From contig CACKNV010000003.1 of assembly GCA_902601705.1 (NCBI GenBank), positions 62,001 through 126,000 on the forward strand: DNA of 64,000 nucleotides, given 5' to 3'. Each line of letters starts with the position of its first letter. The stretch's first letter is position 1. Below the pieces are notes generated by a model. It was not told the DNA's origin and did not search any database. It was given only the letters and a program-made list of their open reading frames with translations. Positions 1 through 64,000 of this stretch are shown one piece after another. The stretch is from an uncultured Pelagibacteraceae bacterium. GTDB lineage: Bacteria > Pseudomonadota > Alphaproteobacteria > Pelagibacterales > Pelagibacteraceae. Made by a program: the position numbers and the translations under genes.

Positions 1-3
1 TTA

Positions 4-780
4 ATGAAAGGCAAAAAAGGCTTAATTATGGGAGTAGCTAACGAAAGATCAATTGCTTGGGGAATTTCTCAAAAACTTGCAGAAGCGGGCGCAGAGCTAG
101 CTTTTACTTATCTTGGTGATGCTTTGAAAAAAAGAGTAGTTCCCTTAGCAGAAAAATTGAATTCAAAAGTAACTTTTAGTTGTGACGTCGAAAAGAAAGA
201 AGAGATTGTTAAACTTTTTAAAGATATTAGAACAAAATGGGGTGAAATTGACTTTGTAGTTCATGCTGTAGCTTTCTCTGATAAATCAGAACTATCTGGA
301 GAATACTTAAACACTACGAGAGAGAATTTTCTTAGAAGTATGCTTATATCATGTTTCTCATTCACAGAAGTTTCAAAAGAAGCATCTAAAATAATGAAAG
401 ATGGTGGAAGTTTGTTAACTCTTACTTACGAGTCAACAAAAGCTATTCCAAATTACAATGTTATGGGAGTTTGTAAATCAGCATTAGAAGCTAGTGTGAA
501 ATATTTAGCAAGAGATCTTGGTAAAAAAAAAATCAGAGTAAATGCTATTAGCGCAGGTCCGATTAAGACCTTAGCTGCATCAGCTATAGGAGATGCAAAA
601 TTTTTATACAAATGGAATGAGGATCACTCATTCTTAAAAAGAAACGTAGACATCCATGATGTTGGTAATTCTGCTTTATATTTACTAAGTGACTTGGCTG
701 GAGGAGTCACCGGTGAAATTCACTATGTGGACGCAGGTTATAATAAAGTAGGTATGCCGGATCCAAAGAATATCATCTAA
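4..780 (+). CDS. fabI: Enoyl-[acyl-carrier-protein] reductase (NADH), FabI
   Basis: Catalyses the last reduction step of type II fatty-acid elongation, converting trans-2-enoyl-ACP to acyl-ACP in the cytoplasm. It is an atypical short-chain dehydrogenase. The FabI-type nucleotide loop GVANERSIAWG lies near residues 10-20. The active site AIPNYNVMGVCK gives Tyr151-x6-Lys158, with the extra FabI Tyr at 142. The length (258 aa) is normal for FabI. The ATG start is preceded by only three bases of window, so upstream context is unseen. The 3' end overlaps the convergent deacetylase-like gene by 8 bp. Family assignment is firm. Confidence 0.95.
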   Translation: MKGKKGLIMGVANERSIAWGISQKLAEAGAELAFTYLGDALKKRVVPLAEKLNSKVTFSCDVEKKEEIVKLFKDIRTKWGEIDFVVHAVAFSDKSELSGEYLNTTRENFLRSMLISCFSFTEVSKEASKIMKDGGSLLTLTYESTKAIPNYNVMGVCKSALEASVKYLARDLGKKKIRVNAISAGPIKTLAASAIGDAKFLYKWNEDHSFLKRNVDIHDVGNSALYLLSDLAGGVTGEIHYVDAGYNKVGMPDPKNII

Positions 781-1540
781 ATACTCTTAAAGTTTTTAAA
801 GTTTTTTCTACGCAGAAATTAGTAAGATTTTGAATTATGTTTGGATTAGTCAAACTAATTATATAATTTAAATTAACTATTTTTTTATAATTTGACTCAA
901 TAAAAGATTCAAAATTTTTAAAACGATTAAAATCCCACTCATTTATATGCATTTGAGTTGATTGGATGCCAAATGGTAAAAAAATTTCTTTATAAAATAG
1001 TTGAGGAATAAATAAAATTTCACGCTTATAATATGGAAATAAACCGTAACCATCTATAACAATTTTAATTTGGGACTCTTTAAGTGCTTTTAAAGTATTT
1101 TCATCGTAAATATGGTTGGGAGCAAAGAAGCTTCTAATTTTAATATTTTCCCCCTCAAATTTTTTCAAACCAATTTTAATTTTTTTAAGTTGTGTATCAA
1201 AATCTAAACCGTAAAACTCTGAGTTTCCTCCGTAATTAAAGAAATCTTTTTTTTTTTCAGACTTTTGAGTATAAAGATGGTGACAACCATGCATTGCTAT
1301 TTCCCAGCCTTTGTTTTTCCAGCTCCTCACTCTTTCCCAAAATTTATTATTCCTTGAATGTTTTAATAGTTCTGGATCTTGATTAATAGGAATCACACCG
1401 AGTAAAGGTTTAATTTCATATTTATCAAATAACGACTCACATTTATCCATTAATTGCCAATTCATATTTTCGCAAATATCATCCATTCTTATAAGTAAGC
1501 CTGTATATTTTGAGAATTTTTTTTTTAAAAGATTAGTCAT
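773..1540 (-). CDS. DUF2334/polysaccharide-deacetylase-like protein
   Basis: This is probably a NodB-fold carbohydrate deacetylase. LIRMDDICENM resembles the metal-binding Asp-Asp start of DUF2334 and deacetylase proteins, and WEIAMHGCHHLYT supplies the histidine motif. There is no signal peptide, so it is probably cytoplasmic. The ORF track starts at a TTG (1558); the ATG at 1540 is preferred, giving 255 aa. It lies just downstream of the acetyltransferase-like gene on the same strand and is probably co-transcribed, suggesting a pair that modifies a surface polysaccharide. That role is inferred; the substrate is unknown. Confidence 0.65.
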   Translation of the reverse strand: MTNLLKKKFSKYTGLLIRMDDICENMNWQLMDKCESLFDKYEIKPLLGVIPINQDPELLKHSRNNKFWERVRSWKNKGWEIAMHGCHHLYTQKSEKKKDFFNYGGNSEFYGLDFDTQLKKIKIGLKKFEGENIKIRSFFAPNHIYDENTLKALKESQIKIVIDGYGLFPYYKREILFIPQLFYKEIFLPFGIQSTQMHINEWDFNRFKNFESFIESNYKKIVNLNYIISLTNPNIIQNLTNFCVEKTLKTLRVFR

Positions 1541-1569
1541 TATGTAATTATAGAACAATTTTAAAAAAT

Positions 1570-2478
1570 TTAAAGAATTAGATCAGAATTAAGAATATCA
1601 AAATTTTCTATATATTGAATATTATTACAATATAAATTTCTAGTTTTTGAAAATCCTACATATTTTTTTTTAAAAAAAAAGATATCTTCTTTATTCAGGA
1701 AATATTTAGATATTAGAAATACTTTAAAAGTTCTGCTTATAATATTTAAGATAATTTTAGAATTTTTTTCAAATAATTTCATATTAGAAATATATAATAA
1801 TTTAAAGATATTTAAGCCTTTTTTCTTTGCCTTCGTTCCTATGATTAAAATACTTTCACCAAAATCATCTTTCAGAAGAAGTTTTAAATAAATGTCATCT
1901 AGATAATTTTTTAGTACATCCCTTTTTTTTTCATCTAAATTTGAGAGTATTTCATCAACATTTCTAAAAATGGAAAATTTATTTTTTTTCCAAAAAAATA
2001 AATTCGTATTTAATATGAAATATTCTTTTATAGAAAATTTATTAAATCCAAGTTTTAGTAAAAGTCCTTTTAATGATTCCACTGGTGTAAAGGCAGTTAA
2101 TGAAATACTTTTATTTAAAAAATCAGATATTAAATAATATGAATACAATCTAAATGATTTAATTACTATCCAACTATGAATATTACAGACAATTATCTTT
2201 TCATTCTTACCTGGTCTATTTGAAAAATAGGTTCCTACGAAACCAACTATTTTTTTACTTTCTTTATTAATCATTGCAATTCCAATTGGAAAATTTTTAT
2301 TGCCTGATAAATGAAGTAATTTTGTAATATGATGAAAAGGTTGTAAATTTTGTTCTTTTATGAACTTAACTACGTCCCTGAAAAAATTTTCTTTCAAATA
2401 AACTTTTTTGAGGTCAAAAATTTTTGATGCTCTCAGATTCAATTGATCTATTTTTTTTATATCTATTTTTTCTTTCAA
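1570..2478 (-). CDS. Hypothetical protein, possible GNAT-like acetyltransferase
   Basis: A 302-aa protein I do not recognise by name. The first half reads like a GNAT fold: IGIAMINKESKKIVGFVG is a beta hairpin of the kind that precedes the acetyl-CoA site. TAFTPVESLKGLLLKLGFNKF resembles the C-terminal 'x-x-GF' strand of N-acetyltransferases. The second half is Lys/Phe/Ile-rich with no clear motif. The only plausible start is TTG, since the next Met is far inside. It lies between pnp and the deacetylase-like gene, with an 11-nt gap to the ORF-track start of the latter. A role in sugar acylation is a guess from context. Confidence 0.5.
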   Translation of the reverse strand: MKEKIDIKKIDQLNLRASKIFDLKKVYLKENFFRDVVKFIKEQNLQPFHHITKLLHLSGNKNFPIGIAMINKESKKIVGFVGTYFSNRPGKNEKIIVCNIHSWIVIKSFRLYSYYLISDFLNKSISLTAFTPVESLKGLLLKLGFNKFSIKEYFILNTNLFFWKKNKFSIFRNVDEILSNLDEKKRDVLKNYLDDIYLKLLLKDDFGESILIIGTKAKKKGLNIFKLLYISNMKLFEKNSKIILNIISRTFKVFLISKYFLNKEDIFFFKKKYVGFSKTRNLYCNNIQYIENFDILNSDLIL

Positions 2479-2494
2479 TACCGAATACGCACAA

Positions 2495-4561
2495 TTATAC
2501 TTGCTTCATTGAAAGTTTAACTTTTCCTCTGTCAAAACCAACAACTTTTACGGAAACTTCATCGCCCTCTTTTACTACATCATTCACTTTTGCAACTCTT
2601 TTAGCAGCTAATTCTGAAATATGTACCAATCCATCTTGTTTTCCCAAAAAGTTAACAAAAGCACCAAATTCCATTATTTTTACAACTTTTCCTTTATAAA
2701 TTTTTCCCATTTCAGGCTTTGCTATTAAGTTTTTGATAAATTCGATTGCTCTATTTCTTGAAGCTTCATCTGGAGCAGCAACAGTTACCTCACCGGTATC
2801 TTTGACATCAACTTTAGCCCCAGATGTTTCTACTATTTCTCTTATTGTTGCTCCGCCCTTGCCAATTACCGTTGCAATATCTTTTTTATCAACTTTTATG
2901 GTCTCCATTTTTGGCGTATGTTTTGAAAATTCTTTTCTTGAGGTTTTAATTGCTTTATTCATCTCTTTAAGAATATATTCCCTTCCACTCTTAGCTTGAT
3001 TTAGAGCCTTTTCCATGATCTCAAAAGTAATACCTGTAATTTTAATATCCATTTGAAGAGAAGTAATTCCATCTTTCGTCCCTGCAACTTTAAAATCCAT
3101 ATCTCCCAAATGATCTTCGTCACCTAAAATATCTGATAGAACAGAGAAATCATCGCCTTCTTTAATCAACCCCATTGCTATTCCGGCAACAGGTTCTTTA
3201 ATAGGAACACCTGCATCCATCAATGAGAGTGAAGTTCCACAAACTGTAGCCATAGAAGAAGAACCATTCGACTCTGTTATTTCAGAAACTACTCTTAAAG
3301 TATAAGGAAAGTCCTCTTTTAAAGGTAATGAAGAGTTTATAGCTCTCCATGCTAATTTACCATGCCCGATCTCTCTTCTTCCAGTTCCGATCCTTCCACA
3401 TTCTCCTACTGAAAAAGGTGGAAAATTATAATGCAGCATAAAGTTTGATCTCTGCATACCATCAAGGCTTTCTAATCTTTGTTCATCGTCTGACATTCCA
3501 AGAGTCGTCACTACTAGTGCTTGTGTTTCTCCTCTTGTGAAAAGAGCTGATCCGTGTGTTCTAGGAAGCACACCTACTTCACATTTGATTTGTCTTACAT
3601 CAGCTAAACCTCTTCCATCTATTCTTTTTTTATCTTTTAAAATCGCTGTCCTAACAATATCTTTTTCAAGAGATTTTAACTGTGCCATTGATTGATTTTC
3701 AGTGACATTTTCGTCTTCCGCAAATATCTCTTTACATTGAGTCTCTATTTCAGAGATAGCTGTAGATCTTTTTTTCTTATCTATTTCTTTAAAAGCACTT
3801 CTTAAACCTTTTTCAAATTTATCAGATATTTTCTTTTTAACTTCAGAATGATCAATCTCTTCTACTTCCCACTTAGGTTTTCCAGCTTTTTTAGCTAATT
3901 TTTCAATCGCTTCGATTACAGGTATAAACTTCTCATGACCAAATTTTACTGCATCTAACATTATTTTTTCAGACAATCCTGATGTTTCGGACTCAACCAT
4001 TAAAACTGCATCTTTAGTTCCAGCAACAACTAGATCTAGCTTTGACTCTTTTAATTCCTCTATTGATGGATTTAATAAATATTTCCCATCTTTATATCCA
4101 ACTCTACTTGCAGCAATAGGTCCTTGAAATGGTAACCCTGATATTGCTAATGCTGCTGAAGATGCAATTATTGATAATATATCAGGTTGGTTTTCTCCAT
4201 CGTACGATAATACTGTGGGTAATATTTGTACTTCATTTAAGAAACTTGAGGGGAATAAAGGCCTAATAGGTCTGTCTATCAATCTTGAAATTAAAGTTTC
4301 AGCTTCTGTAGGTCTAGCCTCTCTTTTAAAATATCCTCCTGGAATTTTACCAGCTGCGTAATATTTCTCTTGGTAATTAACTGATAATGGAAAATAATCT
4401 TGTCCATCGTTTAATTTTTTTGCTCCCACAGCAGTTGCTATTACAACTGTTTCACCTAATGTAGCTATTATAGCTCCATCCGCTTGTCGGGCAACTTTGC
4501 CTGTCTCTAGAGTTAATTTTTTACCATTAACTTCTAATTCTTCTTTATGTATTTTAAACAT
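2495..4561 (-). CDS. pnp: Polyribonucleotide nucleotidyltransferase (PNPase)
   Basis: A 3'-to-5' phosphorolytic exoribonuclease of the RNA degradosome. Two RNase PH domains are visible: the first begins near [25 protein letters not shown], the second contains [17 protein letters not shown] and [14 protein letters not shown] domain ([12 protein letters not shown], about residues 555-605) and a C-terminal S1 domain ([15 protein letters not shown]) follow. Its 688 aa is close to the usual 700. It starts inside the rpsO stop (TAATG, 1-nt overlap), so it is translationally coupled to S15, as is standard for this operon. Confidence 0.97.
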
Positions 4562-4818
4562 TATTTCCTTAAATTTAATTGTTTGATAACCTTTTGATAG
4601 GACTCAACATTTTTCTTTTTAAGGTAAGTAAGTAGTTTTTTTCTTTTATTTACTGATTTAGTTAAGCCTAAAGTTGAATGTTTGTCCTTTTTAAATTTTT
4701 TAAAATGCTCCGATAATTTTATTATTTTATCAGTAAGTAAACCTATTTGGACCTCTGTTGAGCCAACATCTTTACCATGTAAACCAAGAGATTTAATTGT
4801 ATCTTTTTTTTTTATCAT
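4561..4818 (-). CDS. rpsO: 30S ribosomal protein S15
   Basis: S15 is a primary 16S rRNA binder of the small-subunit platform. At 85 aa it is close to the usual 89. [22 protein letters not shown] and the basic tail [22 protein letters not shown] are diagnostic. Its start lies 26 nt inside the 3' end of rbfA and its stop overlaps the pnp start. The usual neighbour truB, normally between rbfA and rpsO, is absent, so the two genes have closed up on each other. It is probably expressed from the nusA operon. Confidence 0.95.
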
Positions 4819-5191
4819 TCTCTTTATTTTTTTTTATTATCTTTTCAATCTTTTCAGCATATTCAAATGAGTTATCTTCTACAAAATTGAGTTTAGGAAG
4901 AAACTTAATATCAAGCCTTTTAGATAAAGCTCTTCTAACAAGATGTGAGTTCTCCGTCAAGATCCTAACTGTTTCCTTGGTATCAACACCTCCAAGGGGA
5001 ATTATATAAACCCTTGCTGTTTTTAAATCTGGAGTCATTCTTACTTCAGTCACAGTAACTAACTTCGAGTTAATAGAGGGTATTTTCGCCTCATTTCTAA
5101 TAAATAATTCTCCAAGATTTTGTTTTACTAACTCACCAACTCTCAGTTGTCTTTGGCTATATGCTCTTTGTGATGTTTGATTGCTAGACAT
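4793..5191 (-). CDS. rbfA: Ribosome-binding factor A
   Basis: A KH-type 30S maturation factor that helps process the 16S 5' end. QLRVGELVKQNLGELFIRNEAKI is the typical start. MTPDLKTARVYIIPLG and LVRRALSKRLDIKFLPKLNFVEDNS are the conserved RbfA segments. Its length (132 aa) is normal, with a Lys-rich tail. It starts one base after the infB stop and its last 26 nt overlap rpsO. This is consistent with one transcript for nusA-infB-rbfA-rpsO-pnp. Confidence 0.95.
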   Translation of the reverse strand: MSSNQTSQRAYSQRQLRVGELVKQNLGELFIRNEAKIPSINSKLVTVTEVRMTPDLKTARVYIIPLGGVDTKETVRILTENSHLVRRALSKRLDIKFLPKLNFVEDNSFEYAEKIEKIIKKNKENDKKKRYN

Positions 5192-7372
5192 TTAAATTGA
5201 TCTTTGAATTTTTTCTGCGAGATAAGATTCTATTACGTCTTTTTCTTTAAAATCTATAAAATCCTTAATACTTATACCACATTCTAACCCTGTCCCCACT
5301 TCTTTGACTTGATTTTTTTCTCTAAAGATAGATAAAATTTCTCCACTGTAAACAACTACTCCATCTCTTATAATCCTTGCTTTAGATTTGCTTTTTATTT
5401 CACCACTAATTACTTTTGAGCCAGCAATTTTTCCTGCATTTGATACTTTAAATATCTTTTGAATTTCAGCAGACCCGAGAACTGTCTCTTTGATATCCGG
5501 TTCCAGAAGTCCAGATAATGACTTTTCAACGTAATCTAGTGCTTCATAAATTATATTAAAATATTTAATATCAACTTTTTGCTCTTCAGCTAATTTTTTA
5601 GCCTCTCTGTTAGGTTTTACATTAAAACCCAATAAAATTGCATTGGATGCCTTAGCTAAAGATACATCTGTTTCATTGATCATTCCAATATCTGATAAAA
5701 TAATTTTTGCCTCGACTTCTTTGTGTTCAATCTTATTAATTGCCATTTTTAATGCTTCACTTGAGCCTTGTACATCAGATTTAATAATTATATTTAGCTC
5801 ATCTTTATCTTTAACATCTTCAAATAAAGTTGTTTTATCTTTTGCTAAAACTTTGTTTTGAGCTGTATTATTCCTTTTAAATTCGGATAATTTTTTAGCT
5901 TCATCCTCATCATCTGTCACTAAAAATTCAGCTCCTGCATTAGCTGAATTGTTCATACCGAGAATTTCAACCGGCATAGAAGGCAAGGCTTCGTTTACCA
6001 TTTTTCCCTCGTAGTCAATCATGGCTCTTATTTTTCCCCAGGTGTCGCCACATATAAAATAATCCCCTCTTTTTAATTTTCCATTGCTAATTAAAATTGT
6101 AGATACAGGTCCTTTGCCCTTATCGATTTTTGACTCAATAACCACACCTCTAGCTTTATCACTAAAAGACGCTTTTAAATCCAAAATCTCCGATTGTAAA
6201 AGTATAGACTCCTTGAGTTTGTCTAGATTCATTTTTTTTAATGCTGAAACTTCAACAAATAAAGTATCGCCGCTTAAATCCTCTGCTATCAGTTCATATT
6301 GCATCATTTCATTTTTAATTTTACTTATATTCTTTTCAGGCAAATCACATTTATTAATTGCTACAATTATTGGCACCTTTGCCGCTTTTGCGTGTTTTAT
6401 AGCTTCGACTGTTTGAGGTTTAATTCCATCGTCTGCTGCCACTACTAAAACAACAATATCTGTTATTTTAGAGCCTCTAGCTCTCATTTCAGTGAATGCT
6501 GCGTGACCTGGTGTATCAATAAAAGTAATTAATTTGTTATCCTCTGTTTTAACCTGGTACGCTCCAATATGTTGTGTGATTCCTCCATGTTCACCTGACA
6601 CTACATTTGTCTCTCTCAGAGAGTCTAATAATGAAGTTTTTCCATGGTCAACGTGTCCCATAATGGTAACTACTGGTGGCCTGCTTTTAATAATACCGCC
6701 AAAAGTCTCCTTGGATTTGCTTTTTTCTATCGATAACTTTTCCTCTAAAATAGGCTTATGACCAAACTCTTTTACAATATATTCAGCAGTATCTTTGTCT
6801 ATATTATGATTAATCGTTGCTACAACTTTCATGTTGAATAAAAACTTTATAATATCACTCGATTTTTCTGCCATTCTATTTGAAAGCTCTTGAATAGTAA
6901 TTTGTTCTGGTATTTTTACCTCTTTAATTACTTTTTTAAATTCTTTCTTTTCTTCACCCTCTGGTTTTTTCTTTTCTTTTAATCTTGCACGTTTCACTGA
7001 GGCTAAACTTCTTTGCTTAATCTCAATTTCTTCAACGTTTAAAGCCCTAGCAACAGTCAATTTAAAATCACGCTTGTCAACTGGGCCCTTTAATTTTAAT
7101 TTACTTTTTCCAGTAGGCTTATTATCTTTTTTAATAAAATCTTTAGTGGCTTTCTCCTCTGCAAACTTTCTTGCAAAGTTTTTTTTCTTTGGCTCATTAT
7201 TAAAGTTTATATTTGTCAAAGGTGATGTCTTATTTTGTGATTTATTAGATCTAAAGGACTTTTTTTTTTCTACAGAAAAAGATTTCTTGCCAGATGTGGA
7301 AATGGAGCTTGTATCAATTTTCTTTTTTAAGTTAGATGAAATAGTAAGTGTTTTTTTTTTATCTTTATCCAT
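5192..7372 (-). CDS. infB: Translation initiation factor IF-2
   Basis: A GTPase that recruits fMet-tRNA to the 30S subunit and promotes subunit joining. It has a Lys-rich, low-complexity N-terminal region to about residue 150, then an IF2_N segment (ITIQELSNRMAEKSSDIIKFL). The G domain shows GHVDHGKT at about 239-246, DTPGHAAF and NKCD. C-terminal beta-barrel domains follow. Its 726 aa is short compared with 890 in E. coli, the difference being mostly in the N-terminal region. It lies 4 bases downstream of nusA and directly upstream of rbfA. Confidence 0.97.
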   Translation of the reverse strand: MDKDKKKTLTISSNLKKKIDTSSISTSGKKSFSVEKKKSFRSNKSQNKTSPLTNINFNNEPKKKNFARKFAEEKATKDFIKKDNKPTGKSKLKLKGPVDKRDFKLTVARALNVEEIEIKQRSLASVKRARLKEKKKPEGEEKKEFKKVIKEVKIPEQITIQELSNRMAEKSSDIIKFLFNMKVVATINHNIDKDTAEYIVKEFGHKPILEEKLSIEKSKSKETFGGIIKSRPPVVTIMGHVDHGKTSLLDSLRETNVVSGEHGGITQHIGAYQVKTEDNKLITFIDTPGHAAFTEMRARGSKITDIVVLVVAADDGIKPQTVEAIKHAKAAKVPIIVAINKCDLPEKNISKIKNEMMQYELIAEDLSGDTLFVEVSALKKMNLDKLKESILLQSEILDLKASFSDKARGVVIESKIDKGKGPVSTILISNGKLKRGDYFICGDTWGKIRAMIDYEGKMVNEALPSMPVEILGMNNSANAGAEFLVTDDEDEAKKLSEFKRNNTAQNKVLAKDKTTLFEDVKDKDELNIIIKSDVQGSSEALKMAINKIEHKEVEAKIILSDIGMINETDVSLAKASNAILLGFNVKPNREAKKLAEEQKVDIKYFNIIYEALDYVEKSLSGLLEPDIKETVLGSAEIQKIFKVSNAGKIAGSKVISGEIKSKSKARIIRDGVVVYSGEILSIFREKNQVKEVGTGLECGISIKDFIDFKEKDVIESYLAEKIQRSI

Positions 7373-7376
7373 AACA

Positions 7377-8927
7377 TTACTTGTACGCTATCTCTCTAGC
7401 TGACATAATTAAGTCATCAGCTTCTTTTCTTGAGAGAGAAAATTCTTCAAGATAACCTTCAATTCTAATTTTTTTTCCTTTAATCTCATCGTATCCGCCA
7501 ATTAGTTCATCTGAGGAAAGATCAGCAAAATCACTTAGTTTTTTAATATTTTTTTGTCCTAAAATTACCAACATCCCTTGAGTCATGCCTTTAAGATTTA
7601 TTAACTTTTCTTCAACACCCAAATCTTTTAATTTAAGTGCAACTGCCTCTTTTTCCTTTATAAGAGTTTCTTTAGACCTATTAATTAATTCTTTTGCTGT
7701 TTCATCATCAATAGCATCAATTTTGGAAATATCCTCTGGATTAGACTGAGCTATTTCATCTATTGATATAAATCCCTCTGATACCAAAAGTTGGCCCAAC
7801 GTCTCATCTACTTCTAAATTTTTAATTAAAGTCTCTGTTCTTTCTTTAAACTCAGCTTGTCTTCTTTCTGAGTCTTCCTTGTCTGTAAGAATATCAATTT
7901 CATAGTTTGTAAGCTTTGAGGCTAATCTTACATTTTGACCTCTTCTACCAATTGCTTTGCTTAAATTTTCCTCTGTTAAAATTATGTCAATTCTTTTGTT
8001 GTCTTGATCTATTAGAACTCTTTGTATTTCTGCAGGAGATAGGGACTCTGAAATTAAGGTTGGAAGATCCTCTGTCCACTTTATGATATCAATTTTTTCG
8101 CCATGTAGCTCGTTTACAATAGTTTGAACTCTACTTCCTCTCATACCAACACAAGCACCCACTGGATCAATTGATGAATCTTGCGAATGTACACAAATTT
8201 TAGCTCTACTTCCCGGGTCTCTAGCAACAGATTTAATTTCAATAGTTCCCTCGTAAATTTCAGGAACCTCTTGAAAAAACAACCTTGCAAGAAATTGTGG
8301 ATGTGCTCTAGACAAAAATATTTGATGGCCCTTCAATTCTTTTCTGACTTCATAACAATAAGCCTTTACCCTATCTCCTGTTTTTAATATTTCTCTCGGG
8401 ATAAGTTCATCTTTTTTTATTACTCCTTCAGCTTTTCCTAAATCAATTATAACGTTTCCGTACTCTAGTCTTTTTATAATACCGCTGAGTATTTGACCTT
8501 GTTTATCTATAAAATCAGCATACTGTCTATTTTTTTCTGCCTCCCTTACTCTAGTGCTTATTACTTGCTTGGCGCTTTGTGCAGCAATACGTCCAAAATC
8601 TATTTGTGGCAACTCTTCAAAAATTTTTTCACCAACTTTCAAATCTTTATTTTTAGGATTATTTTTTTTTGCATCTTCAAGTGTAATTTCTCTAGCTGAA
8701 TCTTCAACTTTTTCAACAACATCTAATACTTTTTGTATTTTAATATCTCCACTTTCTCTATCAATAACAACCTCAATGTTGTTATCATTACCGAATTTAG
8801 TGAGTGCTGCTTTTTGAATAGCACTTTCCATCGAACCAATTACAAGTTCTTTATCGATAGATTTTTCATTAGCGACAGCTTCTACTATTCTTAAAAGTTC
8901 TAATTTGTCTAAACCTCTATTTAACAT
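7377..8927 (-). CDS. nusA: Transcription termination/antitermination protein NusA
   Basis: An RNA-polymerase-associated factor that modulates pausing, intrinsic termination and antitermination. Visible parts are the N-terminal polymerase-binding domain, an S1 domain (GQILSGIIKRLEYGNVIIDLG), KH domains (CVGMRGSRVQTIVNEL and AIGRRGQNVRLASKL) and acidic helix-hairpin-helix repeats at the C-terminus. The ORF track starts at 8963, but that would put the first codons inside a terminator-like palindrome. The ATG at 8927 (MLNRGLDKLELL), preceded by TAGGAA, is the likely start, giving 516 aa. rimP, its normal upstream partner, is absent here. Confidence 0.95.
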   Translation of the reverse strand: MLNRGLDKLELLRIVEAVANEKSIDKELVIGSMESAIQKAALTKFGNDNNIEVVIDRESGDIKIQKVLDVVEKVEDSAREITLEDAKKNNPKNKDLKVGEKIFEELPQIDFGRIAAQSAKQVISTRVREAEKNRQYADFIDKQGQILSGIIKRLEYGNVIIDLGKAEGVIKKDELIPREILKTGDRVKAYCYEVRKELKGHQIFLSRAHPQFLARLFFQEVPEIYEGTIEIKSVARDPGSRAKICVHSQDSSIDPVGACVGMRGSRVQTIVNELHGEKIDIIKWTEDLPTLISESLSPAEIQRVLIDQDNKRIDIILTEENLSKAIGRRGQNVRLASKLTNYEIDILTDKEDSERRQAEFKERTETLIKNLEVDETLGQLLVSEGFISIDEIAQSNPEDISKIDAIDDETAKELINRSKETLIKEKEAVALKLKDLGVEEKLINLKGMTQGMLVILGQKNIKKLSDFADLSSDELIGGYDEIKGKKIRIEGYLEEFSLSRKEADDLIMSAREIAYK

Positions 8928-8940
8928 TTTGTTATTCCTA

Positions 8941-8966
8941 AAAAAAAATGGGCTTAAGCCCATTTT
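8941..8966 (-). terminator. Intrinsic terminator or attenuator between metK and nusA
   Basis: A perfect 22-base palindrome with core TGGGCTTAAGCCCA spans 8945-8966. On the minus strand it is followed by an unbroken run of eight T. This is the strongest intrinsic-terminator signature in the window. It can end the lnt-metK transcript. The U-run finishes only 13 nt before the nusA ATG, so it may instead act as an attenuator inside the nusA leader. Confidence 0.85.
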
Positions 8967-8988
8967 GAAAAGTTTAATTATTTATTAA

Positions 8989-9017
8989 TTTTTAGAAGAA
9001 AATTATGGTTTTTTCAA
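8989..9017 (-). promoter_or_regulatory. nusA: Possible promoter for the nusA operon
   Basis: On the minus strand just after the metK stop there is TTGAAA (9017-9012), a 17-base spacer, and TAAAAA (8994-8989). This is a 5/6 and 4/6 match to a sigma-70 promoter. Transcription would begin near 8982 and run through the 22-base palindrome into nusA. In DNA this AT-rich such matches are common, so the call is weak. Confidence 0.3.
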
Positions 9018-9019
9018 GA

Positions 9020-10183
9020 TTACACTTTAAATAAATCTATTTTATCAGTCTTTTCCCAAGTAAATTCGCCCTTATCTGTAGGCTTCCTGCCAAAATGACC
9101 GTATGCAGACGTAATTTCATATATGGGGTTGTTAAGATTTAGCATTTCTCTAATACCTCTAGGAGATAAGTTAAAATTGTCCTCTATTAATTTTTTCACT
9201 TTATTGACTTTAGATTCATCCCCGCTTGCTAATTTAACAAAGATTGATAAAGGTTTGGATACCCCAATAGCATATGCTAGCTGTATCAAACATTTTTCTG
9301 AAACTCCCGCTGCTACAATATTTTTTGCTAAATATCTTGAAGCATAAGCTGCTGACCTATCAACTTTTGTGGGATCTTTGCCTGAAAATGCTCCTCCACC
9401 ATGTGGCGCTGCTCCTCCATAAGTATCAACAATTATCTTTCTACCAGTTAATCCCGTATCACCATCTGGCCCACCTATTATAAATTGGCCAGTAGGATTT
9501 ATATAAATTTCATTGGGATCAAGATCGGTTAAAAGATTTTCGGGAATTGATTTTTTTATATATGGAATAACTGATTCTCGTACATTTTCTTGATTAAGAT
9601 CTTTAGAGTGTTGAGTTGAAATAACAACAGAAGTTACTTTTACAGGTTTTTCATTTTCGTATAACATTGTTACTTGGCTTTTTGAGTCTGGTTCAATACC
9701 TTTTAAGGTTCCTTTTTTTCTATCCTCCGCCATTAATCTTAAAATTTTGTGAGAATAATGAATGGGAGCTGGCATTAGTTCGTCTGTTTCGTTGCATGCA
9801 TATCCAAACATAATACCTTGGTCGCCAGCTCCTTCATCCTTGTTATCTTTGGAGTCAACGCCCATTGCTATATCTGCAGATTGTTCATGAAGAAATGTTT
9901 CAATATTAGCAGTTTTCCAACTAAAACCATCCTGATCATAACCAATATCTTTGATACAATCTTTAACTTTAGAAATTAGTTCCTCTTTATTAATTTTAGG
10001 TCCTCTAGTTTCTCCAGCAAGAACAACCTTGTTGGTAGTTGTAAGTGTTTCACAAGCAACTCTTGAAACAGGGTCTTTTGATAAATAAGAGTCGACAACC
10101 ATATCTGAAATTCTGTCACATACTTTATCTGGGTGTCCCTCAGAGACCGACTCACTAGTGAATAAATAATTATTATTTTCCAT
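9020..10183 (-). CDS. metK: S-adenosylmethionine synthetase
   Basis: Makes S-adenosylmethionine from methionine and [20 protein letters not shown] is the N-terminal methionine/ATP site. [14 protein letters not shown] and [19 protein letters not shown] are the other signature motifs. Its 387 aa is normal. Its start overlaps the lnt 3' end by 11 nt, so there is no room for a leader or a SAM riboswitch directly before it. A strong terminator follows. It is probably the last gene of the phoH-ybeY-lnt-metK run. Confidence 0.97.
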
Positions 10184-11732
10184 TTTGTTTATTGTAAATT
10201 AAAAAGATAAAAAGATATGTAATTAAAAGTGCAAAAAAGATCAAATCATTTTTAATTTTATTTGATTTTATTAAAGGTACTTCAAATTCTATACTTCCAG
10301 CCTCATTTCTGTTTAATGTTTTTACAATATTGCCCTTATTATCTATAATTGCACTTATACCTCGATTTGCTGATCTCAATAAAAAAGTATTATTCTCTAT
10401 GGCTCTAAAAATTGATTTTACAAAATGCTGGTCCGGCCCTATAGATTGACCAAACCAACCGTCTTCAGAAATATTTATTAAAAGATTAGTATTTTCATCT
10501 GACTTTTGTATTAAGTCTGTAAAAATTATTTCATAGCAAATTAATGGTAAAATATTTAGATTTTCAATAATTAGATTGTTATCTTCAATGCCTTTTAAAT
10601 AAGAACCATGTCCCTCAGTAATTTTCTTAAGACCTAATTTCTTAAGCGCAGTTTCGAAGGGTAAAAACTCTCCAAACGGGACAAGCTTCCTTTTATTATA
10701 GCTTTTGATAATATCAAAGTTGTTATTAACCACTATCATGCTGTTGTAAAATTTACCCGATAAAATATCCATTTTATTTGTTCCAAATACTATAAAATGT
10801 TTCTCAGAAAAATTATTTAAGATTAGTTCTTTAAAAGAAATAATTTCATTGTAACTATATCCACTAAATACACCTTCAGGCCAGATAAATAATGTTTTTT
10901 TATTTTTGTCTGGATCGCTATATTTTATTAATTTATCAAATCTTTCTTGTATCTCTTTAGGTTCAAGTCCATATTTTAAATTAAAATTTGGGCCAATAAT
11001 TTTTACATATATCTTTTCTTTTACTGTGCCTAAGTAAAAATTATTTTTATTTATTAAGTAATTTCCATAAATGTATAAAAACAAAATAGCTGTAAAAATA
11101 CTTACAGATATAAATACCTTTTTAATTGAACTTAGCCTATAAAAGAAAATTACTGGCAAAGTAAAAAATGTTATTACTAAAAGATTATAAGAATATAATC
11201 CAATAAAGTTTATGATTTGTAAAATTTCAATAGCACTTGACGTACTGTAAGCCCATAAGTTCCAAGGAAAACCTGTTAGCAAAATACCTCTCAAATAATC
11301 CGAAAAGGCTAAACTGCTGGCAAAAATTAATAATGAGGAAAAATCTAATTTCAAATATTGTCCTACAAACAATGTAACAAAACCAATAAACAAACTTAAA
11401 AATAGTGGAATTAATATAAGCGCGAAAGGAATTAAAATCGCAAAATTTTCATCAAATGTAAGTGAGTTTGTAATCCAAGAAATTCCACTTAAATAAAATG
11501 CAAAGCCAAAAGTTGATCCAAATATGAATAGATTTTTCTTATAAGGTTTTTGTCGGTAAACAGACTTAGATTTTTTATTTATATAAACTAATAAGTAAAA
11601 GAAAATAGGAAAAATAATAAAATTTATTAATGTAAAATTAAATGGAGCAAAAGATAATATACTTAATGAACCAAGAGCAAAAGGGGCTATGTATAAAATA
11701 AAAAAACGATTATTTAAATATTTTTCAAGCAT
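10173..11732 (-). CDS. lnt: Apolipoprotein N-acyltransferase
   Basis: An inner-membrane enzyme that adds the third acyl chain to lipoproteins. The N-terminal half (about 230 aa) is a series of hydrophobic helices. The C-terminal nitrilase domain shows [10 protein letters not shown] (catalytic Glu), [14 protein letters not shown] (catalytic Lys) and [10 protein letters not shown] (catalytic Cys), followed by NISEDGWFG. The ORF track begins at a TTG at 11738; the ATG two codons in (11732) is preferred, giving 519 aa. It overlaps ybeY upstream and metK downstream. Several lipoproteins in this window are likely substrates. Confidence 0.95.
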
Positions 11733-12192
11733 TAACAAAATTTAAATATTTTTTTTCAATTCTTCGCATAATTTTAAAATCATTGTCGCTTTTATGATCA
11801 TATCCAAACAAATGAACTAATCCATGTATCCATAGATTATCAAATTGTAATTTAAAATTTTTTTTAACATTTTTACTTTTTATCTTGTTTAAATTAATAA
11901 TTATGTCTCCTAGATAAATTTCTTCTTTTAATTTTAATTTTTTTTTTAGCTCTTTTTTGGTTTGAAATGGAAATGACAATATATCTGTTGCTTTACTTTT
12001 TTTTCTAAATTTTTTGTTAAGGCTTTTAATTTCTTTATTTCCAGAGAGTAATAAAGTACAAAAAATTTTATTTCTTTTAAATTTTTTTTCTTTTAGGTTT
12101 AATTTAACAATTTTTCGATCTAGATAATCATTTGGTTTTTTTAAATAGTTAAACCAATTATTATTACTTGTAATAACATTAATCTTTATCAT
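11725..12192 (-). CDS. ybeY: Endoribonuclease YbeY
   Basis: A single-strand metal-dependent endoribonuclease for 16S 3'-end maturation and ribosome quality control. The zinc motif HGLVHLFGYDH (H-x3-H-x5-H) and the upstream segment KATDILSFPF are diagnostic. The length (155 aa from the ATG at 12192; the track's TTG at 12195 is one codon earlier) is normal. It overlaps phoH upstream and lnt downstream. phoH-ybeY adjacency is a widespread proteobacterial arrangement and supports the call. Confidence 0.93.
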   Translation of the reverse strand: MIKINVITSNNNWFNYLKKPNDYLDRKIVKLNLKEKKFKRNKIFCTLLLSGNKEIKSLNKKFRKKSKATDILSFPFQTKKELKKKLKLKEEIYLGDIIINLNKIKSKNVKKNFKLQFDNLWIHGLVHLFGYDHKSDNDFKIMRRIEKKYLNFVNA

Positions 12193-13183
12193 CAATGCTT
12201 TTATTTTGATAAGCTTTAATGATTTTTGAAACTAGTGGATGCCTTACTACATCATGGTGATCAAATTCAATTACTTTAATTTCTTTAAGATCTTGAAGGA
12301 TATTTCTTGATTTAATCAAACCAGAGTCTCTCTTGTTTATTAAATCTACTTGGCTTGGATCTCCATTAACAACTAATTTAGAATTCTCACCTATTCTTGT
12401 GAGAAACATTTTGATTTGAGTTTCTGTCGCATTTTGCGCTTCATCTAAAATCGCAAAGCAATTTTTTAAAGTTCTACCTCTCATAAATGCTAATGGAGCT
12501 ATTTCTATTTCACCCATTTCAATTTTTTTATCTATTTTATCAGCACCAAAAAGTTCATAAAGAGCATCATATAGAGGTCTTAAATATGGATCGACTTTTT
12601 CCTTCATATCACCTGGCAAAAAACCTAATTTTTCACCAGCTTCAACTGCTGGCCTAGATAAAATTACTCTATCAATTTTTTTTTCCATTAATAAAGTTAC
12701 TGCAACAGATACAGCTAGAAAACTTTTCCCTGTACCCGCTGGCCCAAGTGACATAATGATATCACTTTCTTTTAAAGCCTTAATATATTCTGATTGTTTT
12801 TCAGATCTTGCGATTACTGACTTTTTTGGAGTCTTTATTAATTGTTTGAAACTTTTAACATTGGACTCCTCAATCTCTAAATTTTTTTTCACAGACAGAA
12901 CTATATCCTCTTTTTCAATTATATTCGTTAAAAAATATTTATTAATTAAAAATTTAATAGCGTCACAAAATATTGATAATTTTTCTTTACCACCCTTACA
13001 AGTAATTGAATTTCCTCTAAAAAAAACATTGGTATCAGTTAACTTAGATAAACTTTTAAGATTCTGATCAAATTGACCAACTATTGCCATTAACATTTCA
13101 TTGTCATTTATTGAAATGTTTACTGTTTCTTTATCAATCTTTTTTATAACAAGGCTTTGCTCTAATTTGCTTATTTCTGACAT
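12179..13183 (-). CDS. phoH: PhoH-like ATPase
   Basis: A cytoplasmic P-loop NTPase of the PhoH/YbeZ family, linked to RNA metabolism together with YbeY. Walker A GPAGTGKS is at about residues 147-154, and Walker B is in CFAILDEAQNA. LSRPAVEAGEKLGFLPGD is a family signature. Its 334 aa is typical of YbeZ. It lies 4 bases downstream of miaB, matching the common order miaB-phoH-ybeY-lnt. The exact substrate of the family is not settled. Confidence 0.93.
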   Translation of the reverse strand: MSEISKLEQSLVIKKIDKETVNISINDNEMLMAIVGQFDQNLKSLSKLTDTNVFFRGNSITCKGGKEKLSIFCDAIKFLINKYFLTNIIEKEDIVLSVKKNLEIEESNVKSFKQLIKTPKKSVIARSEKQSEYIKALKESDIIMSLGPAGTGKSFLAVSVAVTLLMEKKIDRVILSRPAVEAGEKLGFLPGDMKEKVDPYLRPLYDALYELFGADKIDKKIEMGEIEIAPLAFMRGRTLKNCFAILDEAQNATETQIKMFLTRIGENSKLVVNGDPSQVDLINKRDSGLIKSRNILQDLKEIKVIEFDHHDVVRHPLVSKIIKAYQNKSIDDKD

Positions 13184-13187
13184 TTAT

Positions 13188-14522
13188 TTAAGCAGCATAA
13201 TTGGTTTGACTTGAATTTAATATAACTTCACCAAATAATGTGTTCTGGTTTACTTTTACAATATTAACATTTTTAATCTTCCCTGTTAAATCATTATTAC
13301 TTTCAACAATTACTGAATTGAAATGTTCATCTCGTCCAAAATATTTATTCCCACTTTTCATTTTATTTTCAAATAATACATTTACTGTTTTATTTATTAA
13401 CTTTTTTCTATAATTAGATTTGATATCCTCACCTACTTGTTGGAACTCTAGTAGTCTATTTTTTGCGTCTTTTTCATTTATTTTATCTAATTTAAAAGCT
13501 GGAGTGCCTGGCCTTGCGCTAAATATAAAAGAGAATGAATTAATAAACCTAATTTTAGTCATCAGTTTGACAGTTTTTTTAAAGTCATCATATGTTTCAC
13601 CAGGATAACCAATTATGAAATCGCTTGAAAATTTAATATCTGGTTTAACTTTAATTAATTTTCTTACAATCTCTAAATATTCTTCAATAGTGTGTTTTCT
13701 ATTCATTGCCTTCAATATTTTATTTGATCCACTCTGTACAGGTAAATGTATTAAAGGCATTAACTTTTCACATTTTTGATGTACTTCAATTAAATCTTCC
13801 GAAAAATCTATTGGATGAGATGTTGTATATCTAATTCTTTTTAAATTTTTTATTTTAGATATTTCTTTTATCAAATCTGAAAGTTTCTTTCCCTTAAAAT
13901 TATAAGCATTAACATTTTGCCCAAGTAAATTAATTTCTCTTGCGCCATTTTTAACTAATTGATTTGCCTCTGATACTAATTCTTCCATTGATCTTGAATA
14001 TTCTGCTCCCCGGGTGTAAGGAACAACACAAAATTTACAAAATTTATCACATCCCTCTTGAATAGTTAAAAATGATGAAATTCTATTATCTGTATTTTTT
14101 AATATATTTAAACTGTCGAATTTTTCTATAACATCAAATTCTGTAATATTAATAGGATTTAATTTTTTTTCTAATTTTGAAATCGTATCATTAATTTGAT
14201 GATATGACTGTGGACCTATAATTGCGTCTATATATTTTTCCTTTTTTAAAAGAATATTGCCTTCTGCTTGTGCAACACAACCAACTATCAAAACAATGGG
14301 TTTAGGTTTATTTTTAAACTTCTTTTTGACTCTTCCAATGTCATGATAAACTTTGTCTGTAGCTTTTTCTCTTATATGACAAGTGTTTAAAATATAGCAG
14401 TCTGCTTCACACAAATTATCTGTATGCGTGTAATTAATCTTCTTTGTCAAATCCAAAATACGATTACTATCGTACTCATTCATTTGACATCCAAAAGTTT
14501 TGATATAAATTTTTTTTTGCAA
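13188..14522 (-). CDS. miaB: tRNA-2-methylthio-N6-dimethylallyladenosine synthase
   Basis: A radical-SAM methylthiotransferase that modifies i6A37 of tRNAs reading UNN codons. The N-terminal cluster cysteines are at about 12, 48 and 82. The radical-SAM motif CDKFCKFC is at 158-165. A TRAM-like region follows at the C-terminus. Its 444 aa is normal. The only sensible start is TTG (14522), directly after the fur stop; the next Met (residue 14) is beyond Cys12. An AT-rich genome uses many UNN codons, which fits retention of this enzyme. Confidence 0.95.
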   Translation of the reverse strand: MQKKIYIKTFGCQMNEYDSNRILDLTKKINYTHTDNLCEADCYILNTCHIREKATDKVYHDIGRVKKKFKNKPKPIVLIVGCVAQAEGNILLKKEKYIDAIIGPQSYHQINDTISKLEKKLNPINITEFDVIEKFDSLNILKNTDNRISSFLTIQEGCDKFCKFCVVPYTRGAEYSRSMEELVSEANQLVKNGAREINLLGQNVNAYNFKGKKLSDLIKEISKIKNLKRIRYTTSHPIDFSEDLIEVHQKCEKLMPLIHLPVQSGSNKILKAMNRKHTIEEYLEIVRKLIKVKPDIKFSSDFIIGYPGETYDDFKKTVKLMTKIRFINSFSFIFSARPGTPAFKLDKINEKDAKNRLLEFQQVGEDIKSNYRKKLINKTVNVLFENKMKSGNKYFGRDEHFNSVIVESNNDLTGKIKNVNIVKVNQNTLFGEVILNSSQTNYAA

Positions 14523-14523
14523 A

Positions 14524-14949
14524 TTATTTTTTTATCTTTGAACCATAAAGCTCTAACTTATGATCAACTAATTTATAACCTAATTTTTTTGCAACCTCAT
14601 TCTGCAGTTTTTCTATATCTTTATCGACAAATTCTATAATTTCTCCACTATTTATATCTATAAGATGATCATGATGTTCATCAAGGGATGGTTCGTACCT
14701 TGCTTTACCTCCTTTAAAATCATGTTTCTCTAAAATACCTGACTCCTCAAATAATTTTACTGTTCGATAAACTGTAGCAATACTAATTTTTTTATCTATT
14801 TCTGAGACTCTCTTGTGTAATTCATCTACATCTGGATGATCTTTTGAACCATAAACTTCTTTAGACTCTGATAAGACTTTTGCTATTATCTTTCTTTGAT
14901 CAGTGAGTCTCACACCCTTTAGTTGACATTTTTGCTCGATTGCATTCAT
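14524..14949 (-). CDS. fur: Fur-family transcriptional regulator
   Basis: A metal-responsive dimeric repressor. The winged-helix DNA-binding part covers residues 1-85 (RLTDQRKIIAKVL, ISIATVYRTVKLFEESGIL). The metal-site motif EHHDHLID is at about 91-98. Its 141 aa is typical. There is no C-terminal CxxC zinc pair, as in many alphaproteobacterial Fur/Mur proteins. Whether it senses iron or manganese cannot be told from the sequence. It is between tsaB and miaB, only 2 nt from the miaB start, so the genes are probably co-transcribed. Confidence 0.9.
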   Translation of the reverse strand: MNAIEQKCQLKGVRLTDQRKIIAKVLSESKEVYGSKDHPDVDELHKRVSEIDKKISIATVYRTVKLFEESGILEKHDFKGGKARYEPSLDEHHDHLIDINSGEIIEFVDKDIEKLQNEVAKKLGYKLVDHKLELYGSKIKK

Positions 14950-14959
14950 ATTTCTTAAT

Positions 14960-15340
14960 TTAACTTAAATATATTGGTTTAATCAAATTTTTTTGTATTA
15001 ATTTTTTTTTAATTAAAAGTTCAATATTAACAAGGTTAAATTGCCCTAAATCTGAATTTTTATATCCAAATAAATTAATTTTTTTTGATATTTTTATACC
15101 TTTCGCTACTGCTAAAGAAACTCTCGTGGATGAAAAGCTGCCCGGTCCATTATTAACCAACACTGAAAAATTCTTGCAAAGATTTACTTTGTGTTTTTTT
15201 ATCATATTTAATATGCTGGCTACTAACTGTTCGTTATCAGTTTTTTGATCAAAATCATGAATATAAAAATTATTATTTATTTTCAAACCAATTTTGTTTT
15301 CTTTGCCTATGAGATTTATAATTAAGAAATCTTTAATCAT
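14960..15340 (-). CDS. tsaB: Shortened TsaB-like protein (t6A tRNA modification)
   Basis: TsaB pairs with TsaD for threonylcarbamoyl-adenosine formation at tRNA position 37. NNGPGSFSSTRVSLAVAKGI matches the TsaB signature GPGSFTGLRIGLA-AKG, and the final KPIYLS matches the family's C-terminal P-x-YLR. It is only 126 aa against about 230, so most of the second lobe is missing while the very end is kept. It is still an open, uninterrupted frame. The start region overlaps the divergent deacetylase gene by about 32 bp. The role is inferred; a pseudogene is less likely given the intact ends. Confidence 0.72.
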   Translation of the reverse strand: MIKDFLIINLIGKENKIGLKINNNFYIHDFDQKTDNEQLVASILNMIKKHKVNLCKNFSVLVNNGPGSFSSTRVSLAVAKGIKISKKINLFGYKNSDLGQFNLVNIELLIKKKLIQKNLIKPIYLS

Positions 15341-16364
15341 TTATTTTGTTATATCTATTTTATCTTTTCAAAACAATTTGTATTCAAATTCTCCAAAAGA
15401 AAAGATCGACGATTTTGGTATTATTTCTCTTATGTATCACAGATTTGAAGAAAATAAGTATCCTTCTACTAATATAAGAATAAACAATTTTAAAGAACAT
15501 TTAAAAATTATCGAAGGAAATAATATAAAATTTATAAATCCTAAAAATTTTGAAAATGAACTAAAAAATAATAAGTTACAAAGAAAAATACTTTTAACTA
15601 TCGATGATGGCTTTCTATCATTTTATAAAAATGCTTGGCCAATTCTTAAAAACAAAAAAATACCTTTTATTTTGTTTATAAGTACTCGCGAAGTAGGAGC
15701 ATTTAATTACATGTCATGGGAACAGATTAAAGAAATAAGTAAAGAGGACTTTGTAGAAATAGGTAATCATAGCCACACGCACGAATACTTAGCAGATGAA
15801 AATAGTGAAACTATAAAAAAAGATATTGAAAAATCAATATCAATTTTTAAAAAAAACCTAGGTAAAAATTCTATTTTTTTTTCATATCCTTTTGGTGAAT
15901 ATAGTAATGATTTCAAAAACATAATAAAAAATTTTAATTTTAAATATGCGTTTGGCCAACATTCTGGTGTAATAGATGAAACAAAAGATTTTTATGAATT
16001 GCCCAGATACCCTATTAATGAAAAATATGGAGAAATTAAGAGATTTTCATCTTTAACAAAAACTTTACCTTTTAAATACAAGAAAATTTATCCTGATGAA
16101 AAATATCTTTCTCAAAATAAAAACCCACCAAACGTAAAAATACAATTTTATGAAAATATTGAAAATCTTAAATCTGTCGGATGTTACTCTAATGAAGGAA
16201 ATAATTGGAGGAAGTCAGATATCAAATTTGAGAATTCCAATACGCTTTTAATTAATATTTCTGAGAAATTTGTTGGGGAAAGAGGAAGAATTAATTGTTC
16301 GCTGAGAGATCCTAGTGGTTTATGGCGATGGTTAGGGATTCAATTTGTAATAGGCGAAAATTAA
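15309..16364 (+). CDS. Exported polysaccharide deacetylase family protein
   Basis: A NodB-fold deacetylase, probably periplasmic, acting on a cell-wall or surface glycan. From the ATG at 15309 it has a signal peptide (MRFIIKKSLIIYFVISILSF, residues 1-20 or a little more). LMYHRF, the metal motif LLTIDDGF and EIGNHSHTHEYL (H-x3-H) are the deacetylase motifs; the last part may be a substrate-binding tail. The track start at 15294 is a TTG and places charged residues before the signal, so it is less likely. It is divergent to and overlaps tsaB. The substrate is unknown. Confidence 0.8.
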   Translation: MRFIIKKSLIIYFVISILSFQNNLYSNSPKEKIDDFGIISLMYHRFEENKYPSTNIRINNFKEHLKIIEGNNIKFINPKNFENELKNNKLQRKILLTIDDGFLSFYKNAWPILKNKKIPFILFISTREVGAFNYMSWEQIKEISKEDFVEIGNHSHTHEYLADENSETIKKDIEKSISIFKKNLGKNSIFFSYPFGEYSNDFKNIIKNFNFKYAFGQHSGVIDETKDFYELPRYPINEKYGEIKRFSSLTKTLPFKYKKIYPDEKYLSQNKNPPNVKIQFYENIENLKSVGCYSNEGNNWRKSDIKFENSNTLLINISEKFVGERGRINCSLRDPSGLWRWLGIQFVIGEN

Positions 16365-16365
16365 C

Positions 16366-17892
16366 TTAAGAGGATAGTTCAATTTTTTTAACAGAGTTTA
16401 CTAATCTTACTGGTTCAAAATCCGTTAATCTATTTTGTTTAATTATCTGATTTAATATTTTTGTATATTCAGCTCCTGTTTGTGCATAGTTATTTAATGT
16501 TTCTGTTAACTCTAATCCTTTAATAATTTTGTTTTTATCTCTAAGGTCTAATCTTTTTTGTCTAAATTTAGAGTAACTTTTGTGAGTATTAAGATTATTT
16601 TGGTAAGCTTTTACGGAAGCTCTTAAAATTGGAAATTTTAGGATTTTATGATTTTTATTACTTTCTCTGTCTAACGGTGCGATTCCTTGTCCGCTCCAAG
16701 TCCATTGTCCAAAAATAGCATTCCCTTCTAAAGCAAATCTTGAAGTACCCCATCCGCTTTCTTTAGCTGCTTGGGCAAGAGCTATTGATGTTGGTATAAT
16801 ATCCATTCGAACAATTAATTCTTTTAAATCACCTTTTTTAACTTTATATTCTAATAGTTTTTGTCTTAACCATTGTTTTTCTAAATCTGTGGTAAATTTC
16901 TTTTTACTTACTGTTAATAATTTTTCTCTATCCGCCAGTATTCTTTCATTTTCAGCAACAATTAAAGGTAAGACAATTTTTATAAATGTTTCTTTCTTTA
17001 ATTTTGTATTTTGTAAAGCATCAAGATCTCTTGGAAACTGAGTAAAATATATAGGTTTAACGACTTTTTGCACTCTAACTTTACCCAAATCATATTCGAC
17101 ATCTTTAAAAAGATTCAAAACTGTCTCTGTTTTCAAATTTAAATTAGGTAAAATAACTTCATCTACACTTTTTCTTTTTACTTCAAGCTTAGGTTTTTCC
17201 TTTGATTTATTTACTTCTTTTTTAATATCTGGTTTCTTAATTTCTTGTTTTTTTACCTCTTTTTTGATTTCTGGCTTTTTAACATCTTTTTTAATTTCTG
17301 GCTTTTTCACCTCTTTTTTAATTTCTGGTTTATTTGATAATTCGCCTTCATAAAAATAATTTGCACCACTAAAGCCGATCGTTGTTATAACGACAACAGA
17401 TGCAATGCCAATAATCCCTTTTTTAGCTTTTTGAGGTTCTATTTGTTGTTTATAAATGCCATGGAACAAATCAGTAAAGAGATTTCCAAAAAATCCATAA
17501 ACTACTTTTCCTAACATCGGAATAATATTTAAGAAATTTAAACCTATTTTACCAAGTTGGATCCATAAATCTTTAAAGGCTCGGCTGATTTTTCTATTTG
17601 TATCAAGTTTAAAATTTTCAAACTTTCTTATCGCTCTATTTTTATCTTTTATTTTATTGTCTTTAAATTCCTTTAAATTGGTTTTAAATTTTCCAACAGG
17701 TTTAATAATATTATCTCTTAAAAAATTTGATTTAAAATCTTTCGGAATAGTAATTTTATTTTTTTTTAATATTAGTTCTAATTGACCAGAAGTTAGATTC
17801 TTTCTACTTTTTTCATAGTCTTTAATCTCTTTAACATCATAGATATATGCAAGTTCTACTAATTTATCTCTATAGCTTAATTTTTTTTTCAT
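16366..17892 (-). CDS. Bax-like glucosaminidase-domain membrane protein
   Basis: A probable peptidoglycan hydrolase anchored in the inner membrane. Residues 1-150 are basic and helical. A transmembrane segment is at about 158-180 (GIIGIASVVVITTIGFSGANY). A Lys/Glu/Pro repeat linker follows (188-229). The C-terminal domain carries SIALAQAAKESGWGTSRFA, the catalytic-Glu motif of the Bax/glucosaminidase family, and GNAIFGQWTW. The ATG start overlaps the Nfu stop (ATGA). E. coli Bax lacks this long cytoplasmic part, so the N-terminal half is unusual. The activity is inferred from the family. Confidence 0.8.
   Translation of the reverse strand: MKKKLSYRDKLVELAYIYDVKEIKDYEKSRKNLTSGQLELILKKNKITIPKDFKSNFLRDNIIKPVGKFKTNLKEFKDNKIKDKNRAIRKFENFKLDTNRKISRAFKDLWIQLGKIGLNFLNIIPMLGKVVYGFFGNLFTDLFHGIYKQQIEPQKAKKGIIGIASVVVITTIGFSGANYFYEGELSNKPEIKKEVKKPEIKKDVKKPEIKKEVKKQEIKKPDIKKEVNKSKEKPKLEVKRKSVDEVILPNLNLKTETVLNLFKDVEYDLGKVRVQKVVKPIYFTQFPRDLDALQNTKLKKETFIKIVLPLIVAENERILADREKLLTVSKKKFTTDLEKQWLRQKLLEYKVKKGDLKELIVRMDIIPTSIALAQAAKESGWGTSRFALEGNAIFGQWTWSGQGIAPLDRESNKNHKILKFPILRASVKAYQNNLNTHKSYSKFRQKRLDLRDKNKIIKGLELTETLNNYAQTGAEYTKILNQIIKQNRLTDFEPVRLVNSVKKIELSS
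17206..17331 (-). repeat. In-frame KPEIKKEVK repeat in the Bax-like protein
   Basis: About four to five tandem copies of a 9-residue unit (KPEIKKEVK, KPEIKKDVK and variants) form a highly charged linker between the membrane segment and the glucosaminidase domain. On the DNA it appears as repeated TTTTTTAATTTCTGG blocks. It is probably a periplasmic spacer able to reach through or bind the cell wall. Such near-identical units can change copy number by slippage. Confidence 0.85.
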
Positions 17893-18440
17893 TGTTCAGC
17901 CTCAACCGAATTTACCTCTTTTACGTAGTGTTTTAAAAGATTTTGAACACCTTGTTTAAGAGTCATCAAAGAACTAGGGCAACCTGAACAGCTTCCTTGT
18001 AGCTGTACTTTTACAACTCCATTTTCAAAAGATATAAACTTTATATCTCCTCCATCTCTTGCCACAGCTGGACGTATTTTTGTATCTAGAACTTCAACAA
18101 TTTTATTCACAATTTCGTTATCGGTATGGCTATTTTCCCCTTTTTTTTTAATTTCTTTTAGTATCGGCTCATCATTTTTTTCAAAATAATCATTCAGGTG
18201 TGAAATCACCATAGGTTTTAGCTCATTCCATGAAACTTCTTTAGTTTTTTTAACTGAGATAAATTTCTCTGATAACAAAATCAATTCTACACCTTTAAAA
18301 TTTAATAATTCTTTGACAAAAGGAATTTTTATTTCATTTTCTTTCTCCTTCTTAAACTCCTCAGTTCCGACAGCTGATAATGTTCTCTCTGACAAAAACT
18401 TTAAAGAATCCGGATTGGGTGTGTTTTCTGTTTGTATCAT
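17889..18440 (-). CDS. Nfu-type iron-sulfur carrier protein
   Basis: An Fe-S cluster scaffold/carrier. The N-terminal Nfu_N domain (MIQTENTPNPDSLKFL) is joined to a C-terminal NifU domain (IRPAVARDGGDIKF) with the cluster-binding motif CSGCPSS. Its 183 aa is the normal size of alphaproteobacterial NifU-like proteins. It delivers clusters to apo-enzymes; MiaB and Nth in this window are plausible clients, though that is inference. It is 4-nt overlapped with the Bax-like gene and lies 12 nt after trpS. Confidence 0.92.
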   Translation of the reverse strand: MIQTENTPNPDSLKFLSERTLSAVGTEEFKKEKENEIKIPFVKELLNFKGVELILLSEKFISVKKTKEVSWNELKPMVISHLNDYFEKNDEPILKEIKKKGENSHTDNEIVNKIVEVLDTKIRPAVARDGGDIKFISFENGVVKVQLQGSCSGCPSSLMTLKQGVQNLLKHYVKEVNSVEAEQ

Positions 18441-18452
18441 AAAAGTTTTATA

Positions 18453-19457
18453 TTATATCAAGCCTACTTTTTCACGTATATTCTTTAGGTTTTCCTCAGC
18501 AATTATGTTAGCTTTTTCGCTACCTTTTTTAAGAATATTTTTTAAATGCGACTTATCTTCAAGTAATTTTTGAATTTCTTTACCAACCGGCGTTATTTCA
18601 TTGATTAAAGCTTCAGCTAATTTTTTTTTTAAAAAAGAATATTCCTTACCAGCCATTTCTGAGATAATTTTTTCTAAACTACTTTTAGTTAATTCAGAAT
18701 AAATAGTAAGAAGATTTAAAGCTTCTGGTTTTTTTTCTAATGATTTAACCTCTCCAGGAATTGAGTCGGAATCTGACTTTGCTTTTTTTATTTTTTTATT
18801 AATTTCGTCAGCACTATCCCTTAAATTGATTCTTGAATAATCAGATTCTTCAGATTTGCTCATTTTTTTTGTCCCTTCTCTTAAACTCATAACTCTAGAA
18901 ATATGTTTAGGTATCAATGGTTCTGGTAAAGGAAAGAAATCTTTGCAATTAAAGTCTTTATTAAATTTTTGGGCTATATCACGAGATAATTCTAAGTGCT
19001 GTTTTTGGTCTGCTCCAACTGGCACATGAGTAGCTTTGTAAAGCAAAATATCTGCAGCCATCAAATTTGGATAGATGTAAAGTCCGACACTAGCTTTTTC
19101 TTTATCTGATCCAGCTTTGTCTTTGAATTGTGTCATTCTATTCAACCAACCAATTCTTGAAACGCAGTTTAAAATCCAAGCCAGCTCTGCATGCCCAGAA
19201 ACTGAAGATTGATTAAAAATTATACTTTTATTAGGATCTAAACCAGTTGCTAAAAAACTTGCCGTGGTTTCTAACACGTTTTCATGTAATTGATTAGGTT
19301 CTTGAAAAATAGTAATCGCATGTAAATCAACAACGCAATAAATACATTCCATCTCTTTTTGTAACGAAACAAAGTTTTTAAGCGCTCCTAAATAATTTCC
19401 CAAATGAAGATTTCCTGTTGGTTGAACACCTGAAAATACTAATTTATTTTTGCTCAT
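18453..19457 (-). CDS. trpS: Tryptophanyl-tRNA synthetase
   Basis: A class Ic synthetase that charges tRNA-Trp. [15 protein letters not shown] contains the HIGH-like motif and KKMSKSEES is the KMSKS loop. MTQFKDKAG and [13 protein letters not shown] are conserved TrpRS segments. Its 334 aa is normal. The track start at 19460 is a TTG; the ATG at 19457 overlaps the murJ stop by one base (TGATG), so translation is probably coupled. Confidence 0.97.
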
Positions 19458-20983
19458 CAATTTGTTTTATAATTTTTAAGTTTTAATATTCCCAATAAAT
19501 AACATGATAATAAATAAAACATACCCACAAAACTAACAATTGAAATTAAATAAACAGCTTTATAATCGTAACTATATTCTAAATAAACTGCGAACTTTTC
19601 CAAAGATAGAAGCAATATTGACGTCATAATGATTGTTGAAATCAATATCTTGATAAAATTAGTTATTAATTGATTTTCTAATAATAAAATTTTTTTACTA
19701 TTTAATAAATAGATATAAATAAAAACACCAACCCAAGTTGAAAGCGATGTAGCTATTGGGATAATTACGAATCCAATTTTCTTAAAGAAAAAGACACTAA
19801 TCAAAATATTTAGAAAGACAATAAATGAGGAAATGTAAAAAGGTGTTTTTGTGTTATTTCTTGCAAAAAAGAAATTTGATAAAATTTTTATTAATGCAAA
19901 GGCTGGCACTCCGTATCCAAAGAACTTTAATGCAGCCGCTGTCATTTCAACATCATTTGGAGAAAAAGATCCGTATCCGAATAACGCATTTACTATCTGT
20001 TTTGAAGCTAATATTAATCCAAAACTTGCAGGAATTGAAAATAAAAGAGAAAGCTCAAAAGATTTGTTTTGAATATCAGAAATTTTTTTAACATCTTTCA
20101 TTTTAAAAGCTTTGGAAAGAACTGGTAAAGAAACAGTTCCAACTGCTATTCCTGCTATGGCAAGATTGATTTGGTAAACTCTATCAGCATAATATAAATA
20201 AGATACGGCTCCTGTTTGAAAAGAAGCAATTATTGTTCCAACTAAAATATTTATTTGTGTTACTCCTGAAGATAAGACGCTTGGTAAAAGTTTTTTAAAA
20301 AAAAACTTCACTTTATTACTTAACCTTAAGTTAAAATTAAAACCTGGTTTATAAAATTTTTTTGTTACATAAATCAAAAATACTAATTGTATAATACCTG
20401 CTAAAGTTACACCAAATGAAAGCTGTTTTGTGTAATCTAATTTATACATAAAAGAAAAAATTAAGCTTATTATCAAAACTAAATTTAAAATAATTGGCGC
20501 TGCAGCAGCGGCTGCAAATTTATTATTAGAATTAAGAATACCTGCAAAGAAAGAGGATAAACTTACGAATAATAAAAATGGAAATGTGATCCTAGTTAGT
20601 TCAACAGCTAAATTAAATGTGAATTGATCAGCTGAAAAGCCGGGGGCAATGATATAAATTAAATAAGGTGTAAATATCTCTACAACAGTAACTATTAACA
20701 TTAATACTATCAATAATGAACTTAAAATGTCATCTGCAAATTTTTTCCCTTTTTTTTTATTCTCTATTTTTGCAGATGTATAACTTGGAATGAAAGCTGC
20801 GTTAAATGTTCCCTCAGCAAATAATCTTCTAAAAGTATTTGGCAATCTAAACGCTACGAAAAAAGCATCTGCAAAAATTGTTGCTCCAAGAAATATTGCA
20901 ATCAAAATATCTCTTATATAGCCCAAAATTCTGCTGATTAAGGTAAAAAGACTAAATACAGATGCTGAGGATAATAGGTTCAT
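19457..20983 (-). CDS. murJ: Lipid II flippase MurJ
   Basis: An inner-membrane flippase that moves the peptidoglycan precursor lipid II to the periplasm. Many hydrophobic helices are spread over 508 aa, as in MurJ/Mvi[31 protein letters not shown] is the family signature near the N-terminus. It is the first gene of murJ-trpS-nfu-bax. A 70-bp spacer with the divergent maeB gene must hold promoters for both. Assignment is firm. Confidence 0.95.
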
Positions 20984-21053
20984 AAATATTCTTAATTAGG
21001 CCATAAATTTTTAGTGAATTATTATTTTTTATATTACATACTCATTTAACTAA

Positions 21054-23336
21054 ATGCCAAAAAAAACAGAAATAGATCACTATACTGACAAAGAAGCACT
21101 TGATTTTCACATAAAGGGAAAGTCGGGCAAAATTGAGATAGGTTCTTCTAAACCTTTAACTACAAAAAGAGATCTGTCGCTAGCTTATTCACCTGGTGTA
21201 GCTGCGCCTGTTAAAGAAATATCAAAAAATCCAGAACTTGCATATGATTATACAAGCAAAGGAAATTTAGTTGCAGTAATTAGTAATGGATCTGCAATAT
21301 TGGGTTTAGGAAATCTTGGTTCATTAGCATCAAAACCTGTGATGGAAGGTAAGTCAGTTTTATTTAAACGTTTTGCTGATATCGATTCTATTGACATTGA
21401 GATTGATAATAGCGATACAAACTCAATTATAGAAACTATAAAAAATATTAGTGGAACTTTTGGTGGAATAAATCTTGAGGATATTGCTGCACCAGACTGC
21501 TTTATTATTGAACAAAAATTAAAAGAAACATTAAACATACCAGTTTTTCATGATGATCAACATGGAACTGCTATTATCACGACAGCTGCTTTGATAAACG
21601 CTTTAGATATTTCTGGAAAAAAGATTTCAGAGGTTAAAGTAGTCGTCAACGGTGCTGGGGCTTCAGCTCAAGCTTGTGCAAATTTATTTAAAAGCTCTGG
21701 TGTAAAAAATGAAAATATAATTATGTGTGACAGTAAAGGAGTGATTTATGAAGGAAGAAAAAATATTGATCAATTCAAATCTGCTTTTGCTGTTAATACA
21801 AAACTAAGAACTCTTGGGGAAGCAATGAAGAACGCTGACGTTTTTCTTGGTTTGTCAGCTAAAGATGTAGTTAACAAGGAAATGGTAAAATCTATGTCTA
21901 AAAATCCGATAATATTTGCTTGTGCTAATCCTGATCCTGAAATTAAACCAGAGTTAATTCAAGAAGCTAGGGATGATGCAATCGTTGCGACGGGCCGCTC
22001 TGACTATCCTAATCAAGTAAATAATCTAATTGGTTTTCCTTATATTTTCAGAGGCGCTCTTGATGTGAGGGCTAAAGCGATTAATGAGGAAATGAAAGTT
22101 GCTGCTGCAAATGCAATAGCTTTATTGGCAAGAGAAAACGTACCAGATGAAGTTGTTGCAGCCTATGGTGGAGATCGACCAAGATACGGAAGAAATTATA
22201 TTATACCCTCAACTTTTGATCCAAGATTAATAAGTGTTATTCCTGCAGCGGTTGCTAAAGCTGCGATGAAAAGTGGTGCAGCTAGAAAAAAAATTGAAGA
22301 TATAGAGCTGTATAAAGATCAATTATCAAATCGTTTAGACCCATCAATGTCAATAATGCAAGGTATTAACGCCAAAATAAGAAAAAATCTTAAAAGAGTA
22401 ATTTTCGCTGAGGGCGAAGATGAAAATATGCTTAAGGCAGCAATTGAATTTGGAAGAAATAGACTTGGAATACCAATTCTAATAGGTGCAGAAAATAGAG
22501 TCAAAGAGCAGTTAAGAAAAATAGGTTTAGATGAAAATTATAAGATTCAAATAGTTAATTCTACAGATAAAGAAAAGAGAGAGAAATATGTCAAACACCT
22601 TTACAAAAAACTTCAAAGAGAAGGCCAATTAGAAAGAGATGTAGATCGTCTAGTAAGGAATGATAGAATTGCTTGGGGGTCTTCAATGATTGCTTGCAAA
22701 GATGCTGATGCAATGGTTACTGGAAATATAAGGCATTACGCTGCCTCAATAGAAAAATTAAAAAAGGTTGTGGATGCAAGACCAGGTGAAGAAATTTTTG
22801 GTATGACAATGATTGTTTCAAAAGGAAAAACAATACTCGTGGCAGATACTAACGTAACTGAATTGCCCTCTGCTGAAAGATTGATAAACATATCTAAATC
22901 ATGCGTACGGATTGCTCGTCTATTTGGTTTTCAGCCTAAAGTAGCTTTCTTATCACATTCAACTTTCGGAAAACCTTTGTCTAGAAATACTAGACACGTA
23001 AGAGAAGCTATTGAAAAATTAAAAAAGGAAAAAGTTAACTTTGATTTTGATGGTGAAATGCAGCCTGATGTGGCCCTTAACCCTATCTATAAAGAGATTT
23101 ATCCATTTTCAAAAATAGTTGGTAATGCAAATGTTTTAATAATGCCTGCTTTACATAGTGCAGCTATATCAACCAAATTAATGAAAGTTTTCGGTGGAGG
23201 CAAAACCATCGGACCTTTATTAATTGGATTAGGCCAGCCTATAGAAGTTGCACCTTTACGTGCTAGTACTTCAGAAATTTTAAACCTTGCGTCAATAGCC
23301 GCTTACTCGTCAGATGTTATTGATTATTCAAATTAA
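21054..23336 (+). CDS. maeB: NADP-dependent malic enzyme (malic enzyme-phosphotransacetylase fusion)
   Basis: Oxidatively decarboxylates malate to pyruvate with NADPH formation. The first 430 residues are the malic enzyme part (SLAYSPGVAAPVKEI, the metal-binding FHDDQHGTAI, the nucleotide site VVVNGAGASAQACANLF). The C-terminal 320 residues form a phosphate-acetyltransferase-like domain that is generally regulatory and inactive in MaeB. Its 760 aa matches the alphaproteobacterial form. Its stop overlaps the end of the convergent BON lipoprotein by 4 bp. Confidence 0.95.
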   Translation: MPKKTEIDHYTDKEALDFHIKGKSGKIEIGSSKPLTTKRDLSLAYSPGVAAPVKEISKNPELAYDYTSKGNLVAVISNGSAILGLGNLGSLASKPVMEGKSVLFKRFADIDSIDIEIDNSDTNSIIETIKNISGTFGGINLEDIAAPDCFIIEQKLKETLNIPVFHDDQHGTAIITTAALINALDISGKKISEVKVVVNGAGASAQACANLFKSSGVKNENIIMCDSKGVIYEGRKNIDQFKSAFAVNTKLRTLGEAMKNADVFLGLSAKDVVNKEMVKSMSKNPIIFACANPDPEIKPELIQEARDDAIVATGRSDYPNQVNNLIGFPYIFRGALDVRAKAINEEMKVAAANAIALLARENVPDEVVAAYGGDRPRYGRNYIIPSTFDPRLISVIPAAVAKAAMKSGAARKKIEDIELYKDQLSNRLDPSMSIMQGINAKIRKNLKRVIFAEGEDENMLKAAIEFGRNRLGIPILIGAENRVKEQLRKIGLDENYKIQIVNSTDKEKREKYVKHLYKKLQREGQLERDVDRLVRNDRIAWGSSMIACKDADAMVTGNIRHYAASIEKLKKVVDARPGEEIFGMTMIVSKGKTILVADTNVTELPSAERLINISKSCVRIARLFGFQPKVAFLSHSTFGKPLSRNTRHVREAIEKLKKEKVNFDFDGEMQPDVALNPIYKEIYPFSKIVGNANVLIMPALHSAAISTKLMKVFGGGKTIGPLLIGLGQPIEVAPLRASTSEILNLASIAAYSSDVIDYSN

Positions 23337-23911
23337 AATTTGGATCTACTCAATTCTGAAGCTAGATAAATTGAAGGAATTATTTCTTCAACATCATAAA
23401 TCTTATTAGCTTCATTGATAACTTCCTTTTTTTCTTCTGCATCCATTGCAATTCCAAAAATATAAATTTTTTTATTAACTGTTTCTAAAGTGTAATTTCT
23501 AGCTTTTGTTTTTTTATTAAAGATAAGAGCTGTCCTTAATTGGCTGGTTATTAAAATATCTTTTGCTGTACTTTTAAAATTACTTTGACCTTTAATGGTT
23601 ATAGTATTTTTCACAGCTCGAGCTCCATTAGTTTCCCAAGCCATTTTTGTTATCTTTATTTTTTCCTCTGGTTCATCCACTTTGCCCGATAAAAAAATTC
23701 TTCCATCAAGAACCTCCGATTGTATGGACAAAAAGTATTTTTTATCAGCAAGTGCTAATCTCGCAGAAAGGTTTTTTTGCATAATAGTATCATCAATTTG
23801 CATTCCAATAGTTCTTGGATCAAAAGTAATGTTCACACCTGCCCCGAATTGAGAGGCTGATGTACAAGACATTAAAAATAGTATTATTAGTAAACTAAAA
23901 ATTTTTTTCAT
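23333..23911 (-). CDS. BON-domain lipoprotein
   Basis: A probable periplasmic lipoprotein. The signal LLIILFLMSC forms a lipobox with Cys16. Two BON domains follow: one around SIQSEVLDGRIFLSGKVDEPEEK, the second around DILITSQLRTALIFNKKTKARNYTLETVNKKIYIFG. BON proteins of the OsmY/DolP type bind phospholipid and support outer-membrane integrity. At 192 aa it is the same size as DolP. It is immediately downstream of rsmI, as dolP is near rsmI (yraL) in enterobacteria, so a DolP-like role is reasonable but inferred. Confidence 0.85.
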   Translation of the reverse strand: MKKIFSLLIILFLMSCTSASQFGAGVNITFDPRTIGMQIDDTIMQKNLSARLALADKKYFLSIQSEVLDGRIFLSGKVDEPEEKIKITKMAWETNGARAVKNTITIKGQSNFKSTAKDILITSQLRTALIFNKKTKARNYTLETVNKKIYIFGIAMDAEEKKEVINEANKIYDVEEIIPSIYLASELSRSKF

Positions 23912-24734
23912 TCTTAATTTTTAAGCATAAATTATAAACTTTATTTTTGTTAATTTTTTCGGTTTCTAAAATTAAATTAACAGTATCTTTCAAACTATAT
24001 TTCTTTAAATATTTTTTAATTTTATTCACAATTTTTTTTTCATCGAAGATTTTGGTGTGAGTATTTTTATCTGAAATTACTATTGTCAACTCTCCTTTAG
24101 TAAGAGATTTTGATGTTTTTAAATTATCTATATTTTCTCTGATAAAAGTCTCATGTATCTTGGAAATTTCTTTTGCTATTAAAATTTTTCTTCCAGAAAA
24201 GTACTTCTTAAAGTTATCAATATAGAAATCGTATTTCTTTGAAGGAATAAAAAACACTAGGGTAAATTTGTTCTGAGATAAATTAGCCAGGACTTTGTCT
24301 ATCTCATTTTGTGTTTTTGGTAAAAATCCGTAAAATAAAAATTGATCTTTAAAACCTGAAACGCTTAAAGATGCAGTAATTGAAGAAACACCAGGAATGG
24401 GTGTTACTTGTATTCCATTTTTTACACATTCGTTTACCAATATTCTTCCTGGATCTGATAATAATGGAGTGCCTGCGTCTGATACAAGTGACAAAATTTT
24501 GCCTTCTTTAGAATATTTTATGATTTTTGCTAATTGTTTTTGTTCATTAAATTTATGGTAAGAAATTAACTTCTTTTTAATTTTATAATGACTTAATAAT
24601 TTAATTGATCGCCTTGTATCTTCACAAAGAATTATGTCTGAATTTTTTAAGACCTCAAGAGCCCTTAAAGTGATATCATCAAGGTTTCCAATAGGAGTAG
24701 AAACAATATATAAGTAGTTTGAAAGTAGTTTCAT
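23895..24734 (-). CDS. rsmI: 16S rRNA (cytidine1402-2'-O)-methyltransferase RsmI
   Basis: An SAM-dependent methyltransferase that 2'-O-methylates C1402 in the ribosomal P site. LYIVSTPIGNLDDITLRALEVL, ILCEDTRRS, LVSDAGTPLLSDPG and VTPIPGVSS are the tetrapyrrole-methylase-type motifs. The true start is the ATG at 24734 (279 aa). The ORF track carries it on to 25016, but those 94 residues are only the antisense of the divergent PBP-activator-like gene. Its start codon is one base away from that gene's ATG. Confidence 0.95.
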   Translation of the reverse strand: MKLLSNYLYIVSTPIGNLDDITLRALEVLKNSDIILCEDTRRSIKLLSHYKIKKKLISYHKFNEQKQLAKIIKYSKEGKILSLVSDAGTPLLSDPGRILVNECVKNGIQVTPIPGVSSITASLSVSGFKDQFLFYGFLPKTQNEIDKVLANLSQNKFTLVFFIPSKKYDFYIDNFKKYFSGRKILIAKEISKIHETFIRENIDNLKTSKSLTKGELTIVISDKNTHTKIFDEKKIVNKIKKYLKKYSLKDTVNLILETEKINKNKVYNLCLKIKNEKNF

Positions 24735-24735
24735 A

Positions 24736-25890
24736 ATGAAAAGTAAAATTTTATTACCAATTTTTTTTATACTATTTTTTTTAAATTCTAATTTATCAAG
24801 TAACGAAAATAATAAAACACTCAAGGTTGGATTGCTAGCACCTCTTTCAGGTCCGCATAGTGAAATCGGCACTTCTCTTCTATATTCTTTACAGTTAGCT
24901 TTGGAGGAAATTAATGACAAGAGCGTAATAATTGTACCTAAAGACTCAGGCTTTAATGATAAAGAAAAAATTGAACTAGCCATTGATGAAATGAGATCAT
25001 CAGGTGTTAAAATCATAATTGGTCCAACTACTTTTGCAGAATTTGCTCTAGTTAAAAAATATAATGATTTAATATTTATTTCTCCATCAAATATAGACCC
25101 GAAGTTTTCTAATAATATAATTAGTATAGGAGTGAGTTTAGAGTCTCAACTAATTGCTTTAATGGAATTTATAAAAAAAAAGAAAAAAACTAAGACAATA
25201 ATTATGTATCCGAAAAACAATTATTTGAAATTCATTGAGGAAAAGTTGGAAATCCTGAATTTAAAAAATATGAAAACTTTTACATACAGTTCAAACCCTG
25301 AAATTCTTACTGGTGAAATTGAAACCTTAACCAATTACTCTCAAAGAAAAAGAAGCTTGGAATTAAGAAAAAAAATGTTTGAGGATAAAGAAGATGATCA
25401 ATCAATAAAAGAATTAGAGCGTTTGGAACAATTATATACTTTAGGAAACGTTAATTTTGACTCAGTGATTATTATTGACTTTGGAAACAATCTTAAAAGT
25501 GTTTTAACATCTTTAGTCTATACAGACGTTAACCAGGAAAATGTTTTGTTTACCACAATTAATCAATGGTTTGATGAAAGTATATTTTATGAAAATACTA
25601 TTAAAAATTTATATTATCCATCAGTAAACTATAAAGAATTTAAAAAGTATAATACTAAATATTTTGAAAAATTTAAAATTTACCCGAATGAAATCACGAT
25701 ACTTGCTTACGATGCTTTGGGTTTAATTTATTACGCTTGGAAAAAAAATGGAGAGATTAATTCAATAAATGACTTTTCTTTTAAAAATGAAATTAAAGGT
25801 AAGATTGGAACTTTTAGTTTTAAAAATGGAAAAGTAATACAAAAATTAGATATTTACAAAACTGATAATAAAAAATTTATTAAATTTTAA
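24736..25890 (+). CDS. Penicillin-binding-protein activator-like protein (LppC/LpoA C-terminal fold)
   Basis: A periplasmic-binding-protein fold with an N-terminal signal peptide (MKSKILLPIFFILFFLNSNLSS) and no clear lipobox Cys. VGLLAPLSGPHSEIGTSLLYSLQLALEEIND is the typical start of type-1 binding proteins. IIGPTTFAEFALV and FDSVIIIDFGNNLKSVLTSL fit the LppC/LpoA C-terminal domain. Being next to rsmI mirrors the lpoA-rsmI pair of gammaproteobacteria. It may activate a PBP for peptidoglycan synthesis. An amino-acid ABC-transporter binding protein is the alternative. Confidence 0.72.
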   Translation: MKSKILLPIFFILFFLNSNLSSNENNKTLKVGLLAPLSGPHSEIGTSLLYSLQLALEEINDKSVIIVPKDSGFNDKEKIELAIDEMRSSGVKIIIGPTTFAEFALVKKYNDLIFISPSNIDPKFSNNIISIGVSLESQLIALMEFIKKKKKTKTIIMYPKNNYLKFIEEKLEILNLKNMKTFTYSSNPEILTGEIETLTNYSQRKRSLELRKKMFEDKEDDQSIKELERLEQLYTLGNVNFDSVIIIDFGNNLKSVLTSLVYTDVNQENVLFTTINQWFDESIFYENTIKNLYYPSVNYKEFKKYNTKYFEKFKIYPNEITILAYDALGLIYYAWKKNGEINSINDFSFKNEIKGKIGTFSFKNGKVIQKLDIYKTDNKKFIKF

Positions 25891-26452
25891 TTTTTTTTTT
25901 CATTTTTTTAAATGCAATAAATCGATGATCCATTTTAATTTTTCTTTTTTTTGACATTTGACCAAAAGTTATTTTTTCTTTATTCGGAATAAAAATTGGG
26001 TCATATCCAAATCCATTATTACCTAAGATTTTCGTTGATATTTTTCCTTTCAATCTCCCTTCAACACTAGTTATCTTGCCTTTATTCTTATAAGAAAGAC
26101 TACATACAAAGGTGGCCTTTCTTATCTTTTTTTTTTCTAATTTTTTTAAAATAAATTTCATCGCATTTAAAAAACTGCCATGCTTTTTAGCCAAACGTGC
26201 AGAGTAAATTCCTGGTTTACCCTTCAATGATTGAATACATAATCCAGAGTCATCCGATATAACTGGATAGTTTACATATTTTGCGAAGAAATTTACCTTG
26301 AGCTTTGAATTAGAGCTAAACGTTTTGCCTGTTTCTTTTGGACTTTTAATTTTTAAAGAAATGGGAGATATTTTTTTGTATTTTTTTGAAATTAAATAGG
26401 CAATTTCTCTAAATTTTCCTTTATTATGGGTGCCTATTAAAATTTTTTTCAT
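25880..26452 (-). CDS. rdgB: Non-canonical purine NTP pyrophosphatase (RdgB/HAM1)
   Basis: Hydrolyses dITP, ITP and XTP to the monophosphates to keep them out of DNA and RNA. GTHNKGKFREI is the N-terminal nucleotide motif. SDDSGLCIQSLKGKPGIYSAR and GFGYDPIFIP are the family signatures. Its 190 aa is normal, and it is very Lys-rich. The 3' end overlaps the convergent PBP-activator gene by 11 bp. It is divergent from grpE across a 45-bp spacer. rdgB-hrcA-grpE clustering is common in alphaproteobacteria; hrcA is missing here. Confidence 0.95.
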   Translation of the reverse strand: MKKILIGTHNKGKFREIAYLISKKYKKISPISLKIKSPKETGKTFSSNSKLKVNFFAKYVNYPVISDDSGLCIQSLKGKPGIYSARLAKKHGSFLNAMKFILKKLEKKKIRKATFVCSLSYKNKGKITSVEGRLKGKISTKILGNNGFGYDPIFIPNKEKITFGQMSKKRKIKMDHRFIAFKKMKKKIKI

Positions 26453-26460
26453 GTATAGCC

Positions 26461-26484
26461 TAGTAATTTAATAAGTAATTACTA
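26461..26484. promoter_or_regulatory. Inverted repeat between rdgB and grpE, candidate operator
   Basis: TAGTAATT and AATTACTA form a perfect 8-bp inverted repeat around an 8-bp spacer. It occupies half of the 45-bp divergent spacer before the heat-shock genes. It is not the CIRCE sequence. TATATA follows at once on the plus strand, so the site would overlap a grpE promoter. It could be an operator, but AT-rich DNA throws up such repeats by chance. Confidence 0.35.
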
Positions 26485-26497
26485 TATAGCAAGTTGA

Positions 26498-27109
26498 ATG
26501 AGCTCAAACAATAAAGAAGAAAACATAAAAAAAAAACAAAATACGGATGAAGAAAGCAGTTTAAAAGAAGCTAAATCATCTGATGAGGGTCAAAAAGAGG
26601 AAGTTAAGGAAAAGACCGTTGAGGAAAAACTTAAAGTCTCAGAAGAAAAACTACTACGTTCATTAGCCGAAATTGAAAATCAAAGAAGAAGATTTGAGAA
26701 AGAAATTAAAGACGCTTTTGAATTTGGATCTTACAATTTTGCAAAAGAAAGTTTAGCCATTTTAGATAATCTTCAGAGAGCTAAAGAAGCTATTAAGAAT
26801 GATGAAAAACTTAAAATTAACAAAGATTTAGATAGGTTTATAGAGAATATTAATATTATTGAAAAAGATTTAATTTCTATATTTGAAAAAAATAATATTA
26901 AAAAAATTGAGTCCCAAAATAAAAAGTTTGATCCAAATTTTCATCAAGCTATGTCAGAGGTAGAAGACGATAAATTAGATCCCGGCACTATTCTTCAAGA
27001 AATACAAGCTGGTTATTTACTTGGTGAAAGGTTATTAAGACCGGCATTGGTAAGTGTTTCAAAGAGAAAAAACCACAAAGACCAAGAAAATAAGGATAAA
27101 AAAGGATGA
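26498..27109 (+). CDS. grpE: Nucleotide exchange factor GrpE
   Basis: Releases ADP from DnaK. An acidic, low-complexity N-terminal region (residues 1-45) is followed by the long dimerisation coiled coil (EEKLLRSLAEIENQRRRFEKEI). The C-terminal beta domain contains FDPNFHQAMSEVEDDKLDPGTI and GYLLGERLLRPALVSVSK. Its 203 aa is normal. It is first in grpE-dnaK-dnaJ, 60 bp before dnaK, so the whole chaperone system is one unit here. Confidence 0.96.
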   Translation: MSSNNKEENIKKKQNTDEESSLKEAKSSDEGQKEEVKEKTVEEKLKVSEEKLLRSLAEIENQRRRFEKEIKDAFEFGSYNFAKESLAILDNLQRAKEAIKNDEKLKINKDLDRFIENINIIEKDLISIFEKNNIKKIESQNKKFDPNFHQAMSEVEDDKLDPGTILQEIQAGYLLGERLLRPALVSVSKRKNHKDQENKDKKG

Positions 27110-27121
27110 AAAATAGCCTTG

Positions 27122-27148
27122 TAGATGGGGAAATAACACCCATATCTA
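27122..27148 (+). other. Bulged hairpin in the grpE-dnaK spacer
   Basis: TAGATGGG and CCCATATCTA can pair across an 8-9 nt loop, leaving a two-base bulge. The stem lies 22 nt before the dnaK ATG and has no following T-run, so it is not a terminator. It could be an mRNA processing or translation-control element for dnaK; the function is unproven. Confidence 0.35.
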
Positions 27149-27169
27149 ATAGCAAATAGGAATTAAATA

Positions 27170-29098
27170 ATGAGCAAAGTAATAGGAATAGATTTAGGAA
27201 CAACAAATTCATGTGTGGCAATCATGGATGGTTCTCAAGCGAAGGTTTTAGAGAATGTAGAAGGAGCTAGAACAACTCCGTCTGTAGTAGCTTTCTTGGA
27301 GAATGAGGAAAAATTAGTTGGCCAACCCGCAAAAAGACAGGCAGTAACTAATGCAGGCGACACTATATTTGCTGCTAAAAGACTTATAGGAAGAAAATTT
27401 GATGGACCTTCAGTCCAAAAAGACATTTCAAAAGTTCCTTACAAAATTGTAAAATCTGATAATGGTGATGCTTGGGTAGAAGGAAAAGGAAAAAAATATT
27501 CACCAGCTCAAATTTCAGCTTTTGTGTTGCAAAAGATGAAAGAAACAGCTGAAAAATATTTGGGGCAGTCTGTAACAAAAGCTGTGATAACTGTTCCTGC
27601 ATATTTTAATGACTCTCAAAGACAAGCTACCAAAGATGCTGGAAAAATAGCTGGACTTGAAGTTTTAAGAATAATTAATGAACCTACTGCAGCTTCACTT
27701 GCCTATGGATTGGATAAAAAGGGTGGAAAAAAAATTGCTGTGTACGATTTAGGTGGTGGTACATTTGATATTTCAATTCTAGAAATTGGAGACGGTGTGT
27801 TTGAAGTTAAATCTACTAACGGTGATACTTTTCTTGGTGGTGAAGATTTTGACGATGCTATTGTTGAGTACCTTGCTAATGAATTTAAAAAAGATAATGG
27901 TATAGATTTAAAATCTGATAAGCTTGCTCTTCAGAGATTAAAGGAAGCAGCAGAAAAAGCAAAAATAGAACTTTCTTCAGCTGCACAGACTGAAATAAAT
28001 TTACCATTTATTACAGCTGATAAAACTGGTCCAAAACATTTGAATTTAAAATTTACTAGAGCAAAATTAGAAGCTTTAGTTCAAGGATTGGTAGATAGAA
28101 CTTTAGAACCATGTAAAACTGCTCTTAAAGACTCAGGTTTTTCAGCAGCAGAAATCAATGAAGTAGTGCTTGTAGGCGGAATGACGAGAATGCCTAAAAT
28201 TATTGAGACTGTAAAAAACTTTTTTGGCAAAGAACCTAACAAGAGTGTTAATCCTGATGAGGTTGTAGCTATGGGCGCAGCTATACAAGGTGGTGTACTT
28301 CAAGGTGATGTAAAAGATGTATTGCTTTTAGATGTAACTCCTCTCTCTTTAGGAATTGAAACTTTAGGTGGTGTTTCTACAAAGTTAATTGAAAAAAATA
28401 CAACTATACCTACTAAAAAAAGTCAGGTTTTTTCTACTGCAGAAGATAATCAACCTGCTGTATCTATTAGAGTTCTTCAAGGTGAAAGAGAAATGGCTGC
28501 AGATAATAAAATTTTAGGCAATTTTGAATTGGTAGGCATACCTCCTGCTGCAAGAGGAACACCTCAAATTGAAGTTACATTTGACATCGACGCAAACGGT
28601 ATAGTGAACGTTTCTGCTAAAGACAAAGGAACAGGAAAAGAGCAAAAGATACAAATTCAGGCTTCTGGAGGACTTTCTGAAGAAGAAATTAATAAAATGG
28701 TTAAAGACGCTGAAGCAAATAAAGAAGCAGATAAAAAGAAAAGAGAAAATGTTGATGCTAGAAATCAAGCAGATAGTTTAGTTTTCTCTACAGAAAAAAG
28801 TTTAAAAGAGCATGGAGATAAAATATCGGCTGACGAGAAAAAAGCAATCGAAGCTGGTATTGCTGATCTTAAAAAATCTTTAGAAGGTACAGACTCAGAA
28901 GATATTAAGAAAAAAACACAAAGTTTAATTCAAGTTTCTATGAAATTAGGTGAAGCAGTTTATAAAAGCCAACAAAAACCTGGAGCTGGTAAAACCGAAG
29001 GTCCAAAAGATGCCAAACCTGAAGACAAAGACAACGTAGTTGACGCGGATTTTGAAGACGTAAAAGAAAAAGAAGAAGATAAAGAAAAAAGCGCCTAA
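27170..29098 (+). CDS. dnaK: Chaperone DnaK (Hsp70)
   Basis: The ATP-dependent Hsp70 chaperone. [13 protein letters not shown] begins the ATPase domain. [12 protein letters not shown] and [12 protein letters not shown] are the other Hsp70 signatures. The substrate-binding domain follows [14 protein letters not shown], then a helical lid and an acidic tail ending DADFEDVKE. Its 642 aa is normal. It lies between grpE and dnaJ in the standard order. Confidence 0.98.
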
Positions 29099-29119
29099 GA
29101 AAAATAAAGGAGACGTCCT

Positions 29120-30238
29120 GTGGCTAAAAGAGATTGTTATGATGTCTTAGGTGTACCAAGATCTGCATCCAAAGACGATATTAAAAAAGCTTATAGAAAG
29201 CTTGCGCTTAAATATCACCCCGACAAAACCAAAGGTGACAAGACCTCCGAGGAGAAATTTAAAGAAGCGAGTGAAGCGTATCACATTCTCTCAGATGAAA
29301 AGAGAAAAGCAAATTACGATCAATTCGGCCACGCAGCCTTCGAGGGAGGTGGTGCAGGTCAAGGGTTTAGTGGATTTGATACGTCCTCCTTTTCAGATAT
29401 TTTTGAAGACTTTTTCAGTGATTTTGGTGGAGGTGGTTCCACTAGAAGGTCAAGCAATAGAGGTAATGACTTAAGGTATGATGTAAGTATAGATTTAGAA
29501 GAAGCTTACAAGGGTATTCAAAAAAACGTTAAGTATACTACTTATAAATCATGCTCTTCTTGTTCCGGAAGCGGTGCTGCAAAAGGTTCGAAACCTATTA
29601 GATGTGACTATTGTTCAGGAAGAGGTAAAGTAAGAACTAACCAAGGATTTTTTACTGTTCAACAAACTTGTCCTCAATGTAGTGGATACGGAGAAATGAT
29701 TGGTAATCCCTGTAACAAATGCAGTGGTAATGGAAAAGTACAATCAAATGAAAATGTAACAGTAAAAATACCAAAAGGTGTTGATGATGGTACAAGAATT
29801 AGAGTGTCTGGTAAAGGTGAAGCAGGAACAAAAGGTGGTTCTAGTGGAGACTTATACTTATTTATTTCTATAGATAATCACGATATTTTCAAAAGAGCTG
29901 ACGAGAATTTGTACTATGAACTACCAATTTCATTTACAAACGCAGCACTTGGAACATCAGTTGAAGTCCCATCAATTGATGGAGGTAAATCTAAGATTAA
30001 GATTCCTGCTGGTACACAGCATGGTAAACAATTCAGACTTAGAGGAAAAGGGATGCCAGCTTTAAGAGGAAATGCTTTTGGAGATTTATACATTAGAATA
30101 AATACTCAGGTTCCTACCTCATTGACAAAAAAACAAAAAGAAATTCTTGAAGAGTTCAATGATATTGAAATTAATAAACCTGATCCTGTCATAAAAAGTT
30201 TTTTTGACAAAGCTAAAAAATTTTGGAGAAATTCATAA
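29120..30238 (+). CDS. dnaJ: Co-chaperone DnaJ (Hsp40)
   Basis: Stimulates DnaK ATPase and delivers substrates. The J domain contains YHPDKTKGD (HPD motif). A Gly/Phe-rich region follows. Four zinc-finger repeats are seen: CSSCSGSG, CDYCSGRG, CPQCSGYG and CNKCSGNG. The C-terminal substrate-binding domains complete 372 aa. It starts at GTG, 21 nt after dnaK, with AAGGAG as a good ribosome-binding site. Confidence 0.97.
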   Translation: MAKRDCYDVLGVPRSASKDDIKKAYRKLALKYHPDKTKGDKTSEEKFKEASEAYHILSDEKRKANYDQFGHAAFEGGGAGQGFSGFDTSSFSDIFEDFFSDFGGGGSTRRSSNRGNDLRYDVSIDLEEAYKGIQKNVKYTTYKSCSSCSGSGAAKGSKPIRCDYCSGRGKVRTNQGFFTVQQTCPQCSGYGEMIGNPCNKCSGNGKVQSNENVTVKIPKGVDDGTRIRVSGKGEAGTKGGSSGDLYLFISIDNHDIFKRADENLYYELPISFTNAALGTSVEVPSIDGGKSKIKIPAGTQHGKQFRLRGKGMPALRGNAFGDLYIRINTQVPTSLTKKQKEILEEFNDIEINKPDPVIKSFFDKAKKFWRNS

Positions 30239-30243
30239 TATAA

Positions 30244-30414
30244 ATGAGCACTGATCAAATTATGTCCGCAATTTTTCTGATTGCTGTGCTAATTTTAATT
30301 TTACCCAATTTTCTTTCTACAAATTATAAGTTAAAAGAATTTTTAAAAAATTTATCTATTTGGACTATAATTACGCTAGTTATTATTGTAATCATTTATT
30401 TTATTAGTTTATGA
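30244..30414 (+). CDS. Small membrane protein between dnaJ and dapB
   Basis: An open frame of 56 codons missing from the ORF track, starting at ATG 30244 and ending in TGA that overlaps the dapB ATG (ATGA). Two hydrophobic helices are seen: IMSAIFLIAVLILILPNFL and WTIITLVIIVIIYFISL, separated by a short basic loop (NYKLKEFLKN). It fills the dnaJ-dapB gap almost exactly, with 5 nt before it. The coupled stop/start argues that it is translated. I do not recognise the family; no function is assigned. Confidence 0.6.
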   Translation: MSTDQIMSAIFLIAVLILILPNFLSTNYKLKEFLKNLSIWTIITLVIIVIIYFISL

Positions 30415-31187
30415 GAAAAATAAATTTATCTATTTCTGGATGTATGGGAAAAATGGGTCAACAACTTATTAAATCCTCAAAAAATAATAGAAATTTTAAA
30501 TTAGTTTCTTTAACAGAGAATAGATTAATAAATAAGAAAATTGCAGGGATAAAACCTTCAAGAAATAGCGCTGATGCATTTAAAAAATCAAATGTGATAA
30601 TAGACTTTACTGTACCTAAATGCACATTAGAGATATTAAAAATTGCATCTAAATTAAAAAAAAAAGTTGTTATTGGAACGACAGGTTTTTCAAAAAAAGA
30701 AGAAAATTTAATAAAAAAGTTTTCCAGAGAAATTCCTATACTTAAAGCAGGTAATATGAGTTTAGGAGTAAATTTACTTGTGCATTTAACTGAAATTGCT
30801 TCGAAATCTCTAGGAAATAATTTTTTAAGTAAGGTCTATGAAGTTCATCATAAACATAAAATTGATTATCCGTCAGGCACAGCTTTAATGTTAGGTAGAG
30901 GAATAGCTAGTGGAAAAAATAAAAATTTTTACAATTTAATTGGTAGAAAATATTTAAATAAAAAATCATTTCCTTATTCAAGAAAAATTAATTTCAATTC
31001 TATTCGAAAAGGTGAGGTGATAGGTGAACATGAGGTCAGATTTTCTAGTGGAAAAGAAATTATAAAACTCAATCACGAGTCTTTTGATAGAGCTTTATAT
31101 TCTGAGGGTGCTTTGACTGCTGCAATTTGGTTAATGACTAAAAAAGCTGGACTTTATTCTATGAGAGATCTCTTGAATTTTAAATAA
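30411..31187 (+). CDS. dapB: 4-hydroxy-tetrahydrodipicolinate reductase
   Basis: Reduces the dihydrodipicolinate intermediate with NAD(P)H in lysine and diaminopimelate synthesis. The nucleotide site is ISGCMGKMGQQLI. The active-site segment is EVHHKHKIDYPSGTAL, with VIGTTGFSKKE also typical. Its 258 aa is normal. Start overlaps the small membrane ORF (ATGA). dnaJ-dapB-nth proximity is a recurring alphaproteobacterial layout, from memory. Confidence 0.96.
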   Translation: MRKINLSISGCMGKMGQQLIKSSKNNRNFKLVSLTENRLINKKIAGIKPSRNSADAFKKSNVIIDFTVPKCTLEILKIASKLKKKVVIGTTGFSKKEENLIKKFSREIPILKAGNMSLGVNLLVHLTEIASKSLGNNFLSKVYEVHHKHKIDYPSGTALMLGRGIASGKNKNFYNLIGRKYLNKKSFPYSRKINFNSIRKGEVIGEHEVRFSSGKEIIKLNHESFDRALYSEGALTAAIWLMTKKAGLYSMRDLLNFK

Positions 31188-31196
31188 ATTAATTTT

Positions 31197-31655
31197 GTGA
31201 AAATAATAAATTTTTTATTAATTTTTTTATTTTTATTTTCTTGTGCAACACCTGAAGTTGTCACTATCAAAAATCCATCTGATGAGAAAAAAAATTGTAA
31301 AGAATTAGAGAATTTGGTGGCTGAAACCCAAAAATTTAAAAGGGATGCTTTATACGAAAAAGAAAATACAGGAGGAAACATGGCGAGATTGATTCTTTTT
31401 TGGCCAGCTATGGCTACAACCTTTTACAATGCAGATAAAGCTATTAGAGCTGCAAATGATAGAACCTATCACTTAGTAAATATTATGGAAAAAAAAAATT
31501 GTCAAAATGTCGACATTGTTAATTCAGAAATTTTAAAAAGCTCAACACTTAACGTTGCTGGTCAACTAAATATGTTAAGAGAAATGTTTAGATCTGGAGA
31601 TCTAACTAAAGAAGAATTTACAAAAGCAAAAAAAAAAGTTTTAGAAGGTGAATAA
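31197..31655 (+). CDS. Small lipoprotein of unknown function
   Basis: A probable lipoprotein of 152 aa starting at GTG. FLLIFLFLFSCATPEV gives a lipobox with Cys16. The mature part contains a helical region with a hydrophobic stretch (MARLILFWPAMATTFYNADKAI). The last 30 residues, LREMFRSGDLTKEEFTKAKKKVLEG, read like the SHOCT motif seen at the end of many small envelope proteins. It overlaps nth by 8 nt. The function is unknown. Confidence 0.65.
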   Translation: MKIINFLLIFLFLFSCATPEVVTIKNPSDEKKNCKELENLVAETQKFKRDALYEKENTGGNMARLILFWPAMATTFYNADKAIRAANDRTYHLVNIMEKKNCQNVDIVNSEILKSSTLNVAGQLNMLREMFRSGDLTKEEFTKAKKKVLEGE

Positions 31656-32337
31656 AAAAAAAAAATCAAAAATTATTTTAAGAGTTCTAAATAAAATTTA
31701 TCCTGAAGTTCCTATACCACTCAATTACAAAAATACATTTACTCTTTTAGTTTCTGTGTTGCTCTCAGCACAATGTACAGATGTAAATGTTAATAATGTT
31801 ACAAAAGATATCTATCCAAAATACAATAAGCCAGCTCATTTTGTAAAACTTGGAAGAAGAAAAATTGAACGATTAATAAAAAGAATAGGAATATTCAGAG
31901 TTAAAGCTAAAAGTATTTTTTATTTATCGAAAACTTTAGTTGAAAAATATAAAGGTAAAGTTCCAAATACTTATGCAGAATTAGAGCAATTGCCTGGCGT
32001 AGGTCATAAAACTGCAAGTGTTGTTATGTCTCAAGGTTTTGGTTTTCCTGCTTTCCCAGTAGACACTCATATTCATAGATTAGCTCAAAGATGGGGTTTA
32101 ACGGATGGTAAAAATGTTGTGCAAACTGAAAAAGATTTAAAAGCAGCTTTCCCAAAAAAATACTGGAACAGACTTCACCTCCAAATAATTTGGTACGGCA
32201 GGGAATATTGTAAGGCTAGAGATTGTTATGGAATTACTTGTAAAATTTGCAAAAGCTGTTATCCAAATAGAAAAAAAACCTGTAAAAACAAAGAAAGCTT
32301 AAATGAAAGTCTTAGGAATCGGCAATGCTATTGTTGA
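31648..32337 (+). CDS. nth: Endonuclease III
   Basis: A base-excision-repair glycosylase/AP lyase for oxidised pyrimidines. LLSAQCTDVNVNNVT opens the HhH-GPD fold. LPGVGHKTASVV holds the helix-hairpin-helix and catalytic Lys, and PVDTHIHRLA the catalytic Asp. The C-terminal cysteine cluster CKARDCYGITCKICKSC has six Cys in this region but does not fit the classical C-x6-C-x2-C-x5-C spacing. It starts at GTG inside the lipoprotein's 3' end and overlaps the kinase gene by 35 nt. Confidence 0.92.
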   Translation: MNKKKKSKIILRVLNKIYPEVPIPLNYKNTFTLLVSVLLSAQCTDVNVNNVTKDIYPKYNKPAHFVKLGRRKIERLIKRIGIFRVKAKSIFYLSKTLVEKYKGKVPNTYAELEQLPGVGHKTASVVMSQGFGFPAFPVDTHIHRLAQRWGLTDGKNVVQTEKDLKAAFPKKYWNRLHLQIIWYGREYCKARDCYGITCKICKSCYPNRKKTCKNKESLNESLRNRQCYC

Positions 32338-33235
32338 TGTAATTTGTAAAGTTGAAGACAAATTTATCACTCAAAATAATTTAATCAAAAGCACAATGAA
32401 GCTTGTAGATGAAACTGAGTTTAAAAAACTTTTATCCACTCTCAAAATAGAAGAAACTGTTTCTGGTGGGTCAGTAGCAAACTCTATAGTAGGTCTTTCT
32501 CAACTTGGTGACGATGTAGGATTTATTGGAAAGGTTTGTGATGATGATTTAGGCAAAAAGTATGAAAATGGTTTAAAAAAAGAAAATGTAAGTTTTTTTT
32601 ACTCAAAAAAAAAAGAAAAAATACCAACTGGTACTTGTTTAATATTGATTACTCCTGACTCGGAAAGAACAATGGTAACCTTTTTAGGAACAGCAGGAAA
32701 AATCAATGAAAATGACATTGATACAAGTGCGGTTAAAAATAGTAACATCTTATTTCTCGAGGGCTATCTTTGGGACGAAGGTGAGCCTAAAAAAGCATTT
32801 GAGAAAGCTATAAATAATTCTAACAGAGTCGCAATGTCACTATCAGACTTGTTTTGTGTCGAGAGGCATAAACCTCATTTTCTAGAGATAGTAAAAAATA
32901 AATTAGATATCACGTTTGCTAATGAGCAAGAAATCATGTCACTAATTGACGCTAAAAAGTTTGATGATGTGATCAATTTTGCAAAAGAAATTAATAAATT
33001 AATTGTTATTACTCGAGGAGAAAAAGGCGCTATAGCAATAAGTAAAAATGAAATTCAAGAATGCTCTGCAAAAAAAAATCTTAGAATTATAGATCTAACT
33101 GGTGCGGGAGATTTATTTGCAGGTGGCTTTTTACATGGAATAATTAACAAAAAATCTTTAAAAGAAAGCTTAGAAACTGGCACTGAAATGTCCTCAAAAG
33201 TAATTCAAATTATTGGCGCTAGACTTAAAAAATAA
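32303..33235 (+). CDS. PfkB-family sugar/nucleoside kinase (adenosine-kinase-like)
   Basis: A ribokinase-fold kinase of 310 aa. GGSVANSIVGLSQLGDDVGFIGKV is the N-terminal PfkB signature. DLTGAGDLFAGGFLHGI is the C-terminal anion-hole motif with the catalytic Asp. The similarity to adenosine-kinase-like members of alphaproteobacteria is by eye; the substrate could be adenosine, another nucleoside or a sugar. Its 5' end overlaps nth by 35 nt. Its stop is one base from that of the convergent ArfA-like gene. Confidence 0.85.
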   Translation: MKVLGIGNAIVDVICKVEDKFITQNNLIKSTMKLVDETEFKKLLSTLKIEETVSGGSVANSIVGLSQLGDDVGFIGKVCDDDLGKKYENGLKKENVSFFYSKKKEKIPTGTCLILITPDSERTMVTFLGTAGKINENDIDTSAVKNSNILFLEGYLWDEGEPKKAFEKAINNSNRVAMSLSDLFCVERHKPHFLEIVKNKLDITFANEQEIMSLIDAKKFDDVINFAKEINKLIVITRGEKGAIAISKNEIQECSAKKNLRIIDLTGAGDLFAGGFLHGIINKKSLKESLETGTEMSSKVIQIIGARLKK

Positions 33236-33236
33236 T

Positions 33237-33344
33237 TTATTTTTTTTTTCTTTTAAAGCTTCCCTTGCCCTTTTTAGGTTTAACAACTCTTTTTCTATAT
33301 TTTGATGTAAAAAGATCTTTGGCTATCTTATTTCTTTTTTTCAT
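33237..33344 (-). CDS. arfA: ArfA-like alternative ribosome-rescue factor
   Basis: A 35-residue, strongly basic protein absent from the ORF track. Its tail RVVKPKKGKGSFKRKKK closely matches the E. coli ArfA stretch RVEKNKKGKGSYMRKGK. The N-terminal AKDLFTSKYRKR corresponds to the ArfA 'DPLFRQR' helix. ArfA frees stalled ribosomes by recruiting RF2. It lacks the long hydrophobic C-terminus of E. coli ArfA, which is normally removed anyway. The ATG overlaps the regulator's stop (CTATGA), so it is probably translated from that mRNA. The match is by eye and short. Confidence 0.72.
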   Translation of the reverse strand: MKKRNKIAKDLFTSKYRKRVVKPKKGKGSFKRKKK

Positions 33345-33946
33345 AGATAATAACCATCTTTATTATTATAGATAAAATTATTATCCATAAATTTATCAGC
33401 AATTTTTTTTCTTAATCTATAAATATGTGTCTCAACTGTATGAGTATCTGCGTCAGTAGAATAGTTCCAAACAGTAGACAAAATCTTATCTTTTGAAATT
33501 GGTCTTTTTATATTTAATAATAATTCAAGAAGTTGAACTTCTTTTTCTGTAAGAGTAATAAAATTATCTAATTGAGATAGTTTTCTTTCATTTTTGTTCA
33601 GAAAATAATTTTTAATTTCTATTGAAGAGTTCTTATTAAATTTTTTTTTTACTGCTGAATTCTCTACTATTAGGTTAATTTCTTTTAATGTCGCTGGTAA
33701 ATTTAAATAACCATCAAAATTTTTTAATGTACCGCTTGTTTCTCCAGCACATATTTTTATATAATTGTTATTCTCAATAAGTTCCTTTTGTTTTTTATCT
33801 TTTAAAGCATCAATATGAAATAAAATAATATTATAATTTTCATTTATATTTTTGGATAAAGCGTTAAACTTTAAAAAAGGTTTTAATTCATCTAATGTCG
33901 ATATGAAGGAGGCAGGACCTAAGATTAATACATTTAATTTATGCAT
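33341..33946 (-). CDS. OmpR-type winged-helix regulator with a degenerate receiver
   Basis: The C-terminal third is a clear Trans_reg_C domain: LTEKEVQLLELLLNIKRPISKDKILSTVWNYS and HTVETHIYRLRKKIADKF. The N-terminal 110 residues look receiver-like (NVLILGPASFIS, YNIILFHIDALKDKKQKELI). The acidic pocket is replaced by GP and the phosphoacceptor Asp position appears to be His or absent. It is therefore probably not controlled by ordinary phosphorylation. No histidine kinase is adjacent. Its ATG abuts that of the divergent L,D-transpeptidase (ATGCAT). Confidence 0.78.
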   Translation of the reverse strand: MHKLNVLILGPASFISTLDELKPFLKFNALSKNINENYNIILFHIDALKDKKQKELIENNNYIKICAGETSGTLKNFDGYLNLPATLKEINLIVENSAVKKKFNKNSSIEIKNYFLNKNERKLSQLDNFITLTEKEVQLLELLLNIKRPISKDKILSTVWNYSTDADTHTVETHIYRLRKKIADKFMDNNFIYNNKDGYYL

Positions 33947-34441
33947 ATTATTATAAACAAAAATTTCTTAACTTATAAGAACTATAAAGCAAAATGCTCT
34001 GTAGGTAAAAGGGGAATTGGTTATAAAAAAAAAGAGGGCGATCTAATTACGCCAAAAGGACTGTATAGGATTAAGTGTGTTTTGTATAGAAAAGATAGAA
34101 TAAAAAAAGTTATATCTAAAATCAAAAAAATTATTATTAAAAAAAATATGGGATGGTGTGATGATCCCAGATCCAAAGCATATAATAAACTTATTAAATT
34201 GCCTTCCAACTTTAGTTATGAAAAGTTATATAGAGAGAATAATATCTACGATATAATTTTAGTGTTAAATTATAATATGAATCCTATTATAAAAAATAAA
34301 GGTAGTGCAATTTTTATTCATGTTTCAAAAGAAAACTATAAAAAAACTGAAGGTTGCATTGGATTAAAAAAAATACATCTTCTCAAAATTTTAGAAATCA
34401 TAAAAAAGAATACAAAAGTTAAGATCGTGAGCCAAAGATAG
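33941..34441 (+). CDS. L,D-transpeptidase (YkuD) domain protein
   Basis: A cysteine transpeptidase fold that in related proteins crosslinks peptidoglycan or attaches proteins to it. AIFIHVSKENYKKTEGCIGL holds the catalytic H...S/T-x-G-C-x-G motif. KRGIGYKKKEGDLITPKGLY matches the alphaproteobacterial small-YkuD family that lacks a signal peptide. Its 166 aa fits that family. How it reaches the periplasm is unclear. The 3' end overlaps the convergent yggS-like gene by 23 bp. Confidence 0.82.
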   Translation: MHIIINKNFLTYKNYKAKCSVGKRGIGYKKKEGDLITPKGLYRIKCVLYRKDRIKKVISKIKKIIIKKNMGWCDDPRSKAYNKLIKLPSNFSYEKLYRENNIYDIILVLNYNMNPIIKNKGSAIFIHVSKENYKKTEGCIGLKKIHLLKILEIIKKNTKVKIVSQR

Positions 34442-35069
34442 AGCTTCCAATTCTTACAAAATTTGATCCATGTTTAATAGCTGCTATATAATCTGCGGAC
34501 ATACCCATACTTAAATTTTCCAGAGCTAAAGATTTATTTAAAGTATTGGTTGTTTTAAAAAAATTATCTACGTTTTGGTCTATAGGAGGAATTACCATTA
34601 AACCTAAAATATTAAGATTAATTTCATTTACACAATAATTATAAAATGCATCTAGTTCTCCAACTGGTATACCTGATTTTTGAATTTCATTACCAACATT
34701 TACTTGTATGAAATAATTTAAATTTTTATTTAAGCTTTTTTGATATTTTGCAAGAGCGTCAGCAAGTTTGGGGTTATCTAGTGAATGGATATAATCAAAA
34801 AGCTTCACCGCATCCTTAGCCTTGTTTGTTTGTAATTTTCCAACCATATGAAGTTTCAAATTTTGATTTTCTTTTTTAGTCTCTAACCATTTTACTTGGG
34901 CTTCTTGAACTTTATTTTCACCAAAATGTAAATGACCATGATCTATTAAAGGTTTTATATAATCTAAAGAAAAAGTTTTGCTTACTGCGATAATATTAAT
35001 TGGCTTATTAAATCCTAATGAAGTTATTTTAGATTTTATTTTTTCAAATCTTTCAATTATTGTGCTCAT
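34419..35069 (-). CDS. YggS/PROSC-type PLP homeostasis protein
   Basis: A pyridoxal-phosphate-binding TIM-barrel protein controlling PLP and amino-acid balance. INIIAVSKTF contains the PLP-binding Lys. HFGENKVQEAQVKW, LHMVGKLQTNKAKDA and LSMGMSADYIAAIKHGSNFVRIGSSIFG are the family motifs. The start was moved from 35090 to the ATG at 35069 (216 aa), because MSTIIERF is the usual N-terminus and the extension lies in the divergent gene. The two start codons touch (CATATG). Confidence 0.93.
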   Translation of the reverse strand: MSTIIERFEKIKSKITSLGFNKPINIIAVSKTFSLDYIKPLIDHGHLHFGENKVQEAQVKWLETKKENQNLKLHMVGKLQTNKAKDAVKLFDYIHSLDNPKLADALAKYQKSLNKNLNYFIQVNVGNEIQKSGIPVGELDAFYNYCVNEINLNILGLMVIPPIDQNVDNFFKTTNTLNKSLALENLSMGMSADYIAAIKHGSNFVRIGSSIFGSRS

Positions 35070-35642
35070 ATGTTTACAAAAAAAAATCAATATTTTTTAT
35101 TAATAGAAAATATCAAAGATATAGATTTTAAAAACATAAAAACAAGGAATAAATTTTCAATAATTTATAGAAATAATAAAAAGGCTGATAAATTAGAGGA
35201 TCTTCTTAAATTTAGGCGAAAATGCAAATTAAAAGGCGTAATGTTTTATGTTGCTAATAATATCTCACTTGCAGTTACTCTAAATTCTGATGGTATTTTC
35301 TTGTCATCTTTTAATAAAAGACTTGATATTCTAAATTATAGAAAATTAAATTATAAAATAATTGGCTCGGCACACAATTTTAAAGAAATTATATTTAAGA
35401 AAAAGCAAGGATGCTCATTTATTTTATTGTCTAAGCTTTTTACTGTTGATTATAATAAAGACGCTCCGCATTTAGGTATTGTGAAATTTAATAACTACTC
35501 CAGAATTTTAAAAAAACTGATTCCGTTAGGAGGGATTAAAGAAAAAAATCTTAACAATTTAAAAAATGTTCTCTGTGAGGGATTTGCTATTTTATCTGAG
35601 GTAAAAAAAAAGCCGGCTAATATAATTAACCGGCTTTTTTAA
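35070..35642 (+). CDS. ThiE/TenI-like thiamine-phosphate synthase family protein
   Basis: A TIM-barrel protein of 190 aa with partial thiamine-phosphate-synthase features. SDGIFLSSFNKRLDI resembles the DGVHLGQ-D-P segment. IIGSAHNFKEIIFKKKQGCSFILLSKLFTVDYNKDAPHLGI resembles the substrate loop, and LIPLGGIKEKNL the phosphate site. Key residues of true ThiE look weakened, so it may be TenI-like or have another role. The last 11 codons are themselves the left arm, loop and right arm of a terminator hairpin. Confidence 0.68.
   Translation: MFTKKNQYFLLIENIKDIDFKNIKTRNKFSIIYRNNKKADKLEDLLKFRRKCKLKGVMFYVANNISLAVTLNSDGIFLSSFNKRLDILNYRKLNYKIIGSAHNFKEIIFKKKQGCSFILLSKLFTVDYNKDAPHLGIVKFNNYSRILKKLIPLGGIKEKNLNNLKNVLCEGFAILSEVKKKPANIINRLF
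35606..35640. terminator. Bidirectional terminator inside the 3' end of the ThiE-like gene
   Basis: AAAAAAGCCGG (35606-35616) and CCGGCTTTTTT (35630-35640) pair perfectly around a 13-base AT loop that can itself form a short stem. Runs of A and T flank both sides, so it can work on both strands. It lies between the convergent ThiE-like gene and the porin. On the plus strand the T-run contains the gene's final Leu-Phe-stop codons. Confidence 0.88.
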
Positions 35643-35662
35643 ATTTTTAACTATTGCTTAAA

Positions 35663-36706
35663 TTAGAAAGCAATCGCTAATGAAATTATAGTTTGGTTTT
35701 CGTCTGAACCTTCTGTGTAGTCAGAATTGCTAACTTCAGCTTGAGCTACACCAATTGTAGCACCACCTGTAGTGTATGCTATCTGAATAGATTTTTGTTC
35801 CATTTCTACTTCAGTTGTAGTTCCAGCTGTTGCACCTGCAGCAACTGTATTTCTAGCTACTTTGTTAGATTCATCTATGTTGTAAGACACAGAAACAGCT
35901 TCATTTACATCAAATTGAATTCCGATGAAGTTGTTTTCATAGTAAGTGATCTCACCAGATTCTACTGCTGGTTGGTATCCACCTTCTACATAACCAACTG
36001 TCACTGGACCCATTGTGTATTTAGCACCAATGTTTGCAGATACACCTTCTTCTGTCGAAATAGCTACGCCAGTTTCGTTAGAAGTTTGTGCAGCATCTGC
36101 TTGAAGTGATAAACCATCAATTGGAGAAGCTGTAACGTTAATTTGCGTTAAGTTTCTTCCAGTTGAGTGTGATGCTGGATTGCTGTTAGCATCTTTTGCT
36201 GACATTTGAGCTGTATCGTTCATATCTGGCACATAACCAAGTTTGATTTGCGCACCGAATGGAAGAGCATCAGCTGGTGAATGGTATTGGATATTTCCAT
36301 AACCATCTACATCATAACCAGTTTGGAAAGTTGCTGGAGAGTGGTAATCAAAACCAGGTCCCATAGCACCTACACCGTGCAATTCTTTAGACATTCCACC
36401 TTCTGTAATGTATAAACCAATAGCACCCATGTCAGTTCCAATTTCTAATCTAGTGTCATCGTTATTAGCTGCAGCGTTATCTAATTGTACTTGGTATTTC
36501 CAAGTGAAACCATTGTCTAACTCACCGCTAGCTGTAAAGTCTAACTCGTTAGAGATACCTAGTGTTTTTCCAGAGCCAGAACTATCACCTCCGATAGAGT
36601 ATGTAGCTGTAGCGCCACCAGTTACACTCATTTCACCTGCGTAAGATGGAGCGATAACTAATGCTGAAAATAAGATACCTACTAATAATTTAGATATTTT
36701 TTTCAT
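35663..36706 (-). CDS. Major outer-membrane porin
   Basis: A trimeric-porin-type beta barrel of 347 aa. The signal peptide is MKKISKLLVGILFSALVIAPSYA with cleavage before GEMSVTGG. The mature part alternates hydrophobic and polar residues, is rich in Gly/Thr/Ser, and ends with the outer-membrane Phe (SLAIAF). It has notably fewer Lys and more GC-rich codons than its neighbours, suggesting high expression. AAAGGAAA precedes the ATG as a strong ribosome-binding site. Its substrate range is unknown; general nutrient uptake is likely. Confidence 0.88.
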   Translation of the reverse strand: MKKISKLLVGILFSALVIAPSYAGEMSVTGGATATYSIGGDSSGSGKTLGISNELDFTASGELDNGFTWKYQVQLDNAAANNDDTRLEIGTDMGAIGLYITEGGMSKELHGVGAMGPGFDYHSPATFQTGYDVDGYGNIQYHSPADALPFGAQIKLGYVPDMNDTAQMSAKDANSNPASHSTGRNLTQINVTASPIDGLSLQADAAQTSNETGVAISTEEGVSANIGAKYTMGPVTVGYVEGGYQPAVESGEITYYENNFIGIQFDVNEAVSVSYNIDESNKVARNTVAAGATAGTTTEVEMEQKSIQIAYTTGGATIGVAQAEVSNSDYTEGSDENQTIISLAIAF

Positions 36707-36731
36707 TGTGTTTCCTTTGTTTGTTTTAAAT

Positions 36732-36749
36732 AAATTGTAATTACAATTT
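36732..36749. promoter_or_regulatory. 18-bp palindrome upstream of the porin gene
   Basis: AAATTGTAATTACAATTT is a perfect 18-bp palindrome lying 26-43 bp before the porin ATG, in the largest spacer of the left half (36707-36922, 216 bp). It could bind a dimeric repressor or form a hairpin in the porin leader. On the minus strand TACAAT within it resembles a -10 box. The rest of the spacer is AT-rich with no gene seen. Confidence 0.4.
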
Positions 36750-36922
36750 GAACGAAAATTACTACAATTGCGTTTTTTTTCACTATTTAAGGCTTTTTTT
36801 TAGCTTAATTTTTCATTATGTTGCAAAAATGTCACTATATTTTTATTAAAAATAGCATTATTTCAATGATTTTAATGATTTTAGTCTAAACTAATATATT
36901 ACTTAATTATTACCTTTTTTTT

Positions 36923-37438
36923 ATGAAAAACTTCAAAATTTTTATCATATTAATTACTAGTTCATTAATTCTGCTCACAAGCTGTAATAACAAAAAAATG
37001 GATCCTAATAGGCCAATAAGTGCAGAGGATAAAAGAAGAAAAAATATAGAGGAAGGTAGAGGTGCATCTATTGGATCAATATTAGGCTCTAGAAGGGGAA
37101 CCAATTATGAATTTAGTACTTCCAATCCTTTATGGAGAGCTACTCTAGAAACATTAGATTTTTTACCTTTAAGCACTGTTGATTATTCTGGTGGAGTAGT
37201 AATCACAGATTGGTATTCAGAGCAAAGTAGCGGTGAGGCAATTAAGATAACAGTTAGGTTTATGTCAAATGAAATAAGAAGTGACTCATTAAAAATAATT
37301 GTACACAAAAAAAGTTGCACGAAAAGTCTTGAATGCACAACGTCACTATCATCGAACGACAAAATTAAAAATGAATTGCTATCTGTTATTTTAAAAAAAG
37401 CAGCAGTTTTTGGAAAAGAAAAGAAAAAGAAAAAATAA
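36923..37438 (+). CDS. DUF3576-type lipoprotein
   Basis: A 171-aa envelope lipoprotein. [11 protein letters not shown] gives a lipobox with the Cys near residue 21. [33 protein letters not shown] is the conserved core of the DUF3576 family, common in alphaproteobacteria upstream of leuS and of unknown function. A basic Lys run ends the protein. The leuS ATG follows after 5 nt, so the genes are probably co-transcribed with leuS-lptE-holA. Confidence 0.85.
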
Positions 37439-37443
37439 CAGCG

Positions 37444-39948
37444 ATGGAGAGATATAATTTTCAAGTAATTGAAAAAAAATGGCAAATAGAATTTTCAAAA
37501 AAAAAATTATATAGAGAAAAAGGTAACAAATTTTATTGCCTAGAAATGTTTCCGTATCCTTCAGGAAAAATTCATATGGGGCACGTTAGAAACTACACAA
37601 TTGGAGATGTGATAGCTCGCTATAAATATTTAAATGGCTACAATGTTTTACATCCAATGGGTTGGGATGCTTTTGGTTTACCAGCAGAAAATGCTTCAAA
37701 ACAAAACAATTTACATCCGAAAGATTGGACTAATCAAAATATTAAAAATATGAAATCACAACTAAAAATGCTTGGTTTATCAATTGATTGGGATCTAGAA
37801 TTCTCTACTTGTGATAAAGATTATTACAAGCATCAACAAGAGATATTCATTGACTTTTTTAATCAAGGTTTGGTCTCCAGAAAAGAGACATATGTAAATT
37901 GGGATCCTGTTGAAAAAACTGTTTTAGCTAATGAACAAGTAATAGATGGCAAAGGGTGGAGATCTAATGCCATAGTAGAAAGAAAGAAATTATCGCAATG
38001 GTTTTTAAATATAACAAAATTTTCTGATGAACTTTTAGAAGATTTAGAAAAGTTAGAAGGTTGGCCTGAAAAGGTTAAACTCATGCAAAAAAATTGGATT
38101 GGAAAATCTTTTGGATGTGAAATTGACTTTCAAATAGACAGTGAAAAGGAATTTGTTAAAATTTTTACGACCAGACCAGACACAATTTTTGGTGCAAGTT
38201 TTATAGCTTTATCTGTCGACCATCCATTAAGTAAAAATTTTCAAAGTAATGGAAATTTTAATGAGTTTAAGAAAGAGTGTAACAAAACTGGAACGACCGA
38301 AGAAGCTCTAGCGCATGCGGAAAAAATAGGTTTCGATACTGGGCTTTTTGTAAAACACCCTTTTCTCGATAAGAAAATTCCAATTTATTTTGCAAATTTT
38401 GTATTGATGGATTACGGAACTGGAGCCATATTTGGATGCCCTGCACACGATCAGCGTGATTTTGATTTTGCTAAAAAATATAATCTAGGAATAATAAAAG
38501 TTGTTGATGATAGTAAACTAGGAGAGCTAGAGGAGGCATATACGGGTAGTGGAAAATTGATTAACTCAGATTTTTTAAACGGTTTAGATGTATCTGCAGC
38601 TAAAGAAAAAATAATTAGCGAAATCGAAAGTAAAAATATCGGAGTGAGAAAAACTCTATATCGATTAAAAGATTGGGGGGTTTCTAGACAAAGATATTGG
38701 GGTTGCCCAATACCAATGATTTATCTTGAAGATGGAAGTGTTGTTCCTGTTGAGAAAAATGAATTACCCGTAGAATTACCTGATGATATAGATTTAAACT
38801 CTCAAGGTAATCCATTGGAATCTCATCCAAAATGGAAGTACACGACTCATAAAGCTACTGGTGAAAAAGCAATTAGAGAAACCGACACGCTTGATACCTT
38901 TGTTGATTCCTCGTGGTACTTTTTGAGATTTTGTTCACCAAATCATCAAAAGTCTCCCTTTGATGAGGAAAAAATTAATTATTGGATGCCTGTTGATCAA
39001 TATATTGGTGGAATTGAACATGCCATACTTCACTTATTATATTCTCGTTTTTTCACAAAAGGCTTAAATAAATTTAATAATAAAATTGGAATTTCAGAAC
39101 CTTTTAAAAATCTTTTCACACAAGGTATGGTCTGTCATGAGTCTTATAAAGATAAAAATGGCAATTGGCTTTATCCTAATGAAATAATTAAGGTAGATTC
39201 TAAAACTGTTGTTAAAAAAACTGATAAATCAAAAGTCACAGTTTTTCCACCAGAGTCAATGTCTAAATCCAAAAAAAATACAATTGATCCTGAAATTATG
39301 ATTAAGGATTATGGTGCCGATGCCGTAAGATGGTTTATATTGTCTGACAGTCCGCCTGAAAAAGATGTCCAATGGTCCGATAGCGGAGTTGTTTCATCAA
39401 ACAAGTTTCTTCAAAAAATTTGGGATTTAAATTACTCAATAAATAATAGAAAAGAAAAGAAAATAAACCAAAAAAATGAGAAAGAGTTTATTTCAACTAT
39501 TAATAGTTATATTAATAAAATAAATAATTCGATAAATGACTTCAGATTTAATGTCTCTATAGCTGCTTTTTATGAAATTTATAATCATTTTACTAGTTTC
39601 ATGAAAAAAGATTTGAGCAACAGTACTCTAAAAGAATATATAATTAAAATAAATAAGTTAATGATACCTTTTGTACCTCATTTGGCTCATGAATGTTTAA
39701 ATTTATTAAAATGTAAAAGTATAAATGAATGGCCCAAGATAGAAAAAAGTTTTTTAGAAGAAATAAATTTTGCTATTCAAATTAATGGCAAAACAAGAGA
39801 TATAATTAAAATCAAAAAAAACTCTAAAGTAGAGACAATTAATAAAATCGTTCTTAGTGGATCAAAAGCAAAGAAATACCTTGAAGATAAAAAAATTATT
39901 AAAACTATATTTGTAAATAATAAAATAATTAATTACATAATAAAATAA
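37444..39948 (+). CDS. leuS: Leucyl-tRNA synthetase
   Basis: A class Ia synthetase that charges tRNA-Leu. [16 protein letters not shown] contains the HIGH motif. The editing domain includes [23 protein letters not shown] is the KMSKS loop, followed by the anticodon-binding region and C-terminal domain. Its 834 aa is close to the usual 860. lptE follows after three bases. Confidence 0.98.
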
Positions 39949-39951
39949 ATT

Positions 39952-40419
39952 ATGACAAAAAAACTAAATATAATTATTATATTTCTTCTTATAAGCGCAT
40001 GTGGCTTTAAAGTAGTGAAACAATCAGAGTTAAAAAATTATTATATTTCAAATGTAAAGACAAATGGAGATAAAAGGATCAGCTATCTAATTAAGAATAA
40101 TCTTTTAAATTCAATTAAAGACCAAAGTAAAGAACCGCTAAACATAGAATTGAGTATTAAAAAAACAAAAGGAATTAAAGAAAAAAATATTAAAAATGAG
40201 GTAACTAAATATCAAATTTCAATCAATGTGATTGTCGAAATTAAAAATAAAGATTTCACTAAAAATGACCAAATAATTATAGTAAAAACAGGCGAATATA
40301 TTGTGAGTGATCAGTATTCTAAAACTATCAACAATGAAAAAAAATTAATAGATATTTTAACAAACGACTTATCAGACGAGATAATATTTAAACTCTCTGA
40401 AAGGATTAATGATTTATAA
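39952..40419 (+). CDS. lptE: LPS-assembly lipoprotein LptE-like
   Basis: Likely the outer-membrane lipoprotein that plugs the LptD lipopolysaccharide translocon. IIIIFLLISACGFKVV gives a lipobox Cys followed by the LptE 'CGF' start. The body is a beta-sandwich-like, poorly conserved sequence with repeated Lys/Ile/Asn. At 155 aa it is typical. Identification leans on the leuS-lptE-holA gene order, which is conserved in proteobacteria. It overlaps holA by 11 nt. Confidence 0.82.
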   Translation: MTKKLNIIIIFLLISACGFKVVKQSELKNYYISNVKTNGDKRISYLIKNNLLNSIKDQSKEPLNIELSIKKTKGIKEKNIKNEVTKYQISINVIVEIKNKDFTKNDQIIIVKTGEYIVSDQYSKTINNEKKLIDILTNDLSDEIIFKLSERINDL

Positions 40420-41398
40420 AAGTTATACAATAGAGCAAAATATAAACACTTTTAAAAATAATATTGTTCTCTTTTATGGTGAGAACCTGGGGATGAAAAA
40501 CGATTTTAAAGATCAAATTAAGAAAGCCAATAACAAAATATTTATAAAAAAATTCTCTCAAGACGAAATACTTGCTAACAAGAATTTTTTTTTTTCAGAA
40601 ATTTTAAATCAGAGTCTTTTTGAAACTAAAAAGATTTGCTTTATAGATCAGGCATCTGATAAACTTTTAGAGGTAATTAAGGAAATTGAGAAAGATTTAG
40701 ATACACAAAAAATTTTTATATTTTCTGAAATATTAGAAAAAAAATCTAAACTAAGGAATTATTTTGAAAAATCTAACAAGTTAGATATCGTAGCCTGTTA
40801 TCACGATAATGATATAATTATACGAAAAATAATTCAGGAGAAGTTAAAAGGCTACACTGGTATGTCACAACAAATTTTAAATATAATAGTTGAAAATTGT
40901 AAATTAGATAGATCCAAACTAAATAATGAACTCAATAAAATTACTAGTTTTTTTACAAACAAGATTATTGAAAAAGAAAAGCTTGAGTTGTTATTAAATA
41001 TTACAGTAAATGAAAACTTCAATAATCTCAAAGACGAAGCGTTAAATGGAAATAAGCTTAAAACTAACGAGCTAATTAATGACACAGTTTTAGAGGTAGA
41101 AAAAAATTCTCTATATTTAAGCTTGATAAATCAAAGATTAATCAAACTTGCTGAGATACAAGAAAAAAATAGACAAGATAATTTAGAAATAGCTTTAAAC
41201 AATGTTAAACCGCCAATTTTCTGGAAAGATAAACCTGCTTTTTTAACACAATCAAAAAAATGGAATAAAAAAAAAATTAGAGTGATTTTAAATGAAACTC
41301 AAAGGGTAGAATTAAGAATGAAGTCTGACTCAAATGTGGATGGAAGTATTCTTATTAAAAAACTGATAGTTGATATATGCAATTTAGCTAATGCTTAG
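40409..41398 (+). CDS. holA: DNA polymerase III delta subunit
   Basis: The clamp-loader wrench that opens the beta clamp. NIVLFYGENLGMKNDF matches the 'YGxxxF' N-terminus. DIVACYHDNDIIIRKIIQEKLKGY and LDRSKLNNELNKITSFF match the AAA+-like delta region. The C-terminal collar contains RVELRMKSDSNVDGSILIKKLI. Its 329 aa is normal. It lies in leuS-lptE-holA order and its 3' end overlaps the convergent parB gene by 11 bp. Confidence 0.9.
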   Translation: MIYKSYTIEQNINTFKNNIVLFYGENLGMKNDFKDQIKKANNKIFIKKFSQDEILANKNFFFSEILNQSLFETKKICFIDQASDKLLEVIKEIEKDLDTQKIFIFSEILEKKSKLRNYFEKSNKLDIVACYHDNDIIIRKIIQEKLKGYTGMSQQILNIIVENCKLDRSKLNNELNKITSFFTNKIIEKEKLELLLNITVNENFNNLKDEALNGNKLKTNELINDTVLEVEKNSLYLSLINQRLIKLAEIQEKNRQDNLEIALNNVKPPIFWKDKPAFLTQSKKWNKKKIRVILNETQRVELRMKSDSNVDGSILIKKLIVDICNLANA

Positions 41399-42239
41399 TA
41401 AGCAAATCAGAAATAAAATCAAATTGTTCAAGATCTTTATATTCAATAACAATTTTACCTGAATTATTTTTTTTATTCAAAATATTGACTTTGAGTCCAA
41501 GTATTTTTTCAATTCTTTCTTGAGCCTTTAATATATTGGCATCTATTTGTTTTCCATTAAAATTTCCTTTTTTATTTCTTGTTAAATATTCTACTTTTCT
41601 AGCGCTATAATTTTTAGCTACGATCTCTTCAGCAATAGAAGAAGCGTTAGATATTCCAATTAATGGTCTAGCTTGGCCAGATGTTAATGTCCCTTCTTCT
41701 AACATTGCAATGACATCTTTTGGTAATGTTAATAATCTTAACGTGTTACTAATATGGCTCCTGCTTTTAGACATTAATTTAGAAATACTTTCATGATCGT
41801 ATTTAAATTCTTCGTTTAGTCTTTTATAGCCACGCGCTTCTTCTATAGGATTTAGATCATCTCTTTGAATATTTTCAACTATAGCTACTTCCAAAGATTC
41901 AACGTCACTTAAATCTAAAATTGTAACCGGGATTTCATGAAGTCCAGCTTTTTGAGCAGCAATCCATCTTCTTTCACCTGCAACGATCTCATATTTTCCA
42001 TTCTCAATTTTATTTGGACGAACCGCTATTGGTTGGATTATGCCATTTTTCTTTATAGAATTAGCCAATTCTTGAAGCTTTTCTTCGCTAAAATACTGTC
42101 TTGGTTGATAGGGATTTCTGCTCAAATCACTAATTGAAACTGTGTTAGATTGCTTAAGTTTTTGTGGTTTATCTCTAGGTTTTTCATCACCAAACAGTGC
42201 AGAAAGACCTCTACCTAGCCCCTTTTTTTTTCCACTCAT
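41388..42239 (-). CDS. parB: Chromosome-partitioning protein ParB
   Basis: A CTP-dependent clamp that loads at parS sites and marks the origin region for segregation. KKGLGRGLSALFG is the ParA-stimulating N-terminus. GERRWIAAQ and NIQRDDLNPIEEARGY are the CTP-binding motifs, followed by the helix-turn-helix (ISKLMSKSRSHISNTLRLL) and a C-terminal dimerisation region. Its 283 aa is normal. Two parS-like sites occur about 1 kb away in rsmG. It is 4-nt overlapped with parA. Confidence 0.97.
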   Translation of the reverse strand: MSGKKKGLGRGLSALFGDEKPRDKPQKLKQSNTVSISDLSRNPYQPRQYFSEEKLQELANSIKKNGIIQPIAVRPNKIENGKYEIVAGERRWIAAQKAGLHEIPVTILDLSDVESLEVAIVENIQRDDLNPIEEARGYKRLNEEFKYDHESISKLMSKSRSHISNTLRLLTLPKDVIAMLEEGTLTSGQARPLIGISNASSIAEEIVAKNYSARKVEYLTRNKKGNFNGKQIDANILKAQERIEKILGLKVNILNKKNNSGKIVIEYKDLEQFDFISDLLTKH

Positions 42240-43021
42240 GCAGCACTCACTATTTTATTTTTAAATTCTTCAGCTAATTTGAAATATGATTTGCTTCCAA
42301 CACAACTTTTATCATAAATAACACAAGGTAACCCATGTGAAGGTGCTTCTGACAATCTTACATTTCTTTGAATGACTGTTTTATAAACTTTGTCTTTGAA
42401 GTAATTTCTTGCTTCTCTATCAACTTCTGATGAAAGTTTATTTCTTTTATCAAACATAGTTAAAAGTATTCCTCTTATTGAAAGTGTTGGATTTAGGTTT
42501 TCTTTTATTCTATCTATTGTTTTTACTAACTGTGTAATTCCTTCCAAGGCAAAGAACTCTGTTTGTAAAGGAACTAGTAATTCGTCTGAGGCTACTAAAG
42601 ACATAATAGTGAGCAAGCTTAAAGAAGGAGGGCAATCAATAAATATGTTGTCATACTTTTTTAATATCCCTGACATTTCTGAAGATAATAATTCTTTTAA
42701 TACAAATGCTCTCTTAGAGTCACTAGCAGTTTCAACTTCTAAACCTGACAGATTTACATGTGATCCTATGATATCTAAATTTTGTATGTTTGTTTTTTGT
42801 ATTACCTGACCAAGACTAATTTTTTTTATTAATAAATTATAAATATTTTTTTCTTCATCATTATTACTTTTGCCGAATCCTGTTGTAGCGTTTCCTTGAG
42901 GATCTAAATCAATAACAAGATTTTTTTGACCCATAATGGACAGTGAAGCAGCCAAATTTATTACCGTTGTTGTTTTCCCTACTCCACCCTTTTGATTTAT
43001 CACCGAAATAGTTGTCGTCAT
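42236..43021 (-). CDS. parA: Chromosome-partitioning ATPase ParA
   Basis: A Walker-type ATPase whose DNA-bound gradient pulls ParB-parS complexes. The deviant Walker A is NQKGGVGKTTTVINLAA, with the switch segment FIDCPPSLSLLT. Its 261 aa matches chromosomal ParA (Soj). It is 4-nt overlapped with rsmG upstream and parB downstream. The cluster mnmG-rsmG-parA-parB is the common origin-near layout of many bacteria. Confidence 0.97.
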   Translation of the reverse strand: MTTTISVINQKGGVGKTTTVINLAASLSIMGQKNLVIDLDPQGNATTGFGKSNNDEEKNIYNLLIKKISLGQVIQKTNIQNLDIIGSHVNLSGLEVETASDSKRAFVLKELLSSEMSGILKKYDNIFIDCPPSLSLLTIMSLVASDELLVPLQTEFFALEGITQLVKTIDRIKENLNPTLSIRGILLTMFDKRNKLSSEVDREARNYFKDKVYKTVIQRNVRLSEAPSHGLPCVIYDKSCVGSKSYFKLAEEFKNKIVSAA

Positions 43022-43632
43022 TTTTTAAAGTCGACTAAAATTATTTTAGATTTTTCATTTGTAATGCTATTTTCAAGTTTATAATGGTATTTTTCCTTAT
43101 TGAAAGCTTTTTTTAGATCTTCCTGTGCGTTTTCACCTTTTAGAATTATTAATTTATGGGACTTTTTAGCGATTTCACGTGAAACTTGTATTATTGTCTC
43201 TAATTTCTTAAAAGCTCTACTCACTATGTAGTCTGTATCGATAGATTCATTGTAAATATTACCGCAGATTTCTATTTTAAGAGATAATCTATCACTTATA
43301 TTCCTCAAAAAAGCTCTTTTAACAGGTGATTTTTCATATAATTTCACGTGAAAGTCCTTATTTTTGTTAAACAAAGCTAAAATCAAACCTGGAAAACCAG
43401 CTCCAGAGCCTAAATCTGACAAAGATCCTTTCGAAAAGTCGATAAATTTTACTAATTGGGCTGAGTCAAGGATATGTCGATGCCAAATAACGGTTTCAGT
43501 GTTTTTAGAGATAAAATTATGCTTTGTATTCGCCTTAAGCAATTCATTTTTAAATATTTCAAGGTCAGATATATTCTCAGAACTAAAACCAAGCTGATTT
43601 AGGAGAATATTTATTGCTTCATTGTCCTGCAT
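43018..43632 (-). CDS. rsmG: 16S rRNA (guanine527-N7)-methyltransferase RsmG
   Basis: Methylates G527 in the 530 loop of 16S rRNA. LGSGAGFPGLILALF is the SAM-binding motif. WHRHILDSAQLVKF and VSRAFKKLETII are family segments. Its 204 aa is normal. Its coding sequence carries two copies of the parS core TTTCACGTGAAA (43173-43184, 43342-43353), so it doubles as a centromere. It touches mnmG (shared base at 43632) and overlaps parA by 4 nt. Confidence 0.95.
   Translation of the reverse strand: MQDNEAINILLNQLGFSSENISDLEIFKNELLKANTKHNFISKNTETVIWHRHILDSAQLVKFIDFSKGSLSDLGSGAGFPGLILALFNKNKDFHVKLYEKSPVKRAFLRNISDRLSLKIEICGNIYNESIDTDYIVSRAFKKLETIIQVSREIAKKSHKLIILKGENAQEDLKKAFNKEKYHYKLENSITNEKSKIILVDFKK
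43171..43186. other. parS-like ParB-binding site 1
   Basis: GATTTCACGTGAAACT contains the perfect 12-bp palindrome TTTCACGTGAAA and matches 13 of 16 positions of the bacterial parS consensus TGTTTCACGTGAAACA. It lies in rsmG, 150 bp from the parA start. Here the core encodes Val-Ser-Arg-Glu on the minus strand. Confidence 0.82.
43340..43355. other. parS-like ParB-binding site 2
   Basis: AATTTCACGTGAAAGT repeats the same 12-bp core TTTCACGTGAAA, matching 12 of 16 positions of parS. It is 169 bp from site 1, in the same gene but in another reading frame, encoding Phe-His-Val-Lys. Confidence 0.78.
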
Positions 43633-45500
43633 TAAGCAGTAGCTTTAAATTTCAGCTTTTTAATATGAGATAATAAGATAATTATGGCTGCTGGAGTGAT
43701 ACCGTCTATTCTGATAGCCTGTCCTAACGTTTTTGGCCTTATAGAAATAAGCTTCGACTTAACTTCGTTAGACAAACCACTTAAATTTTCATAATTTATA
43801 TCTTTAGGTATGATAACTGACTCATCTTTCTTAAAAGATTTAATATCTCGCTCTTGTCTCTTAAGGTAACCCATATAGTGAGCGTCTGTTACAACCTGCT
43901 TTTCTATAGAGGCTGGAAAAAGTGGTATGTCCCTAAATATTTGCCTTATTTTTACCATATTTACTTTTCGTTGACCCATAACTTCTAGACACGATCTTTT
44001 GACCCCATCCATAGCAATTTTAATATCGTATTTTTTTGCTTCATTAGGAGTTAAGAATTTCGATTCTAAAAAATTATTTAGAGCATAAATATTTTTTTTC
44101 TTTTCTGTAAATATTTTTTTTCTTTCAAGTCCAACTAAATTTAAATGTAAACCTAGATCTGTTAATCTCTGATCTGCGTTATCAGCTCTTAAAGTTAATC
44201 TATATTCTGCTCTAGAAGTAAACATACGATAAGGTTCCGTAACACCTTTGGTTATTAAGTCATCAATCATCACGCCAATGTAAGAAGTTGATCTATCTAA
44301 TACAAACTCAGATTTTTTTTTGATTTTTAAAGCAGCATTTATTCCAGCAATCAAACCTTGGGCTGCTGCCTCTTCATAACCAGTAGTACCGTTAATTTGT
44401 CCTGCTAAAAATAATGACTTAATTTTTTTGGTTTCTAAAGTGGCATTAAGCTCTCTTGGGTCTACATAATCGTATTCTATAGCATACCCTGCTCTTTTCA
44501 TCTTAACCTGCTCTAAACCCTTGATTTTAGCTAATATTTTAAGCTGAATCTCTTCTGGAAGGGAAGTAGATATACCATTTGGGTAAATAGTATTGTCCTT
44601 TAATCCCTCAGGTTCAAGAAAGATTTGATGCTGTTGTTTCTCTTTGAACTTTACAATTTTGTCTTCAATGGAGGGACAATAACGAGGTCCAACACCTTTA
44701 ATGTTTCCTGAATACATAGCACTTCTAGAAATATTATCACTTATAATTTTATGGACTTCATTGTTTGTATAAGTCATTCCGCATTTGATTTGTTTGTTAT
44801 CAATTTTGTTTGTAAGGAAAGAAAAGTAATAATGATCATCATCAGCTGGCTGCATTTCTAAATCATTATAATTAATTGTGCTACCATCAAGTCTAGGTGG
44901 TGTTCCTGTCTTCAATCTACCTATTTGCATTTTAAATTTAGCTAATTGTTCACTTAAGCCTGTAGATGGTTTCTCATCATATCTTCCTGCTGGTATTTGA
45001 GTTTCACCAATATGTATTAATCCATTAAGAAAAGTACCAGTAGTTAATATAAGCTCCTTGGTTCTCACTTCTATTCCGCTTTGACATACAAAACCTATAA
45101 TTTTATCTCCCTCAAATGAAAATTTAATAACTGGATCTGCAATTACCTCTAAGTTTTTGTAATTTAGTAAAAACTTTTGCATATGTTCTTTATAGAGAGC
45201 TCTATCTGACTGAGTTCGTGGACCCTGCACTGCTGGACCTCTACTTCTATTTAATAATCTGAATTGAATACCTGATTTGTCGGCTACAACACCCATAACA
45301 CCATCTAAAGCATCTATTTCTCTTACAAGGTGCCCTTTTCCAAGTCCTCCAATAGCAGGATTGCAGGACATCTCACCAATAGTCTCTATTTTATGTGTAA
45401 AAAGAGCTGTATTTACGCCCATTCTAGCGGATGCTGCTGCTGCTTCACATCCAGCATGTCCACCCCCTATTACTACGACATCATAGCTTTGTTTATTCAT
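43632..45500 (-). CDS. mnmG: tRNA uridine 5-carboxymethylaminomethyl modification enzyme MnmG
   Basis: An FAD-dependent partner of MnmE that modifies U34 of certain tRNAs. [19 protein letters not shown] is the FAD-binding start. [24 protein letters not shown] and [14 protein letters not shown] are MnmG signatures. A helical C-terminal domain ends the protein. Its 622 aa is normal. It is downstream of mnmE across 42 nt; the two enzymes act as one complex. Confidence 0.97.
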
Positions 45501-45542
45501 AAAATGAATGTAACGCTGTATATCAGGAATACAAGAGGTATT

Positions 45543-46871
45543 TTATTTACCTATACAAAAGTCTTTAAATATAGATCCAAGGATTTCCTCGACATCGACC
45601 TTACCAACAATACTTCCAAGATGTTGTGTAGCCATTCTTAGGTCTTCTGCAGCAAGTTCAAGGTCTTTGGTTGGATCTTTCTTAAGAAACTTTTCTATCT
45701 CTTTAAGACATTCTTTAAGCTTAATTCTATGCCTTTCTCTGGTAATTAAAGCACTATTATTGGATGTGAATTTTTTACTCAGCTTCGCTTTTACTAAATT
45801 TATCAATTTATCGATATTATTATTATTTTTTACTGAAGCTAAAACAGTATCAACATCAAATTTATGATTTTGCTTATCTGAAACATCTGATTTATTTAAG
45901 ACAATTATAGTATCTTTATTAATCATACTCTGTATTTCTTTATTAATTTTTTTAGATGAATTATCTATTACTACAATATTTAAATCTGCTTCTTTTGATT
46001 TGCCTAAAGCTAAAAAAATACCTTTTTTTTCAACCTCGTTTTTAGCTTCCCTTATACCAGCGGTATCAGCTAAAATTACAGGATAACCATCTAAATTTAA
46101 ATAGGTTTCTATAACATCTCTTGTTGTACCGGCTTCATCTGAAACAATTGCCACTTCTCTTTTTGAAAGCAAGTTCAACAAAGATGATTTACCTGCGTTT
46201 ACCTCTCCTGTAATTGAAACTCTAAACCCATCCCTAATTTTTTCTCCAACTTTATTATCTTCAATAATTTTAGATATTTCTGAATGAATATCTTTTATTG
46301 AATTGTGAGCATCTTTTAAAACCTTTTCAGGTAAATCTTCCTCACCAAAATCTATTTTAGCTTCTATAATAGCCAGAGATTTTATTATTTTTTCTCTTAA
46401 ATCATTATAGTAATTTGAAGCATTACCTTGAACTAGTTTAACAGCTTGATCTCTCTGAAGTTCTGTTTCTGCGTGAATTAAATCACCTATACTTTCAGCT
46501 TTTAAAAGATCAATTTTATCATTTTGAAAAGCTATCTTTGTAAATTCACCTGGTTCAGCTAATCTACAGTTTTCTTGTTCTGAAAGTGCCTTCAATAAAG
46601 CATTGATAACAGCATTACTTCCATGGACCTGAAACTCAGCTAAATCATCACCAGTATAACTATTAGGCCCGGGAAACCACAATAATAGAGCCTCTGGGTC
46701 TATGACTTTATCGTTTTTTGGATCGTAAAATTTACAGTAATTCACTTCATTTGAACTAATTTCTTTTAGTTTAGTTAAATTCTTACAAACTTTAAGAGTG
46801 TCTTTACCTGAGACTCTAACGATGGCTATTCCTGACGGACCTCTGCCTGATGAAAGCGCATAAATATTCAT
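45543..46871 (-). CDS. mnmE: tRNA modification GTPase MnmE
   Basis: A GTPase partner of MnmG in wobble-uridine modification. The N-terminal formyl-THF-binding domain contains SSGRGPSGIAIVRVSG. The G domain has TGEVNAGKSSLLN, DTAGIREA and LNKSD. The C-terminal FCIGK carries the catalytic Cys and ends the protein exactly as in the family. Its 442 aa is normal. Confidence 0.97.
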   Translation of the reverse strand: MNIYALSSGRGPSGIAIVRVSGKDTLKVCKNLTKLKEISSNEVNYCKFYDPKNDKVIDPEALLLWFPGPNSYTGDDLAEFQVHGSNAVINALLKALSEQENCRLAEPGEFTKIAFQNDKIDLLKAESIGDLIHAETELQRDQAVKLVQGNASNYYNDLREKIIKSLAIIEAKIDFGEEDLPEKVLKDAHNSIKDIHSEISKIIEDNKVGEKIRDGFRVSITGEVNAGKSSLLNLLSKREVAIVSDEAGTTRDVIETYLNLDGYPVILADTAGIREAKNEVEKKGIFLALGKSKEADLNIVVIDNSSKKINKEIQSMINKDTIIVLNKSDVSDKQNHKFDVDTVLASVKNNNNIDKLINLVKAKLSKKFTSNNSALITRERHRIKLKECLKEIEKFLKKDPTKDLELAAEDLRMATQHLGSIVGKVDVEEILGSIFKDFCIGK

Positions 46872-46875
46872 TGAA

Positions 46876-47973
46876 TTAAATTGATAAACCTTGATTAGAA
46901 ATGAATTTGCTTATTTTTTTAAGAGTATCATTTTTCGAAATATTTTTCAAAATTGTTTCTTTAAAAGGGTCTAATAATTTATTTTGTTTAAAGAAATTAT
47001 GAGTTAGATCAATTCCTATACCAGTAATAATATTCTCAGATTTTCTATTACTTGTAAATTCTTCAAGGGCAGGAGTGCTTTTTAAAGACATGCCTAATTC
47101 TGTGTAATATTTAAAAATTTTTTGTAACTTATTAATATCTCTTAATACAAGATTAAAACCTTGACCTGCTACGGGATGAACAGTGTGCAATCCTTCACCT
47201 AGAATAAGAATATCATTTTTGTAATATGTTCTTTTTAAATTTAGCATCAGCGGATAAGATTGCTGATTTGAGATCTTAATTTTATTTGTTTTTAAAACTT
47301 TGCAAATTTTTGATTTAACAGCTGAAATAGCATCTTTTTTTAAAAACTCTTTATTTACACTCCACACAAATGAAAAATTATTTTTTGAAAAAGGGAGTAT
47401 AGCTAACGGTCCCTCTTTTAAAAAATATTGGGCAGTATTCAAATTCTTTAGGTTGTGTTTAATGTAACCAGTAATAGCGATTTCTTTATAATCTTTATTT
47501 AACGATCTCTTATCAATTATACTTTTATAGATTTTTGAAGATCTACCTAAGCATAGTATTTTAATATCATAACCATCTAAATCTTTTAATTCATTAATAT
47601 TTTTTTGGAGAGTTTTTATTTTTTTCTTTTTAATTTCTTTAATTAGAATTTCTTTGATTTTATCATTCTCAAAAACGTACATGAGATTTCTACTATCCTC
47701 GTTAAAGTTTAAGAAATTCATATTCTGATCTTTTGTTTCGTAGAAAAGATCAATCTTTTTGGAAGGCCAAAATAACTTTTTGTCGAGTTTATCTATGACT
47801 TTATTAAAAAAATCATAATTAGTGGCAGAAATAGCTGTTGTTCGTTTATCTTTAGAATGCTTGTTTTTTCTAGATATTAAGTGGACTTCTAAACCTTCTA
47901 ATTTATTTAACGCTAAAGCAGTCATTAAACCTGAAAGACCATCTCCAACTATGCAAATTCTCTGTTTTTTCAT
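46876..47973 (-). CDS. UbiH-type FAD-dependent monooxygenase
   Basis: A flavin hydroxylase of the ubiquinone-biosynthesis family. IVGDGLSGLMTALALNKLEG is the FAD Rossmann start. ILGEGLHTVHPVAGQGFNLVLRDI is the second FAD motif characteristic of UbiH/UbiF/UbiI/UbiL. At 365 aa it is slightly short. Which ring position it hydroxylates cannot be told from sequence alone. It lies 4 nt from mnmE and divergent from ftsK across 56 bp. Confidence 0.85.
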   Translation of the reverse strand: MKKQRICIVGDGLSGLMTALALNKLEGLEVHLISRKNKHSKDKRTTAISATNYDFFNKVIDKLDKKLFWPSKKIDLFYETKDQNMNFLNFNEDSRNLMYVFENDKIKEILIKEIKKKKIKTLQKNINELKDLDGYDIKILCLGRSSKIYKSIIDKRSLNKDYKEIAITGYIKHNLKNLNTAQYFLKEGPLAILPFSKNNFSFVWSVNKEFLKKDAISAVKSKICKVLKTNKIKISNQQSYPLMLNLKRTYYKNDILILGEGLHTVHPVAGQGFNLVLRDINKLQKIFKYYTELGMSLKSTPALEEFTSNRKSENIITGIGIDLTHNFFKQNKLLDPFKETILKNISKNDTLKKISKFISNQGLSI

Positions 47974-48029
47974 ATTAAAATTTTTCTCACTTTCATAAAA
48001 ATGGTAAAAAGTACGTAAAACGATTCGTT

Positions 48030-50126
48030 ATGAATACAAACTTTTTAAATAGTGTAACAAATTTTTTAAAAAAACGAACCTTTGAATTTATAGGGTTAAT
48101 CTTAATTTCTACGAGTATCGGTCTAGCAATAGCTTTTACGACATATTCGCCAGAAGATCCGTCATTTGTCTATGGTGATAGGGAATTTGAGATCAAAAAT
48201 TTCTTTGGAATCTATGGAAGTAGTATTGCTGATTTTCTCTTACAAAGTTTTGGTCTCGTTTCATTTTTAATTTTGGCAAATTTCTTATTTTGGGGAATTA
48301 ATTTAATCATTCAAAAAGAAATTAAAAGAATAGTTTTAAAATTATTTCTAGTAGTTTCATATTTAGTCTTAGGTACCATTTTTATTTATATTACCTTTAA
48401 TAATTCGTTCTGGCTTATCGATAACGGTAACTCCGGTTTTGTTGGAAAGATTGGTTATGAGTTTTTAAGCACATGGTTTCCATATATTGATAACACTTAC
48501 TCTGCTTATGGTTTGTTATTGCTTACTTTAATCTTTTTTATTTTTTCTGCTGATTTAAATGTAAAGAAAATTTTTACTGGAACTTTTTCTATAATAGCTT
48601 CACTGTTTAGAAGAAAAAAAAATGCTATTCCTGATATAAATTTAGAAGCAGATCCTATAGAGGAGAAGAGTGAAATCATTGAAAGACCCCAACAATCATT
48701 TTCTTTTGGTGACTTAACTCAATCAGAAAAACCAACAACTAATTTAAGATCAAAATATAAACTTCCAGCAATAGATTATTTAGACAAAAGTTCTACAAAA
48801 CTTAGTGCAGCAGAATTGAATAAAAATCGTCCTGATGGTGAGTTTATGGAAAAAATTCTTTTAGATTTCGGTATTGATGGAAAAATTAAGGCTATTAACA
48901 ACGGTCCTGTTGTTAGTTTGTATGAATTTGAACCAGCACCAGGTGTAAAAGTTTCCAAGATAATAAATTTATCTGAAGATTTAGCCCGAAATACTAGTTC
49001 AACATCAGCAAGGGTTTCGGTAATTCCTGGAAAAAATACAGTTGGTATCGAGATACCAAACGAGACAAGAGAGAGTGTATCGCTTCGAGAAATTATCTCT
49101 TATGAAAAGTTTCAAAAGAAAGATATAAAATTACCTATAGCACTTGGAAAAAGTATATCTGGCATGCCTATCGTTGGAGATCTTACGTCAATGCCTCACT
49201 TATTAATTGCTGGAACAACAGGTTCAGGTAAGTCGGTATGTATTAATACAATTATTGTTTCATTGCTTTACAAATTAAATCCTGATCTTTGTAAATTTAT
49301 TTTAATTGATCCTAAGATGTTAGAACTATCAACTTACGAAGGTATTCCTCATTTATTAACTCCGGTAATCACCGATGCTAAGAAAGCAACATCTGCTTTA
49401 GCTTGGACAGTGAAAGAAATGAATAGCAGATACAAACTAATGAGTAAGGTGGGGGTAAGAAATATTGATGGTTACAATGCTAAACATAAATTAAAGATGC
49501 CTTACATCGTTGTAGTAGTTGATGAGATGTCTGATCTAATGCTTGTTGCTGGTAAAGAAATCGAAAACTACATTCAAAAATTATCACAAATGGCTAGAGC
49601 TGCAGGAATACATATTATTATGGCAACGCAAAGACCAAGTGTTGATGTTATTACTGGAACAATTAAAGCAAACTTTCCAACAAGAGTTTCTTTTCAAGTG
49701 AGCTCTAAAATAGATAGTAGAACAATCTTAGGTGAGCAGGGTGCAGAACAGCTATTAGGTAAAGGTGATATGTTATTCATGTCATCAGCAAATAGAATTG
49801 TTAGAATTCACGGCCCATTTGTTTCAGAGAATGAGATAGAAAAAATTGTTAGCTCCATTAGAGCGCAAGGTGAACCAGATTATATGGATGAAATAACTGC
49901 ACATACAAGTAGTGAAGTTTCTTCTACAACAGAAGGAGACGGCGATGAAGACGAACTATATTCACAAGCGGTTGATATAATTAAATCAGAAGGAAAAGCT
50001 TCGACGAGTTTCTTGCAAAGAAAATTACAAATTGGCTATAATAGAGCAGCTAGAATTATTGATATGATGGAAGAAAAAGGTATTGTCAGTAAAGCAAATC
50101 ATGTTGGTAAACGTGAAGTTCTATAA
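48030..50126 (+). CDS. ftsK: DNA translocase FtsK
   Basis: A septum-bound motor that moves DNA to dif for chromosome dimer resolution. Four transmembrane helices occupy the first 170 residues. The motor has LLIAGTTGSGKSVCINTII (Walker A) and VVVVDEMSDLM (Walker B). The C-terminal gamma domain (DELYSQAVDIIKSEGKASTSFLQRKLQIGYNRAARIID) reads KOPS sites. At 698 aa it has a short linker compared with E. coli. The lolA-like gene starts inside its 3' end. Confidence 0.97.
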   Translation: MNTNFLNSVTNFLKKRTFEFIGLILISTSIGLAIAFTTYSPEDPSFVYGDREFEIKNFFGIYGSSIADFLLQSFGLVSFLILANFLFWGINLIIQKEIKRIVLKLFLVVSYLVLGTIFIYITFNNSFWLIDNGNSGFVGKIGYEFLSTWFPYIDNTYSAYGLLLLTLIFFIFSADLNVKKIFTGTFSIIASLFRRKKNAIPDINLEADPIEEKSEIIERPQQSFSFGDLTQSEKPTTNLRSKYKLPAIDYLDKSSTKLSAAELNKNRPDGEFMEKILLDFGIDGKIKAINNGPVVSLYEFEPAPGVKVSKIINLSEDLARNTSSTSARVSVIPGKNTVGIEIPNETRESVSLREIISYEKFQKKDIKLPIALGKSISGMPIVGDLTSMPHLLIAGTTGSGKSVCINTIIVSLLYKLNPDLCKFILIDPKMLELSTYEGIPHLLTPVITDAKKATSALAWTVKEMNSRYKLMSKVGVRNIDGYNAKHKLKMPYIVVVVDEMSDLMLVAGKEIENYIQKLSQMARAAGIHIIMATQRPSVDVITGTIKANFPTRVSFQVSSKIDSRTILGEQGAEQLLGKGDMLFMSSANRIVRIHGPFVSENEIEKIVSSIRAQGEPDYMDEITAHTSSEVSSTTEGDGDEDELYSQAVDIIKSEGKASTSFLQRKLQIGYNRAARIIDMMEEKGIVSKANHVGKREVL

Positions 50127-50661
50127 AATTTTCACAATATTTATTTTATTATCAGTAAATCTTTCTGCCGATGAAAAAGATCAAATAGTCACTCAATTAA
50201 ATAATTTAAAATCATTAGAATTTACCTTTAATCAAGTGGTGAATGACAAAACTGAGAAGGGAAGTTGCCTTTTAGAATTTCCTGGAAAATTAAAGTGTGA
50301 TTATTTTGATGACAAGAAAAAAGAATTAATAATTAATAAAAAAAGATTAGCAATTACACAAAAGAGGTATGACAAGACTTACTATTATCCCATTTCAAAA
50401 TCTCCATTCCTAAATATTTTATATAAAGATAAACTATTGGAAATTGTAAAATCTGGAAAGTTAGAATTATCTGATCGAATTATAAAGTTAGTTTATTTAG
50501 AAGAGAACGAGATAACAGTTTTCTTTGACAAGAAAACATTAGATTTAAAAGGTTGGCAGATCATTGATCAGTATAATAACAATATAAATTTTTCTTTAAA
50601 CATTGTCGCAAAAAATGATGTCTTTAAAAAAGGAACTTTTAAAATTCCAGAGATGAATTAA
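50113..50661 (+). CDS. lolA: LolA-like outer-membrane lipoprotein carrier
   Basis: A periplasmic chaperone that carries lipoproteins to the outer membrane. A signal peptide (MKFYKIFTIFILLSVNLSA) is followed by LKSLEFTFNQVV, GKLKCDYFDDKKKELIINKK and YYPISKSPFLNIL, which fit the LolA/LprI beta-half-barrel. The GTG at 50113 gives the cleanest signal peptide; ATG 50101 and the track's start at 50083 are alternatives. All overlap the ftsK 3' end. ftsK-lolA order is conserved in proteobacteria and supports the call. Confidence 0.82.
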   Translation: MKFYKIFTIFILLSVNLSADEKDQIVTQLNNLKSLEFTFNQVVNDKTEKGSCLLEFPGKLKCDYFDDKKKELIINKKRLAITQKRYDKTYYYPISKSPFLNILYKDKLLEIVKSGKLELSDRIIKLVYLEENEITVFFDKKTLDLKGWQIIDQYNNNINFSLNIVAKNDVFKKGTFKIPEMN

Positions 50662-51164
50662 GCAACGAAATCGATTTCTTCTTCTTTAAATATTTCAAAA
50701 CCTTTTGATTTATAATTTTGCAGCGCGTGTTTATGATCTAAGCTACACGTATGAACCCACATTCTCTCTGGATTCTTTCTCGATGCACTAGCGATTGCAT
50801 GATTAACAAGAGTTGAACCTAATTTTAAACCTCTAAATTCTTTTAATACTCCTAAATTTATTAATTCTACTTCATTAGAACCCGGATGATATTCTTGTTC
50901 GTAATAACCAACAAGATCTTCTCCTTTTTTTAATACATGAGTTTCTAAATTTTTGTTTGTTACATAGTTAACCCATTCACTATCTGACCATAACAACCTA
51001 TCTCTCCAAAAATGATCTAAACCTATTTGCTTGTAAAAAAATTTATTTAAATGAAAATTATCTTTATTGTCCAAAACAATTTTATAATTTTCAGGGAGAT
51101 TTAGATCTATAGTTTTTGAAAAATCTTTAATCTCTAAAAAATATCTTTTAACTCTAGAAACCAT
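50658..51164 (-). CDS. GNAT-family acetyltransferase
   Basis: A 168-aa N-acetyltransferase. LINLGVLKEFRGLKLGSTLVNHAIASA holds the acetyl-CoA-binding R-G-x-x-x-G-type motif, and HALQNYKSKGFEIFKEEE the final Y-x-x-x-GF strand. The acceptor is unknown. It follows the HIT gene with a 1-nt overlap, at the end of the his cluster, and its stop overlaps the convergent lolA gene by 4 bp. Confidence 0.87.
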   Translation of the reverse strand: MVSRVKRYFLEIKDFSKTIDLNLPENYKIVLDNKDNFHLNKFFYKQIGLDHFWRDRLLWSDSEWVNYVTNKNLETHVLKKGEDLVGYYEQEYHPGSNEVELINLGVLKEFRGLKLGSTLVNHAIASASRKNPERMWVHTCSLDHKHALQNYKSKGFEIFKEEEIDFVA

Positions 51165-51520
51165 TAGCTAACCATCTTTCCTATCTTTTCACCTGCAAAA
51201 ATATGATAATGCAAATGAGGAACTTCTTGCCCTCCATCGCTACCAATATTTGTAAGAGCTCGGTAACCTTTATCTTTTGAACCAATTAAATTTGCTACAT
51301 GTGTGACAGCTTTATTTAATTCAACTATCTCTTTATCAGAAGCTTTTTTGTTGAAATGATCTAAATCAACATACTCGCCTTTTGGTATTACTAATACGTG
51401 CACTTTCTTTTGAGGATTAATGTCATGAAAAGCTAAAACATGATCGTTTTCATAAACTTTCTTGCAAGGAATTTCTCCTCTAAGAATTTTTGCAAATATA
51501 TTATTTTTATCGTAGCTCAT
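51164..51520 (-). CDS. HIT-family nucleotide-binding hydrolase
   Basis: A small nucleotidyl hydrolase. VPHLHYHIFAGE is the histidine-triad motif (H-x-H-x-H). NIFAKILRGEIPCKKVYENDHVLAFHDINPQKKVHVLVIPKG is the standard N-terminal part. At 118 aa it is typical of the bacterial HinT group. It overlaps hisE by 4 nt, so it is transcribed with the his genes; a his-HIT link recurs in alphaproteobacteria. Confidence 0.92.
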   Translation of the reverse strand: MSYDKNNIFAKILRGEIPCKKVYENDHVLAFHDINPQKKVHVLVIPKGEYVDLDHFNKKASDKEIVELNKAVTHVANLIGSKDKGYRALTNIGSDGGQEVPHLHYHIFAGEKIGKMVS

Positions 51521-51789
51521 TTTTGTCTTTTTTTTAGTTCACTCATGACATCTTCAATCTTGATATTATTAGCTTCAAGATAAACCATCAAATGATAAAT
51601 TACATCTGCTGCTTCGTGTATTTTATTAGAGTTTTGTTCAACGGCCTCGATTAATTCTCCTATTTCCTCTTTAACTTTTGCAACACTTAAACTTTTATCG
51701 TTGAGAAGTTTGTTCGTATAAGATTTATCAGGAGAAGAATTTTTTCTCTCTCTAATAATTTTCATTAACTGTTCTAAGTTTTCAAGCAT
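51517..51789 (-). CDS. hisE: Phosphoribosyl-ATP pyrophosphatase
   Basis: The second step of histidine synthesis, PR-ATP to PR-AMP. KVKEEIGELIEAVE and IHEAADVIYHLMVYLEANNI carry the acidic metal-binding helices of the MazG-like HisE fold. Its 90 aa is normal for stand-alone HisE. It is the last his gene here, one base after hisF and overlapping the HIT gene. Confidence 0.95.
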   Translation of the reverse strand: MLENLEQLMKIIRERKNSSPDKSYTNKLLNDKSLSVAKVKEEIGELIEAVEQNSNKIHEAADVIYHLMVYLEANNIKIEDVMSELKKRQK

Positions 51790-51790
51790 A

Positions 51791-52549
51791 TTATAATCTT
51801 ACTGATACATTCTTAGAATTCAAATATTCTTTGGCTTCTTTGATTTTATATTCTCCATAGTGAAAAATAGAAGCTGCTAGAACTGCACTCGCTCCACCTT
51901 TAACTATACCATCGTAGAAATGATCTAAAGTTCCTACACCGCCAGAAGCAATTACAGGAATATTAGTTTTATCTGTAATTACTTTTAGTAATTCAACGTC
52001 GTAACCAGATTTTGTTCCATCTCTATCCATAGAAGTTAATAAAATTTCTCCAGCTCCATTTGTTTCCACCTGTTTAGCAAATTCTACGGCATCAATACCT
52101 GTTTTATTTCTTCCACCGTGAGTAAAAACTTCCCATTTATTGTCTGAAATTTTTTTGGCATCGATAGCCACAACAATACATTGAGAGCCAAATTTTTTAG
52201 ACGCCTCTTTTACAAAACTAACATCTTTAACTGCTGCTGTATTAATAGAAACTTTATCTGCACCGGCTAATAATAAATCAGTTATATTTTGAATAGTTCG
52301 AACTCCACCACCAACAGTCAAAGGAACAAAACATTCTTTTGCAGTTTTTCTTACAATATCAATAATTGTCTCTCTGTTTTCATTTGATGCAGTAATGTCT
52401 AAAAAACAAATCTCATCAGCTCCACCATCACTGTAAATCTTAGCTTGTTCAACTGGATCTCCAGCATCTTTCAATTCGACAAAGTTAATGCCCTTAACTA
52501 CTCTTCCATTCTTAACATCTAAACAAGGTATAATTCTATTTTTAAGCAC
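51791..52549 (-). CDS. hisF: Imidazole glycerol phosphate synthase, HisF cyclase subunit
   Basis: The TIM-barrel cyclase that uses ammonia from HisH to form IGP and [21 protein letters not shown] has catalytic Asp11. [18 protein letters not shown] and [15 protein letters not shown] (second Asp) follow. Its 252 aa is normal. It starts at GTG and overlaps hisA by 8 nt. Confidence 0.97.
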
Positions 52550-53267
52550 TGATTTCCTTCGCTAGCTCATCTAGTTTGATATCACCATCATAAATAGCTT
52601 TACCAACAATGATACCTTCAATTTTTTTATTATTTAATTCTCTAGCTTTCTTAATATCATTTATCGAGGAAACCCCTCCCGAAATAACTACAGGACAATT
52701 AGATAGTTCTGTAATTTTTACAGTCTCGTCAAAATTAGGGCTTGTTTTCATTCCATCTCTATTTATATCTGTATAAATAATTCTGCTCACTCCATAACTG
52801 TTGACTTCTTTTAGAAAGTCTAAAGTTTTAATATTAAGATTTTCTTTCCAACCTGATACCGAAAGATTTCCATCCTTTGCGTCTAATCCTAAAGCAATTT
52901 GACCTTTAAACTTTTCACAAGCCTCTTTTAAAAATTCTTTATTTTTAATCGCACCACTACCTAAAATAACTTTCTCGACGCCTGCATTGATATATTGCTG
53001 AATACTATTCAATGATCTAACACCACCTCCTATTTCGATTTTTATATCGTATTTACTTACAATTTCCTGAATGATATTTAAATTAACTGTCTTACCGGTC
53101 AGCGCTCCATCTAAATCTACAATGTGTAAATTTTTAAAGCCGTGGTCTTTATATTTTCTTGCTTGATCAATAGGTGAGGTTTTATATTCAGTTTTGTTCT
53201 CAAAATCTCCTTTGATTAATCTCACACACTTTTTGTCTTTTATATCTATAGCTGGGAATATTTTCAT
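52542..53267 (-). CDS. hisA: ProFAR isomerase HisA
   Basis: Isomerises ProFAR to PRFAR on a TIM barrel related to His[20 protein letters not shown] and [15 protein letters not shown] carry the family motifs, including the first catalytic Asp (AID). [15 protein letters not shown] holds the second. Its 241 aa is normal. It shares one base with hisH and overlaps hisF. Confidence 0.97.
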
Positions 53268-53893
53268 TATAGTTTTATAAAATTATCAATTATTTTTAGT
53301 CCAACTTTATCACTTTTCTCAGGGTGAAATTGAGTTCCAAACAAATTATCTCTTTCAACAGAACAGACAATTTTTGAAGAATAATCAGTTGTTGCCGAAA
53401 TTACTGATTTATCATTTGGAATAAACTCGTAACTGTGTACGAAATACATATGAGATTTGTTTTTTATATCTTTAAATATTTTACTTTCTTTTTGAATTTC
53501 AATTTCATTCCAGCCAATATGTGGAAGTTTAAACTTTCCGCTTTGATTGTTGATTTTGGAAACTTTACCAGAAATCCAACCTAGTCCTTTTGTTTCCGCT
53601 TCTTCATAACCTACATCTGCAAACATTTGTAAGCCTACACAGATTCCTAATAGTGGTTTCTTGTCTGTGATTGCAAATTTATTTAGAGTATCTTTTAATC
53701 CGTTAATCTTATTAAGAGAGTCTACACAACTTTTAAATGAACCTTGTCCAGGTAAAACTATTTTATCACTAGATTTAATTTTCTTTATATCCGAAGTTAC
53801 TTCTATATTAACTTTACCTTTAGCCACCTCTTTAAAAGAGTTAATGACTGAGCTTATATTGCCCGATTGGTAGTCAACAATTGTGACGTTCAT
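53267..53893 (-). CDS. hisH: Imidazole glycerol phosphate synthase, HisH glutaminase subunit
   Basis: A class-I glutamine amidotransferase feeding ammonia to HisF. LLGICVGLQMFADVG has the nucleophile Cys. FGTQFHPEKSDKVGLKII has the catalytic His and Glu. Its 208 aa is normal when the ATG at 53893 is used; the track's 53896 is a TTG just before it. It lies between hisB and hisA. Confidence 0.96.
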   Translation of the reverse strand: MNVTIVDYQSGNISSVINSFKEVAKGKVNIEVTSDIKKIKSSDKIVLPGQGSFKSCVDSLNKINGLKDTLNKFAITDKKPLLGICVGLQMFADVGYEEAETKGLGWISGKVSKINNQSGKFKLPHIGWNEIEIQKESKIFKDIKNKSHMYFVHSYEFIPNDKSVISATTDYSSKIVCSVERDNLFGTQFHPEKSDKVGLKIIDNFIKL

Positions 53894-53898
53894 CAATT

Positions 53899-54489
53899 TT
53901 AAATAGAGCCTTTGGTCGAAGGTATTGAGTTTTTAATTCTTTTATCAACTTCTAGAGCATCTTTTAGTGATCTAGCTAAACCTTTGTAACAAGACTCAAT
54001 TTTGTGGTGACTGTTTTCACCATAAATATTTTCAACGTGTAAAGTAACACCAGCGGACTGTGAAAAAGCTTGGAACCACTCCTTGAATAATTCTGTATCC
54101 ATCTCACCAAGTTTCTCAACAGGTAAATTTACTTTCCAAATTAGATACGGTCTATTAGACACATCAATTGAAACTCGACTTAAAGTTTCATCCATTGGAA
54201 TCATTGTTGAAGCATATCTTTTTATACCTTTTCGGTTGCCAGCTGCTTTTTTAATAGCTTCGCCGATAGCTATGCCTGTATCTTCTGTAGTGTGGTGTAA
54301 GTCAATATGAGTATCACCTTTAGCACTTACCTCTAAATCGATTAGAGAATGCTTAGAAAGTTGTTCTAACATATGATCAAGAAAACCAATCCCAGTTTTA
54401 ATTTTATATTTACCTTTACCGTCTAAATTAACGGAAACAGAAATACTAGTTTCTTTTGTTTTTCTACTGATTTTTGCTTTTCTTGCCAT
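53899..54489 (-). CDS. hisB: Imidazoleglycerol-phosphate dehydratase
   Basis: Dehydrates IGP to imidazole-acetol phosphate. [32 protein letters not shown] and the later [19 protein letters not shown] hold the metal-binding histidines. At 196 aa it is the single-domain form without a phosphatase. It is the first gene of hisB-hisH-hisA-hisF-hisE, divergent from hslVU across 102 bp. Confidence 0.97.
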
Positions 54490-54519
54490 AAATTAACTCT
54501 GAATTATCTTTGATATATA

Positions 54520-54525
54520 TATAAT
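54520..54525 (+). promoter_or_regulatory. Possible -10 box for hslVU
   Basis: A perfect TATAAT lies in the 102-bp spacer between divergent hisB and hslV, 66 bp before the hslV ATG. No convincing -35 is seen 17 bp upstream. hslV has no clear Shine-Dalgarno sequence. In AT-rich DNA the hexamer alone is weak evidence. Confidence 0.3.
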
Positions 54526-54591
54526 CGGTCATTTTATCAATAAATCAGATTTACTATTGAAGATCTAAAAATAATCTCCACATATAACACC

Positions 54592-55131
54592 ATGAATACA
54601 GCTGAAAAGTGGCATGGAACAACGATTGTCTTGCTTAGAAAAAATGGTGAAACTGTTGTGGCTGGTGACGGTCAAGTTAGCTTAGGTAATACTGTTTTAA
54701 AAAGTAAAGCCAAGAAGGTAAGAAAAATTGAGAGTAGAGGGGTAATTGCAGGATTTGCAGGTTCAACTGCAGATGCACTTACCTTGTTTGAAAGATTAGA
54801 GGCAAAATTAGAAAAACACGCAGGTAATTTACAGAGAGCAGCAGTAGAACTAGCAAAAGATTGGAGGAGCGATAAATTTTTAAGAAGATTAGAAGCTTTG
54901 ATGGCTGTAGCAGATAAAAAGCATAGTTTTATAATTTCTGGAACAGGAGATGTTTTAGAACCAGAGGATGGAATAATCGGAATTGGATCAGGTGGAAATT
55001 ACGCTCTTGCGGCTGCAAAGGTGTTAACTGAAACTGATATGAGTGCTGAGGATATAGCTAGAAAATCAATTAAAGTTGCATCAGACATATGTGTGTTTAC
55101 TAATAACAACGTTACAGTAGAAAAAATTTAA
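54592..55131 (+). CDS. hslV: ATP-dependent protease proteolytic subunit HslV
   Basis: A proteasome-like threonine peptidase. [25 protein letters not shown] gives the catalytic Thr at residue 10 after removal of the propeptide. [21 protein letters not shown] and [17 protein letters not shown] are HslV signatures. Its 179 aa is normal. hslU follows one base later. Confidence 0.97.
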
Positions 55132-55132
55132 T

Positions 55133-56506
55133 ATGGCACCAACTAATAAAATTACAAATTTAAAAGTATTAAAAAAAAATGAAGAGAATTCAAAAGTCAG
55201 CGCTTTATCACCTAGAGAAATTGTTTCTGAATTAGACAGATACGTTATTGGTCAAAAAGATGCAAAAAAAGCTGTAGCTGTGGCCTTGAGAAACAGATGG
55301 AGAAGACAAGCTTTATCAGATGAAATGAGAGATGAAGTTCTTCCAAAAAATATTTTAATGATAGGACCAACAGGGGTTGGTAAAACAGAAATTTCTAGAA
55401 GGCTTTCTAAATTGGCGGAGGCTCCTTTTATAAAAGTTGAAGCTACTAGATTTACAGAAGTTGGTTATGTAGGGAGAGATGTAGAACAAATTATCAGAGA
55501 TTTAATTGAAATTGCAATTGCTATGGAGAGGGAGAAAAAAAGAAAAGAAGTTAAAGCTAAGGCAGAATTGAAAGCAGAAGAAAAAGTATTAGATGCACTT
55601 GTGGGTAATAAAGCAAGTGTTGCTACAAGAGAGAGTTTTAGGAAAAGATTAAGGACAGGTGACCTAGATAACAATGAAATTGAAATAGAAGTTCAAAATT
55701 CCTCTAATCCTCTTCAAAATTTCGAAATTCCAGGAATGCCAGGTGGTAATGTCGGAATGGTAAATCTCGGAGACATCCTAGGAAAATCTATGGGAGGTAA
55801 GAAAGGTAAAAAGAAAAAAATGACCGTAAAAGAGTCTCATGACATTTTAGTTGCACAAGAATCAGACAAAATGATTGAAGAGGATAAAATTATTTTAGAA
55901 GCAAAAAAAGCTACCGAAGAAAACGGAATTGTTTTTTTAGATGAGATTGATAAAGTTTCCGCAAGAAGTGACAGAGTTGGTGGTGACGTTTCAAGGGAAG
56001 GCGTGCAGAGAGATCTTTTACCACTTATAGAAGGTACAACTGTGAGTACTAAACACGGTCCTATTAAAACCGATCATATCTTATTTATAGCATCTGGAGC
56101 TTTTCAATTAGCTAAACCTTCTGATCTGTTGCCTGAGTTACAAGGTAGATTGCCAATAAGAGTTGAGCTTGACGCACTTAAAGAGGAAGATTTCAAAAGA
56201 ATTCTAAAAGAACCTGATAACAGTTTAATTAAACAATATATTGAATTGTTGAAAACTGAAAATGTAAATCTTGAATTTACAGATGATGGAATTGATATGC
56301 TTGCTAAAATTTCCGCAGAAGTTAATTCTTCTGTTGAAAATATCGGTGCAAGGAGACTCCATACTATTATTGAAAAAGTATTAGATGATATTAGTTTTAA
56401 TGCTACTGACAAAGCTGGGGAAACAGTTACTGTAGATCGGAAATATGTCCAAAATAATTTAGGAAATTTAGTTAAAGATACAGATCTTTCAAAGTTTATA
56501 TTATAA
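55133..56506 (+). CDS. hslU: ATP-dependent protease ATPase subunit HslU
   Basis: An AAA+ unfoldase that feeds substrates to Hsl[26 protein letters not shown] is the start motif. [14 protein letters not shown] is Walker A and [11 protein letters not shown] Walker B. The I domain lies between them and the pore and C-terminal parts follow. Its 457 aa is normal. Its stop overlaps the convergent Smr gene by 6 bp. Confidence 0.97.
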
Positions 56507-56923
56507 ATTCCTTAGCTTAATTATTATTGCACCACTTCCACCGTCTATTTTTTCAGCGTCATTTATTGAAACAATAAATTTATTTAACTCTGAATTTTTT
56601 TTTATAAATTCGGGAACAGAATATTTTAATCTCCCTAAATCCCTAGACACATATACATCAGTATTATTAGAAGAATGTAACCCTTTTCCGGTAATAAGTA
56701 ATAATTCTTTAAATTTATTTTTAATACAATGTTTTATAATTTCTTGAACTTTGATATTTGCCTCATCTAAAGTAAATCCGTGCAAATCAAATTTGTAGCG
56801 ATTTTTTCTTTCAACTTCCTCAGGGACATTTTTTTTTTCTTTATCATAAATATCTGTTGGATTTTTTATGTATTCTTCCCAGGTTTTTTTATCTTTTTGG
56901 TTTGTGTCTTTTTTTTTAATCAC
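56501..56923 (-). CDS. Smr-domain protein
   Basis: A small protein with a C-terminal Smr (MutS2-like) domain. [21 protein letters not shown] is the 'LDLHG' start. [14 protein letters not shown] is the nucleic-acid-binding G-K-G turn, and [12 protein letters not shown] the end. The N-terminal 40 residues are polar and disordered. It starts at GTG overlapping the Tim44-like stop. Related domains act as endonucleases, in some cases on mRNA of collided ribosomes; the role here is inferred. Confidence 0.9.
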
Positions 56924-57522
56924 TTGCTGATAATTTCAGACAAATACCAATTAGGACCTTTTTGCTTTATGTTTCTTGTAAATTTCCAGCTGTCAGTTAC
57001 AAACTTAATTTTATCGGGGTTTCCCTCTATTATTTTGTTTTCTTTATCTTTCTTCACAGAGATAACTTCTGCAACAAATTTAACTGTAGCGAATAAATCA
57101 TCTCTTACTTTCTCATATTTTTCTACGGAAGATTCTTTTATTCCAATAAATGTAAACTCAGATTTAATACCCTCTTTATTTCTTGATTTTATAGCGTCAG
57201 AAAAATTTGAAAACATATTTGATGATAATAAACTTTTTAATTTTATTAAATCGCCAACAGCAAATGATGTTAAGATGCTCTCGTAAGCTATTTCAGCACC
57301 TCTTAAAAACTCTTTTTTATCTTTTCCTTCTAAAATATCCAGATTTTCCTTAATAGGTTTTGTTTCATTTTTCGGTATGCTAAATTCTTTTTCAGCAAAA
57401 GAAGGGTATACTTTGGACTCGTGTCCTGTTTTCCTACCCAATATACTTCTCAATCGCAAGATGATGAATCCCGCTATCATACCCAAAAGAATTATATCTA
57501 AATAACCAAAACTATTACTCAT
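56920..57522 (-). CDS. Tim44-like inner-membrane protein
   Basis: A bacterial Tim44/TimA-type protein. A single N-terminal transmembrane segment (YLDIILLGMIAGFIILRLRSILG) is followed by a charged linker and the Tim44 lipid-binding domain (EFLRGAEIAYESILTSFAVGDLIKLKSLLS, ending FVTDSWKFTRNIKQKGPNWYLSEI). The start at 57522 (MSNSFG) is preferred over 57540. It is next to fxsA and secB, which is the usual alphaproteobacterial place of this gene, possibly linking it to protein export. Confidence 0.87.
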   Translation of the reverse strand: MSNSFGYLDIILLGMIAGFIILRLRSILGRKTGHESKVYPSFAEKEFSIPKNETKPIKENLDILEGKDKKEFLRGAEIAYESILTSFAVGDLIKLKSLLSSNMFSNFSDAIKSRNKEGIKSEFTFIGIKESSVEKYEKVRDDLFATVKFVAEVISVKKDKENKIIEGNPDKIKFVTDSWKFTRNIKQKGPNWYLSEIISK

Positions 57523-57566
57523 AATTTGATAAATATACATTAATCATATATTTTTGTATCAGACAA

Positions 57567-57986
57567 ATGAACCCATTTTTTATAATATTTATTGGGATAC
57601 CCGCTATAGAAATATTCTTATTAATTAAAATAGGAGGCAAATTAGGTGCCTTAAACACCGTTGCTTTAATATTTATCACCGCAGTAATCGGTATTTATTT
57701 TGCAAAACTACAAGGAATTCAAACATTAAGGTCAGGTATGATAAATCTATATCAAAATAAAATGCCAATTTATGAAATTATTTCAGGAGCATCAATTGCT
57801 GTAGCGGCGTTATTGTTAATCATACCTGGTTTCTTCACAGATACTATCGGTTTTTTATTATTAATTCCTTTTACAAGAAAAATCTTGTTTAGTTTGACTT
57901 TCAAAAGTGGAATAAAAAAAGAAAAAGAAAATAAAAATAGGACTATTGAAGGTGAAATAATAGATCAAGAAAAAGATGAACTATAA
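57567..57986 (+). CDS. fxsA: FxsA-family membrane protein
   Basis: A small inner-membrane protein. Four hydrophobic segments are seen in 139 aa, with IPAIEIFLLIKIGGKLGALNTVALIFITAVIGIYFAKLQG matching FxsA. Overexpression of FxsA reduces F-exclusion of phage T7 in E. coli; its normal role is unknown. The C-terminus is polar (KEKENKNRTIEGEIIDQEKDE). It overlaps secB by 11 nt. Confidence 0.9.
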   Translation: MNPFFIIFIGIPAIEIFLLIKIGGKLGALNTVALIFITAVIGIYFAKLQGIQTLRSGMINLYQNKMPIYEIISGASIAVAALLLIIPGFFTDTIGFLLLIPFTRKILFSLTFKSGIKKEKENKNRTIEGEIIDQEKDEL

Positions 57987-58395
57987 AATTATTGGAAAAT
58001 ATATAAAGGAATGTAAATTTAATATTCCTAATCCAAAAACTTTTTTTCTTCTTACAAAAAATATCGAAAATTACAAAATAAATGTTGATATTAAAAGTAT
58101 ACAAGTAAAACAGAACATAATCGAAGTTTTAACAAGTCTAAAACTTTCTTCCGATAGAAATGATTTTGAAAAGATTGATGCAAAGATTATTTTTTCTGTG
58201 ATAGTCGAGTTAAGTAATAATAAGTTAGCAAAAGAAGAAATTGAAAAAATTATTTTAATAGAAGTTCCATCAGAAGTTTACCCTGAGTTAAGAAGGATTT
58301 TTGTTTTTTTATTTGAAAATTCTGGATTTAAAGATATAAAAATCAGTAAATCTGTTGATTTTAAAAAATTATATCAAAATAGAAAAACTCAGTAG
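57976..58395 (+). CDS. secB: Protein-export chaperone SecB
   Basis: A tetrameric chaperone that holds preproteins unfolded for SecA. KIIGKYIKECKFNIPNP is the standard SecB start. LIEVPSEVYPELRRIFVFLFENSGF matches the conserved C-terminal helix. At 139 aa it is shorter than the usual 150-165, and the C-terminal SecA-binding tail seems reduced. The start is coupled to fxsA and the stop overlaps dnaQ by 7 bp. Confidence 0.9.
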   Translation: MNYKIIGKYIKECKFNIPNPKTFFLLTKNIENYKINVDIKSIQVKQNIIEVLTSLKLSSDRNDFEKIDAKIIFSVIVELSNNKLAKEEIEKIILIEVPSEVYPELRRIFVFLFENSGFKDIKISKSVDFKKLYQNRKTQ

Positions 58396-59048
58396 AAATT
58401 TTTTTTTAGATGAAGTTTCAAAAATTCTTTATGTTTTTTTATTTCATTGTCTGAAACATTTATTATTGCTTTACTATAATCCTTAGTTTTATTGATGCCT
58501 TGGTCGGCTGTGTTATTAGAAAGATTGAACTTAGGTTCCTTCGCATCTAATAGATTTATGTAAACTTCTCTTAATAATTCACAATCTAACAATGCATTAT
58601 GTTTTGTTCTGCGAGATAAATCTATATTAAATTTTTTACAAAGTGCATCTAAAGAATTTGAAGTTCCTGGAAATTTATTCCGTGCAACTTCCAATGAGTC
58701 GACTATAAATTCTCTGTTAATCTTATTCTTTTTTAATGCATTCAACTCTCCATCTAAGAATCCTAGATCAAAAGGTGCGTTATGAATTATAATTTTTTTG
58801 TTTTTAATAAAATCCAAAAATTCATCAGCTATCTGGTCAAATGTTTCTTTGTCTTTTAAATATTCATCCGAAAAGCCGTGAATCTTAAAAGCTTCTTCTG
58901 GCATGGTTCTTTTTGGATTTAATATTTTATGAAAAATTTTACCAGTAGCAATTAAATCTTTGGTTTCAACACACGCTATTTCAACAACTTTATGTCCATC
59001 CTTAAAGGATAGTCCAGTAGTTTCTGTATCAAGAAAAACTTCATACAT
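58389..59048 (-). CDS. dnaQ: DNA polymerase III epsilon subunit (3'-5' exonuclease)
   Basis: The proofreading subunit of the replicase. FLDTETTGLSFKDGHKVVEIACVE is Exo I, IIHNAPFDLGFLDGEL is Exo II and HNALLDCELLREVYINL is Exo III-epsilon. Its 219 aa includes a short C-terminal polymerase-binding tail. It overlaps coaE by 8 nt in the maf-aroE-coaE-dnaQ cluster next to the candidate origin. Confidence 0.96.
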   Translation of the reverse strand: MYEVFLDTETTGLSFKDGHKVVEIACVETKDLIATGKIFHKILNPKRTMPEEAFKIHGFSDEYLKDKETFDQIADEFLDFIKNKKIIIHNAPFDLGFLDGELNALKKNKINREFIVDSLEVARNKFPGTSNSLDALCKKFNIDLSRRTKHNALLDCELLREVYINLLDAKEPKFNLSNNTADQGINKTKDYSKAIINVSDNEIKKHKEFLKLHLKKNFY

Positions 59049-59607
59049 AATTTTTAATTATAGAGGATAAATTTTTTTTTAGAATATTTAAATTTTTTTC
59101 ATTAACAACTACATAATCGCAGAAAATAGTTTTTTTATTATCTTTCATTTGCTTGTTGTTAAGCATTGTGAACAGTTTTTCGCTTCCTTTTTTCAACTTG
59201 AATCTTTTCAATCTAAGTTTTTTATTAGCTTTAATAAAAATTATTACATTGAAATATTTTATTAATTTACTCTCAATTAGAAGAGGTATCTCATAAAAAA
59301 GGAGTTTTTTATTTTTGTTTCTAAAAGTAAATACTTTCATTCTTTTTCTTACTAAAGGATGAATTAACCTCTCCAGTTTTGTAATATTTTCTTTTTTTTC
59401 TAATATCTTTTTTTTTAGAGATTTTTTTAGTTGCGCATTGTTTGTTATGTTAAATTTTTTACTAATTAAAGATCTAAACCGAGAGTTATTGTATATATCT
59501 CTAACAGCTTTATCAGCGCTAAATAATGGACCACGTTTATAAGACAAAATCTTACTAGCTGTTGATTTTCCTGATGCTAAAGACCCTGTTATACCAATTT
59601 TTATCAT
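59041..59607 (-). CDS. coaE: Dephospho-CoA kinase
   Basis: The last step of coenzyme A synthesis. IGITGSLASGKSTASKIL is the P-loop. LIHPLVRKRM and FYEIPLLIESKLIKYFNVIIFI are CoaE motifs. Its 188 aa is slightly short. It is very Lys-rich. Its start overlaps the aroE stop by one base (TAATG). Confidence 0.95.
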   Translation of the reverse strand: MIKIGITGSLASGKSTASKILSYKRGPLFSADKAVRDIYNNSRFRSLISKKFNITNNAQLKKSLKKKILEKKENITKLERLIHPLVRKRMKVFTFRNKNKKLLFYEIPLLIESKLIKYFNVIIFIKANKKLRLKRFKLKKGSEKLFTMLNNKQMKDNKKTIFCDYVVVNEKNLNILKKNLSSIIKNYV

Positions 59608-60425
59608 TACAGTTTGGAATTTAATAATTCTATTAATTTATCATCAATTTCTGGGTTAATTTTATTCCATAGATAAAAAGACTTTTGTCCCTGGTAAATA
59701 AACATATCGAGGCCATTAAAAACCTTTCTTCCATCTTCTCTTAAATATTTAAAAGTCTTTGTCTCAAGAGGATTGTAAATAGTATCGATATAAATAAGTT
59801 CATTTTTTGTATTAGCAAAGTCAAAATTAAAATCATCACCGTCTTTAAGCCCCAAGCTTGTGGCGTTTATAATTATATCAAAATTTTTAATTTCAGATTT
59901 TAGATTAGACCAGGGAATTATATTTAAAAAATTAAATTTTTTTTTTAAAAAAATACATTTTTCATTTGTTCTATTTGTTATAGAAATATTTTTAATACCT
60001 GATTTTTTTATTGATAAAATAACTGATGGCGCAACACCGCCTGCACCAACTATCAAAGCTTTTTTGTCTAATCTATTGTCAATTTCTTTAAGATAAGCGG
60101 CCTGCAATCCATACACGTCGGTATTTTCTCCAATTACACTGTCATCATTATCTAAAAGAACTGTGTTCACTGATCCGGTAAGTTCTGCATCATTAACTAC
60201 CTTGTCGATATAATTAATAATTTTTTGTTTAAAGGGAAGCGTTACATTATATCCAGAAAAGTTACCTTGTTTTATTTTTTTTATTATTTCTGGCAATTCT
60301 TTATCTACAGCTTCTACAATTACATAATCAGCATCTATATCATACTTATTAAACCAGTATTTGTGCAGAACTGGCGATAAAGAATGATTAATAGGATTCC
60401 CGATTATTCCAAATTTTTTTTTCAT
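59607..60425 (-). CDS. aroE: Shikimate dehydrogenase
   Basis: Reduces 3-dehydroshikimate with NADPH in aromatic amino-acid synthesis. NPINHSLSPVLHKYWF is the substrate-binding start. NVTLPFKQKIINYID holds the catalytic Lys. ALIVGAGGVAPSVILSI is the nucleotide loop and INATSLGLKDGD a further motif. Its 272 aa is normal. It overlaps maf by 4 nt. Confidence 0.96.
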   Translation of the reverse strand: MKKKFGIIGNPINHSLSPVLHKYWFNKYDIDADYVIVEAVDKELPEIIKKIKQGNFSGYNVTLPFKQKIINYIDKVVNDAELTGSVNTVLLDNDDSVIGENTDVYGLQAAYLKEIDNRLDKKALIVGAGGVAPSVILSIKKSGIKNISITNRTNEKCIFLKKKFNFLNIIPWSNLKSEIKNFDIIINATSLGLKDGDDFNFDFANTKNELIYIDTIYNPLETKTFKYLREDGRKVFNGLDMFIYQGQKSFYLWNKINPEIDDKLIELLNSKL

Positions 60426-61006
60426 TTATTTAATTCTCTAATATAGTTAATGATTTCCTTAATAGGTAGACCCATAATTGAATCTTTATCTCCTTTAATA
60501 TATTCAAATAGTTCTAAGCCATCAGCCTCTATTTGGTAAACTCCATATGCCAACAAGGTTTTTGTATCTATCTTATTTAAATATAAGGATAATTCATTGT
60601 CATTAAAATTCTTCATTTTAAGCTCGGATGAGTCTGTGTGATTCCATATCATTGCTCCGTTTAATGAAATACATACTGAACTAATCAAAAAATGTTTCGA
60701 GTTATTAAGTTTTTTTAAAATATTAAATGCCTCCTCTCTAGAATTTGGCTTATTTATTAATTCTTTATTAAGTGAAATAACACTATCAGCACCTAGTACG
60801 TAACGGTCCGGATTTTTATTGCTCACTTTAACAGATTTTATTTCAGCAAGGCTTTTTGATATGGAGAGAGGATCGGCTCCTTCATTTAATAAAGACTCTT
60901 TTACCTCTTCTTCATCAACATTAGAAACTATAACTTCATTTTCAATATTATATTTGTCTAAAATTTTCTTTCTGACACCGCTTTTAGAGGCTAGTATTAT
61001 TTTCAT
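60422..61006 (-). CDS. maf: Maf-like nucleoside triphosphate pyrophosphatase
   Basis: A house-cleaning pyrophosphatase for modified nucleotides. ILASKSGVRKKILDKYNI is the Maf start. VLGADSVISLNKELINKP and YQIEADGLELFEYIKGDKDSIMGLPIKEI carry the remaining signature residues. Its 194 aa is normal. It overlaps ppsR upstream and aroE downstream by 4 nt each. Confidence 0.95.
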   Translation of the reverse strand: MKIILASKSGVRKKILDKYNIENEVIVSNVDEEEVKESLLNEGADPLSISKSLAEIKSVKVSNKNPDRYVLGADSVISLNKELINKPNSREEAFNILKKLNNSKHFLISSVCISLNGAMIWNHTDSSELKMKNFNDNELSLYLNKIDTKTLLAYGVYQIEADGLELFEYIKGDKDSIMGLPIKEIINYIRELNK

Positions 61007-61821
61007 CTTTTTTTTTTAATCTCAATCATTTTTAGTATTGAAGCAGCCGTTTCCTCAACAGATCTTCTTGTAACATCAATAATAGGCCAATTATTTTTTT
61101 TGAATAAATTTTTTGAGTCTTCAACTTCTTTTTTAATAGAATTCAAATCGGTATATTCTTTTAGATTTTGGTCTTTCATAATAGCTACTCTATTACGTCT
61201 TATGTCCGATAATCTTTCTGGGTCAGCTATTAATCCAATTATACAAGATGTTTTGTTTGTTATTAGATCTTTCGGTATTTTTTGATCTAATACTAATGGT
61301 ATATTTACAGTTTTATAACCTCTATTAGCCAAGTAAATAGAAGTAGGAGTTTTACTTGTTCTGCTTACTCCTAATAAAATTACATCCGCATCGTTAATAT
61401 CATCGACTTTCTTTCCGTCATCGTGAATCATTGTAAACTGAATAGCCTCCATTCTTTTATAATAATCATCATCTAAAACATGTTGAGCGCTTGGTTTATG
61501 AATGGCTTTTTGATTAAGCAGCTTTGAGAAACTTAAAATTAAATTTCCTAGTACACCAAAACAAGGTACTGAGTTTTTTTCACTTTGATTAGCAAGATAT
61601 TTGGCTAGTTTCGTTTCTACAATTGTATATAATATAATTGAATTGTCGATAAGATTACATTCTTTAATGATCTTATCTACTTGTTGCTCCGTTCGTATAA
61701 AAGCAAATTCTTTTTTCTCGTATTCAAAATTAGCAAACTGTGATTTTAATGATAAAAATATTCTATCAAGGGTTTCACCCGTAGAGTCAGACACAAGATA
61801 TACATTGTATTTTTCGTTCAT
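61003..61821 (-). CDS. ppsR: PEP synthase regulatory kinase/pyrophosphorylase (DUF299, RP001 homologue)
   Basis: A bifunctional ADP-dependent kinase/phosphorylase that controls PEP synthase or PPDK. YLVSDSTGETLDRI is the N-terminal motif. LLGVSRTSKTPTSIYLANRGYKTVNIPLV contains the P-loop-like Ser-rich site, and RRSVEETAASIL ends the protein. The start was set at ATG 61821 (272 aa), since the track's extra 24 residues are not family-like. Its divergence from hemE matches the Caulobacter and Rickettsia origin context. Confidence 0.94.
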   Translation of the reverse strand: MNEKYNVYLVSDSTGETLDRIFLSLKSQFANFEYEKKEFAFIRTEQQVDKIIKECNLIDNSIILYTIVETKLAKYLANQSEKNSVPCFGVLGNLILSFSKLLNQKAIHKPSAQHVLDDDYYKRMEAIQFTMIHDDGKKVDDINDADVILLGVSRTSKTPTSIYLANRGYKTVNIPLVLDQKIPKDLITNKTSCIIGLIADPERLSDIRRNRVAIMKDQNLKEYTDLNSIKKEVEDSKNLFKKNNWPIIDVTRRSVEETAASILKMIEIKKKR

Positions 61822-62091
61822 ATCTTTGTTAATAAAGTTATAATAAATTAATGTTGTACATGTTTCTTTTAAATTGGAAAAAATAATCAACACTAATTAA
61901 CATTATTTAAACAAGTTATTGATTGTTAATAATAATGTTTTTTTAATGTTTATAAAATGAATAAAATCTAAAAATTCAATAGAATATATAAAACTTATTA
62001 AATTCATCATGTATAAAAGTTGTAAAAATCGTTATATAACTAATTAACAGAGCCAATAACTATTATTACACTTATAAACTTAAATTATTAA
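61822..62091. other. Candidate chromosomal replication origin (oriC)
   Basis: A 270-bp spacer with no gene, the longest in the window, between ppsR (RP001) and hemE. The sequence is about 15% GC, with long A/T tracts fit for unwinding. Three DnaA-box-like 9-mers lie on one strand (listed separately). Genes on both sides are read outward. The hemE-RP001 interval is the Caulobacter Cori and the proposed Rickettsia origin, so position and content agree. No consensus CtrA (TTAA-N7-TTAA) or IHF site was found. Confidence 0.72.
61827..61955 (-). other. Three DnaA-box-like 9-mers in the candidate origin
   Basis: Read on the minus strand: TTATTAACA (61827-61835), TTATTAACA (61924-61932) and TTATAAACA (61947-61955). 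Each differs from the DnaA box TTATNCACA only at position 6 (A for C). All point the same way. TTATAAACT at 62072 on the other strand is a poorer match. No perfect TTATCCACA is present. Confidence 0.5.
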
Positions 62092-63096
62092 ATGAATAAT
62101 CTTGAAGAAATATTAATAAATAAAAAAATTTGTAAATCTATCTGGTTTATGAGACAAGCAGGTAGATATTTGCCTGAATTTAGAAAAATACGATCTCAAA
62201 ATCAAAATTTCATCAATCTTTGTTTAGATAGTGAACTAAGTTCTGAAATAACTTTACAGCCAATCACAAGATTCGATTTAGACTCTGCTATTATTTTTTC
62301 TGACATTTTAATTGTTCCTTATGCATTAAATCAAAAAGTAGAATTTTTAAAAAATCAAGGACCATTATTAGAGGAATTTAATTTTAAAAAATTCTTAAAA
62401 AACGATACAAATTCTTTTACTCAAAAATTACAACCAGTTTATAAAGCAATCCAAAAAACAAGGGAGAAATTAGATAAAAAAAAATCTTTAATAGGATTTG
62501 TTGGAGCCCCATGGACACTGTTAATCTATATGTTAGGTGCAAAAGAGAGTAAAAAAGAGATTAACTATAGTAAAATTAAGATAAAAGAATCTGAAATAAA
62601 TCTAATTCTTGATAAACTTCACGATTATCTCTGTGCTCATATTGAAAGTCAAATTAATGCTGGAGCTGATGTAATACAAATTTTTGACTCTTGGGCGGGA
62701 TTAATTTTACCGGATGATTTGTCAAATTATTGTTACACTCCAAATTTGAAAATCGTTGAATTTTGTAAAGAAAAAAGGATTCCTGTAATATGTTTCCCAC
62801 GCGGCATAAATAAAAATTACAAAGAATTTAATAGTGTAGTAAAACCTGATGGGATTAATTTAGATTATGATGTTGATCCTTATTGGGCGAAGCAAAATTT
62901 ATTAAACGTAGTTTTACAAGGAGGTTTAGATCCAAAGATATTATTGCTTGATGAAAATGAAATTTTTGATGCCACAAAAAAATATTTGGATATATTTAAA
63001 GACTTGCCTTATATTTTTAATTTGGGTCACGGTTTGCTTCCTGAAACAGATCCAAATAAAGTAAGTAAATTAGTTAAATTTTATAGAGAATACTAG
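62092..63096 (+). CDS. hemE: Uroporphyrinogen decarboxylase
   Basis: Decarboxylates uroporphyrinogen III to coproporphyrinogen III in heme synthesis. WFMRQAGRYLPEFRKIR is the substrate-binding start. FVGAPWTLLIYMLGA, IQIFDSWAGLI and FNLGHGLLPETDP are further HemE motifs. Its 334 aa is normal. hemH follows after one base. It borders the candidate origin. Confidence 0.97.
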   Translation: MNNLEEILINKKICKSIWFMRQAGRYLPEFRKIRSQNQNFINLCLDSELSSEITLQPITRFDLDSAIIFSDILIVPYALNQKVEFLKNQGPLLEEFNFKKFLKNDTNSFTQKLQPVYKAIQKTREKLDKKKSLIGFVGAPWTLLIYMLGAKESKKEINYSKIKIKESEINLILDKLHDYLCAHIESQINAGADVIQIFDSWAGLILPDDLSNYCYTPNLKIVEFCKEKRIPVICFPRGINKNYKEFNSVVKPDGINLDYDVDPYWAKQNLLNVVLQGGLDPKILLLDENEIFDATKKYLDIFKDLPYIFNLGHGLLPETDPNKVSKLVKFYREY

Positions 63097-63097
63097 A

Positions 63098-64000
63098 ATG
63101 AAAAATGATCACCCAGAAGTAAGGTTTGGTAAAACTGGAATTTTGCTAATCAATTTAGGCACACCAGACTCTACAAGTTGGTGGGACATAAGAAAATATT
63201 TAAAGGAATTTTTATCTGATAGGCGTGTCATCGAGGTTAATCCATTGATATGGCAAATTATTTTAAATTTATTTATTCTCACTTTAAGGCCATCTAAAAC
63301 AGCACATGCTTACAAAAAAATATGGAGGAAGGATACTAACGAATCTCCGTTGTTATATTTCACTAGAAGCCAAGCCGAGAAACTAAAAAGCAAAATTGGA
63401 AATAACAAGATTATTGTTGATTTTGCAATGAGATACGGAAATCCTAGCATTAGATCTAAACTGAGTTCTCTTAAAAGCCTTGGGTGTGAGAATATTATAG
63501 TTTTGCCTCTTTACCCGCAATACGCTGCAGCAACGACCGCAACAGTATGTGATGAAGTTTACAGATGTTTAATGAGTATGAGATGGCAACCTAGTTTACA
63601 AGTGATCCCTCATTACGAAAGTGAGCCTTTTTACATAAGTGCGCTTATTAAAAGTATAGAAAAAAAAGTTTCCACAATTAATTGGAAGCCTGATCTAATC
63701 ATTTCATCCTACCATGGTATTCCAAAAAAGTATTTTGATAAAGGAGATCCGTACCACTGTTATTGTCATAAAACTACAAGACTAATGAAAGAAAAATACA
63801 AATCAATAAATATTGAAACAACATTTCAATCTAGATTTGGCCCACAGGAATGGCTCACACCTTATACAGACAAGACACTAGAAAATCTTCCTAAAAAAGG
63901 TGTTAAAAATCTTTTAGTTATCTGTCCAGGTTTTGCATCAGACTGCGTGGAGACACTAGAGGAAATTAATATTCAGGGAAGAGAAAGTTTTTTGAGTCAA
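63098..64000 (+). CDS. hemH: Ferrochelatase (partial, runs off the window)
   Basis: Inserts Fe2+ into protoporphyrin IX. The frame is open from ATG 63098 to the window edge (301 codons) and was not in the ORF track. TGILLINLGTPDS is the N-terminus. LPLYPQYAAATTATV, ISSYHGIPKKYFDKGDPY (catalytic His) and FQSRFGPQEWLTPYTD are diagnostic, with VICPGFASDCVETLEE near the end (catalytic Glu). About 40 C-terminal residues are probably missing. It is co-transcribed with hemE. Confidence 0.96.
   Translation, partial: MKNDHPEVRFGKTGILLINLGTPDSTSWWDIRKYLKEFLSDRRVIEVNPLIWQIILNLFILTLRPSKTAHAYKKIWRKDTNESPLLYFTRSQAEKLKSKIGNNKIIVDFAMRYGNPSIRSKLSSLKSLGCENIIVLPLYPQYAAATTATVCDEVYRCLMSMRWQPSLQVIPHYESEPFYISALIKSIEKKVSTINWKPDLIISSYHGIPKKYFDKGDPYHCYCHKTTRLMKEKYKSINIETTFQSRFGPQEWLTPYTDKTLENLPKKGVKNLLVICPGFASDCVETLEEINIQGRESFLSQ

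What the first reader, a model, noticed from the sequence alone, without database searches (positions are those of the whole stretch)
61822..62091. Candidate replication origin between ppsR (RP001) and hemE
This is the longest gene-free stretch, about 15% GC by hand count. It lies exactly where the Caulobacter origin lies and the Rickettsia origin is placed, between the RP001/DUF299 gene and hemE. Genes on both sides are read away from it, and maf-aroE-coaE-dnaQ and hemE-hemH keep the alphaproteobacterial order. Compact SAR11 origins are poorly characterised experimentally, so a short 270-bp origin would be of interest.
Basis: partly seen in the sequence, partly recalled or inferred. Interest (0 to 1): 0.8.

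Follow-up and report, generated by a model that had tools for sequence, protein, structure and literature searches.

The report
SAR11 chromosome replication origin beside hemE
The short, very AT-rich gap between two genes in this ocean bacterium is almost certainly where it starts copying its chromosome: it sits where related bacteria keep their origin, carries conserved landing sites for the initiator protein DnaA, and lies where leading- and lagging-strand composition switches over in three related genomes.

Summary
In detail: 61822-62091 is 270 bp, 15.6% GC, the longest gene-free stretch of the window, between divergent ppsR (Kinase-PPPase/DUF299, COG1806) and hemE. The origin reading is strongly supported. 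The spacer keeps its length (263-300 bp in 104 of 105 SAR11 loci) and AT-richness. DnaA-type boxes are enriched about 20-fold over shuffles, and in one whole SAR11 genome the strictest cluster of them occurs only here. In three SAR11 genera the strand-composition switch lies within about 20 kb of the spacer, and the joint fit strongly disfavours dnaA (62-74 kb away). Inversions between genera pivot near it. SAR11 has no CtrA, so this is a DnaA-driven version of the Caulobacter/Rickettsia hemE-COG1806 origin. Two details look new: the hemE-side end resembles the basal unwinding system (box, 5-nt gap, A-centred trinucleotides) and persists where hemE was deleted; and in the window's genus the boxes drifted from TTATNCACA to TTATTAACA/TAATTAACA while DnaA's recognition residues are unchanged. 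Location is as expected for Alphaproteobacteria; the anatomy is the contribution. Nothing is experimentally shown, and the window's own 164-kb contig has too weak a skew to place the origin by itself.

The parts
61822..62091 (.). candidate oriC: intergenic spacer ppsR|hemE, 270 bp, 15.6% GC
   Evidence: length 263-300 bp in 104 of 105 SAR11 loci, AT-rich throughout
61003..61821 (-). ppsR (Kinase-PPPase, DUF299/COG1806), boundary gene
   Evidence: Pfam PF03618 E=1.4e-90
62092..63096 (+). hemE (uroporphyrinogen decarboxylase), boundary gene
   Evidence: Pfam PF01208 E=1.7e-84
61827..61835 (-). ppsR-side DnaA-type box TTATTAACA (same site is TTATCCACA in 5 other SAR11 loci)
   Evidence: at the same offset in 42/42 loci of the genus
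61884..61913 (+). three direct DnaA-like boxes with starts 10 and 11 bp apart (TAATCAACA 61884, TAATTAACA 61894, ATTTAAACA 61905)
   Evidence: conserved block in the alignment
61924..61932 (-). DnaA-type box TTATTAACA
   Evidence: TTATTAACA pair within 300 bp is unique on the 164-kb contig
61947..61955 (-). DnaA-type box TTATAAACA
   Evidence: this 9-mer is in 33 of 42 spacers of the genus
62010..62018 (+). conserved TGTATAAAA repeat unit, role unknown
   Evidence: this 9-mer in 36 of 42 spacers
62032..62040 (+). half-conserved upstream tandem box (TTATATAAC; TTATCATCA in some other SAR11)
   Evidence: alignment, by inspection; weak
62041..62049 (+). hemE-side DnaA-type box TAATTAACA (TTATTCACA in most other SAR11)
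62050..62054 (+). GC-richer 5-nt spacer GAGCC (GGACC/TGACC in relatives)
   Evidence: similar spacer in alphaproteobacterial outgroup loci L299, L303
62055..62078 (+). candidate DnaA-trios AAT AAC TAT TAT TAC ACT TAT AAA
   Evidence: conserved A every third column in relatives; for tests

Best explanation
The spacer is the chromosomal origin (oriC) of this SAR11 bacterium, the direct descendant of the hemE/COG1806 alphaproteobacterial origin. Proposed working: DnaA-ATP binds the boxes spread over the spacer (one near ppsR, a central helically phased set of three direct repeats plus two inverted boxes, one near hemE). From the hemE-side box a DnaA filament extends over a 5-nt spacer onto A-centred trinucleotides and opens the DNA there; two replisomes then leave in opposite directions. 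CtrA and CcrM control, which govern the Caulobacter origin, are absent. Shown here by computation: location, conservation, box enrichment, strand-composition switch, absence of CtrA in five genomes. Inferred: DnaA binding, unwinding at the trinucleotides, bidirectional start.
For: Position and boundary genes match the experimentally mapped Caulobacter origin and the Rickettsia assignment (PMC1914354). Spacer length and AT-richness are conserved. TTATTAACA: 58 seen vs 2.3 expected in the window's genus, 77 vs 3.4 in other SAR11; canonical TTATNCACA 37 vs 2.0 in other SAR11. TTATTAACA twice, or TTATNMACA four times, within 300 bp occurs only at this spacer in the 1.2-Mb genome G003. The same positions carry TTATCCACA/TTATTCACA in some lineages and TTATTAACA/TAATTAACA in others. 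Strand-corrected third-position composition places the switch at -18, -4 and -8 kb in G003, G005, G035; the sum peaks at -8 kb (74.3) with 72.3 at the spacer and about 28-39 at 60-80 kb away on either side. The window's contig is collinear with G005 from about -92 to +41 kb. Leading-strand gene fraction is highest at the spacer in G005 and G035. Inversions pivot near it: G005/G035 at -4.5 kb. In genus g9 hemE is gone and rho is the neighbour, yet the hemE-side block remains. No CtrA in five genera, as in PMC2877005. Several alphaproteobacterial outgroup spacers show box, short GC-richer spacer, A-centred trinucleotides.
Against: The window's own 164-kb contig shows no usable switch at the spacer. 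Resolution of the skew test is tens of kb, and G035's peak (18.2) lies within the range of permuted genes (maximum 21.4). G003/G005 and G003/C3 pivots are less sharp (-18 and -25 kb). No exact TTATNCACA is present in the window's spacer. The trinucleotide signal is clear in other SAR11 (A at middle columns 85-94%, column-permutation p 0.0003; parsimony p 0.035) but weaker in the window's genus (parsimony p 0.11), and 0.14 over all loci. (.A.) runs are common in AT-rich DNA.
Confidence: 0.93

Rival explanations
1. The spacer is only a divergent promoter region for ppsR and hemE, conserved for transcription.
For: It lies between divergent genes; TATAAT-like words are present; conserved blocks lie near both starts. 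It may well contain the two promoters in addition.
Against: In g9 (G009, G020) hemE is lost but the hemE-side block is retained in front of rho. In L083 an insertion separates ppsR from the rest, and the hemE-side element stays. Canonical DnaA boxes and the strand switch are not explained.
Confidence: 0.05
2. The origin lies beside dnaA, 62-74 kb away.
For: Many bacteria have oriC next to dnaA; the contig of G005 starts at dnaA.
Against: No DnaA-type boxes upstream of dnaA in 33 of 34 loci. The strand switch is about 30 log-likelihood units worse there. dnaA lies on either side of the spacer in different genera at similar distance.
Confidence: 0.02
3. The TTAACA repeats are sites of another regulator (CtrA-like) rather than DnaA; the spacer could still be the origin.
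For: TTAA-N7-TTAAC, the CtrA site, is over-represented in the window's genus (34 vs 2.6 expected, in 27 of 42 loci).
Against: No CtrA in five SAR11 genera (PMC2877005). The enrichment is absent in other SAR11 (6 vs 4.2). The ppsR-side box position is TTATCCACA in some relatives.
Confidence: 0.1

Closest known systems
Caulobacter crescentus Cori (hemE / COG1806)
   Same: Same boundary genes, AT-rich spacer, DnaA-type boxes
   Different: No CtrA gene here, no conserved array of CtrA sites across SAR11, GANTC methylation sites depleted (2 seen vs 6-8 expected), shorter (270 bp), boxes drifted from TTATNCACA in the window's genus
Rickettsia prowazekii / Wolbachia predicted ori (PMC1914354)
   Same: hemE boundary, AT-rich spacer, computational criteria largely met
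   Different: Wolbachia lost the COG1806 side; those genomes keep CtrA; IHF sites reported there are not matched by enrichment here
Bacillus subtilis basal unwinding system (DnaA boxes + DnaA-trios; PMC8287927)
   Same: Box, GC-richer gap, trinucleotides with middle A in the right order and spacing
   Different: Box not consensus in the window's genus; upstream tandem box weak; function untested

Membership tests
hemE/COG1806-type alphaproteobacterial oriC | Spacer between hemE and COG1806 orthologues | tested here: met
hemE/COG1806-type alphaproteobacterial oriC | AT content above genome average | tested here: met
   15.6% vs 29.4% GC; conserved
hemE/COG1806-type alphaproteobacterial oriC | Consensus DnaA boxes TTATNCACA | tested here: inconclusive
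   Met in 31 of 52 other SAR11 spacers; in the window's spacer only near-consensus variants
hemE/COG1806-type alphaproteobacterial oriC | No other region of the genome with such a cluster | tested here: met
   G003 whole genome and the 164-kb contig of the window
hemE/COG1806-type alphaproteobacterial oriC | CtrA binding sites (variable outside Caulobacter) | tested here: not met
   No CtrA protein; no exact TTAA-N7-TTAA in the window's spacer. PMC1914354 lists accepted origins with none, so not a defining requirement of the wider group
hemE/COG1806-type alphaproteobacterial oriC | IHF site | tested here: inconclusive
   IHF-like proteins present; WATCAN5WTR not enriched (16 vs 13)
Bacterial oriC | Strand-composition switch at the site | tested here: met
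   Three relatives, resolution about 20 kb; own contig uninformative
Bacterial oriC | Read-depth peak, autonomous replication, DnaA footprint | not testable with these tools
   needs reads or bench work
Basal unwinding system (BUS) | DnaA box, gap of at most 16 bp, at least three trinucleotides with middle A | tested here: met
   window: TAATTAACA-GAGCC-AAT AAC TAT TAT TAC. The box is a variant and the pattern alone is weak evidence in AT-rich DNA
Basal unwinding system (BUS) | Middle A under selection | tested here: inconclusive
   p 0.0003 by columns, 0.035 by parsimony in other SAR11; weaker in the window's genus

The most novel reading that the evidence does not exclude
In this SAR11 genus the origin works without any consensus high-affinity DnaA box: boxes have drifted to TTATTAACA/TAATTAACA while the DnaA recognition helix stayed the same, and initiation depends on a cooperative, helically phased set of weak sites plus an ancestral alphaproteobacterial unwinding element (box, GGACC, A-centred trinucleotides), with no CtrA or CcrM control.
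Probability: 0.45. Interest if true: 0.62.

Novelty: new member of a known kind. Interest (0 to 1): 0.46.

Why it matters
SAR11 is among the most abundant cell types in the ocean, and in-situ growth estimates from read depth need the true origin; a 270-bp, precisely bounded origin conserved across SAR11 gives a fixed anchor. It is also a natural case of an alphaproteobacterial origin stripped of CtrA/CcrM control, and the candidate unwinding element shared with other alphaproteobacteria makes the mechanism directly testable.

Tried and rejected
Raw cumulative GC skew of G003: minimum at 97.9 kb on a flat 20-100 kb plateau, too coarse, so a strand-corrected third-position model was used. Skew on the window's own contig: uninformative. 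DnaA boxes upstream of dnaA as a check of autoregulation: none. IHF sites: not enriched. CtrA reading of the TTAA repeats: rejected for lack of CtrA. RNA element: no Rfam match in the window. A first ppsR translation in the wrong frame was corrected. Literature: no SAR11 oriC paper found; PMC9589681 reports a V-shaped SAR11 read coverage but the passages found give no origin coordinates.

Full report
OBSERVATION. The stretch 61822-62091 is 270 bp long with 15.6% GC in a window of 29.4%. It lies between divergent ppsR (61003-61821, minus) and hemE (62092-63096, plus); Pfam confirms these and the dnaQ-coaE-aroE-maf and hemH neighbours. It is the longest gene-free stretch once the conserved ppsR start is used; the apparent 824-bp gap near 24 kb is a gene missed by my ORF picker. 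No tRNA or known RNA family is present. The window is positions 62001-126000 of a 163,577-bp contig in a 15-contig SAR11 assembly.

CONSERVATION. In 105 SAR11 loci where both genes could be found, 104 have the divergent pair 263-300 bp apart; GC stays about 12-22% in the loci tabulated. The exception, L083, has a gene inserted on the ppsR side while the hemE-side element, with an exact TTATCCACA box, is kept. Alignment shows conserved blocks near both genes and in the middle.

BOXES. The most enriched 9-mers are TTATTAACA (top in other SAR11 and among the top three in the window's genus) and, in the other SAR11, TTATTCACA. Against dinucleotide shuffles: TTATTAACA 58 vs 2.3 (window's genus) and 77 vs 3.4 (others); TTATNCACA 2 vs 1.1 and 37 vs 2.0. 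In the complete 1.2-Mb genome G003, two TTATTAACA or four TTATNMACA within 300 bp occur only at this spacer. The motif was derived partly from relatives of G003, so this is not fully blind. Aligned positions exchange canonical and variant boxes: ppsR-side TTATTAACA (34 of 42 in the window's genus) against TTATTAACA 19, TTATCCACA 5, TTATCAACA 5, TTATAAACA 5 in others; hemE-side TAATTAACA-like in the window's genus against TTATTCACA (24 of 52) in others. That exchange is the main reason to read the variants as DnaA boxes. DnaA domain IV of the window genome aligns to the E. coli DnaA domain of 1j1v with the ARPRQ and RDHTT segments unchanged; that these contact the box is from established knowledge of that complex.

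LOCATION TESTS. SAR11 skew is weak. Using third codon positions of genes split into leading and lagging for each candidate origin, the whole genome G003 gives its best GC3 fit at 65 kb, with the spacer at 67 kb. With 1 Mb of G003 and 400-kb blocks of G005 and G035, all from other genera, the best offsets from the spacer are -18, -4 and -8 kb. The sum is 74.3 at -8 kb, 72.3 at the spacer, and about 28-39 at 60-80 kb on either side, where dnaA lies. Permuted genes reach 12.2, 16.0 and 21.4 at most, against 22.6, 36.4 and 18.2 observed, so G035 alone is not decisive. The fraction of genes on the leading strand is highest at the spacer in G005 and G035 and close to its maximum in G003. Own contig: no usable signal; but it is collinear with G005 from about -92 to +41 kb, so the G005 result carries over by inference.

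REARRANGEMENTS. Gene order between genera differs by nested inversions around the spacer. G005 and G035 share a core from -29 to +21 kb, with flanks swapped to the other side at nearly equal distance; the best pivot is -4.5 kb. G003/G035 gives -5 kb, G003/G005 -18 kb, G003/C3 -25 kb. A larger inversion between the window contig and G003 has ends near -117 and +113 kb in G003. dnaA lies 62-74 kb away, on either side depending on genus. Inversions symmetric about the origin are a known habit of bacterial chromosomes; the number of independent events here is small.

CONTROL PROTEINS. Five SAR11 genera have four or five OmpR-type regulators. The three full-length ones checked score best as PhoB (above cut-off in one case) or as other OmpR-family models (below cut-off), and one protein lacks a normal receiver. 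None comes near the CtrA cut-off (best 148 bits of 350). PMC2877005 also finds no ctrA in Pelagibacter, and PMC3973325 names SAR11 as the exception for CcrM, although its printed sentence is garbled. IHF alpha-like, IHF beta-like and HU proteins are present.

UNWINDING ELEMENT. Aligning on the hemE-side box gives box, 5-nt GC-richer gap (GGACC, AGACA), then trinucleotides with A in the middle. In 47 SAR11 loci outside the window's genus, A at the first five middle positions is 85-94%, against 0-72% elsewhere in that stretch (column permutation p 0.0003; parsimony on a hemE protein tree p 0.035). In 38 loci of the window's genus it is weaker (0.003 and 0.11); over all loci parsimony p is 0.14. 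The window reads TAATTAACA GAGCC AAT AAC TAT TAT TAC ACT TAT AAA. Outgroup alphaproteobacterial spacers show similar strings, such as TTATCCACA-GGACC-CAC TAC in L303 and CTATGCACA-CGACC-AAT CAC CAC TAC in L299; these were picked by eye and by a permissive rule, so they are a lead. The rule for the basal unwinding system is from PMC8287927. In genus g9, hemE was lost and rho is next to the spacer, yet the block ATTATAAACA-TGACC-TAA TAA CAA AAC TAA remains; in the window genome rho lies just beyond hemE, hemH and a further small gene.

VERDICT. A real, probably functional origin of the known hemE/COG1806 type, here without CtrA and, by literature, without CcrM; confidence 0.93 for origin, about 0.6 for the unwinding element, about 0.8 that the variant boxes are DnaA sites. 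Location is expected from Alphaproteobacteria; databases of predicted origins such as DoriC (not searchable here) may already list SAR11 predictions.

Noticed in passing
G009:C1:141682-142950 (L197) and G020 (L199): In genus g9 the hemE-hemH block beside the origin is gone and rho is the neighbour; hemE there is a distant (about 30% identity) copy elsewhere in the genome.
   Followed up: partly
window about 33365-33559 (G000:C3:95365, L213): Winged-helix OmpR-type protein with a degenerate or missing receiver domain; a similar protein lies within about 50 kb of the origin in G003, G035 and G009.
   Followed up: partly
ppsR-side part of spacers in the window's genus: A full CtrA-type site (TTAA-N7-TTAAC) in 27 of 42 spacers although CtrA is absent; from inspection of aligned spacers it overlaps the ppsR-side DnaA-type box, so probably chance plus descent. 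The window's own spacer has none.
   Followed up: partly
62010-62029: Conserved TGTATAAAA repeat of unknown role upstream of the hemE-side box in the window's genus.
   Followed up: no
G003 about +64 to +112 kb from the spacer: A roughly 48-kb segment without counterpart at the corresponding place on the window contig, probably a variable island.
   Followed up: no
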